Below, piece by piece: positions 1 through 44,260 of a stretch of DNA of 44,260 nt. The stretch's first letter is position 1, and every line of letters starts with the position of its first letter. Source of the DNA: Aestuariivirgaceae bacterium (GTDB lineage Bacteria > Pseudomonadota > Alphaproteobacteria > Rhizobiales > Aestuariivirgaceae). Below the pieces are notes generated by a model. The model did not search any database and had not been told where the DNA came from. It saw only the letters and a list, made by a program, of their open reading frames with translations. The translations under genes and the position numbers were made by a program. The stretch lies in the NCBI GenBank assembly GCA_028282065.1, contig JANQIR010000260.1:1-44260 (forward strand), read 5' to 3'.

Positions 1-1270
1 TAACAGGCGTGCCGAAAATCTTCCTGGACAGGCCGCCGTCGAGAACGGTGCCGGTGCACTCTTCGTCCAGGCATACGGTCGAGTGTGCGGCAGTGAGCCT
101 TGGTACACCCTGCCATTTGGGATCGTACACGAGCGGGCGACCACAGTTGACGACAATGCGGTTGGAGCCCTCGGAGAACTCAAAGGCCAGTGCATCGGCC
201 GCGGCCTGAGGATTGATACCGGGTGCAGGCGGGGTGCCGGTATTCATGATCGCTACGGAGCTGCCGCGTGCCAGCCGGCAGTAGCCGGAATGCAGCGCAT
301 GGGTGAGCGGGCGGCCGCAGACCTCGTCAGATGCCAGCACGGCGCGCACATGGCCGGCCCGCGCAGCCGCGACGCCATTGAACTGAGCCAGACCGCTGTC
401 ACCATGGCTGAAGAACCGCAACATGGGCAGCATGCGTTCCAGGGCGGCGTTCAACGCATCGGGAACTTCCAGGCGGGCGTCTTCCAGCGAGGTCCGCAGC
501 GGCATCAGGTCGAGCAGAATATCCAGCAGGACGCCCGGGCTGCGGGATATGTGTCCTCCGTCCGGGTAGATTTGCTGATCAAGCTCCTGGGCCAGCTTTT
601 GTTGTGCGGCAGGCCGCAACGGTTCCAGGCCCGCCAGCCCAATGCTTGCGTAGTTTAACGCAATGGCGGCGTTGAGCCGGTTGAGTTTTGATGTTTCGGA
701 AACCAGTGAACGGGCCAGGCGACGGACCTGCCTGGTCAGGCTGTTGAAATAGATGTGATGGAAGTCTTCCGACGCCCCCTCCAGAAGGAACCGGTTGTGC
801 CGGATCCAGGAAATGAGTCTGCGGCTTAGCAGATCGTTTCGCCAGGCGACGGGTTTGTGCGACTTCGACCTGGCCCGTTCGATCCAGTCAGCGATCAGTG
901 CGCGCGCCAGCACTCGCCAGAGTTCGCGATTGCCTGCCTTGAGGTGTGCCAGCCAGTCGAAACTCTGCAGTTGTGCTGTCCAATGCTCGTCGGCGACGTC
1001 GTGATCGAAGATCACGCGGCCGCTACATTCAATGGCGGTGGCGCCAAAGGCAAACCGGCCGCGATAGAGATCAGGCGCAATATCGGGATTGCCGCGGGTC
1101 AGGGGTGTGATTTCATGACCGGCTCCGGTTGCCCGGATGGTGGACAAGACAGGGGTCAGCCGGCTTGCCTTGCGCAGTCCGCGCGATGCAATCTGGCGGG
1201 CGGCGAATTCAACCAGCCCGGCGAAGTCTGCCGGTGGTGCTGTGATGATGGCCCTGCTGCCTGGTTGCAT
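1..1270 (-). CDS. Heparinase II/III-like protein (3' end outside window)
   Basis: An open frame on the minus strand starts at ATG 1270 and runs off the left edge, giving about 423 residues with no stop. The translation resembles the Hyphomicrobiales heparinase II/III-like proteins: an alpha-helical toroid-like N-terminal half (motifs such as ADWIERAR, HIYFNSLTRQ, YPDGGHISRSPG), then HGDSGLAQFNG, and a beta-rich domain beginning near residue 330 (YCRLARGSS, IVVNCGRP). Family members are polysaccharide lyases or lyase-like proteins; no substrate can be assigned here. It follows rsmB on the same strand with a gap of about 120 bp, an order that is common in rhizobia. The annotation of family is fairly sure, the enzymatic activity is not. 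The C-terminus cannot be judged. Confidence 0.8.
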   Translation of the reverse strand, partial: MQPGSRAIITAPPADFAGLVEFAARQIASRGLRKASRLTPVLSTIRATGAGHEITPLTRGNPDIAPDLYRGRFAFGATAIECSGRVIFDHDVADEHWTAQLQSFDWLAHLKAGNRELWRVLARALIADWIERARSKSHKPVAWRNDLLSRRLISWIRHNRFLLEGASEDFHHIYFNSLTRQVRRLARSLVSETSKLNRLNAAIALNYASIGLAGLEPLRPAAQQKLAQELDQQIYPDGGHISRSPGVLLDILLDLMPLRTSLEDARLEVPDALNAALERMLPMLRFFSHGDSGLAQFNGVAAARAGHVRAVLASDEVCGRPLTHALHSGYCRLARGSSVAIMNTGTPPAPGINPQAAADALAFEFSEGSNRIVVNCGRPLVYDPKWQGVPRLTAAHSTVCLDEECTGTVLDGGLSRKIFGTPV

Positions 1271-1390
1271 GGTCGAAAATCAGCCGTCTGGAATCCGGGT
1301 GCCCGGAACATCGGTTCCGAGCCAGCACCTGATTTATCCATCCAGGGTGTTAACGATCTGATAACGAAACTGCCGCCCGGGGAGCCTTGT

Positions 1391-2722
1391 TCACGCCTTG
1401 CGGCGGAAACGGGCGGCAAAAAAGCCGTCCATGCCGGTTATGTCAGGGCCGGCCTCCAGACAGGGCAATGTGCGAAGATGACCGGACGGCGTAATCAGAT
1501 GGTCCAATCCGCCGATCTCGTCTGCTGTTGCGGGAACGGTTTCGAAGTCCTTGTGTCTTGCCAGGAAACCGGCGGCTGCCTGCTCGCCCTCTTCCGGTTC
1601 CAGCGAACAGGTGCAGTAGACGAGACGACCGCCGGGCCTTACCAGTTCTTTTGCCCTGTCGAGCAAGTCTGCCTGACGGCTGGCGAACTGCCCGATCATG
1701 TTTTGCGACTTCAGGATGTAGGCGTCGGGATGGCGCCTGATGGTGCCGGTTGCGGAGCACGGTGCATCGAGCAGAACGCCGTCGAAGTCATCACGCCGTC
1801 CGAGATTGCCGATATCGGCGCACTTTACCGTAGCGCTCAGCCCTGTTCGTTTCAGGTTCTCCGTCAATCGTTCCAGGCGGGATGCGGAATTGTCGATGGC
1901 GGTGACCCGGGCCCCGGCAGCAGCCAGCTGTAAGGTCTTGCCGCCCGGTGCAGCGCACAGGTCAGCGATCTGTTGGCCGCTCACGTCTCCCAGCAACCGT
2001 GCGGGAAGCGCCGCGGCCAAGTCCTGAACCCACCAGGCGCCTTCGTTAAAACCCGGCAGCAGCTCTATGGCGCCATGCGGGCCGGCGATGCGAATTGTGC
2101 CGGTTGGGAGAAGGGTGCCTTCAAGTTTTGTGCACCAGTGTTCTGCAGAGCCCTTGGCGGACAGGTCAAGCGGCGGTTCGGCGAGATGTGCCTCCGCGAT
2201 CCGGCGTGCTATCTCCTCGCCATAGGCTCTGGTCCAGCGATCCCACAACCAGACGGGTGTATTGAGCCGGCCGGCATCCTGGGCGGCGACAAGTTCGGGG
2301 CCTTCGGTAGCCACCTTGCGCAATACCGCGTTGACAAGGCCTGCCAGGTGACGGGTCTTCTGAGTGGATTTGACGATGTCCACGGCGAGATGAATTGCGG
2401 CGCGCGGCGGCACGCGCATGAAGAGTATCTGGGCACCGGCGGTTTGCAGAACGGCGCGGGCCAGCAAGGCTTTGCCGGTCAATGACTTGGTCATGAAGCA
2501 TGACAGGACGGCATCGATCTGACCACCACGGCGAAAGGTGGTCGCTGCGATGTGACGAACCAGGGCCCGGTCGCGTGCGCTGGAGCTCTGCAACGGGCCA
2601 GTGGTGCAGTTTGCGGCGAACAGCTCGTCAAAGGGCTGTTGCTCGCGGTATACGGCTGCGATCAGCCGTGCGGCCTCAAGCCGTGCGGTGCGGCCTTGCA
2701 TCGTCGTGGCGGGCTTTGTCAT
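1391..2722 (-). CDS. rsmB: 16S rRNA (cytosine-967-C5)-methyltransferase RsmB/Sun
   Basis: 443 residues, the normal length for RsmB. Residues about 1-150 form the NusB-like RNA-binding domain. The remainder is the Rossmann-fold SAM methyltransferase, with the SAM loop DLCAAPGGKT near residue 250, motif IV DAPCSATGTIRRHP, and motif VI VYCTCSLEPEEGEQ, which contains the catalytic cysteine. It acts in the cytoplasm, methylating C5 of cytosine 967 (E. coli numbering) in 16S rRNA. It sits between htpX upstream and the heparinase-like gene downstream on the same strand; the 57-bp gap to htpX suggests one transcript. Nothing is missing or unusual. Confidence 0.95.
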   Translation of the reverse strand: MTKPATTMQGRTARLEAARLIAAVYREQQPFDELFAANCTTGPLQSSSARDRALVRHIAATTFRRGGQIDAVLSCFMTKSLTGKALLARAVLQTAGAQILFMRVPPRAAIHLAVDIVKSTQKTRHLAGLVNAVLRKVATEGPELVAAQDAGRLNTPVWLWDRWTRAYGEEIARRIAEAHLAEPPLDLSAKGSAEHWCTKLEGTLLPTGTIRIAGPHGAIELLPGFNEGAWWVQDLAAALPARLLGDVSGQQIADLCAAPGGKTLQLAAAGARVTAIDNSASRLERLTENLKRTGLSATVKCADIGNLGRRDDFDGVLLDAPCSATGTIRRHPDAYILKSQNMIGQFASRQADLLDRAKELVRPGGRLVYCTCSLEPEEGEQAAAGFLARHKDFETVPATADEIGGLDHLITPSGHLRTLPCLEAGPDITGMDGFFAARFRRKA

Positions 2723-2779
2723 CAGGGGGGTGCTGCTTCTAAGTCAATCCGGAGCGCCGGACAATAGCCGCATCGTGTG

Positions 2780-3748
2780 CTATCCCCAAGGGCCTTGCCG
2801 CCCCTTTGCCGGCCGGCCACTCCCAGCCCGACTCCATGGGGCAGGTCCGGAACCGGGTGTTGCCCGGGCCGGCTCCTGATCCATCGGCTCCGGCTCGTCG
2901 TGATCCATGCCCCATTCCTCGGCAAGGTCCGCCAGAGCGGCAATCCGGTTGCCGGTGTCGGGATGGGTTGAAAACAGATTGTCCATGCGCGCGCCCGACA
3001 GCGGGTTGATGATGAACATGTGGGCGGTCGCAGGATTTGCTTCGGCAGCTTCATTTTCGCTCTGGTGTGCGGCATATTCGATGCTGTCGAGTGCGGAAGC
3101 CAGCCACATGGGGTTGCCGCATATCTCAGCTCCCAACCGGTCGGCGGCGTATTCGCGGGTCCGGCTGATCGCCATCTGCACCAGCATGGCGGCCAGCGGC
3201 GCCAATATGACCATTGCCAGCGTGCCGATGATTCCAAGCGGGTTGTCGCGGCCGCGGCCGAAGAACAGGCCGAAATTGGCCAGCATGGAGATGGCGCCGG
3301 CAATCGTTGCGGTGATCGTCATGATCAGCGTGTCGCGGTTCTTGATGTGTGCCAGCTCATGGGCCATTACCCCGGCAATTTCCTCTTTCGACAAAGTCCG
3401 CATTAGCCCTGTGGTTGCGGCGACTGCAGCGTTTTCCGGATTGCGCCCCGTGGCAAATGCGTTGGGCTGGTCCTCGTGCATGATGTAGACCTTGGGCATC
3501 GGCAGGTCAGCACGTTTCGCCAGCTGTTCGATCATTGAAAAGAATTCCCGGTTGGAATTGTGATCGACCTCCTCGGCATTGTGCATGCGCAGGACCATTT
3601 TGTCGGAGTTCCAGTAGGCAAAGACATTCATTGCAATGGAAACACCGAGGGCGATCAACAGGCCCATCTCTCCGGCAATCAGGAACCCGACGGCGAGAAA
3701 CAACCCGGTCAGTCCGGCAAGCAGCAATCCTGTGCGAAATATGTTCAT
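2780..3748 (-). CDS. htpX: Zinc metalloprotease HtpX homologue
   Basis: 322 residues of the M48B family. Two hydrophobic helices lie at about residues 5-40, followed by the zinc motif [10 protein letters not shown] near residue 130, two further hydrophobic stretches ([19 protein letters not shown] and [18 protein letters not shown]), and [10 protein letters not shown], which supplies the third zinc ligand. HtpX is an inner-membrane protease in membrane protein quality control. The C-terminus after about residue 290 is proline- and glycine-rich and of low complexity, as in other alphaproteobacterial copies. It is divergent from the SdhAF4 gene (3857) and probably co-transcribed with rsmB. Confidence 0.95.
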
Positions 3749-3856
3749 TGGTCAGCACGTCTCCGCAAAGATCATGAACCCGGTCTGGAGCGACCGGCGT
3801 ATCATGCATATATATGAGGGCAGCCGCATGGCCTTCAACAAGCATGAGCGCCGTTC

Positions 3857-4093
3857 ATGACAAAATCGCACAAAACCGGGGCAAGAGTTGCAGACCAGGA
3901 TCGCCCGGACCTGCCCGCGCAGGCACACCGGGATCTGCCCGCGCAGGCGCGCCGGGCGTTGGCCGAGGCGGAGGAGCGGCGCAAGGCTGCGCAACAAGAT
4001 GGCTCGCGGCCACGCGAGATCAACGGAAGGGACGGGCCGGAACCGACGCGCTACGGCGATTGGGAAAAGAACGGTATTGCCAGCGATTTTTGA
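3857..4093 (+). CDS. Succinate dehydrogenase assembly factor 4 (DUF1674) family protein
   Basis: 78 residues. The C-terminal signature GRDGPEPTRYGDWEKNGIASDF-type block (residues about 57-78) is the hallmark of DUF1674/SdhAF4, a small soluble factor that binds flavinylated SdhA before it joins SdhB. The N-terminal half is a charged, helical, low-complexity segment containing two near copies of the residues RPDLPAQA/HRDLPAQA; this part varies widely in the family. It lies divergently next to htpX and rsmB, a neighbourhood seen in many rhizobia. The start at ATG 3857 has only a weak ribosome-binding site, so the exact N-terminus is uncertain. Confidence 0.85.
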   Translation: MTKSHKTGARVADQDRPDLPAQAHRDLPAQARRALAEAEERRKAAQQDGSRPREINGRDGPEPTRYGDWEKNGIASDF

Positions 4094-4128
4094 TCATCCC
4101 GCCAATGCGGTACGATCAGGACGAAGTT

Positions 4129-4160
4129 ACAGGCCGGAACGGGGCGCCGTTCCAGCCTGT
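4129..4160. terminator. Bidirectional hairpin between convergent genes
   Basis: Arms 4129-4142 and 4147-4160 pair over 14 bp with one C-A mismatch and a 4-base loop (GGCG). There is no long T-tract. It lies between the convergent SdhAF4 (ends 4093) and L,D-transpeptidase (ends 4190) genes, which suits a shared terminator. Confidence 0.6.
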
Positions 4161-4189
4161 CGATCTGTTCGTACACTTGTCTTGTGCCG

Positions 4190-4792
4190 TCAGATGACGA
4201 CGACCTTTGTGCCGATCCGCGTGCGTGAATAAAGGTCGATAACTTCCTCATTCAGCATGCGGATGCATCCGGACGACATGGCGCGCCCGATGGTATGCGG
4301 CGCATTGGTGCCGTGAATCCGGTATAGTGTATCGCGTTTGCCCTGGAACAGGTAAAGCGCGCGTGCGCCCAGCGGATTGCGCGGTCCACCTTCCATGACG
4401 TCCGGCAGCCGGCGGCCGTATTTTCTGAGCTCACGTTCGATCATGGCCTTCGGAGGACGCCAGGCCGGCCACTCAGCCTTGTGGCCGATCCTTGCGGTGC
4501 CGGACCATTCGAACCCGGCGCGGCCAACGCCCACTCCGTACTGGATGGCCTTGTCACCCTTGAGTACGTAGTAAAGTCTGCGCCGGCGTGTATCCACGAT
4601 CACGGTGCCGGGTCTTTCCGCAGTTCGGTACGAAACGGTACGCTTTCCTCCGTAGCGCCCTGCGCCGGCGCGCCGGGAGCGGGAGAATGTCGAACCAAAA
4701 TTGTAGCGAACCTTGTAATCCGCCTCGGCGAGAGCCTGGCCGCCTGACGCGGTCAGCGCCAGTCCTGACAAGATGAAATGGCGTCGGTCCAT
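4190..4792 (-). CDS. L,D-transpeptidase (YkuD / ErfK-YbiS family), Tat-type signal
   Basis: The C-terminal YkuD domain carries the catalytic signature HGTNAPHTIGRAMSSGCIRM, with the nucleophilic cysteine in SSGCIRM. These periplasmic enzymes form 3-3 peptidoglycan crosslinks or attach proteins to peptidoglycan. I place the start at ATG 4792 (200 residues) because GGAG stands 8 bases upstream and the protein then begins MDRRHFILSGLALTASGG, a twin-arginine-like signal ending near ALAEA; an in-frame start at 4834 has no such support. Residues about 25-60 are an arginine/glycine-rich linker. It is convergent with the SdhAF4 gene. Confidence 0.9.
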   Translation of the reverse strand: MDRRHFILSGLALTASGGQALAEADYKVRYNFGSTFSRSRRAGAGRYGGKRTVSYRTAERPGTVIVDTRRRRLYYVLKGDKAIQYGVGVGRAGFEWSGTARIGHKAEWPAWRPPKAMIERELRKYGRRLPDVMEGGPRNPLGARALYLFQGKRDTLYRIHGTNAPHTIGRAMSSGCIRMLNEEVIDLYSRTRIGTKVVVI

Positions 4793-4898
4793 TCCAGTTA
4801 CTCCATCAATTTTGTTGTGCAGCTTGTCCCACACTGGTGGTTTTAATGCGACAACTGATAACGTTTGGTTTCCTGAAAGCAGCTTTGATCACGCAAGA

Positions 4899-5279
4899 TC
4901 AGGCAAGCAAACGACACAAATGATGCAGTCTTTGGCGCACGCATAGCGGTGGCGGGTGTTGCCGGAGAGATGAAAACCGCGGCAATTCGGGGGGCGGCGC
5001 AAAAGCCGGAAATGCGGCAACCAGAGCCGGGAGCGATTTGTGGAGCGGGCCAAATGCCTGCGGCCGGAACCCTTCCAGTTCCCGTACCCGCTGGGCCTGG
5101 ATGGCCGTGCATTCGGAAGGGCATGAGGATTTCTCCCCCGCTACCGGGCCATCGGCAGATGCCAGGTTGAAGCCCGCCTTTGCCTGGTCCCAGCCAGAGG
5201 CAACTGCCAGGCACGGTTTTGCAACCAGCGCCAGCATGAGCGAGCACACCAGAACCTGAGCTAAGGCACGAAAACGCAT
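4899..5279 (-). CDS. Small secreted protein of unknown function
   Basis: 126 residues from ATG 5279, preceded by GGGGA at 8-base spacing. A clear Sec signal peptide (MRFRALAQVLVCSLMLALVAKPCLA) is followed by a mature part with two cysteines close together (SSCPSEC), then a proline-rich C-terminal half and two more cysteines near the end (PPLC, HHLC). No family is recognised. The reading frame gets support from the signal peptide and ribosome-binding site only; the proline/arginine-rich tail could be a by-product of high GC, so the true stop or even the reality of the gene is not certain. Confidence 0.45.
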   Translation of the reverse strand: MRFRALAQVLVCSLMLALVAKPCLAVASGWDQAKAGFNLASADGPVAGEKSSCPSECTAIQAQRVRELEGFRPQAFGPLHKSLPALVAAFPAFAPPPELPRFSSLRQHPPPLCVRQRLHHLCRLLA

Positions 5280-5320
5280 CAACAAATCCCCAAATATAGT
5301 CGATTAGATGGCTCATGGCG

Positions 5321-5354
5321 CCGTGATCTGCAAGACAAAACGGATCACGGTTTT
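5321..5354. repeat. Inverted repeat in the 5279/5470 divergent promoter region
   Basis: CCGTGATC (5321-5328) and GATCACGG (5343-5350) form perfect 8-bp arms around 14 bases, followed on the plus strand by TTTT. No gene ends into it on that strand, so an operator, or a leader hairpin of the minus-strand gene, is more likely than a terminator. Confidence 0.4.
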
Positions 5355-5415
5355 GCGAGGAATACCGACTGTCTCCTGCAAATCCCGTTCGGTTCAGCGG
5401 CCTGATTCCAGGGTT

Positions 5416-5467
5416 TTTGCCACCTTAGATTGATTGATTGTTTGATCAGATAACTTATGGTGGCAAA
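5416..5467 (+). promoter_or_regulatory. Long-range leader hairpin sequestering the thermonuclease-like gene RBS
   Basis: TTTGCCACC (5416-5424) is perfectly complementary to GGTGGCAAA (5459-5467), which lies directly before ATG 5470 and holds the only purine-rich ribosome-binding candidate. The 34-base loop is AT-rich with an ATTG triple repeat. In RNA the stem would cover the ribosome-binding site. Confidence 0.4.
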
Positions 5468-5469
5468 TC

Positions 5470-5937
5470 ATGATCACTTCGGCTCTTTTACGTTGCCTGG
5501 CAATCGTAGCGTTTTGCGCGCTGATTGCGCAGGCCCATCCCGCGCTTGGCAAGCGGGTGAGTTTCGACGGGCCGGTGCGTGCGGATGTCGTGCGGGTGAT
5601 CGATGGGGATACCCTTGATGTGCGGGTGCGGATATGGCTTGACCAGACGATACGCGTACTGGTTCGTATCCGCGGGATTGACGCGCCGGAGCGAAAGGCG
5701 CAATGCGCCCATGAAAGGCACATGGCGCGGCAGGCTGCCCGGCATCTGGAGTCCGCCGTGGCCACGGGTCCGGTCGTTTTGCGGAACATCGGCAGCGGCA
5801 AGTATTTCGGCCGCGTGCTGGCCGATGTCTCGTCTGCCAATGGGGCGGCCTTGTCGGGTGTCATGCTCGCGGCCGGACTGGCACGGCCTTATCGCGGCCG
5901 CCAGCGCGGATCGTGGTGTTCGCTGGCCGACATGTGA
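5470..5937 (+). CDS. Secreted thermonuclease-like (SNase domain) protein
   Basis: 155 residues. A signal peptide (ITSALLRCLAIVAFCALIAQAHPALG) precedes a staphylococcal-nuclease fold. The calcium/catalytic motifs are visible: VIDGDTLDV (Asp) and RIRGIDAPERK (Arg, Asp, Glu), and a later YFGRVLADV arginine. The family cleaves DNA and RNA in the periplasm or outside the cell. The start at 5470 fits the signal peptide; the upstream sequence forms a hairpin over the ribosome-binding site (see 5416-5467). It is compact compared with typical SNase proteins but the core appears complete. Confidence 0.85.
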   Translation: MITSALLRCLAIVAFCALIAQAHPALGKRVSFDGPVRADVVRVIDGDTLDVRVRIWLDQTIRVLVRIRGIDAPERKAQCAHERHMARQAARHLESAVATGPVVLRNIGSGKYFGRVLADVSSANGAALSGVMLAAGLARPYRGRQRGSWCSLADM

Positions 5938-6047
5938 GAGGCCTGCGCTTGGGTCCGCGGCAACGCCGCCAAAGTCTTGCAATGGACGAATCAGGGTGCT
6001 GCGGCTAGAGCGTTGAGCCGTGGACCACCGGCAACTTCGAGGATTGC

Positions 6048-6629
6048 ATGCTGCGCCGCCTGTACGACTGGGTCATGGACCTTGCCGCTCACCGCAATGC
6101 CACCGGTGTCTTGGCGGCGGTGTCGTTCGTCGAGAGTTCGTTCTTTCCAATACCGCCGGATGCGCTGCTGCTGCCGATGGCGCTGGCGAACCGGGCGAAG
6201 GCCTGGTTCTATGCCGCCGTTGCCACGGTGGCGTCTGTCCTGGGCGGTTTGTTCGGTTATGCGATCGGCTTCTTCCTGTTTGATACGCTTGGCGCCTACA
6301 TCATCGACCTGTACGGACTGACCGAGAAGTTCAACCGGTTTGCCGGCAGCTATAACGAAAATGGCGCGGCGATCGTGTTCTTTTTCGGGCTGACCCCCTT
6401 TCCCTACAAAGTCGTCACCATCGCGAGTGGTGTTACGCAACTCAACCTGGCGGTTTTCATTCTGGCCAGCGTTGTGGCGCGGGGGTTGCGGTTCTTTGCC
6501 GTGTGCGCCCTGCTGTACTGGTTCGGGCCACCCGTCAAGGCGTGGATTGAACGATACCTGCCCTGGGTGACGGTGGCGTTCGGAATTCTGCTTGTCGGCG
6601 GTTTTCTGGCGATTAAGTACCTCCTATAA
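6048..6629 (+). CDS. YqaA/DedA-family inner membrane protein
   Basis: 193 residues with a SNARE-associated/DedA-like (VTT) domain: ESSFFPIPPDALLLPMAL near residue 30, GGLFGYAIGFFLFDTLG, and the re-entrant-type motif FFFGLTPFPYKVVTIASG, then two further membrane helices. Such proteins are polytopic inner-membrane proteins; DedA relatives have been linked to lipid scrambling and membrane homeostasis. The YqaA subgroup has no settled substrate. It is followed 54 bp later by dsbB on the same strand, likely one operon. Confidence 0.85.
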   Translation: MLRRLYDWVMDLAAHRNATGVLAAVSFVESSFFPIPPDALLLPMALANRAKAWFYAAVATVASVLGGLFGYAIGFFLFDTLGAYIIDLYGLTEKFNRFAGSYNENGAAIVFFFGLTPFPYKVVTIASGVTQLNLAVFILASVVARGLRFFAVCALLYWFGPPVKAWIERYLPWVTVAFGILLVGGFLAIKYLL

Positions 6630-6683
6630 GTATCGCCCATGGTCCAGGCCCCAGATAGACGCCTGAGCAAAACCGGAGTTGAG

Positions 6684-7175
6684 ATGACGTTGAACAGCCT
6701 TCTCGTTCCGCCCCGTGCGGCCCTGGCCTTGCTGATAATGTCATTGGGCACCCTTGCCGCGGTCTGGATATTTCAGTTTGCCGGATTTGAACCGTGTCCG
6801 CTGTGCTTACAACAGCGCTGGGCGTGGTATGCGGTGATCCCCGTGTCCGCGGCGATCGCTGTTGTACAGCTTCGACGGCCGGGCAGTGTCTCCGGTACGG
6901 TGGGGCTCGTGCTTGCCGGGCTTGTCCTGTTGGCCGGCGCCGTGCTTGCCGGTTATCACGCCGGCGTGGAATGGAAATTCTGGCCGGGGCCGCAGTCCTG
7001 CGCCGGGGGGGCGGGATTGTCCGGTGGCCTGCCGGATCTGTCCAAGGCGCGGGTCATCCTGTGCGATGAGGTTCAGGGCAGATTTCTCGGCCTGTCCTTT
7101 GCGGGCTGGAATGTGCTCGCATCTTTGACGGCGGCGGCGATTGCCTTTGTCGGTGCGCGTTCTAGGGACTGTTGA
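6684..7175 (+). CDS. dsbB: Disulfide bond formation protein B
   Basis: Four membrane helices are visible. The first periplasmic loop has the quinone-linked CPLC pair (FEPCPLCLQQRWAW), and the second has the separated cysteine pair (SCAGG ... VILCDE). DsbB reoxidises DsbA and passes electrons to ubiquinone. I chose ATG 6684 (163 residues) because GGAG lies five bases upstream and the protein then starts with a short cytosolic tail before helix 1; the upstream in-frame ATG at 6639 lacks a ribosome-binding site. The stop codon lies inside the hairpin shared with ispA. Confidence 0.92.
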   Translation: MTLNSLLVPPRAALALLIMSLGTLAAVWIFQFAGFEPCPLCLQQRWAWYAVIPVSAAIAVVQLRRPGSVSGTVGLVLAGLVLLAGAVLAGYHAGVEWKFWPGPQSCAGGAGLSGGLPDLSKARVILCDEVQGRFLGLSFAGWNVLASLTAAAIAFVGARSRDC

Positions 7176-7192
7176 GTATCAACAGACCCTAG
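7162..7192. terminator. Bidirectional terminator overlapping both stop codons (dsbB / ispA)
   Basis: Arms 7162-7175 and 7179-7192 pair over 14 bp with a single A-A mismatch and a 3-base loop. The left arm contains the dsbB stop TGA (7173-7175) and the right arm the ispA stop (7189-7191). Confidence 0.75.
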
Positions 7193-8073
7193 TTCTTCCG
7201 CTCGATTATGAAACGTGCGGCGTCTTTGAGGTTGCCGGCACTGGCGCCATAGGGCTCAAGCGCTTCGCAGGCCTCGTCGACGAGTGTCCGCGCCCGTGCC
7301 TTTGCGCCGTCGAGGCCTAAAAGGTCGATAAATGTGGCCTTTCCGGCGTCTGCATCTTTCTGTGTCGCCTTGCCCAACTGTTCCGGTGTCGACTCGATAT
7401 CCAATATGTCATCGGCGATTTGAAACGCCAGCCCAACACGATCCGCATAGGTCCGCATGGCCAGCCGGTCGCCGGTTCCTGCCTTGGCCAAAGTCACGCC
7501 TGCCTCAAGCGCGAAGCGGAACAACGCGCCGGTCTTGAGGTTCTGAATGGCCTCTATATCGCTGCGGTCATGTGTTTGGGTCTTTTCCGCTTCAAGATCC
7601 AGCATTTGACCGCCAACCATACCGGCGTGCCCGGCGGCCGCAGCCAGTTCCAGAACCAGTTGCGCCCGAACCTGCGCATCTGAGTGCGTCTTCACATCGC
7701 CCAGAATCTCGAATGCGAATGTCAGGAGCCCGTCGCCGGCCAGAATGGCGGTCGCCTCGTCGAATGCGATGTGGCAGGTCGGTTTTCCACGACGCAGGTC
7801 GTCGTCCATGGCCGGCAGATCGGCATGCACCAGCGAGAAACAGTGGACGCATTCCAGCGCCGCACCGGTGCGCAGTGCCGGCTGATCGTCGACGTCGAAA
7901 ATCCGCCCGCTTTCGACAACGAAAAACGGCCTCAACCGCTTTCCCTGACCCAGCGAGGCATAGCGCATGGCTTCGACAACGCGGCGGGCTGGTGCGGCTT
8001 TCAACTCAAGCGTTTCATCGAGCAGCGCATCAATCCGTGCGGCTGTCTCTTTAAGGGCGGATTTGAACGACAT
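7189..8073 (-). CDS. ispA: Short-chain polyprenyl (farnesyl) diphosphate synthase
   Basis: The trans-isoprenyl diphosphate synthase fold is clear: first aspartate-rich motif DDDLRRGKP, the QGKRLRPFF IPP-binding arginine region, QMLDLEAEK, and second aspartate-rich motif DDILD. It condenses IPP with DMAPP/GPP to farnesyl diphosphate in the cytoplasm. The chain length is inferred from the residues and the usual 290-300 aa size, not proven. I take ATG 8073 (MSFKSALKE, 294 residues); an in-frame TTG at 8106 is possible but has no ribosome-binding site. It is convergent with dsbB. Confidence 0.9.
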   Translation of the reverse strand: MSFKSALKETAARIDALLDETLELKAAPARRVVEAMRYASLGQGKRLRPFFVVESGRIFDVDDQPALRTGAALECVHCFSLVHADLPAMDDDLRRGKPTCHIAFDEATAILAGDGLLTFAFEILGDVKTHSDAQVRAQLVLELAAAAGHAGMVGGQMLDLEAEKTQTHDRSDIEAIQNLKTGALFRFALEAGVTLAKAGTGDRLAMRTYADRVGLAFQIADDILDIESTPEQLGKATQKDADAGKATFIDLLGLDGAKARARTLVDEACEALEPYGASAGNLKDAARFIIERKN

Positions 8074-8215
8074 AGGTAAACTCAACGACAAGGAAGGACT
8101 TGGCAAAATACCGTAAAATTGTGCATTGGAATGGTTGAGACCTCACTCTTAGAGTCTGTCGCCACATATCGCAAGCCACACGATTGGACTAAGGCTCCAG
8201 GATCAGGACCGTCTC

Positions 8216-8959
8216 GTGTCATTCCCCAAGCGGAGAGAGCATCAGGTGACATCACGGCGCGAAGTCCGCCCACGACGGGGACGCATAACCGGCATTGCCG
8301 TTCGGCTTGCCGTCATGCTTGTCCTACTGCCATTTCTTGTCACGCTGGCGTACATCTTCGTTGCGCCTCCGGTCAGTTCACTCATGGTTTGGCGCAGTTT
8401 CCAAGGCCGCAGCATCGATTACCGCTGGCAGCCGATCGAGAACATATCGCCAAAACTGGTCCGCGCGGTCATTACCCGTGAGGATGACCTGTTCTGCCAG
8501 CACCATGGGGTGAATTGGGGGGAGTTGAAAACCATCGTCGAAGAGGCCGTGGCTGAGGAAAGCGCTCCCAGCCGTGGCGGCAGCACGATTACCATGCAGA
8601 TTGCCAAGAACCTTTTTCTGTGGCCACTCAATGCCTACGTCCGCAAAGTCTTTGAGATCCCGCTGGCCTATTGGATGGATCTGGTGTGGACCAAGCGCCG
8701 CTCGGTGGAGATCTACCTGAATATCGCCGAATGGGCGCCCGGCATCTATGGCGCAGAGGCGGCCGCACGCCATCATTTCAACACGACATCTGCCAAGATC
8801 ACCCGCCGGCAGGCCGGCTTGCTGGCGGTTTCGCTGCCCAATCCGTGGGTGCGTCATGCCGGCAAGCCGGGCCCCAGGGTGCGGAAAATGGCTGCACGGC
8901 TGGACAGACGGCTCAAACGCCAGCCTGCTGACCTGACGTGTTTGGCAGACCGGCAATAA
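8216..8959 (+). CDS. mtgA: Monofunctional biosynthetic peptidoglycan transglycosylase
   Basis: 247 residues of glycosyltransferase family 51 without a transpeptidase domain. A single N-terminal membrane helix (about residues 27-52) is followed by the GT51 motifs: REDDLFCQHHGVNW with the catalytic glutamate, RGGSTITMQIAKNLFL, and EIYLNIAEWAPGIYGAEAAARHHF. It polymerises lipid II on the periplasmic face. Two GTG starts compete: 8216 (AGGA at 7 bases) and 8246 (GGAGAG at 8 bases). They differ by ten residues before the membrane helix. The order ispA (divergent), mtgA, rpmF is typical of rhizobial genomes. Confidence 0.93.
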   Translation: MSFPKRREHQVTSRREVRPRRGRITGIAVRLAVMLVLLPFLVTLAYIFVAPPVSSLMVWRSFQGRSIDYRWQPIENISPKLVRAVITREDDLFCQHHGVNWGELKTIVEEAVAEESAPSRGGSTITMQIAKNLFLWPLNAYVRKVFEIPLAYWMDLVWTKRRSVEIYLNIAEWAPGIYGAEAAARHHFNTTSAKITRRQAGLLAVSLPNPWVRHAGKPGPRVRKMAARLDRRLKRQPADLTCLADRQ

Positions 8960-9061
8960 ACGCTGGCAATTTCCCAGCCTTACGCGTATAAGCCCGCCAC
9001 CGAACAGAATTTGTGCGCGGGATATCGCATGCCCGCTGCCAGGAAATGCGGAGTTAGAGAA

Positions 9062-9247
9062 ATGGCAGTTCCGAAGCGAAAAGTCACGTCCATGAAACGC
9101 GGCAACCGCCGTTCTGGACACAAGATGGCCAAGCCAAGCTACGTGGAAAACAAGGAAACCGGCGAACTTCACCGGCCGCATCACATTGACCTGAAGACCG
9201 GCAAATATCGCGGCCGTCAGGTGCTTGAGCCGAAAGGCGATTTCTGA
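9062..9247 (+). CDS. rpmF: 50S ribosomal protein L32
   Basis: 61 residues beginning [18 protein letters not shown], the L32 signature, with the highly basic composition of the family. It is the alphaproteobacterial form without the four zinc-binding cysteines. GTTAGAGAA precedes the ATG at 9062; an upstream in-frame start at 9011 would add 17 residues not seen in the family. It is followed by a strong terminator. Confidence 0.97.
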
Positions 9248-9291
9248 CTCCGTTTCAGCGGAGGGACGCCATGCGTGCCATGGCGCTCGCG

Positions 9292-9320
9292 AGCCGGTCT
9301 TCGGGCCGGCTTTTTCGTTT
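9292..9320 (+). terminator. Rho-independent terminator of rpmF
   Basis: Stem AGCCGGTC (9292-9299) / GGCCGGCT (9304-9311) with a TTCG tetraloop and one G-T pair, followed directly by TTTTCGTTTT. Confidence 0.9.
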
Positions 9321-9428
9321 TGCAGTCCTGCACAGGTGGTTCCAAAACTTCGCCGAAACACCTAACTTGGTTTGCGAGATCAATCTGCCGGTACACACTT
9401 CGTGCCGTTAGCCAAGGAATTCCGCCCC

Positions 9429-9839
9429 ATGCGTATGATAGCCGCCTTTCCCCTGCTGCTCTTCGTCCTGATCGCCTACAATATCATGATGTTTACCAGC
9501 GGTGCGCCGTATCTGGCCGATGAGGCCTTCCGGCTGTCCATGACGTCAGGTGCCGTGCTGACGATCTCCGTGGGGGACATTCTTGTGCTGGCCGCCCTTG
9601 CCGTTTTGTTTGTCGAGGTCATGAAAGCGGCGCGCACCGGCACATCAACCATAGTGGATCACATCCTGTCGACGGGCGTCTTCATCGTTGCGCTGGTCGA
9701 GTTTCTTCTCGTCCAGGCAGCCGGTACGTCGACCTTCCTGCTCATCGTTGTCATAACGCTGATTGATGTGGTGGCCGGATACTCGATCTCCATTAAATCG
9801 GCCCGGCGCGACTTTAGCGTCGGTCCGGATATGTATTGA
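9429..9839 (+). CDS. Hypothetical four-helix membrane protein
   Basis: 136 residues from ATG 9429, with AAGGAA upstream. Four hydrophobic segments are visible: AAFPLLLFVLIAYNIMMF, LTISVGDILVLAALAVLFVEV, FIVALVEFLLVQAAG and FLLIVVITLIDVVAGY. A short cytosolic tail (SIKSARRDFSVGPDMY) ends the protein. No characterised family is recognised, though proteins like this are widespread in alphaproteobacteria. The DUF924 gene starts two bases after its stop, so the two are probably co-transcribed. Confidence 0.75.
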   Translation: MRMIAAFPLLLFVLIAYNIMMFTSGAPYLADEAFRLSMTSGAVLTISVGDILVLAALAVLFVEVMKAARTGTSTIVDHILSTGVFIVALVEFLLVQAAGTSTFLLIVVITLIDVVAGYSISIKSARRDFSVGPDMY

Positions 9840-9841
9840 GC

Positions 9842-10393
9842 ATGTCCGGCGAACTCCAACCGCAGGACGTCTTGAGCTTCTGGCTTCCGCTGGAGGACGA
9901 GATCGTGTTCCAGGTCAGCGAGGACTTCGACAATCGCGTTCGTACGCGGTTTGCGGTGGCGCTTGAGCAGGCAAGAGCAGGCGCCCTCGATCATTGGGAA
10001 GACAGTGCCGAGGGATCGCTGGCGCTGGTCATCCTTCTGGATCAGATGTCACGGAATATTTATCGTGGCAAAGCGGACGCGTTCGATGGCGATGCGAAGG
10101 CGCGCCAGATCGCAAGAGCGGCTATCGCTGCCGGTTTTGACCGGCTACGGAGCGATCCAGATCATCGTCGCTGGTACTATTTGCCCTTTGAACACTCTGA
10201 ATCCATCGACGATCAGGAACTGTGCGTAAAGCTGTTTCGTACCGCAGATCTGCAGAAATTCCTTCCCTGGGCCATAGAGCACCGCGATATCATCCGTCGT
10301 TTCGCACGTTTTCCGCACCGCAATGCCGTGCTTGGCCGAATTTCCAGCCCCGATGAGCTGGCATACTTGGCCGCCGGTGGTTTCAAAGGCTGA
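9842..10393 (+). CDS. DUF924 family protein
   Basis: 183 residues. Family motifs are visible: QDVLSFWLPLE at the N-terminus, ALVILLDQMSRNIYRG in the middle, and YYLPFEHSESIDDQ. DUF924 proteins are predicted all-helical, TPR-like soluble proteins with no established biochemical function. The start ATG 9842 follows the previous gene's TGA (9837-9839) by two bases; a TTG two codons earlier is less likely. The C-terminus HRNAVLGRISSPDELAYL is typical of the family. Confidence 0.85.
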   Translation: MSGELQPQDVLSFWLPLEDEIVFQVSEDFDNRVRTRFAVALEQARAGALDHWEDSAEGSLALVILLDQMSRNIYRGKADAFDGDAKARQIARAAIAAGFDRLRSDPDHRRWYYLPFEHSESIDDQELCVKLFRTADLQKFLPWAIEHRDIIRRFARFPHRNAVLGRISSPDELAYLAAGGFKG

Positions 10394-10645
10394 AACCCGC
10401 CGTTAACCAGCCGCATAATTGCTCAGAATCAAAGGCCAATCTTAACCGCACTCGGGTAGCTTGCAGGCTATCTATCCGGTGGGGAGATGCCGCAGCAATG
10501 CATGGCGTTTTTCATCTGCGATGGAGACTTGGGGGGCAGGCAGTAGGAAGGCCGCGCCGCTTGCTTTGTGTGTTTTTGGTTGGGAGCGGGGCCCGAGGCG
10601 ATGCCTTCGTGAACAGCCGGACGTCAGGAGGCGGTCTCAACGGCC
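10394..10645 (+). other. Non-coding leader of the flippase operon
   Basis: 252 bp between the DUF924 gene and the flippase. No convincing promoter or terminator was recognised. AGGAGG lies about 14 bases before the flippase ATG, a longer spacing than usual. No sigma-54 promoter was found here on inspection. Confidence 0.4.
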
Positions 10646-12025
10646 ATGCAGAAACTTCTCTCTTTGCTTCCGGGACCGGTGCGCGAGCGCATCAGCGCGT
10701 TGATAGGCGGCACGAGCGAAAACGCGCGGTCCGGCCGGAATGCGCTCTCTGCGTTCCTCATACGCGTTGCATCGGCTGGAATCGCATTCCTTTCCCAGGT
10801 CCTGCTGGCGCGCTGGCTCGGCGCGCACGAATTCGGTATCTATACTTACGTGTGGGTCTGGGTGGTTGTAGCCGGGACGTTGTGTACGGCCGGATTTGCC
10901 ACGTCGGTCATCAGGTTCGTTCCGGAATACCAGACCAAGGGCGAATATGAGTATGCCCGCGGCTTCTTGCGCACGGGCCGGCTGGTGGCCTTCGGCAGCG
11001 GTGCACTGCTCGGGACGACGGGGTTCGTGTTCCTGTGGCTTTGGCCGGGGCTTGTCGAAGATTACTACCTGCTTCCGCTGGGCCTGGCGTTGATCTGCGT
11101 TCCTGCATTTGCCCTGATGGACTATCTTGACGGCGTAGGGCGATCGCAGGCCTGGATCGGACTTGCCCTGGTGCCGCCATATATCGTGCGGCCTGTCTTG
11201 TTATTTGTCTTCATTGGCCTGGCACTGGCCTTCGGCTTCCAGAAGGATGCGGTCACGGCGATGGGCGCGGCGATTGTCGCAACCTGGCTCACATGCATCA
11301 CACAGTACCTTTTGCAGCGACGCCGACTGACTCAGGCGGTCAAGACCGGTATCCCGCGCTACCGGCCCGGCTTCTGGCTCAAGGTTTCGATCCCGATGTT
11401 CCTTCTGGACGGGTTTGCATTGCTGATGCTGAACCTGGATGTCCTGCTGCTCGAACTGTTTGTCGAACCCGATCAGATCGCGATCTACTACGCGGCCGCG
11501 CGCACCATGGCACTGATTTCCTTTGTGCATTTCGCGGTTACCGCAGCCGTTATGCCAAGATTTGCCGCGGCCCATGCGCAAAACGACATTCCGGCGATTC
11601 GTGCCTTGCTGCACGAGGCGCGCAAATGGACACTGCTTCCGTCCCTTGCTGGCGCACTCGTTCTGCTGGCACTGGGCAAGCCTATTTTGTGGCTGTTCGG
11701 CCCTGAATTCACAGCAGGCTACCCGGCGATGGGTATCTTGCTGTTCGGTCTTATCGCCCGTGCTGCGGCCGGCCCGGCCCAGGGGCTCCTGGTCGTCACC
11801 GGTTATCAGAGCATCACCGCATGGATTCTCGGAGCGGCCGTCATTGTGAACGCCGCCCTTAACCTCGCGCTCATTCCCAGTTTCGGCCTGATTGGCGCGG
11901 CAATTGCAACGGCCACGGCGTTCTGTTTCGAGTCCCTGGCGCTCTTCGTCGTCGCAATACGCACGACACGCGGAGACGGAAAGCCGGCCCATCTGGATGC
12001 AAGTCATGGCGTTGCCGCTGAGTGA
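10646..12025 (+). CDS. Polysaccharide flippase of the Wzx/PST (MOP superfamily) type
   Basis: 459 residues with about twelve to fourteen membrane helices. The N-terminal ALSAFLIRVASAGIAFLSQVLLARWLGAHEFGIYTY is characteristic of polysaccharide-biosynthesis exporters (GxxxFGxY), and the C-terminal half repeats the fold. The family flips lipid-linked oligosaccharides across the inner membrane. It overlaps the acetyltransferase gene by about 29 bp, showing a co-translated unit (10646-14122). No glycosyltransferase or Wzy polymerase accompanies it, so its substrate must come from genes elsewhere. Confidence 0.85.
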   Translation: MQKLLSLLPGPVRERISALIGGTSENARSGRNALSAFLIRVASAGIAFLSQVLLARWLGAHEFGIYTYVWVWVVVAGTLCTAGFATSVIRFVPEYQTKGEYEYARGFLRTGRLVAFGSGALLGTTGFVFLWLWPGLVEDYYLLPLGLALICVPAFALMDYLDGVGRSQAWIGLALVPPYIVRPVLLFVFIGLALAFGFQKDAVTAMGAAIVATWLTCITQYLLQRRRLTQAVKTGIPRYRPGFWLKVSIPMFLLDGFALLMLNLDVLLLELFVEPDQIAIYYAAARTMALISFVHFAVTAAVMPRFAAAHAQNDIPAIRALLHEARKWTLLPSLAGALVLLALGKPILWLFGPEFTAGYPAMGILLFGLIARAAAGPAQGLLVVTGYQSITAWILGAAVIVNAALNLALIPSFGLIGAAIATATAFCFESLALFVVAIRTTRGDGKPAHLDASHGVAAE

Positions 12026-13202
12026 CACCAAAGCCAGTTCCAATCAAACGGCCGGCGGGCCGGACACGATTGCGCGTGCGGACGTTGTTCAGATAGACAA
12101 TGCCACAACGTGGACGGGGCAGATTGCCGAACCGGACTCCGAACCGTTGGTGCCGGTGATTTCCGGTGCATCTGTGTGGCTTGACACTATGATCCGGCAT
12201 CTTGGTTCCGGCGTGAACCTTGTCTCGGTGCCTGTGCGTCTGGTTCGGGGCGGGCGCGAACGGTTGTCGGGCCGCTTTGCGTTCAGGCGTATCACCGGCC
12301 GTTGGGGCCTTCCGCTGGCGATATTCGCGACCTGGACAAACGGGTTCTTCTTCTCTGGTACTCCGTGGATTGCGCGTGAAGGGGCCGAAGACACGATCAG
12401 CGCCATGCTTGAGGCTGCCGGCGGGGCTGGAGCCCGGGCGGTGTTGCTGCACAATGTTCCAGGTGATGGCCGCTTTTTGGAGGCGCTTGAGCGTAGCAAT
12501 GCCCGCTGGGCCATTACATCTAACCACGTGCGTGCCGGTCTGGACTGCACGACCACATTCGAAACCTGGTTCGCCTCGAACTTCACGCGCAAACGGCGCA
12601 AGGAACTCAAACGCCTGCGGGCCAGGTTGAGCGAAGCTGGAGATCTGAAGACGGCGAAACTCGCATCCGATGACGATCCCGGCGCCTGGACCGATCAATT
12701 TTTGCAGCTTGAAGCGGCCGGCTGGAAAGGTGAGTGCGGCACCGCGATTGCCTGCGACGATGCCATGCAGGGTTTTGTCCGGGATGTCCTGCAGAAATTG
12801 CACGCTGAAGGTCGGTTGCACTTCTGGAGACTATCCGTCGATGACAAGCCTGTGGCGATGCTGTTCGCCATGCAGTCGGGGCGCAACGTCTGGCTTGGCA
12901 AGATCGCCTATGACGAGGCCCTGGCGCGGTTTTCACCAGGTGTACTGCTGATCCTCGATGCCACGCAGAGCCTGCTATGTGACCCCGGCGTGGACTTTGC
13001 AGACAGCAGCGCCGTCCCCGACCATCCGATGATCAACCGCGTTTGGCGCGACCGGATTGCCATTGCCGATATCCTGATTGCCACTGCGGGCACGTCCGCT
13101 ACGGCGTTTGAGCTTATGCAGCGGGCTGAAACGGTGCGTAACAGCCTGCGCCGCACCGCAAAGTCCCTCTATTTGACATACCTGAAAGGAGGCTCGCGAT
13201 GA
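11997..13202 (+). CDS. CelD/BcsL-type GNAT acetyltransferase
   Basis: About 401 residues from ATG 11997; the frame is open from 11892, but residues before 11997 read as the shadow of the flippase. A nearby ATG at 12006 is an alternative. The fold is Acetyltransf_6: FASNFTRKRRKELKRLRARL near the middle, then FLQLEAAGWKG and LHFWRLSVDDKPVAMLFAM. CelD/BcsL relatives are linked to cellulose and other exopolysaccharide loci, with proposed acyl transfer. Its overlap with the flippase and ATGA overlap with the next gene indicate a shared role in envelope polysaccharide modification (inference). Confidence 0.8.
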   Translation: MQVMALPLSDTKASSNQTAGGPDTIARADVVQIDNATTWTGQIAEPDSEPLVPVISGASVWLDTMIRHLGSGVNLVSVPVRLVRGGRERLSGRFAFRRITGRWGLPLAIFATWTNGFFFSGTPWIAREGAEDTISAMLEAAGGAGARAVLLHNVPGDGRFLEALERSNARWAITSNHVRAGLDCTTTFETWFASNFTRKRRKELKRLRARLSEAGDLKTAKLASDDDPGAWTDQFLQLEAAGWKGECGTAIACDDAMQGFVRDVLQKLHAEGRLHFWRLSVDDKPVAMLFAMQSGRNVWLGKIAYDEALARFSPGVLLILDATQSLLCDPGVDFADSSAVPDHPMINRVWRDRIAIADILIATAGTSATAFELMQRAETVRNSLRRTAKSLYLTYLKGGSR

Positions 13203-14122
13203 GTCTGGTCACACTCGACCGCCAGCAGGCGGCCGATCACATTCACAAATTTCCCTTTGATCTTAAACACGATTTGGCCGGACACCCGCTGTTCTCGCTG
13301 GAAAGGCTGGTCGCACTGGCGAAGTCCATGCCCCGCGACCGTATCGAATACAATTCCGGCAAGGTTGCGATTGGCCAGGCCCCGGACCAGACACCGCAGA
13401 TCGACCTGCCGGCGGATGACGTGATCCGGCAGATCGAGCATTGCAATGCCTGGATGGTGATCAAGAATGTCGAGACGGATACCGAATACCGTGCGCTTTT
13501 GCAGGCTTTCGTGCGCGACCTTGCCGGTGCAACCGGCGCTGAGGAAGACCAGTTCGGCGATCTGCAGGGGTTTGTCTTCGTGTCGTCCGCCGGGTCGACG
13601 ACACCGTTTCATATCGATGCGGAGGAAAACATCCTTGTGCAGATCTCCGGCGACAAGTTCGTCCATGTCTTCGACAATGAAGACCGCGCGCTGGTGAGCG
13701 AGGAGGCTATGGAGATCTCGCCGTCCAAGCACCGCAACCAGACGTATGAGCCGGCATTCGAGAGCCATGCCCGGGTCTTTGAGCTTGCCGAGGGCGATGC
13801 CGTTCACATCCCCTATATGCATCCGCACTGGGTGCGCACCGGCGGGCGCTACTGTATTTCCATGGCAATGACCTGGAAAACGCCTGAGGTCGAACGGCTC
13901 AACAAGATCAGGCTGATGAACGGAACGCTGCGGCGCTTCGGACTGCCGCAAAGCCCGCCGGGCCGGTCCGGGACGGCGGATGCGATCAAGGTTTTCGGCC
14001 ATGATGCAATGCGTGCCGTCATTGATCCGCTGCGCAAGTCCGAATGGTGCCGCAAGGCGCTTCGCGGGCTGATCTATGGCCGCAACGCCAACTACTACTA
14101 CGAGGCCGGCAAGGGGTCTTAG
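13199..14122 (+). CDS. Cupin-8/JmjC-like protein (putative Fe(II)/2-oxoglutarate oxygenase fold)
   Basis: 307 residues. The double-stranded beta-helix core has FHIDAEEN (HxD) near residue 140 and the distal histidine candidate HPHWVRTGG near residue 210, preceded by GDAVHIPY. These are the positions of the iron-binding triad of JmjC/cupin-8 hydroxylases. The start ATG overlaps the previous stop as ATGA, and a near-perfect AAAGGAGG ribosome-binding site lies just upstream. Its substrate is unknown; the coupling to a flippase and an acetyltransferase suggests polymer or envelope modification. Confidence 0.8.
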   Translation: MSLVTLDRQQAADHIHKFPFDLKHDLAGHPLFSLERLVALAKSMPRDRIEYNSGKVAIGQAPDQTPQIDLPADDVIRQIEHCNAWMVIKNVETDTEYRALLQAFVRDLAGATGAEEDQFGDLQGFVFVSSAGSTTPFHIDAEENILVQISGDKFVHVFDNEDRALVSEEAMEISPSKHRNQTYEPAFESHARVFELAEGDAVHIPYMHPHWVRTGGRYCISMAMTWKTPEVERLNKIRLMNGTLRRFGLPQSPPGRSGTADAIKVFGHDAMRAVIDPLRKSEWCRKALRGLIYGRNANYYYEAGKGS

Positions 14123-14182
14123 AGCCGACTCAATCGGCACCAGCCTAAACGTGAATAGCTCTAGTCCCGCCCGGCACGCGCG

Positions 14183-15085
14183 CTACTTCAGGCTGGCGAG
14201 ATATTCCGCGATGGCTGCGACGTCACTATCGGGGAGCTTCGACATGTTGATCTGCACCGACGCCATTCCGCCGGACGACAATTTCGTGAAGCCGAACGTT
14301 TCGCCCCACTGAAGGGCAGATTTGATGTCTTCGGCGCTGGAATAGTCCTTGCGCCGCTCAATCAGGCTGCGCAGTGAGGGCACCTTGCCCTTGCCTTCGG
14401 GATGCGGCCCGCCGGCGAGCCATTGGTCCGCCTTCGATACCATGAAGATGTTGCGCGGCGTGTGACATTCGCCGCAATGGCCCGGACCGGTGACCAGGTA
14501 GGCACCGGCGTTCCAGCTCTCCGGCTTGGACGCATCGGCCACGAACGTCTCGTCCGAAAAGCCCATGATCTTCCACAGTCCGATCGCTCGGCGTACAAAC
14601 CACAACAGCGGAACGCCCGGTTCCGGTTGCGAAGAGGAAACCGGTTTCATGGTGTCCAGATAGGCCTTGATATCGATGATATCGCCGATCTTCATGCGAC
14701 CGTAGGACGTGAAGGGAAACGCCGGCAGATAGTGCTGGCCATCCGGCGCAATACCGCGCTTGAGCGCATTGACGAATTGCAGGGTGGTCCAGTCTCCCAG
14801 TCCCGTTTCCTTGTCCGGTGTCAGATTGGGCGGATAGAATGTGCCTATTGGTGTGTGTAGCGCAAATCCGCCGGACGGCAGGGCCTTGTCGGCCTGCGTA
14901 TCCTTTTCCGACGGTTTGTGACAGGAATGGCATCCGCCGGCGTTGTAGAGTCGTTCGCCGTTCTTTATGTCCGGTTCATGGGCCGGCAGGCCGGCGGCGG
15001 TCAACGGATCGGATGCTGACAGAAAAAACGCAATTGCCGCCGCAATGACAGCCAGCGCAATCAGAACGGCGGCAATCTTTTTCAT
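14183..15085 (-). CDS. Membrane-anchored diheme cytochrome c
   Basis: 300 residues. An N-terminal uncleaved helix (KIAAVLIALAVIAAAIAFFLS) is followed by two cytochrome c domains with heme motifs CHSCH (near residue 55) and CGECH (near residue 205); the latter continues TPRNIF, as in the cytochrome subunits of membrane-bound alcohol/gluconate dehydrogenases. It would carry electrons in the periplasm, but no dehydrogenase subunit is adjacent. It lies 20 bp after the cytochrome c' gene on the same strand, so the two form an operon. Confidence 0.9.
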   Translation of the reverse strand: MKKIAAVLIALAVIAAAIAFFLSASDPLTAAGLPAHEPDIKNGERLYNAGGCHSCHKPSEKDTQADKALPSGGFALHTPIGTFYPPNLTPDKETGLGDWTTLQFVNALKRGIAPDGQHYLPAFPFTSYGRMKIGDIIDIKAYLDTMKPVSSSQPEPGVPLLWFVRRAIGLWKIMGFSDETFVADASKPESWNAGAYLVTGPGHCGECHTPRNIFMVSKADQWLAGGPHPEGKGKVPSLRSLIERRKDYSSAEDIKSALQWGETFGFTKLSSGGMASVQINMSKLPDSDVAAIAEYLASLK

Positions 15086-15105
15086 TATCGAATTTCCGGG
15101 ATCTT

Positions 15106-15558
15106 CTATTCTTTCGGACGGCGGAATTTCTCATGGCACGATTTGCAGCTCGCGCCAAGCGGGCCGATCTTTGCCTTGATGTCATCCACGCTGGCCAGCG
15201 ACGTCATGGCGTTGGCCGCGGCGATACCGTCATCCATGATCTTGTCGAATCCAGCCTTGTCCTGCCAGATTTCAGCTTTGGCCCAAGTCTCCTTGGCACC
15301 CTTGTCGGATCCTTCCGGGAACAGAGGTTTTGCCTTGGTAAAGCGATCGGCAATGGTGGCTGCCGCAGCATTTGCCGCTGCTGCATCAAAAGCCATCTTG
15401 CCCTGCAGCATCTTGGCCAAAGTGCCGATAGAGGACCCGACATCCTTCATTGCCGCCTGGCGCTCTGTAATCGGATCGGCGGCGGATACGGCTACCGACA
15501 TGCCAATCGCGATCGCGCCGGACACAAAAGCTGTCGCCACTTTACTGGTCAGACTCAT
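15106..15558 (-). CDS. Cytochrome c' / c556 family protein
   Basis: 150 residues. A signal peptide (SKVATAFVSGAIAIGMSVAVSAADP) precedes a four-helix-bundle domain with the C-terminal heme site CKSCHEKFR and conserved MKDVGSSIGTLAKML near the N-terminus. Cytochromes c'/c556 are periplasmic; some bind NO, others act as electron carriers. It is the promoter-proximal gene of the pair with the diheme cytochrome. Confidence 0.92.
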   Translation of the reverse strand: MSLTSKVATAFVSGAIAIGMSVAVSAADPITERQAAMKDVGSSIGTLAKMLQGKMAFDAAAANAAAATIADRFTKAKPLFPEGSDKGAKETWAKAEIWQDKAGFDKIMDDGIAAANAMTSLASVDDIKAKIGPLGASCKSCHEKFRRPKE

Positions 15559-15694
15559 ACTGTTTTCTCCTCAGGTTGACTGCATCACGCAAACATTGGC
15601 CGCATAGTGTGTCCGTTGCAAGACATGCATTCCAGACCAGGGTCAAGACCCTAACGCTGCCACACCCACTCATCGCGAGCGCAAGTCTTACCCG

Positions 15695-17308
15695 TCAGGG
15701 CCGTTCGCGCAAGAGCCTTCGGATCACCTTTCCCGTGGTTGTAAGAGGCAGGCTTTCTTCGAACGCGATTTCGCGCGGGTATTCGTGCGCTGAAAGCCGT
15801 GTGCGCACATAGGTTCGAATATCGTCTTCCAGATCCAGACAGGCCTCAAAGCCATCGTTCAGAACGACAAATGCCTTGACGATTTCGGTCCTGACCGGAT
15901 CCGGTTTACCAACGGCGGCCGCCAGTTTCACAGCCGGATGGCCGATCAGGCAGTCTTCGATTTCACCCGGTCCGATGCGGTAACCTGAACTGGTGATGAT
16001 ATCGTCGTCGCGGCCGACGAAATGGAAATAACCGTCTTCGTCGACCATGCCCTGGTCACCGGTCAGCAGCCAGTCGCCGATGAATTTGTCGCGCGTGGCT
16101 TGCGGATTGTCCCAGTATTGCAGGAACATTACGGGATCAGGATGCTTGACGGCAATCGTGCCGGCAATGCCGGCGGGTAGTACATTGCCGGTATCATCGA
16201 TCACCGCCACGTCATGTCCGGGAACCGGTTTGCCAATGGCGCCAGGCTTCCAGACGCCGATCTTGGCGCAGGATGTCAGGACCAGATTGCATTCGGTCTG
16301 GCCGTAGACTTCGTTGATCGGCAAACCGAGTGCTTCACCGGCCCAGTCCTGCAGGCCGCGTCCGACGCTTTCGCCGCCGGAGAACAGGGTGCGCAGGTTG
16401 ACCCTGCCACGCAGTTCGTCCGTCCAAACGGCACGCATCATCTTCAGAGCGGTTGGCGGAATGAACACGTTGCGGATTGCAAGATCCGCAATCAGCTCCC
16501 AAGCCAGACTTGCATCGAATTTTTCAAAACGATGCGCTACCACCGGTACGCCCAAACACAGCGACGGCAGCAAGACGTTGAGCAGGCCGCCGGCCCAGGC
16601 CCAATCGGATGGTGTCCACATGCGGTCACCGTCCTGCGGGAAGAACTCGTGGGCGAACTGCACGCCCGGCAGGTGCCCCAGAAGGACCCGGTGGCCATGC
16701 AGCGCCCCCTTCGGTGGCCCGGTGGTGCCTGATGTGTAGATCATCAAGGCGGGTGTATCGGGTCCGGTCGTTTCGTTGTCGAACCGTTCAGAGCATCCTG
16801 CAATCTCTGTGTGTAGGCTGATGGTGTTGCCGCCGCTCTCGCCGACCACCAATACGTGCTGCAGGCTGGGAAGCTCTGAGCGAATGCTGCCGATGCGTTC
16901 GTGCGATGCCTGCATCATGATCAGCACTTTGGCGCCGGAGTTTTGCAGCCGGTATTGCAGCGCCTCGGTTCCAAACAGCATGGCCAATGGCACCGCCACC
17001 GCGCCGAGCTTGTAGATCGCGATATGGGCCGCGGCGGTCTCCGGCACCTGCGGTAGCAAAATGGCGACCCGGTCGCCCCGTTCGACCCCGAGTTTTCTGA
17101 GCAGGTTGGCAAGCCTGTTGGATCGTTCCTGAAGTTGGCCAAAGCTGATGTGATCCACGCCAGTTGCATGTTTATGGATGATCGCCGGGCGTGCGGGCTC
17201 ATCATCGGCCCATCGGTCGCACGCTGCCGCGGCAATGTTGAATTCGTCCGGAATCTCCCATCGGAACCGGTTTCGCAGTTCCTCATAGTGACGCAAATCG
17301 GGAAGCAC
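15695..17308 (-). CDS. AMP-binding acyl-CoA synthetase (medium-chain/acetyl-CoA synthetase-like)
   Basis: 537 residues of the ANL superfamily. Motifs seen are YTSGTTGPPKGALHGHR (A3 P-loop), NEVYGQTECN (A5), LLTGDQGMVDEDGYF (A7), RDDDIITSSGYRIGPGEIED (A8) and LPLTTTGKVIRR with the catalytic lysine (A10). It would activate a short or medium-chain carboxylate to the acyl-CoA. The start is GTG 17308 with AAGG eight bases upstream. It is transcribed toward the cytochrome operon but separated by 136 bp without an obvious terminator. The substrate cannot be read from the sequence. Confidence 0.88.
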   Translation of the reverse strand: MLPDLRHYEELRNRFRWEIPDEFNIAAAACDRWADDEPARPAIIHKHATGVDHISFGQLQERSNRLANLLRKLGVERGDRVAILLPQVPETAAAHIAIYKLGAVAVPLAMLFGTEALQYRLQNSGAKVLIMMQASHERIGSIRSELPSLQHVLVVGESGGNTISLHTEIAGCSERFDNETTGPDTPALMIYTSGTTGPPKGALHGHRVLLGHLPGVQFAHEFFPQDGDRMWTPSDWAWAGGLLNVLLPSLCLGVPVVAHRFEKFDASLAWELIADLAIRNVFIPPTALKMMRAVWTDELRGRVNLRTLFSGGESVGRGLQDWAGEALGLPINEVYGQTECNLVLTSCAKIGVWKPGAIGKPVPGHDVAVIDDTGNVLPAGIAGTIAVKHPDPVMFLQYWDNPQATRDKFIGDWLLTGDQGMVDEDGYFHFVGRDDDIITSSGYRIGPGEIEDCLIGHPAVKLAAAVGKPDPVRTEIVKAFVVLNDGFEACLDLEDDIRTYVRTRLSAHEYPREIAFEESLPLTTTGKVIRRLLRERP

Positions 17309-17452
17309 GAATTTGACCTTGTCCTGTCGAAATCTCGCCTTGAACTGGTTCTAGACCACCGCGCTCTTGGACGGCGTAAGTATGCGCCGGATGGTAATCA
17401 TTGGGCGGCAGGCCATCAATCCCGCATCACGCATAACGCTGCATGAAGTTTC

Positions 17453-17468
17453 GGGCATGAGTTTTGCT
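17453..17468 (+). promoter_or_regulatory. Candidate sigma-54 promoter upstream of the 47-aa ORF
   Basis: GGGCATGAGTTTTGCT keeps the GG (17454-17455) and GC (17466-17467) with the required 10-base spacing and the TTGCT -12 box; it deviates from TGGCACG-N4-TTGCT at the first T and the C. The inferred start of transcription, near 17479, lies about 74 bases before ATG 17553. Confidence 0.45.
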
Positions 17469-17552
17469 TGACCCTTTAGGTATTCCTTAGCGTGTTTGCA
17501 ATAGGTTGGGAGTGTTCGGCCTGAAGACCGGGGAAGTAGTGGAGTAAATTTG

Positions 17553-17696
17553 ATGGGCAACAACTGCTCGCGCGACCTGACGCCCGGCTGTCAGGGCCGC
17601 AAAACCGGCATCAGTCCGGAACTGCGCGAAGTGCTTCATATGCTTGAAGCCATCGAGGACAATCAGTCAGACCTGGCCAAGAATTCCGAAAAATAG
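17553..17696 (+). CDS. Small ORF of 47 residues, unknown function
   Basis: The frame starts at ATG 17553 with GGAG eight bases upstream and ends at TAG 17694. The product is MGNNCSRDLTPGC... with a helix-forming, acidic C-terminal half (ELREVLHMLEAIEDN). It has two cysteines nine residues apart (positions 5 and 13) and no signal peptide or membrane helix. No family is recognised. Support comes from the ribosome-binding site and from a candidate sigma-54 promoter upstream. It stands alone between the acyl-CoA synthetase gene (divergent) and the repeat-bearing region before the RTX gene. Confidence 0.5.
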   Translation: MGNNCSRDLTPGCQGRKTGISPELREVLHMLEAIEDNQSDLAKNSEK

Positions 17697-18058
17697 GCCT
17701 GGTTGCATAAGTTCATGACGTGCTGCCCTTGCCCCGAGGCAAGGCAACCTGGCGTTTATCCCAGCAGTGTTGTGCCGATCCCACATCGTTACCGGCACCT
17801 GGGTGCGGCAGACGTTAAATTACATTCCACGAGAGCGATAATCTGAGCAGCGCGAAACGGCAAACACATCCGGCGTGCGCCGAATGTGTGCCAAAACGAA
17901 ACAGTTGCGCTAGAGCATGTTCCCGAAAAGTGTGTGCGATTTTCGGATAAGAACATGCTCAATATCAAAGAGATAGAGCATTTTTAGTGACTCAGGTTTC
18001 GCAAAAAATGCTCTAATTGCGGCGAATTGTGATCGAGAAATGCTGGCCGGGCAGGGGG
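17697..18058. other. 362-bp intergenic region with two palindromic repeats
   Basis: The region between the 47-aa ORF and the end of the RTX gene is non-coding. Its left part (17697-17910) shows no recognisable feature. Its right part contains the rhizobial-type palindromes listed separately. Confidence 0.5.
17913..18013. repeat. Rhizobial intergenic palindromic element (RIME-like)
   Basis: First palindrome: GAGCATGTTC (17913-17922) against GAACATGCTC (17950-17959), with inner arms CCGAAAA/TTTTCGG. Second: AGAGCAT plus T-run (17974-17984) against A-run plus ATGCTCT (18002-18013). This two-hairpin arrangement resembles short interspersed elements repeated in many rhizobial genomes. It could also terminate the RTX transcript. 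Confidence 0.7.
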
Positions 18059-20020
18059 TCAGACGAGAATCTGTCCGTTGTCCTGAAGGTCCGTCAAAGA
18101 CAGGTTCGTGACGCCTTCCAGCACAACCACGTCGTGCCATGCGCCGGTGCCTTGATACAACACCGATACGGTCGTGTTGCCGTTGTCTTCGGTCAGAGCG
18201 ACGACATCTGCGATGTCCTGCCCCTCGGAGATGTTCGCGGCATTTCGTAGATCCAATACATCTTCACCCGAGAAGTCTGCGATCGAGTCCACATGGAACT
18301 GTGTGCCGGCATGGCTGACGATGTCTTGCTGTGACCATACGAAGGTATCGGAGCCTGCCCCGCCTTCGAAGATGTCGTCGCCGCGCCCGCCCTGGAACAG
18401 GTCGTCGCCCTCGCCTCCGACAAATTCGTTGTCGCGATGGTCGCCGGTGAAACTGTCGGCCTTGCGGGTGCCAATGATCTTTTCGATGCCTTTGATCTGG
18501 TCGCTGCCAAACCCGCTGACGCGGCCGGTTTGCAGATTCGCGTCGATACCGGAATTGGACGCGGAGTAATCCGCCGTATCGAAGCCCGATCCGCCGTCGA
18601 TCCAGTCGTCTCCCTCGCCGGCGCGGATCAGGTCATCGCCGCTGTCGCCTTTTACGCGATCATTGCCTGCGCCGCCTTCCAGGATGTCGTCGTTCTTACC
18701 GCCATACAGTTTGTCGGATCCTTCGCCGCCGATCAGCTCATCGTCGCCGTCACCACCTTTGAGCGTATCGTTGCCCTCATTACCGGAGACAAAGTCGTCG
18801 CCGCTGTCGCCATAGAGAATATCGTTGCCGGCCCCGCCGCCCACGGTATCGTCGTCTTTACCGCCGCGCACGGTGTCATTGTCGTCACCGCCGTAAAGTT
18901 CGTCATTGCCGGTGCCGCCATAAAGAACATCGTCGCCATCATCGCCGTAGGCATGGTCATCGCCGCTGTCGGCCAGAATGGTGTCATCGCCGCGTCCACC
19001 GCGGATCACGTCGTCGTCCTTGCCGCCGGCAATCTCGTCATTGCCGTCACCGCCGGCGATTTCGTCATCACCGGTGCCGCCGGAGATCTCGTCCGCGCCG
19101 TCATCACCGGACAAGTCATCATCGCCGCTGTTGCCCTGTATGATATCGTCACCAGTGCCGCCGTTTACGATGTCGTCGCCCTTGCCGCCATAAACGGTAT
19201 CGTTGCCGGCGCCGGCCTTGATGGTGTCGTCATCGCCGTACGCGCTTGGCTGGTCGTTGTGCGATTGTGGGGCGGCAGCGGGGGGGACGGCCACGCTGAT
19301 CACAACGTCATTGAAGTCTTTATCGCCGCCGTTTCTGAGATCTTCAAAGGCGATCTGGATTTCTTCGCCGGAATCGCCAGGTGTGACGACCGCATGCTGC
19401 ACGCCGTCATTGTTCAAACGATATCCGGTGTCATCATTGCCGATCGAGTGATAGACGTCCGTCCCATATTTACTGCGGACTACAGTCTCTTCACCGGTTT
19501 CGCGATCAATCCGTACAAGTGTTGCAGGGCCATCCGTGACGCGGGCCTGCTCGCCGTTCGAGTTGCGGAACTCAAACACAGAAACATTACTTTGTAGCAG
19601 GTGGCGATTGGCGGAGATGCTCCAGGCATCTGGAATTATGAAGAAGCCGAGTTGAACGCCGCGCACAGTGCCATATTCGAACTCCGACTGGCCGGGTTTC
19701 AAACTCCCGCCACTGCGCTGGGCTGAGGCGTTGGAAAACACGATCTCGACATCGTAGATCAGGCCGTCTTCTGCAATCTTGTAAACGCCGATGGCACTTT
19801 TATAGCCGGCTTCTTCGGATTCGAACGTGATGACCGCCGTGGATGAATCCGATACGACGGCGTTCCCGGTGCTTGCCGGCTCTACGCGTGACCCGCCGAA
19901 GATGATGTCATCTCCGGCCTTGCCGGAGATTTGGTCATCACCGCCACCACCCAGGATCTCGTCAGTATCCCGGGTGCCATTGAGAACGTCGTCACCGTTC
20001 GTGCCAAGTATGGTGCTCAT
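18059..20020 (-). CDS. RTX-type calcium-binding protein with DUF4114 domain
   Basis: 653 residues, very acidic. Order: four nonapeptide calcium repeats (residues about 5-43), a DUF4114-type beta domain (about 80-245, with the diagnostic GGDKDFNDVVISV), about 24 tandem GGxGxDxxx nonapeptides (about 269-484), three more repeats (about 534-560), and a C-terminal block (SIADFSGEDVLDLRNA to the end) typical of type I secretion targets. There is no Sec signal, as expected for ABC-type secretion. No lyase, epimerase or protease catalytic motif is visible. The start is supported by GGAG six bases upstream. It lies 117 bp downstream of the algD-like gene on the same strand and may be the last gene of the alg44-alg8-algD unit. 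A matrix adhesin or polymer-binding role is inference; no type I transporter is in the window. Confidence 0.88.
   Translation of the reverse strand: MSTILGTNGDDVLNGTRDTDEILGGGGDDQISGKAGDDIIFGGSRVEPASTGNAVVSDSSTAVITFESEEAGYKSAIGVYKIAEDGLIYDVEIVFSNASAQRSGGSLKPGQSEFEYGTVRGVQLGFFIIPDAWSISANRHLLQSNVSVFEFRNSNGEQARVTDGPATLVRIDRETGEETVVRSKYGTDVYHSIGNDDTGYRLNNDGVQHAVVTPGDSGEEIQIAFEDLRNGGDKDFNDVVISVAVPPAAAPQSHNDQPSAYGDDDTIKAGAGNDTVYGGKGDDIVNGGTGDDIIQGNSGDDDLSGDDGADEISGGTGDDEIAGGDGNDEIAGGKDDDVIRGGRGDDTILADSGDDHAYGDDGDDVLYGGTGNDELYGGDDNDTVRGGKDDDTVGGGAGNDILYGDSGDDFVSGNEGNDTLKGGDGDDELIGGEGSDKLYGGKNDDILEGGAGNDRVKGDSGDDLIRAGEGDDWIDGGSGFDTADYSASNSGIDANLQTGRVSGFGSDQIKGIEKIIGTRKADSFTGDHRDNEFVGGEGDDLFQGGRGDDIFEGGAGSDTFVWSQQDIVSHAGTQFHVDSIADFSGEDVLDLRNAANISEGQDIADVVALTEDNGNTTVSVLYQGTGAWHDVVVLEGVTNLSLTDLQDNGQILV
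18569..19216 (-). repeat. Coding tandem repeat, 27-bp period (RTX nonapeptides)
   Basis: About 24 degenerate copies of a 27-bp unit encode consecutive GGxGxDxxx nonapeptides of the RTX gene. The period and glycine/aspartate codons are evident, but the units diverge at most third positions, so this is an old array. Confidence 0.85.
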
Positions 20021-20040
20021 GTCAGCTCCGCTGTCAGTCC

Positions 20041-20068
20041 GCGAGTGTCTTTGCGCACTCGGCGGTTA
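20041..20068 (-). promoter_or_regulatory. Leader hairpin before the RTX gene
   Basis: CGAGTG and CACTCG form perfect 6-bp arms around 8 bases, extendable with one bulge to CCGC...GCGG. It sits 25-45 bases before the RTX start, between algD and the RTX gene. It has no T-tract, so attenuation or mRNA processing/stability is more plausible than termination. Confidence 0.35.
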
Positions 20069-20137
20069 GCCCCCGCATTGTTGCAGGCAGACAATGATTT
20101 TCCGTAAGCAAAACCGCTAAATTTTATGTAATTGCGT

Positions 20138-21559
20138 TTACCAGGAAATGCCGTGGTAGGTCGCCTCGTCCAACCGGTTCGGAAACAGCCGCACAAGGTC
20201 GATCACGTGTATGTTTTCGGGCCGCATTCGAACCGCGTCGCGGTAGTCGTCTCGTGCGTGGCTGACCACCAGAACGTCGCAATTGTTCACGACCTGCTCG
20301 ATGGATGGCAGCAAGACTTCCGGCAGCTGGTCCATGAGCTTTGCCAGGTGAGGCCTGGCATGGCGCATATAGTCGAAATGCGACCTGGCGGACTTCTCCA
20401 CCTGCAGGTTTGGATCAAAGGCGCAGAATTCCCGGTCTTCTTCGAGCATCGCCGCCATGAGTTCCAGGGCCGGACTTTCACGCAGATCGTCGGTATCGCA
20501 CTTGAAGGCCACACCGAGAAAGCCAACCCGCTTGCCCGGGAAGTTCCGGATCATCCGCAAACCTTCCTCGATCTGCAGTTTGTTCGAGCGCATCAAGCTG
20601 TCGAACAGCGGCGTGTGGATCTGATAGGCCTGTGCCAGATGCTCAACGGCGCGCACTTCCTTCGGCAGGCACGACCCGCCGAACGCGAAGCCGGGTTTGA
20701 GATAATAGGGCGACAGGTTGAGTTTCGTGTCCTCCACGAAGATGTTCATAACTTCGTGGCTGTCGACCTCCACGGCCTTGCACAACCGGCCCACCTCATT
20801 GGCGAATGTTACCTTCGCGGCATGCCAGACATTGTCGATATATTTCACCATTTCCGCACCGGTGATCGAACACAGCAGGACCTTGTCGTCGATCAGACGG
20901 TAGACGCCGGCAAGATGCGCGGCGGCCCGTTCACTGGAGGCGCCGATCACGGTCTTGGGCGGGTTGTAGAAATCTTTGACGGCGACACCTTCACGCAGGA
21001 ACTCCGGATTGAAACAAACGCCGAAGCCGGTGTCGAGGTCCTTGCCGGAGGCTTGCTCGACTTCCGGTACGACAACACTCATCGTCGTGCCTGGAGGGAC
21101 CGAGCAGCGCATCACGACCAGATGATAGCCCGGCTTGTCCTTGATCGCGCGTCCGATCGCCTGGGCGGCGGCGCGCACATAGGTCATGTCACAGCCGCCA
21201 TCTGCCGCCGTCGGTGTGCCGACCGACAGGAAGGTTATGTCGGTCTCGCGAACCGCGGCCTCGACGTCTGTCGTTGCATGAATCAGCCCACGCGTAACGC
21301 CATCATTGAGAAGCTCTCCAAGACCTTCTTCTACGATGGGAGACTGGCCCTTGCTGATCGAATCGACTTTCGCCTGAACCACATCGGCGCCAACCATGCG
21401 GAATCCCAGATTTGCGAAACACGCTACGGAAACGGCTCCGACATAGCCAAGACCGATGACACTTATGGATGGCTTCGTGGCAAATTCCGAATTGATGATA
21501 TCGGCAGTGCGCACCCAAGTCTGTTTATCAGTTTCAAGCGCACCAGCTGAGTTTGACAT
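20138..21559 (-). CDS. algD: GDP-mannose 6-dehydrogenase (AlgD-like)
   Basis: The UDP-glucose/GDP-mannose dehydrogenase fold is complete: NAD-binding GLGYVGAVS, FLSVGTPT, FNPEFLREG, the central NVWHAAKVTFANE helix, and the active-site FAFGGSCLPKEVRA with catalytic cysteine, then GVAFKCDTDDLRESP. The GGSCLPK form, with Leu after Cys, is that of AlgD rather than of UDP-glucose dehydrogenases (usually CFPKD). It would oxidise GDP-mannose to GDP-mannuronate in the cytoplasm. I place the start at ATG 21559 (473 residues) with GGGGAG upstream; this leaves about 30 residues before the Rossmann fold. It follows alg8 after 219 bp. Confidence 0.88.
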   Translation of the reverse strand: MSNSAGALETDKQTWVRTADIINSEFATKPSISVIGLGYVGAVSVACFANLGFRMVGADVVQAKVDSISKGQSPIVEEGLGELLNDGVTRGLIHATTDVEAAVRETDITFLSVGTPTAADGGCDMTYVRAAAQAIGRAIKDKPGYHLVVMRCSVPPGTTMSVVVPEVEQASGKDLDTGFGVCFNPEFLREGVAVKDFYNPPKTVIGASSERAAAHLAGVYRLIDDKVLLCSITGAEMVKYIDNVWHAAKVTFANEVGRLCKAVEVDSHEVMNIFVEDTKLNLSPYYLKPGFAFGGSCLPKEVRAVEHLAQAYQIHTPLFDSLMRSNKLQIEEGLRMIRNFPGKRVGFLGVAFKCDTDDLRESPALELMAAMLEEDREFCAFDPNLQVEKSARSHFDYMRHARPHLAKLMDQLPEVLLPSIEQVVNNCDVLVVSHARDDYRDAVRMRPENIHVIDLVRLFPNRLDEATYHGISW

Positions 21560-21778
21560 TTGTCTTGTGCTCCCCAAGAACCTGTTTCGCTGCTGTCCTC
21601 CCCTAGACGGCCCGCAGCGTTGCCCTCGCACCAGAACACCACAAACATCGCAATATTTCCTGAACTGGCGTGCTTAATTTTCGCCAAACAGAACGTGCCA
21701 GTATGTCGTTGCATTCAGGGAGATAGCCGATCTGCCCGGTGGTTACCCACGCCTGGTGTGATCCGTTCCGATTGATAG
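21560..21778 (-). other. Intergenic region between alg8 and algD
   Basis: 219 bp. It may hold a separate promoter for algD, but none could be recognised. A CGTGCCA string occurs around 21694-21700 without the matching -12 element, so I do not call a sigma-54 promoter. Confidence 0.4.
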
Positions 21779-23368
21779 TCACGCGCCTTGCGTCACGAAG
21801 TGGAAAAGGCGGATGCCGGGCATGTCCACAAGGCCGGTCATTAAGATGACGATCAGAAACAATGCGGTGACGCCGACAAATGTCTGGTATGCCGACATGC
21901 CTTCGCGCGCCATGCTTATGAGACGGTCGCCGGAGACACCGGCTTTTTGATCGCCGCGGTTGAACCAACGCTGTTTGGACAGGCGGAAGATGCTGTAAAC
22001 CTTGACCGCCGCGTTGACCACCTGATTGATATACATGACCCATGGATAGCTGAGATCCACCGTGCGGGCATAGGTCCACAGAACGGCCGACAGCATCAGA
22101 CGGGAAATCGCGATAAAGATAAGATACTGGATCAGGTATGCAGGCGAATGCAGGAACGCGGCTGCCACCGCGACGGCGGGGCTGACCAGCATGGTCCACA
22201 TGGCAATGCGCTGATCCACGAAGCACCACCAGATAAAGAACGGCACCCTGGCGGGACCAAGCGCTATCACCCGCGCGCCGTTGCGCAGCATGTTGCCTGA
22301 CCAGCGCCGGTAATTCTGGATCATGCGGTTGACGCCATTGCCCTCAACCACTTCCACAGTGTAGCCGCGCGCGTCAGGCACGTAGAGCAGCCGGGCGCCA
22401 TGCTTCAGCATATAATACAGTGTTGATTTGTCGTCTCCTGAGAGGAAACGGAAACCGCCCCACAGCCAGTGGTCGAGATAGTCGGCCTCCAGCAGCCGGA
22501 TGAATTCCCTGGTCTTGACGTGTTTCACCCGGAACACCGACATGCGCCCGGTAAGCGTCAGAACGCGGCCGGCCAGCGCATGCGACTGCATGGCCAGGCG
22601 TCGCTGGGCAAACCGCATTGACAGCATGGACTGCATCCATCGCGGCGCCTCGGCAATCACCTCTTCGTCGGTGGTCACCGCCTGCAGGTCGGGATACATC
22701 TTGAACAGCGGCAGGCAGTTGCGCACCGCACCCGATTCCATGATGAAATCACCGTCCATAAACACCACGATGTCATCGTCGGGTACGTTGGCGCGGCTCA
22801 TCGCCCTGAGAACCAGGCCGATCGCCATGCGCTTTCCGCCGACATTCTGACGAATGATCCGCAGTGTGATGTCGAGGTCGGCCGCCACCAGTTTGAGCTG
22901 GTTCTCGATGATGTCTTCGTCGAACTGGTCGCCGGAGCCGAGCCAGATCGTGGCCGGTATTCCGGCTTCGCGCACCTGGACGACCATACCGCGCACCACA
23001 GCCTCGGTGATTGCGCGGTGCTCTTTGTAGGTCGTCATCATGAAATGCAGGTGTTTCGGGCGCCAGCCGCTGTCGAGAATCCTGCGGCCCTCGGCCTGCA
23101 TTTTCGGATAAACCAGACGGCCGTACACCACAGCCCGGGCGGCATGGGTGAACCACCAGGAAAAACGCCAGATCCCCAGGAAACCGATGACATAGGTGAC
23201 CTGCCGGATTTCGGGGTCGAACAGCTTGTTCGGCACCAGGGAGATGGCGATGGCGCACACACATATATAAAGGGCGATCTGAATGAGAACCGTGAGGTTC
23301 CACTTTTCCCAGCCGGCCGGCCAGTACCCCGGATCGTTCAGTCTGGGTGAGGCGGGTTTCGGAAACAT
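21779..23368 (-). CDS. alg8: Alg8-like mannuronan synthase glycosyltransferase (GT2)
   Basis: 529 residues, slightly longer than Pseudomonas Alg8. Two N-terminal membrane helices are followed by the cytosolic GT2 domain with VVFMDGDFIME (DxD), the Alg8-typical LAMQSHALAGRVLTLTGRMS, LEADYLDHWLWGGFRFLSGDDKST (acceptor aspartates) and QNYRRW (QxxRW), then three or four C-terminal helices. Alg8 polymerises GDP-mannuronate and, with Alg44, forms the inner-membrane synthase. AGGAG precedes the ATG at eight bases. It begins 18 bp after the alg44 stop. Substrate identity rests on the neighbours (GDP-mannose dehydrogenase, guanylyltransferase) and is not proven. Confidence 0.88.
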   Translation of the reverse strand: MFPKPASPRLNDPGYWPAGWEKWNLTVLIQIALYICVCAIAISLVPNKLFDPEIRQVTYVIGFLGIWRFSWWFTHAARAVVYGRLVYPKMQAEGRRILDSGWRPKHLHFMMTTYKEHRAITEAVVRGMVVQVREAGIPATIWLGSGDQFDEDIIENQLKLVAADLDITLRIIRQNVGGKRMAIGLVLRAMSRANVPDDDIVVFMDGDFIMESGAVRNCLPLFKMYPDLQAVTTDEEVIAEAPRWMQSMLSMRFAQRRLAMQSHALAGRVLTLTGRMSVFRVKHVKTREFIRLLEADYLDHWLWGGFRFLSGDDKSTLYYMLKHGARLLYVPDARGYTVEVVEGNGVNRMIQNYRRWSGNMLRNGARVIALGPARVPFFIWWCFVDQRIAMWTMLVSPAVAVAAAFLHSPAYLIQYLIFIAISRLMLSAVLWTYARTVDLSYPWVMYINQVVNAAVKVYSIFRLSKQRWFNRGDQKAGVSGDRLISMAREGMSAYQTFVGVTALFLIVILMTGLVDMPGIRLFHFVTQGA

Positions 23369-23386
23369 GGCCGTGCTCCTGGTGCG

Positions 23387-24997
23387 CTACAGCAGAAGCG
23401 AGGCGATCTTGCGCCACATGGCGGCAAGGATCGGATTTGTCGAGCGGGCCTCGAACAAAACGACGGCAGGCATGCCAGGCGTGACCTGGGTCTGAATGAA
23501 CGCCTCGTCCTCAGCCGAGAACGACAGGGCGATCTCCGCGGAACGATCTTCCGGAGACCGCCAGGAATAGCGCCGGGCGATTTCCTTCTGAAAGCCCTTG
23601 GTGCGGTCTATCGCGGTGACGGTCGCCCTGACCGACGTGCCGAGCGATGGGAAGTAGACGGAAGCCTCATCGTCCAGGCCGATCTTGATGACCTCGTCCT
23701 GTGTCAGGTAGGCCAGCACCTTGCGCTGCTGATATTGTTCGAAGACCGCAACCACGTCGCCCTGCTTGACCGACGCCGATTCCGGCCGCGGCAGGCGCAG
23801 CAGTCTTCCGTCAAACGGCGCATGGATGGCCAGCCGCTCGCGATGTTTGAGAAGTGCTTCGTGTGCCTGGTGGGACAGGGAAATCTGATAGCGCGCAAGC
23901 CGGATATTGGCGTCAACCTCGCCCATGCCGCCGAGCAGTTCGCGGCCATTGAAGAAGTGCCTTCCCAGGCCGGTATTTGCCAGGCGAATCTGTTCTTTCA
24001 ACTCCACGCGCCTGGATGCCAGACGCGAACGTGCCGCCGCCAGGAACTGGTTGGCCTCATCCAGCTGGGCATTGGTTGCATAGCCCTGCCTCAGCAGTTT
24101 CCGGGTACGTTCGTAGCGCGACTTGGCTGCCTTGTGGCGCGCCTGCAGCGCCTCCACGTCCAGCTTGGTCTGTTCGATGTTCTTTAGCCCGACCGAAGCG
24201 TATTCGGTCATTCGCTCCAGTTCCGCATTGCGCTTTTGCAGCAGGCTTGTGAGTTCGGCCTCCCGGCGCTGGATGTCGAGCTTCGCCATGTCGATCTGTT
24301 TTTCCAGATCGAAGTCGGCGAAATAGATCACCGTGTCACCCTTCTTCACCGCTTCGCCGACAGAGGCGCGAACGAAGGCGATCTGCCCATCGCCCTGCGC
24401 GCGCACCTCCACCATTGGTGCGTCAATTACGGCGGTCTGGACCTCCATGCGGAAAACATTGGAGTAAAGCACCAGTGCCATATAGCCGAAGACCAGAAAA
24501 CCGATGACCGCGTATGTGCCGACCCAGGCGATCTGGCGGAGCGGGATCTTCTTTTCCTGGACGACGGCTTCGTTTTTCGGGTCAGGATCAGTGGAGACCG
24601 GTGTGACGGGAACGTCGATACGCTGAATGGATTCAGCAACCTCTGACATCGAGCCCCGCACAAGGTCCTCGATGAAATGGTGCATGAGCGATTGCTCACG
24701 CTCGCCGATTTCGGTGTATTCGACCGCAAATGACTTGATGCCCGGGACGGCGCGCACCACCCGCGCCTTCGCGGCGAACGAGATATCAAAACCCTGAAAC
24801 GGCAGCGTCACCGCGAGATCGATTTCAGAACCGACTTTCGGAAGCTCTTCTGGGTAGTTGTCGACCCGGACACCGCCGAGCGACCAGTCATGTGCGCGAA
24901 CCGATGGACCGTCAACGCCGACACGCAAGAACAGCGGCGCAGTCACCCGATGGTGACGCCGCTGGTCAGGTCGTTCTCGCCGTACGCGTATCGCCAT
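23387..24997 (-). CDS. alg44: Alg44-like PilZ / HlyD protein (c-di-GMP-binding co-polymerase)
   Basis: 536 residues. Residues about 1-130 form a PilZ domain with both c-di-GMP signatures, RxxxR at R13-R17 and DxSxxG at D37-G42. A single membrane helix at about 160-185 is followed by a periplasmic HlyD-like part: a biotinyl-lipoyl half (VRAQGDGQIAFVRASVGEAVKKGD), a long coiled coil (about 235-345), the second half (HAPFDGRLLRL) and a beta-barrel. In P. aeruginosa, Alg44 binds c-di-GMP to activate Alg8. It is the first gene after a consensus sigma-54 promoter (25054-25069), with GGGAG five bases before ATG 24997. This PilZ plus HlyD architecture is characteristic of Alg44. Confidence 0.9.
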   Translation of the reverse strand: MAIRVRRERPDQRRHHRVTAPLFLRVGVDGPSVRAHDWSLGGVRVDNYPEELPKVGSEIDLAVTLPFQGFDISFAAKARVVRAVPGIKSFAVEYTEIGEREQSLMHHFIEDLVRGSMSEVAESIQRIDVPVTPVSTDPDPKNEAVVQEKKIPLRQIAWVGTYAVIGFLVFGYMALVLYSNVFRMEVQTAVIDAPMVEVRAQGDGQIAFVRASVGEAVKKGDTVIYFADFDLEKQIDMAKLDIQRREAELTSLLQKRNAELERMTEYASVGLKNIEQTKLDVEALQARHKAAKSRYERTRKLLRQGYATNAQLDEANQFLAAARSRLASRRVELKEQIRLANTGLGRHFFNGRELLGGMGEVDANIRLARYQISLSHQAHEALLKHRERLAIHAPFDGRLLRLPRPESASVKQGDVVAVFEQYQQRKVLAYLTQDEVIKIGLDDEASVYFPSLGTSVRATVTAIDRTKGFQKEIARRYSWRSPEDRSAEIALSFSAEDEAFIQTQVTPGMPAVVLFEARSTNPILAAMWRKIASLLL

Positions 24998-25053
24998 TGC
25001 TCTCCCAGGCCCTGCATCTGTTTTGTCGCGCAGAGGTTCCCATACGCGGGTGA

Positions 25054-25069
25054 AGCAATGTCCGTGCCA
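25054..25069 (-). promoter_or_regulatory. Sigma-54 promoter of alg44-alg8-algD
   Basis: On the minus strand the sequence is TGGCACGGACATTGCT, matching TGGCACG-N4-TTGCW at every defined position, with GG and GC ten bases apart. The predicted transcription start near 25043 leaves a leader of about 46 bases before alg44. Confidence 0.88.
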
Positions 25070-25132
25070 GACGGACTGTCATTGAAATAATTGGGTTTTT
25101 GCCGATTTCGGTCAATTTCCGGGAACCGGCCT

Positions 25133-25145
25133 TTGCAAGCCGCAA
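25133..25145. promoter_or_regulatory. LuxO-type activator site, imperfect copy
   Basis: TTGCA-AGC-CGCAA matches the Vibrio LuxO site TTGCA-N3-TGCAA with one mismatch. It lies 33 bp (about three helical turns) from the perfect copy. Confidence 0.6.
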
Positions 25146-25165
25146 TCAATTTCGCAGCTTGCTCT

Positions 25166-25178
25166 TTGCAATTTGCAA
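25166..25178. promoter_or_regulatory. LuxO-type activator site, perfect copy
   Basis: TTGCA-ATT-TGCAA is an exact match to the LuxO consensus TTGCA-W3-TGCAA. It is about 97 bp upstream of the alg44 promoter and about 102 bp upstream of the cupin promoter, a standard distance for an enhancer-binding protein. The gene for a LuxO-family activator lies 0.7 kb away. Confidence 0.8.
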
Positions 25179-25279
25179 ATTCCCAATCCCCCGTCCGCCC
25201 GGATGAGAAACGCCGTCCGGCGGTATAATTCACGGCAAATCAAGACGTTAACAGCTGCGAGCGTGCGTTTGGCCCGTAC

Positions 25280-25295
25280 TGGCATGGCGATTGCC
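25280..25295 (+). promoter_or_regulatory. Sigma-54 promoter of the PMI cupin gene
   Basis: TGGCATGGCGATTGCC matches TGGCACG-N4-TTGCW except for one base in the -24 block and the last base; the GG and GC are separated by exactly ten bases. The predicted start near 25306 leaves a leader of about 84 bases before ATG 25390. Confidence 0.78.
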
Positions 25296-25389
25296 TGCAC
25301 CTGCCCTGGAGCCAGTATCACCGGGTAGCCTGGCCGATCTTTCGGGTAAGTGGCCGCCTTTGTGCTTGGATCGTTCAGGGAGTTACAAG

Positions 25390-25818
25390 ATGAACAGCGT
25401 CGTACCTGCCATAAAGGCACCCGCCGAAGGCGAAGAGTTCACAGCACTGTTGCCGGATCACCGTGAGGCAATGGCCAACAATGCCGTCCATCGGCCTTGG
25501 GGAAGTTTTGAATCGGTTGTTTGCGGTGAGGGCTATCAGGTCAAGCGGATCGTTGTTTCGCCAGGAAAGAAGCTGTCCCTGCAATACCATCATCATCGCT
25601 CCGAACACTGGACGGTCGTTTCGGGCGAAGCGCATGTCACGCTGAATGAAGACATTCTGATATTGCGGCCTGACGAGAGCATCTATGTTCCCCTTGGCGC
25701 GGTTCACAGACTTGAGAACCGTGGAGACGACGATGTCGTGGTCATGGAGGTGCAATGCGGCACGTATCTCGGCGAAGATGACATCGTTCGCGTTGAGGAC
25801 GATTTTGGCCGCGTGTGA
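25390..25818 (+). CDS. Stand-alone mannose-6-phosphate isomerase type II cupin
   Basis: 142 residues from ATG 25390, with GGGAG eight bases upstream. The sequence equals the C-terminal MannoseP_isomer domain of bifunctional AlgA/ManC: RPWGSFESV, GYQVKRIVVSPGKKLSLQYHHHRSEHW with the metal ligands (Q, H, H, E, H), VPLGAVHRLEN, and VEVQCGTYLGEDDIVRVEDDFGR. It would isomerise fructose-6-phosphate to mannose-6-phosphate, feeding GDP-mannose synthesis. The partner guanylyltransferase lacking this domain is encoded at 28398-29600. It is transcribed away from alg44 under its own sigma-54 promoter. Confidence 0.88.
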   Translation: MNSVVPAIKAPAEGEEFTALLPDHREAMANNAVHRPWGSFESVVCGEGYQVKRIVVSPGKKLSLQYHHHRSEHWTVVSGEAHVTLNEDILILRPDESIYVPLGAVHRLENRGDDDVVVMEVQCGTYLGEDDIVRVEDDFGRV

Positions 25819-25876
25819 CGCAGATAGAGCAGTTCAACCACGCCAAAAGATCACTGCTGTGGGTCAACTTAACTGC

Positions 25877-25908
25877 AAAACACCCTGAATTTTACGAGGC
25901 GGTGTTTT
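25877..25908. terminator. Hairpin at the 3' end of the LuxO-like gene
   Basis: AAAACACC (25877-25884) and GGTGTTTT (25901-25908) form perfect 8-bp arms around 16 bases. Both strands read the stem into a T-run, and the gene's stop at 25892 lies in the loop. It would serve the convergent cupin and regulator transcripts. Confidence 0.55.
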
Positions 25909-27331
25909 CCGCCCAGGCTTCGCGCTTGCGGTAGATGGTCGACGGGCTGACGCCGAGTACGCGGGCTGCCTTGGGAATGCTGCCGTCGCAGGCTTTGATC
26001 GTATGCTCGATTGCCCGCTTTTCGATCTCCCAGAGTTCCAGGCCGTAAGGAAACCGCAAGGGCAGTTGTTGCGCGTCGCGAAGGCCGGAAATGTCCAACG
26101 GCGCTTCCATCACTTCATCGCCGCGTCCTGCGGATGTTTCTACCTCGATTTTCGCTCCGGCCGGCGCCGGCAGCATGTCCGATGTCACCACCGGGCCGTT
26201 GTTCAAAACCACCGCCTGCCGCACGGCATTCTGCAACTCGCGCACATTGCCCGGCCAGCTGTGCGACAGAATCAGCTCTTCGGCATCCGGTGAAAATGAC
26301 TCGAACGCCTTGCCTTCCTCGCCGGCAAAGATCTTGAGAAAGTGCCGGGCTATATCGAGTGCATCGTGCCCGCGTTCGCGCAACGGCGGAAGATCGAGGG
26401 GCAGAACATGCAGTCGGAAATACAGGTCTTCGCGAAAGCGCCCGGCGCGTACTTCTTGAAGCGGTAGCTTGTTGGTGGCGCATATGATCCGGATGTCGAC
26501 TTCTTCCGGCACCGTCGAGCCGACCCGCTGGATCAGGCCTGTCTGCAGAAAACGCAGGAGTTTGGTCTGCAGGGACAGGTCCATTTCGCAGATCTCGTCG
26601 AGAAACAGCGTTCCCCCGTCGGCCAACCTGGCGGCGCCTTCGCGATCCGAAATCGCGCCTGTGAACGAGCCCTTCAGATGGCCGAAGATCTCCGATTCCA
26701 TGAGATCGCGTGGAATTGCGCCGCAATTGAGCGCCACGAAAGGCCCGGATGCGCGAGGGCTCTTGCGGTGAACCGCCTCTGCGCACAGTTCCTTGCCGGT
26801 CCCGCTCTCACCGGTGATGAAGACCGATGCCTTTGACTGCGACAAGGCATCGATCCTGGAATAGATCTGCTGCATCTGCTGCGAGGCACCGATAAAACCG
26901 CAGAAAGAGTTTGCCTGCACATGGTCGGGCCGGGCCGCCGCGGCTTCCTTGAGATCACAACGCTCAAGGGCGTTCCGCAACGTGGTTACCAGCCGGTCTT
27001 TGGTCACCGGCTTGATCAGGTAATCATAGGCGCCTTCGCGAACCGCCTCGACTGCCATGGCGATAGAGGCATTGGCGGTAATCACCACAATGCTCGTGCC
27101 GGAATGCTGCTGGTTGAGTTCGCGCAACAACTCCAGTCCGGTCACGTCCGGCAGGCCGATATCCAGCAGAACGGCCTTGTATTGCTGTTTCGCCACCATA
27201 TGCCGGGTATCGGCACCGGTCGCGGCAATATCAACCAGGAATCCCGCCGATTCCACCTGGCTGCGATAGATGGCTGCAAGCGATACGGTGTCCTCAACCA
27301 GAAGAATCCGGGGCTGATCACCATGCGGCAT
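25892..27331 (-). CDS. LuxO-family sigma-54-dependent response regulator
   Basis: 479 residues: receiver domain (1-120; D57 in AVLLDIGLPD), AAA+ sigma-54 activation domain (about 145-385; Walker A GESGTGKE, Walker B GGTLFLDEI, loop GSFTGA) and a Fis-type helix-turn-helix at the end (GSIPKAARVLGVSPSTIYRK). The alignment from memory with Vibrio LuxO is close across the central domain and the C-terminus (KASVFITGESGTGKE, EMDLSLQTKLLRFLQTG, IEKRAIEHTIKACDG, SPSTIYRK). It lies 31 bp downstream of the receiver-Hpt gene. LuxO-type operator sites and two sigma-54 promoters lie 0.7 kb away. The loop has Ser where GAFTGA is usual; Phe and Thr are kept. Confidence 0.9.
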   Translation of the reverse strand: MPHGDQPRILLVEDTVSLAAIYRSQVESAGFLVDIAATGADTRHMVAKQQYKAVLLDIGLPDVTGLELLRELNQQHSGTSIVVITANASIAMAVEAVREGAYDYLIKPVTKDRLVTTLRNALERCDLKEAAAARPDHVQANSFCGFIGASQQMQQIYSRIDALSQSKASVFITGESGTGKELCAEAVHRKSPRASGPFVALNCGAIPRDLMESEIFGHLKGSFTGAISDREGAARLADGGTLFLDEICEMDLSLQTKLLRFLQTGLIQRVGSTVPEEVDIRIICATNKLPLQEVRAGRFREDLYFRLHVLPLDLPPLRERGHDALDIARHFLKIFAGEEGKAFESFSPDAEELILSHSWPGNVRELQNAVRQAVVLNNGPVVTSDMLPAPAGAKIEVETSAGRGDEVMEAPLDISGLRDAQQLPLRFPYGLELWEIEKRAIEHTIKACDGSIPKAARVLGVSPSTIYRKREAWAENTAS

Positions 27332-27362
27332 CTGGGTTACTCCAAATCACTTTAGCGGCGCT

Positions 27363-28217
27363 TCACCGGCTGGCCTGTGTGGCGGCGAGTGCCTGGGTGG
27401 TGTTCTCCACGCATTTGCAGATCGCCGCGACCTGATCGGCCAGTTCCGCCGGAGATTGGGCGTCCACGTCGGATTCCAGTTGAAAGGCCAGATCTGCCAG
27501 TTTCGGCGCCGCGAAGGTGCGTGCGATACCCTGTAGTTTATGGCTGTAGTGCAGCATGGTGTTTGTGTCGCTGCTCGACTGGGCCATGGCGATGGTGCGT
27601 GCAAATTCACGCATCTCCGAGATTGCACTTTCCAACAATTCGCCCCAGGCCGCCGGCGCGATCTGCGCCTTCACTTGAGCCATGGCCGCCGGGTCGACAA
27701 AACTCTCTTCCGCTGCCTGTTTTGGTGTGCCGGCTGCTGCGTCATCTGCAGGAGCTGCCGTCTGGCGGGGCTTTGCCTGCGACAAGGCGTTTTGGATCAC
27801 TTCGCGAAGCTGTTCCTTGCCGGCAGGTTTGGCAAGCGAGCCGTCGAAACACTCCTGCCAGACGGCTGCGCGTCTGGTGTCGGCCATGAAGGCAGACAAT
27901 GCGATAATCGGCGTGCGCCCGGCAGCACCGCCAAGCGCGCGAATCTCCTGTGCGGCGACGACCCCGTCCATCACCGGCATTTCAATGTCCATGAGAACGA
28001 GGTCATACCCAAAGGTCTGGATATGGGCGAGAGCCTCCTCGCCATGTTCAACGGCGTCGACGTCACATCCCATACGGCGCAGCAACGCTGAAGTTAACAC
28101 GCGCGCAGCGGCGGAATCTTCGGCCAGGAGAATTTTAGGACGCGATCCGTCCGGACAGGTCAGCAATCCCGAACGGTGCTGATCCGCGGTGCCGAATTCT
28201 TGTGTTTCCATACTCAT
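27363..28217 (-). CDS. Receiver-Hpt phosphotransfer protein
   Basis: 284 residues. Receiver domain about 27-145 with the phosphoacceptor D77 (YDLVLMDIEMPVMDG), acidic pair (AED) and K130 (LAKP). After a linker rich in Ala and Gln, the Hpt domain (about 175-275) carries H226 in YSHKLQGIARTF; the usual HxLKG lysine is Gln. There is no kinase or DNA-binding domain, so it should relay phosphate from a hybrid kinase encoded elsewhere to a response regulator, most simply the LuxO-like protein directly downstream. The Vibrio counterpart is LuxU, which lacks the receiver. Confidence 0.85.
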   Translation of the reverse strand: MSMETQEFGTADQHRSGLLTCPDGSRPKILLAEDSAAARVLTSALLRRMGCDVDAVEHGEEALAHIQTFGYDLVLMDIEMPVMDGVVAAQEIRALGGAAGRTPIIALSAFMADTRRAAVWQECFDGSLAKPAGKEQLREVIQNALSQAKPRQTAAPADDAAAGTPKQAAEESFVDPAAMAQVKAQIAPAAWGELLESAISEMREFARTIAMAQSSSDTNTMLHYSHKLQGIARTFAAPKLADLAFQLESDVDAQSPAELADQVAAICKCVENTTQALAATQASR

Positions 28218-28397
28218 TAAACACCCACACTGACTTACTGCTCACACCGCCTGGTTGAGAACCTGCATGAGGGTCGCGGCGTGATTGCGTGCGCATAATG
28301 CTAGCGTCCAGTTATGAAAAACCCGTTTACCGATTTGCAAAACCCGAAGCGGCAACTGGTTTGCAGAACGGGAATCGCATGTCGTGTGGCTGCAGCG
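28218..28397 (-). other. Intergenic region upstream of the receiver-Hpt gene
   Basis: 180 bp between manC and the receiver-Hpt gene. TTGCA half-sites occur at 28335 and 28361 but no full LuxO site, and no sigma-54 promoter was recognised. Confidence 0.35.
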
Positions 28398-29600
28398 CTA
28401 TGCCGCCTTTGTTTCCGGGCCTGCTTTCATGCTGCGCCGAACTGGCTTCTTGGATGTATCGTCTTTCTTGACTGGCAGGATTACCTGTGGTGCCGATTGG
28501 TCTTTTCTCTGCCGCACGGCTTCTGCAATCTGGCGGATTTCCTGCGCATGGCTCTTCGCAGCCACGATGACCGCATCACCTGTGTTGACGACAATCACAT
28601 CATCCAGCCCAACCACGGCTGTCACCGGGCCCTCGGAGCGCACATAGGCGCCCTTGACGTCATGCAGAATGACGTCGCCGATGGTAACGTTCTCCGCATT
28701 GTCGCGTTCGGAAATCTCCCAAACGGCCGTCCAGGAGCCGACATCACTCCAAAGAGGATCGACCGGAACAACAGTTGCACGCGCGGTCCGCTCCATGACC
28801 GCGTAGTCGATCGAGATATGCTCTGCCTGTGCAAAGCTCCTGGCATGCGGCTGCACGGTCTGGCCGGAAACCTTGCCTTTCACCAGGGCGTCCTGACAGG
28901 CCGCGATGATCCCCGGTGACAGCACCTGCATTTCCTGAATCAATGGCGTTACCGGAAACAGGAACATTCCGCTGTTCCAGTAGAAACAGCCTTCCTGCAA
29001 CATCGTAACGGCTTTGTGCCTCGGCGGTTTTTCGACGAACTGTTCGACCGAGAAAATGCCCTCAAGGGCCTTGCTCTTGGTATGGGTAATCACCGGTGAG
29101 CCTTGTTTGATATAGCCGTAGCAGGTTTCCGGCCCATCCGGCGCAATGCCGAATGTGACGAAGGCGCCTGTTTGCGCGGCGCTGCGTGCCTTATCTATGG
29201 CCGAAATCATGGCGTCCGGATCGCGTATATAGTGGTCCGAAGGCATGATCAGCATGTAGTCTGAGAATTTGCAGGCAAAGGACGTCAGTGCAGCCAAGGC
29301 AACGGCGGGTGCCGTGTTGCGGCCTTCCGGCTCGAGAATAATTGCCGCTGGCTCCACGCCACAGGCCGCCAGTTCTGTCTCCAGCAACGCCTTGTGTCCC
29401 TCGTTGCCGACGATGACCGGCGCAGTGAACCGTTTGGTGTCGCCAACCCTCAGAAGGGTTTGCTGAAACATGCTGAGCTGTCCGGCAATTGCCTGAAATT
29501 GCTTCGGCTTTTCATCACTCGACAGAGGCCACAACCGGGTCCCCGAACCTCCCGCCAGGATCACCGGCGTAATGCGCTGTCCCGTTGCCCCCTTGGCCAT
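28398..29600 (-). CDS. manC: Mannose-1-phosphate guanylyltransferase (lacks the isomerase domain)
   Basis: 400 residues. The nucleotidyltransferase domain starts with ILAGGSGTRLWPLSSDEKPKQF, has FVEKPPRHKA, WNSGMFLF and DVGSWTAVWE, and ends near residue 365; the remaining 35 residues are basic and low in complexity. It makes GDP-mannose from mannose-1-phosphate and GTP. Classical AlgA/ManC proteins carry a C-terminal mannose-6-phosphate isomerase cupin; here it is absent, and the matching domain is a separate gene at 25390. GAGGAG precedes ATG 29600 at eight or nine bases. Confidence 0.9.
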   Translation of the reverse strand: MAKGATGQRITPVILAGGSGTRLWPLSSDEKPKQFQAIAGQLSMFQQTLLRVGDTKRFTAPVIVGNEGHKALLETELAACGVEPAAIILEPEGRNTAPAVALAALTSFACKFSDYMLIMPSDHYIRDPDAMISAIDKARSAAQTGAFVTFGIAPDGPETCYGYIKQGSPVITHTKSKALEGIFSVEQFVEKPPRHKAVTMLQEGCFYWNSGMFLFPVTPLIQEMQVLSPGIIAACQDALVKGKVSGQTVQPHARSFAQAEHISIDYAVMERTARATVVPVDPLWSDVGSWTAVWEISERDNAENVTIGDVILHDVKGAYVRSEGPVTAVVGLDDVIVVNTGDAVIVAAKSHAQEIRQIAEAVRQRKDQSAPQVILPVKKDDTSKKPVRRSMKAGPETKAA

Positions 29601-29788
29601 GGAACTGTCTCCTCGTACTCGTCAAACAAATCCCGTAAGGCGCATCATGGCAGTAAAACCTTGCCGCGAAGTAACCGGCCCCGCATGGCAGCCCTGCAAA
29701 CTTAGCATTTGTGCTTTCGCAGGCGGGTGCCGCATAGTGCACGCTGGAAGACAGGGCCCTACACCGGGCACAATCAAAACGAATTCGC

Positions 29789-30709
29789 GTGAGTATCAGA
29801 ACCGCAGAACTGCCGGTCGGCGGCAACGTGGCTGCCGGCATTGGCTGGATGGTCTTGACCAGCCTGCTTTTCGTTGCCGTGACGGGCATTGTGCGCCATC
29901 TCGGATCAGATATGCCGGCCGTGGAGGCTGCTTTCATCCGCTACCTGATCGGCCTGGGTCTGATCGTGCCTATCCTGCTCAAGACGAAGACCAGACTGCC
30001 GGCCCGGCGTGACATGATGCTGTTCACTGTCCGTGGTCTGGTGCACGGTATTGCGGTTATGCTGTGGTTCTTCGCCATGGCCCGGATCCCGATCGCGGAA
30101 GTGACGGCGATCGGCTACACCGCACCGATCTTCGTCACGATAGGGGCGGCGATCTTTCTTGGCGAGCGCGTCCAGATTCGCCGAATTTGCGCCGTGATGG
30201 CCGGCTTTGCCGGAACGGTCATCATTCTCAGGCCGGGCTTTAACGAGATCCAGCTGGGATCGCTCGCCCAGCTCGCCGCGGCGCCCTTGTTCGCCACCTC
30301 TTTCATTCTGGCTAAGAAACTAACGCGCAGCTACGATCCGGCCTTTATCGTGGTGATGCTGTCCATCGGCTGTACGATTGTCCTGCTGCCGGGCGCCATC
30401 ATGCAGTGGCGCGCACCGACACCTGAGGAACTGTTCTGGCTGACGATGACGGCTGTGTTTGCCACGGCCGGGCACTACACGCTGACGCGCGCCTTTGCGG
30501 CCGCACCGATCACGGTCACCCAGCCGGTGGGCTATCTGCAGCTGGTGTGGGCTACGTTGCTGGGAACGCTGGCGTTTGGCGAAGCGCTCGATCCATTCAT
30601 CCTGCTTGGCGGCGCGGTGATTGTCGGGGCGGCCACCTACATCTCGCATCGTGAGGCAAAAGTCGCCCGACATCAGACCACGCCGCCATCTCCGGCCACC
30701 AAGATGTAG
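29789..30709 (+). CDS. DMT-superfamily (EamA) transporter
   Basis: 306 residues with ten membrane helices in two EamA repeats (about 15-145 and 155-295). Typical stretches are AAFIRYLIGLGLIVPILL, EVTAIGYTAPIFVTIGAAIFLGE and TQPVGYLQLVWATLLGTLAFGE. Such carriers export amino acids or other metabolites. The start is GTG 29789, without a clear ribosome-binding site, so a later methionine (about residue 20) is possible. Its stop is 28 bp from that of the convergent aminotransferase. Confidence 0.88.
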   Translation: MSIRTAELPVGGNVAAGIGWMVLTSLLFVAVTGIVRHLGSDMPAVEAAFIRYLIGLGLIVPILLKTKTRLPARRDMMLFTVRGLVHGIAVMLWFFAMARIPIAEVTAIGYTAPIFVTIGAAIFLGERVQIRRICAVMAGFAGTVIILRPGFNEIQLGSLAQLAAAPLFATSFILAKKLTRSYDPAFIVVMLSIGCTIVLLPGAIMQWRAPTPEELFWLTMTAVFATAGHYTLTRAFAAAPITVTQPVGYLQLVWATLLGTLAFGEALDPFILLGGAVIVGAATYISHREAKVARHQTTPPSPATKM

Positions 30710-30737
30710 CCAGCATTGCGGCCTGGCGATGCGTGCC

Positions 30738-31922
30738 TCACACGGCGGCCATGACCGATTGGGTGAACTTGGCGATGCGCTCAAGCGCTTCGTCGATCAC
30801 ATCATCAGGCGCGGTGATTGAAACGCGCACGTGGCCCGCACCGGCGCGCCCGAAGGATTCGCCCGGCATGGTCGAAACATTTTCCTCCTCAAGCAGGCGC
30901 AGAGCGAAGTCATGCCCGCTCAGGCCGGTTTCGCGCACGTCGGCAAACAGGAACATGCCGCCTTCCGGCATGGAACACGTCACGCCCGGCATTGCCGCCA
31001 ATGCCGAACTCATCCGCTGTGCCCGGCGCTCGCAATGTGCATAGGCTTCGTGACATTCGGCAAACTCATGCGTCAGTGCATAGACGGCTGCATCCTGAAT
31101 GAACGGCTGACAGCCGAACAACATGGCTTCGGCGATCGGCAACGCCCGGGTGCACAACTCTTCCGGCCCCACGATCCAGCCGGCGCGATAGCCTGTCATG
31201 GCATGCGACTTTGACAGCGACGATACAACGGCCGTGCGCTGCGCCAGCACAGGGTCGTCGAACGGAGAGGCAAACATGACGCCGCCATAGAGCAGGGTCG
31301 AATAGACCTCGTCGGAGACGATCCACAGGTCGTGTTCAACACAGAACCTGCCGATTGCCGCAACTTCGCCGGCAGCCAGCACCGCCCCTGTTGGATTGGA
31401 CGGAGAGTTCAGCACCAGTACGCGTGACTTCTCCGTCACGACAGCCTGAAGTTCCTCAACGGTCAGATGAAACCCGTCTTCCGGTTTCATCAGCACAGGG
31501 ACCTGAGTGGCACCGGTCGCCGCAATGATCCCGTCATAGGTGACGTAGAACGGCTCGGGCACGATGACTTCGTCACCTTGCGACACCAGCGCCATCATCA
31601 CCGCGCACATCGCTGCCTGCGTACCTGGCATGAAGATCACGCTGTCCGGTGAAACCGTCCGTCTGGTGCGCTGCGCGTAATGCGCGGCAATGGTCTCGAC
31701 CATGTTTTCCTCGCCCCGGCCGCTGGAATAGGTCGTCCGCCCGGCACGCAACGCGCGAATGGTCTCCTCCAGAACGGCCGCCGGTGCCGGCCAGTCCGGT
31801 TCGCCGATGCTCAGCTGCAGGACCCGTTCGCCCGCCAACACCTTGGCGCGGGCCCGGTAGTGCACATCCCATTTCTCCGCGCCAAGGCCCTTCATCCTCT
31901 CAGTGATCGGTGCGTACCGCAT
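30738..31922 (-). CDS. Class I/II PLP-dependent aminotransferase
   Basis: 394 residues of aspartate aminotransferase fold type I. Visible: the PLP-binding lysine motif SLSKSHAMTGYRAGW, the N-terminal YSSGRGEENMVETIA region, LNSPSNPTGAV, VSDEVYSTLLYGG and the substrate-carboxylate arginine near the C-terminus (GHVRVSI). The sequence is closest in feel to aspartate/arginine-pyruvate-type enzymes, but the amino donor cannot be set. It is divergent from the MttB-like gene across 214 bp with a 12-bp palindrome. Confidence 0.88.
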   Translation of the reverse strand: MRYAPITERMKGLGAEKWDVHYRARAKVLAGERVLQLSIGEPDWPAPAAVLEETIRALRAGRTTYSSGRGEENMVETIAAHYAQRTRRTVSPDSVIFMPGTQAAMCAVMMALVSQGDEVIVPEPFYVTYDGIIAATGATQVPVLMKPEDGFHLTVEELQAVVTEKSRVLVLNSPSNPTGAVLAAGEVAAIGRFCVEHDLWIVSDEVYSTLLYGGVMFASPFDDPVLAQRTAVVSSLSKSHAMTGYRAGWIVGPEELCTRALPIAEAMLFGCQPFIQDAAVYALTHEFAECHEAYAHCERRAQRMSSALAAMPGVTCSMPEGGMFLFADVRETGLSGHDFALRLLEEENVSTMPGESFGRAGAGHVRVSITAPDDVIDEALERIAKFTQSVMAAV

Positions 31923-31995
31923 GTTCTCGATATCCGTTCCACATCAATTTGACCGGTGTCAGCGCCGGATGTACCCGATCCGCTTAAATCTGTGA

Positions 31996-32007
31996 ATGAA
32001 TATTCAT
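31996..32007. promoter_or_regulatory. Perfect 12-bp palindrome (candidate operator)
   Basis: ATGAATATTCAT is a perfect palindrome in an AT-rich patch between the divergent aminotransferase and MttB-like genes. A repressor or activator site controlling one or both is plausible. Confidence 0.45.
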
Positions 32008-32136
32008 CTTATAAATGTGTGAATTGTTGCCGGACCCGCCAAACCGGCGTAGCGTGCTGTCCTGTCCGCCACAATGTGGGGCCGGTGAGGATGCAAGACG
32101 CCAGACGACATTCCTATCCAACCTAGAGATACATGA

Positions 32137-33681
32137 ATGACCGAACGAGCCGGACGCGGCAGGCGCCGCGCAAGAGCCCCCCGCGCGGACCGCGGCCCAG
32201 CTGACAGATTCGAACCCCTGCCGCCGCTGGACAACCCGCTGCCACCGGTGGAAGTCCTAAGCGCCGATGGCATCGACAAGATCAAACGCGCTGCGTTTAC
32301 ATTGCTGCACGACGCCGGCATCGAGTTCCGCTCCAACGAGGTGCTCGACATCCTTGAACGCAATGGCGCCAAGGTCGACCGTGACAGCCAGATTGCCCGC
32401 ATGGACCGCGATACGGTGGAACATTACGTGGCGCTGGCCCCAGAGAGGATACCGTTCCACGCCCGCAACCGGGACCGCGACACCTTCATCGGCGGTAACA
32501 GGATCAATTTCAATACGGTCGGTTCGCCGCCGAACATCTCCGATATCGATCGTGGCCGCCGCCCCGGCAGCTATGACGCATTGTGCGATCTGGTCAAACT
32601 AAACCATGCGCTTGGCGTCGCCCATCTGGTTGGCGGCGCGCTGGTCGAGCCGATGGACCTGCCCGTTTCTTCACGCCATCTGCAGAATGCTTATGCCCTG
32701 CTGCGATACTCCGACCGGCCGATCATGGTGCGATCGGTCAGCCGGTTCCGGGCGGAAGACGCTATCGAGATGGTGGCGATCGCTCGCGGTGTTTCGCGCG
32801 ATCAGATGCTTACCGAACCGTCCGTCCTGACCAACTTCAATGTCAACTCGCCGCGCCGCGCCGACGAGGAACTGCTCGAAGGCCTGATGTGCTTTGGCGA
32901 GAGCGGCCAGCCGGTGGCGATCACCCCGTTCACGCTGGCCGGCGCCATGAGCCCGGTCTCCATTGCCGGCGCGCTGGTCCAGCAGACCGCCGAAGCGCTC
33001 GGCACCATTGCCTTTTCCCAAATGGCCAATGCCGGCGCGCCTGTGTTGCTCGGCGGCTTCACCTCGAATGTCGACATGAAATCCGGTGCCCCAGCCTTTG
33101 GCACACCGGAATATGTCAAGGCTGTGCTGGCCGGGGGGCAGATTTCCCGGCATTTCAAGCTGCCTTACCGGTCTTCGAACGTAAATGCCTCAAACGCGGT
33201 CGATGCCCAATCGACCTACGAAAGCGCCATGTCCCTGTGGGCGGTGATCATGGGGTACGCCAATGTCGTCCACCACGGCCTGGGTTGGCTCGAAGGCGGC
33301 CTGACCGCATCACTGGAGAAGACGGTCATGGATGCGGAAATGATCCGTGAATGGGCCGAGACGCTGAAGCCCGTTGATGTCAGCGATGAGGAACTGGCGG
33401 TCGATGCCATCATGGGCGTCGAGCCCGGGGGGCATTTCTTCGGCGAAGCGCACACGCTTGAACGCTTTGAAGATGCCTTCTATCAGCCGATGGTCTCAGA
33501 CTGGCGCAACTACGAAACCTGGCAGGAGGATGGTTCAAGAACCGCGACCGAGCGCGCCAATACGGTGTGGAAACATCTGCTGGAGTCCTATGAGCCACCT
33601 GACATGGAGCCGGCCATAGACGAGGCCCTGCAGGATTATGTCGCCCGGCGCTCACGAGAGCTGGAACGTGCAGCCAGTTAG
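32137..33681 (+). CDS. MttB-superfamily methyltransferase, non-pyrrolysine type
   Basis: 514 residues. The trimethylamine methyltransferase (MttB) fold is clear: LLHDAGIEFRSNEVLDIL, RNRDRDTFIGGNRINFNTVGSPPNI, MCFGESGQPVAITPFTLAGAMSPVS, and the C-terminal EPGGHFFGEAHTLERFEDAFYQP. The frame has no internal amber codon, so it is a non-pyrrolysine homologue; known ones demethylate glycine betaine, proline betaine or carnitine with a corrinoid protein. No corrinoid protein or methyltransferase activator is in the window. Its stop overlaps the convergent aconitase X small-subunit stop by four bases. Confidence 0.9.
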   Translation: MTERAGRGRRRARAPRADRGPADRFEPLPPLDNPLPPVEVLSADGIDKIKRAAFTLLHDAGIEFRSNEVLDILERNGAKVDRDSQIARMDRDTVEHYVALAPERIPFHARNRDRDTFIGGNRINFNTVGSPPNISDIDRGRRPGSYDALCDLVKLNHALGVAHLVGGALVEPMDLPVSSRHLQNAYALLRYSDRPIMVRSVSRFRAEDAIEMVAIARGVSRDQMLTEPSVLTNFNVNSPRRADEELLEGLMCFGESGQPVAITPFTLAGAMSPVSIAGALVQQTAEALGTIAFSQMANAGAPVLLGGFTSNVDMKSGAPAFGTPEYVKAVLAGGQISRHFKLPYRSSNVNASNAVDAQSTYESAMSLWAVIMGYANVVHHGLGWLEGGLTASLEKTVMDAEMIREWAETLKPVDVSDEELAVDAIMGVEPGGHFFGEAHTLERFEDAFYQPMVSDWRNYETWQEDGSRTATERANTVWKHLLESYEPPDMEPAIDEALQDYVARRSRELERAAS

Positions 33682-34097
33682 GGTGAAGAGAGCTCGATCC
33701 GGCCATCGTCACGCAGGGTTGCCGCCGCAAAACTATCGAGCATTGCGAAGTCGTCCGGCATCAGCACATAAACCGGGCAAGTCCGTCCATAGAGCGCAAA
33801 GGCGGTCCGGCAGCCGGTGACCAGATTGATATCCGGTTTCGCCGTGATGAAGGCCACAGGCGCTGTACCGATCCGGATGGCTTCGGCGATGCTGGCGGGC
33901 GTACCGCCGGAGCCGCGCGTTTCCGGCAGTGCCAGCACCGTTTCCTTCACATTTTGGCCCGCCTGCGGATGATGGACATCCAGGATATCCCCCGTGGCAG
34001 GATCGAACCCGCCCCAGAAACTCAACGCCTCCTCCAGGACCAGTAGCCGCCCCTTTGCGCTGCCGGGCAGCAGGACCTGTGCCGTGACGGTCGTCAT
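33678..34097 (-). CDS. Aconitase X swivel-domain (small) subunit, DUF126
   Basis: 139 residues from ATG 34097. DUF126 motifs are present: LPGSAKGRLLVLEEALSFWGG, HHPQAGQNVKETVLALPETRGSGGTPASI, and IRIGTAPVAFITAKPD. This beta-barrel domain forms the active site together with the large subunit. It overlaps that gene's stop by four bases and is therefore translationally coupled. An upstream in-frame ATG at 34163 lies inside the large-subunit gene and is less likely. Confidence 0.9.
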   Translation of the reverse strand: MTTVTAQVLLPGSAKGRLLVLEEALSFWGGFDPATGDILDVHHPQAGQNVKETVLALPETRGSGGTPASIAEAIRIGTAPVAFITAKPDINLVTGCRTAFALYGRTCPVYVLMPDDFAMLDSFAAATLRDDGRIELSSP

Positions 34098-35386
34098 GCG
34101 GCAAGATCCTTCCACAGCGCCGGATCGCGCCAGACGGATCCGTTCACGGCGGTTTCGGCACATTCGTTCAGACTACCGAAGCAGCATTCCACGCCGAGCA
34201 TGCCCGGCGCGTAGTATGCCCACTTGGCCGCATTGGTCATGACCCTGCCCTTGCAGCCGCGCACCGCAGGTGAAAAATACGTGCAGGTGTCGGTAATGAC
34301 CGTGGCGCCTGCTCGTTCAAGCTCTGCGATCCAGCCCTGTTGCGCGGCCAGGTCGCGTACAAACCGGCTGGTGGAGATGTAGAGCTTCACATTCTCTTTG
34401 ACCCTGCGTCCGGCCAACAGCGGCATCAATGCGGCAAACTCGGTATAGGAAAAGTGCGGCGTGCCGAGCGCGACCATTTCCACAGGACCATCGCGTCCCG
34501 ATGACAACTCGTCTCGCGCCGCAATCAGATCGGCAACGCTCACCGGGACAACCTCCTCAGGTTCGATTCCACCGAAGGCCGTTTCCATGTCCGGCGCTTC
34601 CGGCGTCAGACCGATACCATGCCACAAGGTCACCCCGCCGGCTGCTGCAACGGCCGCACTGACCGCCTTTTGATCGTCGAGGCTTACCGTCGCCGGCAGC
34701 CCGTCGATCACCGGCACGCGGCTGCCGGCCACGCGGCCGATGTGAAATCCCAGCAGATGATAGAAGATCGCTTCGCTCTTGAAGCGGTCGGGAATGCTGT
34801 CTGTCCGGAACAGCAGCTTACCCCGTCTGCCCTCATCGGTGTGCAGGCCGGCCAGCGGCGCTTTGCCGGTCAGCGCGCAGGCCACATCCAGGAAGTCACC
34901 ATACTTGTTGGTCCGCGCGCCCAGCACCGAATTGTAATAGGCTACCGCATTGGATTCGCCGGCAACGATATGATCGCCCAGGCACGGCTGATCGGGCAGC
35001 TGGTAGGGCGCGCAGGTCCATACCGGCCTGCAGCCAAGCTCTATGTAAAGCCGCATCAGCTGCCTGGCATTGGCGGCAAACTCCGCCGCCTCATGGTCAT
35101 CGTGGATGCCCGGCTGTTCTAGACTGACCGGACCGTTATTGGTCCAGGCCGGAACCGCCAGTTTCGCTCCATGATCCAGCAGGTAGCGGGCAAAATCGAT
35201 ATGTGCCTGGCCGTTATAGAAACAGGCATCAATATGCGCGAACGTGACCGGTATCAGGGCTTTCGCCCGCAACACCCGCGCTGCGGTGACGACAAGATCC
35301 ATGGCAAGCTGCATCGCCTTGCCGGCCTCGCCGGATGCGAGTGCGCGGTCGCGGTCGTCAAGCTCTATGGTGTGGCTTGCCGTCAT
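34094..35386 (-). CDS. Aconitase X catalytic (large) subunit, cis-3-hydroxy-L-proline dehydratase type
   Basis: 430 residues of DUF521. Cluster-binding cysteines can be assigned tentatively to TCAPYQ, VITDTCTYFS and VECCFGS; other motifs are HIDACFYNGQ, GESNAVAYYNSVLGARTNKYGD and GTPHFSYTEF. Separate-subunit AcnX enzymes in proteobacteria dehydrate cis-3-hydroxy-L-proline, but the family also includes other dehydratases, so the substrate is inferred. ATG 35386 overlaps the stop of the Aas fusion as ATGA, and the small subunit follows the same way. Confidence 0.88.
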   Translation of the reverse strand: MTASHTIELDDRDRALASGEAGKAMQLAMDLVVTAARVLRAKALIPVTFAHIDACFYNGQAHIDFARYLLDHGAKLAVPAWTNNGPVSLEQPGIHDDHEAAEFAANARQLMRLYIELGCRPVWTCAPYQLPDQPCLGDHIVAGESNAVAYYNSVLGARTNKYGDFLDVACALTGKAPLAGLHTDEGRRGKLLFRTDSIPDRFKSEAIFYHLLGFHIGRVAGSRVPVIDGLPATVSLDDQKAVSAAVAAAGGVTLWHGIGLTPEAPDMETAFGGIEPEEVVPVSVADLIAARDELSSGRDGPVEMVALGTPHFSYTEFAALMPLLAGRRVKENVKLYISTSRFVRDLAAQQGWIAELERAGATVITDTCTYFSPAVRGCKGRVMTNAAKWAYYAPGMLGVECCFGSLNECAETAVNGSVWRDPALWKDLAA

Positions 35387-38300
35387 TCGGCCGCCTGCTT
35401 GCCGCGCGCCATTTCATTGATCGTGACATAGTCGATCTTGCCCGAGCCGAGCACCGGCAACGCCGCGACCGGAAGTATGTTTCGCGGGATCATCAGCTCC
35501 GTCAAGCCAGCCTTTTTCATGGCCGTGGAAAGCTGCTTGCGGTCAAGCTCCTCATGAGTGGTGATCAGCACCAGCTGTTCGCCTTTGCGCGGATCGGGAA
35601 CCGCCACAACGGCATGGTCATGTTCCTTAAACGCCGATCCGATCTGTGTTTCCACGGCGGTCAGCGATACCATCTCGCCACCGATCTTGGCGAAGCGTTT
35701 GGCCCGGCCCTTGATGGTCACGAAGCCTAACTCGTCGATATCGACGATATCTCCGGTGTCGTACCAGCCATCCGCCGGCGGTTCGAGTTGACCTGGATTG
35801 TCGGCCCGCAGGTAGCCCAGCATGATATTCGGTCCCTTGACGATCAGCCGGCCGCCATCCTCGATACCGTCTACCGGCTCCAGCGTGTGCTGCATGCCGT
35901 CCAGGAAGCGGCCCACGGACCCAACGCGGAAATGCATCGGCGTATTGACCGCCAGCACCGGCGAACATTCCGTGGCACCATAGCCTTCCAGGATGCGCAG
36001 GCCGAACTTGTTCATCCAAACGTCACGGGTCTCCGGTTTGACGCGCTCGGCACCGGCGACGACATAACGGACGTTGTAGAAGTCGTAAGGATGTGCATTG
36101 CGCGCATACCCCGCCAGGAACGTATCGGTTCCGAACATGATGGTAGCGTTGGTGTCGTAGACCAGTTCCGGGACGATCTTGTAGTGCAGTGGCGACGGGT
36201 ACAGGAACGTCTTCACGCCCGATAGTGCCGGCAGCAGCGTTCCGCCGGTCAGCCCGAAAGCGTGGAACATCGGCAGGGCATTGAACACCATGTCCTGTGT
36301 CGTGAAATCGATCCGTGCGGCAATCTGGTTCATATTCGCCCGGATGTTGCGATGCGACAGCACAACGCCCTTCGGCACGCCCTCCGATCCGGAGGTAAAT
36401 AGAATCACCGCAGGCGTGTTCGGATCGCGGTTTGCATCTGTCCAGCGCAACGCGAATTTGCCGGCCAGCGATGTTGCCAGGCCGCGCAGTTTGTCGAGCG
36501 GGCCGACGGTCTCACGGACATCCTCCAGATAGACGATCTTGGCCTGCTTTTCCAAAAGCGCGATCACGTCCTCCATATTGCCTATTTCGATGAACCGGCG
36601 GGAGGTCATGATGGTCTTGACCTGCGCAGCCACGCACGCAGCCGCCATGTTGACGGCACCGGTGGAGAAGTTCAGCATGGCCGGCGTGCGGCCATAGGCG
36701 AGCAGGCCGAAATAGGTGACGAAGGCACCTGCCGCATTGGGCAGCAGGACGCCGACGGTCTTTTCGCCTTCCGTCAATCTGGCAAGCTTGCGGCCAAGCA
36801 CGAAGCTGCCGGTCACCAGCCGCGAGTAGGTCAAAGGCGTGCGCTGAACATCCTCCAGGATCTTGTGGCCGCCGCCATGGGTGCTCTTGGCGTCGATCAG
36901 CGCCTCGAACAGATGCTGATCGATAGTGCTGGTGCGGAACACCATGCTGGTCATCACGTCATACAGCCGGTGTGCCAGGATCTGGCGCAGGGCATTGCCC
37001 TTGACGCCTTCCGGCGCGGAGAAGTCCTGCGGCTCAAGAACGGTGATGGTAATCTTCGGGAACAGGCGTAGCCGCAGTTTTCCGCGCATTTTCGAGAAGA
37101 TCGAGAACTGCGCGCCATCGATGCGTATGGGCAGCACCTTGGCATCTGCCATATTGGCAATGGTGCCGGGGCCCTCGTATACCTTCATGAGCGCGCCGGT
37201 CACCGTAATGCGGCCTTCCGGGAAGATGACGATCTTCTGGTCCTTCTGGAGGAACTTGACCATCTCACGGGCGGCCAGCGGATTGGTCGGATCCACAGAG
37301 AGCATATCGAATACCCAGAAGGCCGGCTTGGTCCACCATTCCCGCGATACATGGGTATTGATCGCAAAGGCGCAGCGATCGGGCAGGAACGAGCCAAGCA
37401 ACACGCCATCCAGGTACGATGTGTGGTTGGCGACGATCACCACTCGGTCACCGGCTGCGTGGTAGTTCTCCATGCCCTTGACCTCGACCCGGTAGAACAG
37501 CCGGAAAATCCGGCGACCGAGGTATTTCACGAATTCCTGCGGCAGCAGTTTGGTGATGTAGATCGCCACGCCGGCATTGAGGATCCCCACGATCAGGAAA
37601 ATCTGCGGTACGGTCAGATTCGCTGTCAGGGCTGCAACGATGAATACCGAAGCAGCCGTCATGAAAATTGCGTTGATGACGTTGTTGGCGGCAATCACCC
37701 GCGATACGTGCTGCGGGTTGGAGCGGCTTTGCACGAACGCGTAAAGCGGGACGACGAAGATACCGCCGAACAGGGCGATCAAGGCCAGGTCGATCAGCAC
37801 ATGCCAGCCCTGCCAGGTCGACAGGAACGCACCGATGGTCATCAGCTCTGTGCTGTTGCTGCGGTCTGCGAAGCTAGATGTCGCTGCCCAAAGGTCGACG
37901 ATGACCACTGTCACGGCGATGGCGGCGAACGGGACGTGCCGTGGCGAGACTTCGCCCTTCAGGAGCCGGTTGGTCAGCATGGAACCTACGCCGATACCGA
38001 CGACGAAGGCGACGTTGAACAGGTTGGCGACCTTTTCGTCGGCGCGCAGAACATCGCGGGCCAGGACAGGCATTTCCGCCAGAAAGACGGCGCCGAGAAA
38101 CCAGAACCAGGATATGCCCAGGATGGCGAGCAGAACGTTGCGGTTCTCGGTGGCGTATTCCAGGATGTGCCAGGTCGAGGACAGGATATTGCGGTTGACC
38201 TTAATGTCCGGATCGGGCGGCGGTGCAGCGGGAATGCGCCAGGAGGCATACCAGCCGGCCACGGCCACGGCGATCATGGTGGCCGAGACGATGGGCAGGC

Positions 38301-38820
38301 CGTAGCTCGTCAGGATCAAAAGCCCGCCGAAAATCGTACCGAGCAAAATGGTGAGAAACGTGCCGGCCTCGATCAGCCCGTTGCCGCCCAACAGCTCTTC
38401 GTCCTTAAGGTGCTGCGGCAGAATTCCGTATTTGATCGGTCCGAAGAACGAAGACTGCGTGCCGGTCAGGAACAGCGCGAAAAGCTGCAGGGAAATCGAT
38501 TCCGCCCACAAGCTGAAGGCCCCGAAGGCCATGATGAAGATTTCGGCCAGCTTGATCTTCTGACTGAGCCAGGCCTTGTCGCACTTGTCGGCCAGCTGTC
38601 CGGCGAGGCCGGAAAACAGAAAGAACGGCAGGATGAACAACCCGGCGGCCACGGCGATTATGGTCGGCGCATCGACGCCGTGTGCCGTTGCCAGCCGGTA
38701 GGTGATGAGAATGGAGATTGCGTTCTTGAGGACGTTGTCATTGAACGCACCAAGGCCTTGTGTGACAAACAACGGCAGAAACCGTTTGGTGCGCAATAGG
38801 TTGAACTGACTTCCGGCCAT
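35383..38820 (-). CDS. aas: LplT-Aas fusion: lysophospholipid transporter / acyltransferase / acyl-ACP synthetase
   Basis: 1145 residues with three domains. Residues about 1-420 are an MFS transporter of the LplT type (FLPLFVTQGLGAFNDNVLKNA). Residues about 440-640 are a PlsC acyltransferase (NHTSYLD as HX4D, FPEGRITVTG). Residues about 660-1140 are an AMP-binding ligase (FTSGSEGVPKGVVLSHRN, EGYGATECSPVLAVN, YDTGDIVDIDELGFV). In E. coli LplT flips lysophosphatidylethanolamine inward and Aas re-acylates it; the sum of those two lengths is close to this protein. It is the first gene of a coupled trio with the aconitase X subunits, an unexpected partnership. Confidence 0.93.
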   Translation of the reverse strand: MAGSQFNLLRTKRFLPLFVTQGLGAFNDNVLKNAISILITYRLATAHGVDAPTIIAVAAGLFILPFFLFSGLAGQLADKCDKAWLSQKIKLAEIFIMAFGAFSLWAESISLQLFALFLTGTQSSFFGPIKYGILPQHLKDEELLGGNGLIEAGTFLTILLGTIFGGLLILTSYGLPIVSATMIAVAVAGWYASWRIPAAPPPDPDIKVNRNILSSTWHILEYATENRNVLLAILGISWFWFLGAVFLAEMPVLARDVLRADEKVANLFNVAFVVGIGVGSMLTNRLLKGEVSPRHVPFAAIAVTVVIVDLWAATSSFADRSNSTELMTIGAFLSTWQGWHVLIDLALIALFGGIFVVPLYAFVQSRSNPQHVSRVIAANNVINAIFMTAASVFIVAALTANLTVPQIFLIVGILNAGVAIYITKLLPQEFVKYLGRRIFRLFYRVEVKGMENYHAAGDRVVIVANHTSYLDGVLLGSFLPDRCAFAINTHVSREWWTKPAFWVFDMLSVDPTNPLAAREMVKFLQKDQKIVIFPEGRITVTGALMKVYEGPGTIANMADAKVLPIRIDGAQFSIFSKMRGKLRLRLFPKITITVLEPQDFSAPEGVKGNALRQILAHRLYDVMTSMVFRTSTIDQHLFEALIDAKSTHGGGHKILEDVQRTPLTYSRLVTGSFVLGRKLARLTEGEKTVGVLLPNAAGAFVTYFGLLAYGRTPAMLNFSTGAVNMAAACVAAQVKTIMTSRRFIEIGNMEDVIALLEKQAKIVYLEDVRETVGPLDKLRGLATSLAGKFALRWTDANRDPNTPAVILFTSGSEGVPKGVVLSHRNIRANMNQIAARIDFTTQDMVFNALPMFHAFGLTGGTLLPALSGVKTFLYPSPLHYKIVPELVYDTNATIMFGTDTFLAGYARNAHPYDFYNVRYVVAGAERVKPETRDVWMNKFGLRILEGYGATECSPVLAVNTPMHFRVGSVGRFLDGMQHTLEPVDGIEDGGRLIVKGPNIMLGYLRADNPGQLEPPADGWYDTGDIVDIDELGFVTIKGRAKRFAKIGGEMVSLTAVETQIGSAFKEHDHAVVAVPDPRKGEQLVLITTHEELDRKQLSTAMKKAGLTELMIPRNILPVAALPVLGSGKIDYVTINEMARGKQAAE

Positions 38821-38880
38821 GTTGTTCTTTCTCTCCCGATTCGAAAGGACGTATTTCGACGCGCCACCCTTGATGGCAAG

Positions 38881-38921
38881 TTACGCGTCAAATTGAAAGA
38901 CTATATAATGAACGATGTTCA
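38881..38921 (+). promoter_or_regulatory. Candidate promoter and operator of the crotonase gene
   Basis: TATAAT at 38904-38909 lies 17 bp after a weak -35 (TTACGC, 38881-38886). TGAAC-GAT-GTTCA (38909-38921) is an inverted repeat overlapping the -10, as expected of a repressor site. The same region could serve the divergent Aas fusion. Confidence 0.45.
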
Positions 38922-38960
38922 ATTAAATGTCAACCCCCTAATCACAAGGAGGCTTGCACC

Positions 38961-39770
38961 ATGGACGAGACATATGCGCGCTATCAGGCACTGAAGTTCG
39001 AATGGGCGGGTCCGGGTGTGCTCGAGGTCATTATGTCCAACCCCGGCAGGCTCAATTCGCTGGACCATGACGGCCACCGCGAAATGGCCGAGGTCTGGCG
39101 CGATATCGACCGTGATGACAATGTGTCGGTGGCCCTGCTGCGCGGTGACGGCAATGCGCTGTCTGCCGGCGGTGATATGAAGATGATCGAGGATATGTGC
39201 GATGACTGGACGGTTCGCCAACGGGTCTGGCGCGAGGCCAGCGATCTTGTCTACAACGTGATCAATTGCTCGAAACCGGTCATCTCGGCCATTGAAGGGC
39301 CGGCGGTCGGGGCGGGTCTGGCCGCAGCCATGGTGGCCGACATTTCGGTTGCGGGTAAGTCCGCGCGCATTATTGACGGTCATACGCGATTGGGTGTTGC
39401 GGCCGGGGATCATGCCGCGATCATCTGGCCGTTGCTGTGCGGGATGGCCAAGGCGAAGTACTATCTTTTGACCTGCCGTCCGTTGAGCGGTGAAGAGGCT
39501 GAACGGATTGGCCTGGTGTCGATGGCCGTCGACGATGGCAAAGTGCTTGAAACAGCCCGCGAAATCGCTGCCGAACTGGCTGCAGGAGCAACTTCTGCCA
39601 TTCAACTCACCAAGCATTCCCTGAACAACTGGTTGCGCATGGCGGGACCTGCGTTCGACGCCTCGCTTGCGCTGGAATTTATGGGTTTTTCCGGCCCGGA
39701 GGTCCGCGAAGGACTTGCCTCGCTAAAGGAAAAACGAAAGCCCCATTTTCCAGGCAGCCGGCCGGGTTGA
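38961..39770 (+). CDS. Enoyl-CoA hydratase/isomerase (crotonase) family protein
   Basis: 269 residues. The crotonase oxyanion-hole motifs are [11 protein letters not shown] and [20 protein letters not shown], followed by [29 protein letters not shown]. The active-site position usually held by glutamate is occupied by the aspartate of GDHA, as in several crotonase subgroups. AAGGAGG stands eight bases before ATG 38961. It is divergent from the phospholipid-recycling gene. The acyl-CoA substrate is not known. Confidence 0.88.
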
Positions 39771-39773
39771 TGC

Positions 39774-40484
39774 TTACCCACCCAGATAGTCTGCCAGGAG
39801 GGAATTGCCGGATGCATTGAAGACCGTTGCTGATGGCCCGAATGCCTTGATCTCGCCGTCATGCACAAACGCCGTCAGGTCGCAGGCTTCGCGCGCATCG
39901 TCGGGGTTGTGCGTCACGAATGCGATGGTCATACCCGTTTGCCCATGAAGGCCTTTCACCAGGCCAAGCATATCCGCACGCAATGCCGGTCCGAGCGCGG
40001 CGAAGGGCTCGTCGAGCAGCAATACCGGCCGGTCGCGCACGCTGGCCCGCGCAATCGCCACACGCTGGCGTTCACCTCCCGACAATTGTCCGGGCAGGCG
40101 GTGGCCGAAACCGTCCAGTCCGACCCGAGACAGCGCAGACGCCACCTGCTCACGCTGCGCATCCGACAGCTTGAGATCGGCCGCTACGCCGAGCGCGACA
40201 TTGGTTTCCACATCGAGGTGCGAGAAGAGATTGTGGTCCTGGAACACCATGGTCACCGGCCGGGCCGCCGGCGGCGCTCCGGTCACGTCTTCACCACCGA
40301 TCAGGATCCGCCCGCTTTGCGCCGCATCGAAACCGGCAATCAGGTTCAAGAGCGTGGTCTTGCCGGATCCGCTCGGGCCGATGATGCCGGTAAAGCTCCC
40401 CGCCGGCAGGTCCAGATCAAACCGTGCAGAAAACCCCTCGAACCGCAGCCGGGCAGAATTCAGTTTCACCGCAGCACCGCTCAT
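39774..40484 (-). CDS. thiQ: Thiamine ABC transporter, ATP-binding protein
   Basis: 236 residues from ATG 40484. ABC ATPase motifs: Walker [14 protein letters not shown]-loop [11 protein letters not shown], signature [13 protein letters not shown], Walker [14 protein letters not shown], and H-loop FVTHNPDDA. The context with thiB, thiP and a TPP riboswitch sets the substrate. The start overlaps the thiP stop by four bases; the upstream extension to 40766 is the shadow of thiP. Confidence 0.95.
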
Positions 40485-42112
40485 TGCACCGCCTCGCCCG
40501 GCACCTGGCGCGGCCGCGCCAGCCCTTCGGCCCCGTATATTAATCCAAGACAGAACACCAGCAGCAACAAAGCCAGTCCGGCTGCCTCGTCCATCCGGTA
40601 GCTGCCCATGCGCTGGAACATGAGCAGCGGCAGGGTGGTGAAGTCTTCGCTGCCGAACAATGCGATGGCGCCGAGGTCGCCGATGGACAGGGCCATGGCA
40701 AAGGCAAAGGCCAGGCCGAGCGGTGCACGCAGCACGGGCCAGTCGATCAGCCGGAACCGGTGCCAACCCGACATCCCGAGACTGGCACAGAGCCGTTCAT
40801 GGCTGTCGGACGCCGACGTTACCGCCGGCTGCAGGATCCGCATGGCAAACGGCAGTGCCATCAAAGTGTTGATCATGATCACCAGCCCCGGCGCAACGGC
40901 GAAGACATCCGTAACCGGCCGCAACAGGATGAACCAGCCCGTTCCGAGCACGACCGGTGGCAGGACCAGGATCAGGCTGGCCGATGCCATGCTGAGATTT
41001 GTGAATACCGTGGCCACGCGCCGCGACTGTCCGCTGCGCAAAGTCCGCAATCCGGCAAGCATGCACCAGGTCAACACAAGGCAGGAGATCGCGGCCACGC
41101 TTGCGATTATCACACTGGTCATCACCGCGCGCCAGAAAACCGGCTCGCCTAAGAGTTTCGCAAACGGTGCGCTCAATGCCCCGGCTACCACCGCCGTGAG
41201 CGGCAACAGTAACAGCAGGGCAGAAACGCCGATGATGGCGAAATCCGCCAGCCGTCCCCACAAGCTCGAAACATCCGGCCGTATATTCCATCCGTATACG
41301 GATTTCGTTGCGATCATTGAGCCACTGAACCTGCCGCCGAGCACGATCAGACCGGCACACAGCGACAGCTGCAGCAGGGCCAGCAGGACCGCGCGCGCCG
41401 GATCGAAATCGAACCGCAAGGCCTGATAGATCGCCACTTCGATGGTTGTCGCTTTGGGGCCGCCGCCAAGCGTCAGAACCACTGTAAAGCTCGCTATGCA
41501 CAGCAGGAATACAAGGCTGGCCGCGCCCGGCAGGCCCGCGCGCAACACCGGCCATTCGATCAGCCGGAAGATGCTCCACGGCTGCATGCCAAGCTGACTG
41601 GCCAGACGCCAGTTTTCCGCCGGAATTCTATCGAGATGCGACAACAAGAGCCGGGTGGCCAGCGACGCATTGAAGAACACATGTGCAATCAGGATGCCGG
41701 TGAGGCCATAGATGTTGAAGCCGGTTTCGAACCCGGCAGCCTTGAGCACGGCATTTGCCCAGCCGGACTGGCCCCAGACCTGTACGATGCCCAGGACCAC
41801 CACCAGCGCAGGCAGAGCCAGCGGCAGGGCCAACAGCCTGAGCAGTGCCGTGCGCCCCGGAAATCGCTGTCGCCGGGTCAGTGCGCGCGCCAGCACGATG
41901 GCCGGCAGGATAGACAGGATCGTGGACAGTCCCGCCTGCAGCAGTGTGAACCTGACCACACGCCACAGATAGGCATCGAAGAGTACCGGCTGTTCCGCCA
42001 CCTGTGTTGCAGCGAACAGGCCTAATGCCAAAAAGGCTGCTCCGGCTGCTGTGACAATCCCTGTAAGCGCGGCCCAACCGGCCCAGACCGCAGCGGCCAT
42101 GCGCGCGCGCAT
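40481..42112 (-). CDS. thiP: Thiamine ABC transporter, permease
   Basis: 543 residues with about twelve membrane helices, made of two fused BPD_transp_1 domains (about 45-265 and 325-530). The coupling EAA loops are NWRLASQLGMQPWSIFRLIEWPVL and HERLCASLGMSGWHRFRLIDWPVL. It is coupled to thiQ by a four-base overlap and follows thiB after 9 bp. Confidence 0.95.
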   Translation of the reverse strand: MRARMAAAVWAGWAALTGIVTAAGAAFLALGLFAATQVAEQPVLFDAYLWRVVRFTLLQAGLSTILSILPAIVLARALTRRQRFPGRTALLRLLALPLALPALVVVLGIVQVWGQSGWANAVLKAAGFETGFNIYGLTGILIAHVFFNASLATRLLLSHLDRIPAENWRLASQLGMQPWSIFRLIEWPVLRAGLPGAASLVFLLCIASFTVVLTLGGGPKATTIEVAIYQALRFDFDPARAVLLALLQLSLCAGLIVLGGRFSGSMIATKSVYGWNIRPDVSSLWGRLADFAIIGVSALLLLLPLTAVVAGALSAPFAKLLGEPVFWRAVMTSVIIASVAAISCLVLTWCMLAGLRTLRSGQSRRVATVFTNLSMASASLILVLPPVVLGTGWFILLRPVTDVFAVAPGLVIMINTLMALPFAMRILQPAVTSASDSHERLCASLGMSGWHRFRLIDWPVLRAPLGLAFAFAMALSIGDLGAIALFGSEDFTTLPLLMFQRMGSYRMDEAAGLALLLLVFCLGLIYGAEGLARPRQVPGEAVQ

Positions 42113-42121
42113 GCGAACGTC

Positions 42122-43120
42122 CTATTTGCTCATCACCTCAAGCCATTCATCGATCCATGCCTTGCGGCTCTCGGCCACTTCGCCGGGAGAAAACAGCAGG
42201 GTTTTGGACGGCTTGACGAGTTTTGCGAACGCCTCCGGCAGCGGCTTGGTGGTCGGCCCAGCAGGGAACATCCAGTTGTTGGTCGGAATGTGATCCTGAA
42301 ACCCGGGCTTCGTCACGAACGCCAGAAATTTCCGTGCCAGTTCGAGCTGCGCTGAGCCGGCGACCGCGGCGGCCACTTCGATCTGCAGGTAGTGACCCTC
42401 GGAGAAGGCCGCTGCGGCATACTTGTCGGAGTTCTCGGCAATGACATGATAGGCTGGCGATGTGGTGTAGCTCAGCACCATTGCCGCTTCACCCTTGGTG
42501 AACAGTCCGTAGGCCTCGCTCCAGCCTGGTGTCACCGTCAGGATGCGCGGTTTCAGCCGTGCCCAGGCATCCGCCGCCTTGTCGCCATAGACCGATTTCA
42601 TCCACAACAGGAAACCCAGCCCCGGCGTGGACGTGCGCGGGTCCTGGATCACAAGTTTTTGGGCCGAATCGCCGCTGATCAGATCGTCCAGGCTGGCCGG
42701 CGGTTTGGTAACCTTGGAACGGTCATAGACGATGGCGAAATGCGCATAGTCATAGGGCACAAAGGTCTTGTCGGTCCATGAGATCGGCAGCTTCACGCCA
42801 TCCAACGCGCTGCCATGTTCGGTCAGCAGACCGGTTGCCTCAGCTTCGGTCATCAGGTTGGTGTCAAGGCCTAGAACGATATCCGCCCTGGTCTGCTTGC
42901 CCTCGAGCTTGAGCCGGTTGAGGATCGCCACACCGTCCTGAATGCCGACCCATTTCAGGGTACATCCGCATTCGGCTTCGAAGGCTTTCTTGATGCCCGG
43001 GCCGGGGCCCCACTCGGCGACGAAGCTTTCGTACGTGTAGACCGTAAGCGTGTCTGCAGCGCGCGCAGTCGCTGGTGCAAGCGACAGGCAAATAACCAGG
43101 GATAGCAATAATCTGTACAT
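42122..43120 (-). CDS. thiB: Thiamine-binding periplasmic protein
   Basis: 332 residues. The signal peptide is [21 protein letters not shown], followed by [29 protein letters not shown]. Family motifs include [36 protein letters not shown] and [10 protein letters not shown]. It captures thiamine or TPP for ThiPQ. It is the first gene after the riboswitch. Confidence 0.96.
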
Positions 43121-43170
43121 TCACGTCTCCTGTCGCAAGCCGGGTGACGGGACGGAATGACTGGCCTCTC

Positions 43171-43262
43171 GCTCCCTCCGCCGGCATGACCCGGATCAGG
43201 TTCAGCGGGTTGGCGCGGCAAGGTCTTTCAGCGCCTCTCAGCCCCTTTTTCGGGGCACCCCG
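43171..43262 (-). promoter_or_regulatory. TPP (THI-box) riboswitch of thiBPQ
   Basis: On the minus strand the conserved blocks are GGGGTGCCC, GGCTGAGAGG, ACCCGCTGAACCTGATCCGG and GTCATGCCGGCGGAGGGAG. The order and spacing are those of the TPP aptamer, and it lies about 50 bases before thiB. Confidence 0.96.
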
Positions 43263-43370
43263 TAGAGTGGTTTGAACCTTAGGCCGTGTGGTGATTACAG
43301 GGCAAGCGAATTGTGCCGGGTGTGCCGGTGGCTGGACTTCGCGTCTCGCCGCGATTAGATGGTGTTCAGC

Positions 43371-44027
43371 ATGAACAACACTCATTTTTGCATATTGCTT
43401 GGCGGCAGACTCAAGCCCACCGAACGGCTGCATCGCCAGATCGCCGGGCGGCGCGTCATTGCTGCAGATGGCGGCATGGTCCACGCCGAAACGCTTGGCG
43501 TTCAGCCGGAGGTCTGGGTTGGTGATTTCGACAGTGCCGATCCAGACCTGCAGATACGGCATGAAAGTGTGCCACGGCTGAAATTCCCGGCTGACAAAAA
43601 CGCCACGGATGGTGAGCTTGCCGTCGAAGAGGCGCTTGCGCGCGGCGCTGGCTCTATCGTCCTGGCCGGTGGCCTTGGCGGGCAAAGCGATCATATCGTC
43701 GGTCATTTCACGCTGGCTGTCGGACTTGCCAGGCGTGATATTTCAGTTGTGATCACAAGTGGCGATGAGGAAGGCTACGCGTTGCTGCCGGGCCGCATGA
43801 CCATCGACGTGCCGGCAGGCAGCCGGGTCAGTATCCTGCCCTTCTGCGATCTTTCGGGCCTGACGCTCGAAGGCGTGAAATGGCCACTCAAGGATCATCA
43901 TGTGGGGTTGGGATCGAGCCTGACGTTGTCCAACGAGGCGACAGGGCCGGTCACCATCGGGCTCGGGGACGGCTATGGTATGGCAATCGCATACCCATCC
44001 GGCCTGGGACTGTCGCCCATGTCTTAG
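43371..44027 (+). CDS. thiN: Thiamine pyrophosphokinase
   Basis: 218 residues from ATG 43371 (an in-frame ATG at 43359 adds four). Motifs: FCILLGGRL, VIAADGGMVHAE, WVGDFDSADPD, FPADKNATDGELAVEEA and LAGGLGGQSDHIVGHF, all typical of TPK. It transfers pyrophosphate from ATP to thiamine. It is divergent from the riboswitch-controlled thiBPQ operon, completing uptake plus activation of thiamine. It has no riboswitch of its own. Confidence 0.92.
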   Translation: MNNTHFCILLGGRLKPTERLHRQIAGRRVIAADGGMVHAETLGVQPEVWVGDFDSADPDLQIRHESVPRLKFPADKNATDGELAVEEALARGAGSIVLAGGLGGQSDHIVGHFTLAVGLARRDISVVITSGDEEGYALLPGRMTIDVPAGSRVSILPFCDLSGLTLEGVKWPLKDHHVGLGSSLTLSNEATGPVTIGLGDGYGMAIAYPSGLGLSPMS

Positions 44028-44209
44028 GGTCAGGACCCGCGAAATAATGGCGGACATCGATGTAGAAACTGCGAACTCGACGACTGGAGCGCGCCTGCGC
44101 GACGGCCGACAAGTGGCGTGGAGCGGCGTAAGCCGCGACAGGGCGCTTAGATTGGACGCCCCCGCGGGGGCGCCGAGCAAAGCGAGATGCCGCGAAGCGT
44201 GAGAGACCC
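44028..44209. other. Non-coding tail with a 16-bp palindrome
   Basis: No credible gene. CGCCCCCGCGGGGGCG (44157-44172) is a perfect GC palindrome. The rest holds no recognised signal. Confidence 0.4.
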
Positions 44210-44260
44210 GAGACATAGGTGACAGAACGTTCCGGAGACATGGGTTACACTTTTGGCCAT
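44210..44260. mobile_element. Probable insertion-sequence end (cut by window edge)
   Basis: GAGACATAGGTGACA (44210-44224) and GAGACATGGGTTACA (44235-44249) are direct repeats with 13 of 15 identical bases, 25 bp apart. Such GGTGACA/ACATGGGT ends resemble those of IS481-type elements. The element body would lie to the right, outside the window. Confidence 0.5.

Follow-up and report, generated by a model that had tools for sequence, protein, structure and literature searches.

In Vibrio fischeri, the LuxO-like protein SypG activates sigma-54 promoters of the syp polysaccharide locus and, according to the available part of the same report, also the sRNA gene qrr1, via sites overlapping TTGCA-N3-TGCAA; the motif reported for SypG is TTCTCANNNTGMDWN (PMC10162802, in excerpts). 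The LuxO sites of Vibrio cholerae qrr2 and qrr4 are given as ttgcaatttgcaa in the accessible text of PMC10328515, and qrr promoters are described in excerpts of PMC3352281 with the same operator and sigma-54 consensus motifs as those found in the locus studied here. More generally, sigma-54 has been portrayed as a controller of the bacterial exterior with a general link to exopolysaccharide genes, and no mention of LuxO was found in the available part of that article (PMC3162934). Among the matches listed from the open-access PMC literature, none described a LuxO-type exopolysaccharide circuit in Alphaproteobacteria, nor a sigma-54/LuxO-operator sRNA of the present type in this class.

Here, we analysed a stretch of alphaproteobacterial DNA of 44,260 nucleotides, referred to as the window, which contains an exopolysaccharide cluster next to a gene for a LuxO-type regulator. 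Alginate-type synthesis by Alg8/Alg44 involves a PilZ-HlyD co-polymerase, a family-2 polymerase and genes for GDP-sugar supply. The genes of the window and the sites between them are listed in Table 1. GMP and PMI represent two halves of one known bifunctional enzyme, and both halves were found in one single frame at 17 of the 63 named loci compared below. In the window the enzyme is split, with PMI placed at the divergent promoter and GMP upstream of the REC-Hpt and regulator genes. The regulator gene is convergent with PMI, while REC-Hpt and GMP lie upstream of it on the same strand.

Table 1 Features of the window and of related candidate sRNA loci.
Feature	Position	Strand	Remarks
RTX calcium-binding repeat protein	18059-20020	minus	Pfam HemolysinCabind, 11 stretches, and DUF4114
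Nucleotide-sugar dehydrogenase	20138-21631	minus	Pfam/NCBIfam domain search
Family-2 glycosyltransferase (Alg8/NodC-like polymerase)	21779-23368	minus	Pfam/NCBIfam domain search
alg44-like PilZ-HlyD protein	23387-24997	minus	First exopolysaccharide operon gene; Pfam PilZ, HlyD_3
Sigma-54 promoter TGGCACGGACATTGCT	25069-25054	minus	Faces alg44-like gene; 0 mismatches to TGGCACGNNNNTTGCW
Second putative operator copy TTGCAAGCCGCAA	25133-25145	none	1 mismatch
Third operator copy TTGCTCTTTGCAA	25159-25171		Overlaps perfect copy; 1 mismatch
Perfect putative LuxO-type operator TTGCAATTTGCAA	25166-25178	none	0 mismatches to TTGCA-N3-TGCAA
Sigma-54 promoter TGGCATGGCGATTGCC	25280-25295	plus	Faces PMI cupin gene; 2 mismatches
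PMI (mannose-6-phosphate isomerase cupin half, lone)	25390-25818	plus	Pfam MannoseP_isomer; TIGR01479 positions 351-466
LuxO-type response regulator / sigma-54 activator	25892-27331	minus	Pfam REC, AAA+ sigma-54 activation domain, HTH_8
REC-Hpt phosphorelay protein	27363-28217	minus	Adjoins regulator; Pfam Response_reg, Hpt
GMP (mannose-1-phosphate guanylyltransferase half)	28398-29600	minus	TIGR01479 positions 1-351
Candidate sRNA, ~85 nt	G000:C139:13568-13655 (= L066:5569-5656)	minus	Relatives L196, L197, L201, L203, L206-L210
Roseibium-type candidate sRNA	L230, L232-L237, L241		Eight sRNA-type sites in Roseibium or Roseibium-like genomes

The start codons of the alg44-like gene (24997) and of PMI (25390) are separated by 392 bp. 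Two divergent sigma-54 sites flanking paired TTGCA-N3-TGCAA copies had been predicted for this region, and letters as well as coordinates were reproduced in the sequence. The perfect operator was correctly placed almost equidistant from the two promoters, at edge distances of 97 and 102 bp, and its 13 letters are identical to the V. cholerae qrr2/qrr4 LuxO sites as given in the accessible text of PMC10328515. The two separate operator copies start 33 bp apart, and the centre of TTGCAAGCCGCAA lies 70 bp from the start of the minus promoter. The third, overlapping copy may be an incidental match. The terminal base of the plus promoter is C.

These motifs could in principle be chance matches in AT-rich intergenic DNA. 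At up to 2 mismatches, the number of sites in the whole window is indeed at chance level, both for sigma-54 (9 vs 11.2 expected) and for the palindrome (26 vs 24.6 expected), and weaker motif copies therefore prove nothing by themselves. Exact matches, in contrast, are rare: the 3.98-Mb draft genome contains 6 exact sigma-54 sites and 9 exact TTGCA-N3-TGCAA palindromes, and the reversed-pattern control gave 0 in either case. Together with the recurrence of the layout far above controls described below, this led us to reject a chance origin, which is contradicted by conservation and to which we assign hardly any probability.

We also considered reading a genome-wide regulon from exact palindromes alone, and rejected this approach as 5 of the 8 sites outside the window fall within longer open frames (some of them possibly miscalled). 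Two further sites, on contig C139, are located inside only a doubtful frame antisense to another open frame, with sigma-54 sites at up to 2 mismatches nearby. The remaining copy of TTGCAATTTGCAA lies beyond the picked frames (G000:C55:9457-9469, L065:5458), with no sigma-54 site at up to 2 mismatches within 260 bp. The stretch fetched around it also contains an Rfam suhB/mmgR RNA (L065:7759-7839).

Within the family, to which Anderseniella belongs, an alg44 match at E 1e-20 was obtained in 7 of 69 genomes. Both divergent sigma-54 sites were present in all six promoter regions read (G000, G001, G008, G009, G014 and G019), the aligned minus and plus sites thus being kept in five relatives of the source genome. 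The operators between them differ. G008 carries one copy with 1 mismatch, G014 and G019 (the latter the same genome as named locus L078) have perfect TTCGA-N3-TCGAA sites, and in G001 and G009 no operator at up to 1 mismatch was found between the two promoters, although both promoters are kept.

A scan of named genomes with the alignment of the window's glycosyltransferase as query yielded 63 loci, from Anderseniella, Rhizobiaceae, Roseibium, Cohaesibacter, Emcibacter, Pelagibius and records labelled Colwellia, Bermanella and Porticoccaceae. After dropping seven loci with the gene start off the contig and two without alg44 match, 54 upstream regions were usable, of which 51 remained upon removal of three near duplicates; the window was not counted. 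A sigma-54 site within 300 bp before alg44 was present at up to 2 mismatches in 35/51 regions (random mean 1.3, maximum 4), at up to 1 mismatch in 17/51 (random mean 0.3) and as exact match in 5/51 (random mean 0.1). The operator was found at up to 1 mismatch in 26/51 regions, compared to a random mean of 1.9 and a maximum of 7; 16 regions lacked the sigma-54 site and 25 the operator at these respective thresholds. In an unbiased count of every palindrome with 5-base arms and spacers of 0-12, TTGCA-N3-TGCAA was the most over-represented (10/51 regions, 0.18 expected), whereas over 200 shuffle rounds the highest count for a palindrome was 5.

A divergent GMP/PMI gene was present in 14 named loci and in the window, a set that includes G001, G008 and G019 again. 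All 15 loci showed an opposing sigma-54 site, nine at up to 2 mismatches, five at 3 and one at 4, whereas the random rate of such a site in a stretch of equal length is 1.3%, 3.6% and 11% at up to 2, 3 and 4 mismatches, respectively. The spacing of the promoter starts is 197-200 bp in 12 of these loci and 187, 211 (window) and 212 bp in the others, which corresponds to steps of roughly one helical turn. For comparison, among 21 loci without divergent gene but with an alg44-side site, four have a site at up to 3 mismatches within 150-260 bp, and none has a minus-strand site of this quality at 185-214 bp. Two conserved divergent sites with a shared operator, the pattern expected of a sigma-54 divergon, were found in the window, while the operator is missing in some relatives. 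Operator distance and half-site differ among loci. A helical phasing of the operator offsets is suggestive only, as 33 offsets from related loci and seven periods gave a best p of ~1e-4, uncorrected.

The fixed spacing bears on the possibility that the minus promoter facing alg44 is functional alone and that the plus match is a relic of a fused GMP-PMI promoter. The plus site of the window, with its 2 mismatches and terminal C, would fit such a relic, as would the relocation of GMP to the regulator's side and the observation that, compared to the alg44 site, the opposing site is weaker in 12 of the 15 divergent loci, equal in two and stronger in one. A relic would hardly be expected to persist at fixed spacing in 15/15 divergent loci, however, and the lone PMI cupin of G014 and G019 comes with an operator of its own and with a sigma-54 site of 2 mismatches. 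We therefore regard loss of function of the plus promoter as improbable.

The regulator had been assigned to the LuxO family. This holds for its LuxO-type domains and its recognition helix, SPSTIYRK, which is that of all seven proteins scoring above the LuxO cut-off in 148 genomes of the order to which a Colwellia record belongs. LuxO (PDB 5ep0) is also the closest solved structure, and LuxO is the top NCBIfam model (NF041946, equivalog). The score of 588 bits nevertheless falls short of the cut-off of 800. In a maximum-likelihood tree of 63 proteins, which also took in further LuxO-like proteins from the order of the Colwellia record, the window regulator clusters with the regulators of the exopolysaccharide clusters in G008 and G009 (100/87), then with cupin-linked paralogs of G014 and G019 (98/87) and finally with a G005 protein (100/99). 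The seven above-cut-off proteins form a single clade (100/99), and the window regulator belongs to another supported group, together with proteins from Alphaproteobacteria; the deep forks of this tree are open, and some long branches were flagged. Score and tree position led us to reject simple LuxO orthology. In the AAA+ domain, the sigma-54 contact loop reads GSFTGA instead of GAFTGA. GSFTGA is also seen in close relatives of the regulator, and the G014 and G019 cluster regulators have GAFTGA. The distance of 0.7 kb originally given for the activator gene applies to its near end (0.71 kb from the operator), which is the 3' end; the start codon is at 27331.

Is this protein the one that uses the operators? 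The source genome encodes rpoN and, besides the window regulator, further sigma-54 activators, so that the sigma-54 promoters could be real and the palindromes be used by another enhancer-binding protein, with the neighbouring LuxO-type gene serving other targets. The variation of operator distance and half-site by locus and the near relatives G001 and G009 without clear operators are in line with this alternative. When the fetched stretch contained a LuxO-type gene, 21 of 24 regions had a sigma-54 site, compared to 14 of 27 when it did not; for the operator the difference was small (16/24 vs 13/27). A gene missing from the stretch may still be present in the genome, since R. album and R. denhamense carry theirs outside the stretch or close to its border. 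Because the association of operator and nearby regulator proved weak, we raised the weight of another activator and slightly lowered that of the main reading. Against another activator, SPSTIYRK occurs only in the window protein among five activators of the source genome with the C-terminus read, and the operator equals the LuxO 13-mer. On balance, we give the involvement of a different protein a small chance.

Next to the regulator, the REC-Hpt gene points to a phosphorelay input. Among the 63 named loci, 30 have a frame that matches this protein with more than 60 bits. All but one of these frames reach at least 700 residues, the size of hybrid kinases (29 frames, counting near-duplicate loci), and a CxxCH motif is present in 18 of the 29. 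In the window, no kinase gene was found beside REC-Hpt. The protein resembles the tail of the hybrid kinase that relatives encode close to the regulator; in the window, the kinase portion is absent. Six kinases of relatives were scanned: those of L045, L084 and L097 have a Tll0287-like domain, those of L079, L090 and L105 PAS domains only, and all except the L084 kinase contain an Hpt domain. Examples combining CxxCH with a Tll0287-like sensor domain are L045:8957-12055, L084:1815-4937 and L097:17921-21472, and kinases of this kind could possibly be c-type haem redox or gas sensors. Since the kinases of relatives carry PAS or Tll0287-like sensors and only REC-Hpt is left in the window, Vibrio autoinducers are unlikely to be the signal.

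A second potential target was found on another contig of the source genome. In five genomes (G000 on C139, G001, G008, G014 and G019), an operator pair 20-22 bp apart and a sigma-54 site precede a candidate sRNA beside a glutamine-amidotransferase-like gene (named by eye). The second operator of the pair has 1 mismatch in G014 and G019, and the source genome's own promoter has 2 mismatches. The predicted transcript has two hairpins, the 5' one with GTATWGCGTA as loop core and the other resembling a terminator. The same layout thus precedes the candidate sRNA in the source genome and four relatives, and it also occurs in genomes outside the family. The term 'autonomous', applied to the divergent regulon in the original prediction, is accordingly too narrow.

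A covariance model of the transcript parts only was applied to 397 genomes of the order and matched eight of them. The three model members other than G000 and G014 are absent from these matches; they may not have been among the genomes searched. In seven of the eight, the sigma-54 site is placed at exactly -26 or -27, with an operator of 0-1 mismatches upstream. As G000 and G014 are model members, G536 and G559 nearly identical and G256 and G331 of the same genus, the seven amount to three or four independent tests. In G006 (L211), a homolog with conserved gene neighbourhood has neither sigma-54 site nor operator, and the best regulator match of this genome is only 38% identical. In the stem of the candidate sRNA, 54/54 cells are paired and 3 of 6 pairs are changed on both sides, a covariation score reached by 0/500 shuffles. 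A second model, run over 40 polymer-cluster genomes, produced ten matches at E 0.1, and most of these genomes had none. Three matches have promoter and operator, two of which (L212 and L213) seem to repeat loci already in the model; the other seven, weak hits with neither, were judged to be chance. An Rfam search of the sRNA positions, both of the Parvibaculaceae type and of the Roseibium type described below, matched no family. The idea that the sRNA loop pairs with the start region of alg44 was rejected as unsupported (ranks of 35 to 296 out of 300 random segments in 12 genomes scored), and this analysis yielded no target. Likewise, none of seven loop words of 8-11 nt occurs on either strand of the window. 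The regulator of the window probably has the candidate sRNA as its second output; in terms of sequence, this would be a Qrr-like output outside Vibrio.

A composite pattern of exact operator, 82-112 bp gap and sigma-54 core was present in 17 of 46 genomes and never in the reversed control. The 18 distinct loci comprise 13 of sRNA type, one unexplained (L222) and four at polymer genes, namely the window (in both directions), L229, L231 and L238, the last before a sugar dehydrogenase. Members of Roseibium, among them R. album, R. denhamense, R. hamelinense and R. sediminis, and Roseibium-like genomes account for eight of the sRNA-type sites. The candidate sRNAs at these sites have a common two-hairpin architecture with loop core GGTWGTGCGT; 99.3% of the cells are paired, both sides have changed in 7 of 19 pairs, and the score was reached by 0/500 shuffles. 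No clear T-run was seen in the transcripts examined. A patatin-like gene (named by eye) precedes the site in two Roseibium loci and in G559. The Roseibium and Parvibaculaceae RNAs are likely homologous.

Among the regions examined, exact TTCGA-N3-TCGAA was restricted to L078 (= G019), L082, L084 and G014, and the regulators of these four relatives form one clade (100/100). The half-site switch from TTGCA to TTCGA in one regulator clade concerns loci L078, L082, L084, L045 and L046, and inspection by eye singled out no residues behind it. G014 and G019 harbour a second paralog beside the lone PMI cupin, with an exact TTGCA-type operator and the sigma-54 site mentioned above. This suggests that the switch may insulate the two coexisting paralogs.

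Taken together, a divergent, LuxO-type, sigma-54 switch of the exopolysaccharide cluster is very likely to be real, as far as can be judged from sequence comparison. We consider it probable, with good confidence, that a phosphorelay-fed LuxO-type activator drives both sigma-54 promoters from shared sites. That such an activator acts on the promoter pair had been proposed before, and apart from the autonomy this is supported by the presence of rpoN and by the recurrence of promoter pair, operator and nearby LuxO-type gene in other genomes. Points against it are the plus promoter with 2 mismatches and final C, the GSFTGA loop, the missing adjacent kinase, the absence of clear operators from G001 and G009 and of site or operator from part of the 51 regions, the weak association of operator and nearby LuxO-type gene, the TTCGA-N3-TCGAA sites of four relatives and the 2 mismatches in the source genome's own sRNA promoter. 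In the proposed mechanism, the 392-bp region would act as a shared enhancer between two divergent sigma-54 promoters. Phosphate would pass from a kinase via REC-Hpt to the receiver domain of the regulator, and the activated protein would bind the TTGCA-N3-TGCAA sites, its AAA+ ring opening sigma-54 polymerase at both promoters through DNA looping. The minus promoter is predicted to serve the polymer operon, i.e., PilZ subunit, polymerase, sugar dehydrogenase and RTX calcium-binding protein, and the plus promoter PMI for mannose activation. The regulator or its orthologs may also drive the small RNA elsewhere in the genome, whose expression we infer from the same kind of promoter.

A wider hypothesis, toward which we lean with little more than even confidence, is that alphaproteobacterial LuxO-type regulators use one operator code for two outputs, a helically fixed two-promoter exopolysaccharide divergon and a trans-acting, Qrr-analogous sigma-54 sRNA. 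In that case, Vibrio quorum sensing would represent a variant of an older proteobacterial matrix/sRNA circuit that in several lineages would be driven by haem-type or PAS sensor kinases rather than autoinducers, and TTCGA-N3-TCGAA of the Parvibaculaceae-centred clade would insulate paralogs. Through this analysis, the operator code of LuxO/SypG, along with its sigma-54 logic, is extended beyond Vibrio to genera with named strains, e.g., Roseibium, and a fixed-geometry model is offered of one enhancer serving two opposing sigma-54 promoters. It also provides predicted small RNAs without Rfam match, whose targets may explain biofilm entry or exit in these bacteria.

In comparison to known systems, SypG/syp is the closest described analogue, sharing LuxO-like sigma-54 activation of a polysaccharide locus and of an sRNA gene. 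It belongs to another bacterial class, the window operator is unlike the SypG motif, and the available part of PMC10162802 mentions neither a divergent promoter pair of fixed spacing nor an sRNA of the window type. With Vibrio LuxO/qrr, as far as described in the accessible texts, the locus shares domain layout, recognition helix, operator 13-mer, sigma-54 promoters and sRNA output. Unlike LuxO, the regulator lies below the cut-off and outside the LuxO clade, its target is an exopolysaccharide cluster, and the scanned kinases of relatives carry PAS or Tll0287-like sensors. PilZ-HlyD, family-2 polymerase and GDP-sugar supply genes are as in the alginate-type system, whereas the RTX protein in the operon and the LuxO-type control are not. 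The original prediction knew of no such description outside Vibrio-type systems; with SypG of V. fischeri, a LuxO-like sigma-54 activator of a polysaccharide locus was already known. The switch thus resembles SypG/syp and LuxO/qrr in its working, yet its regulator is not LuxO by score or tree position, and what is new is the lineage in which it occurs, the divergent promoters at fixed spacing and the candidate sRNA as output.
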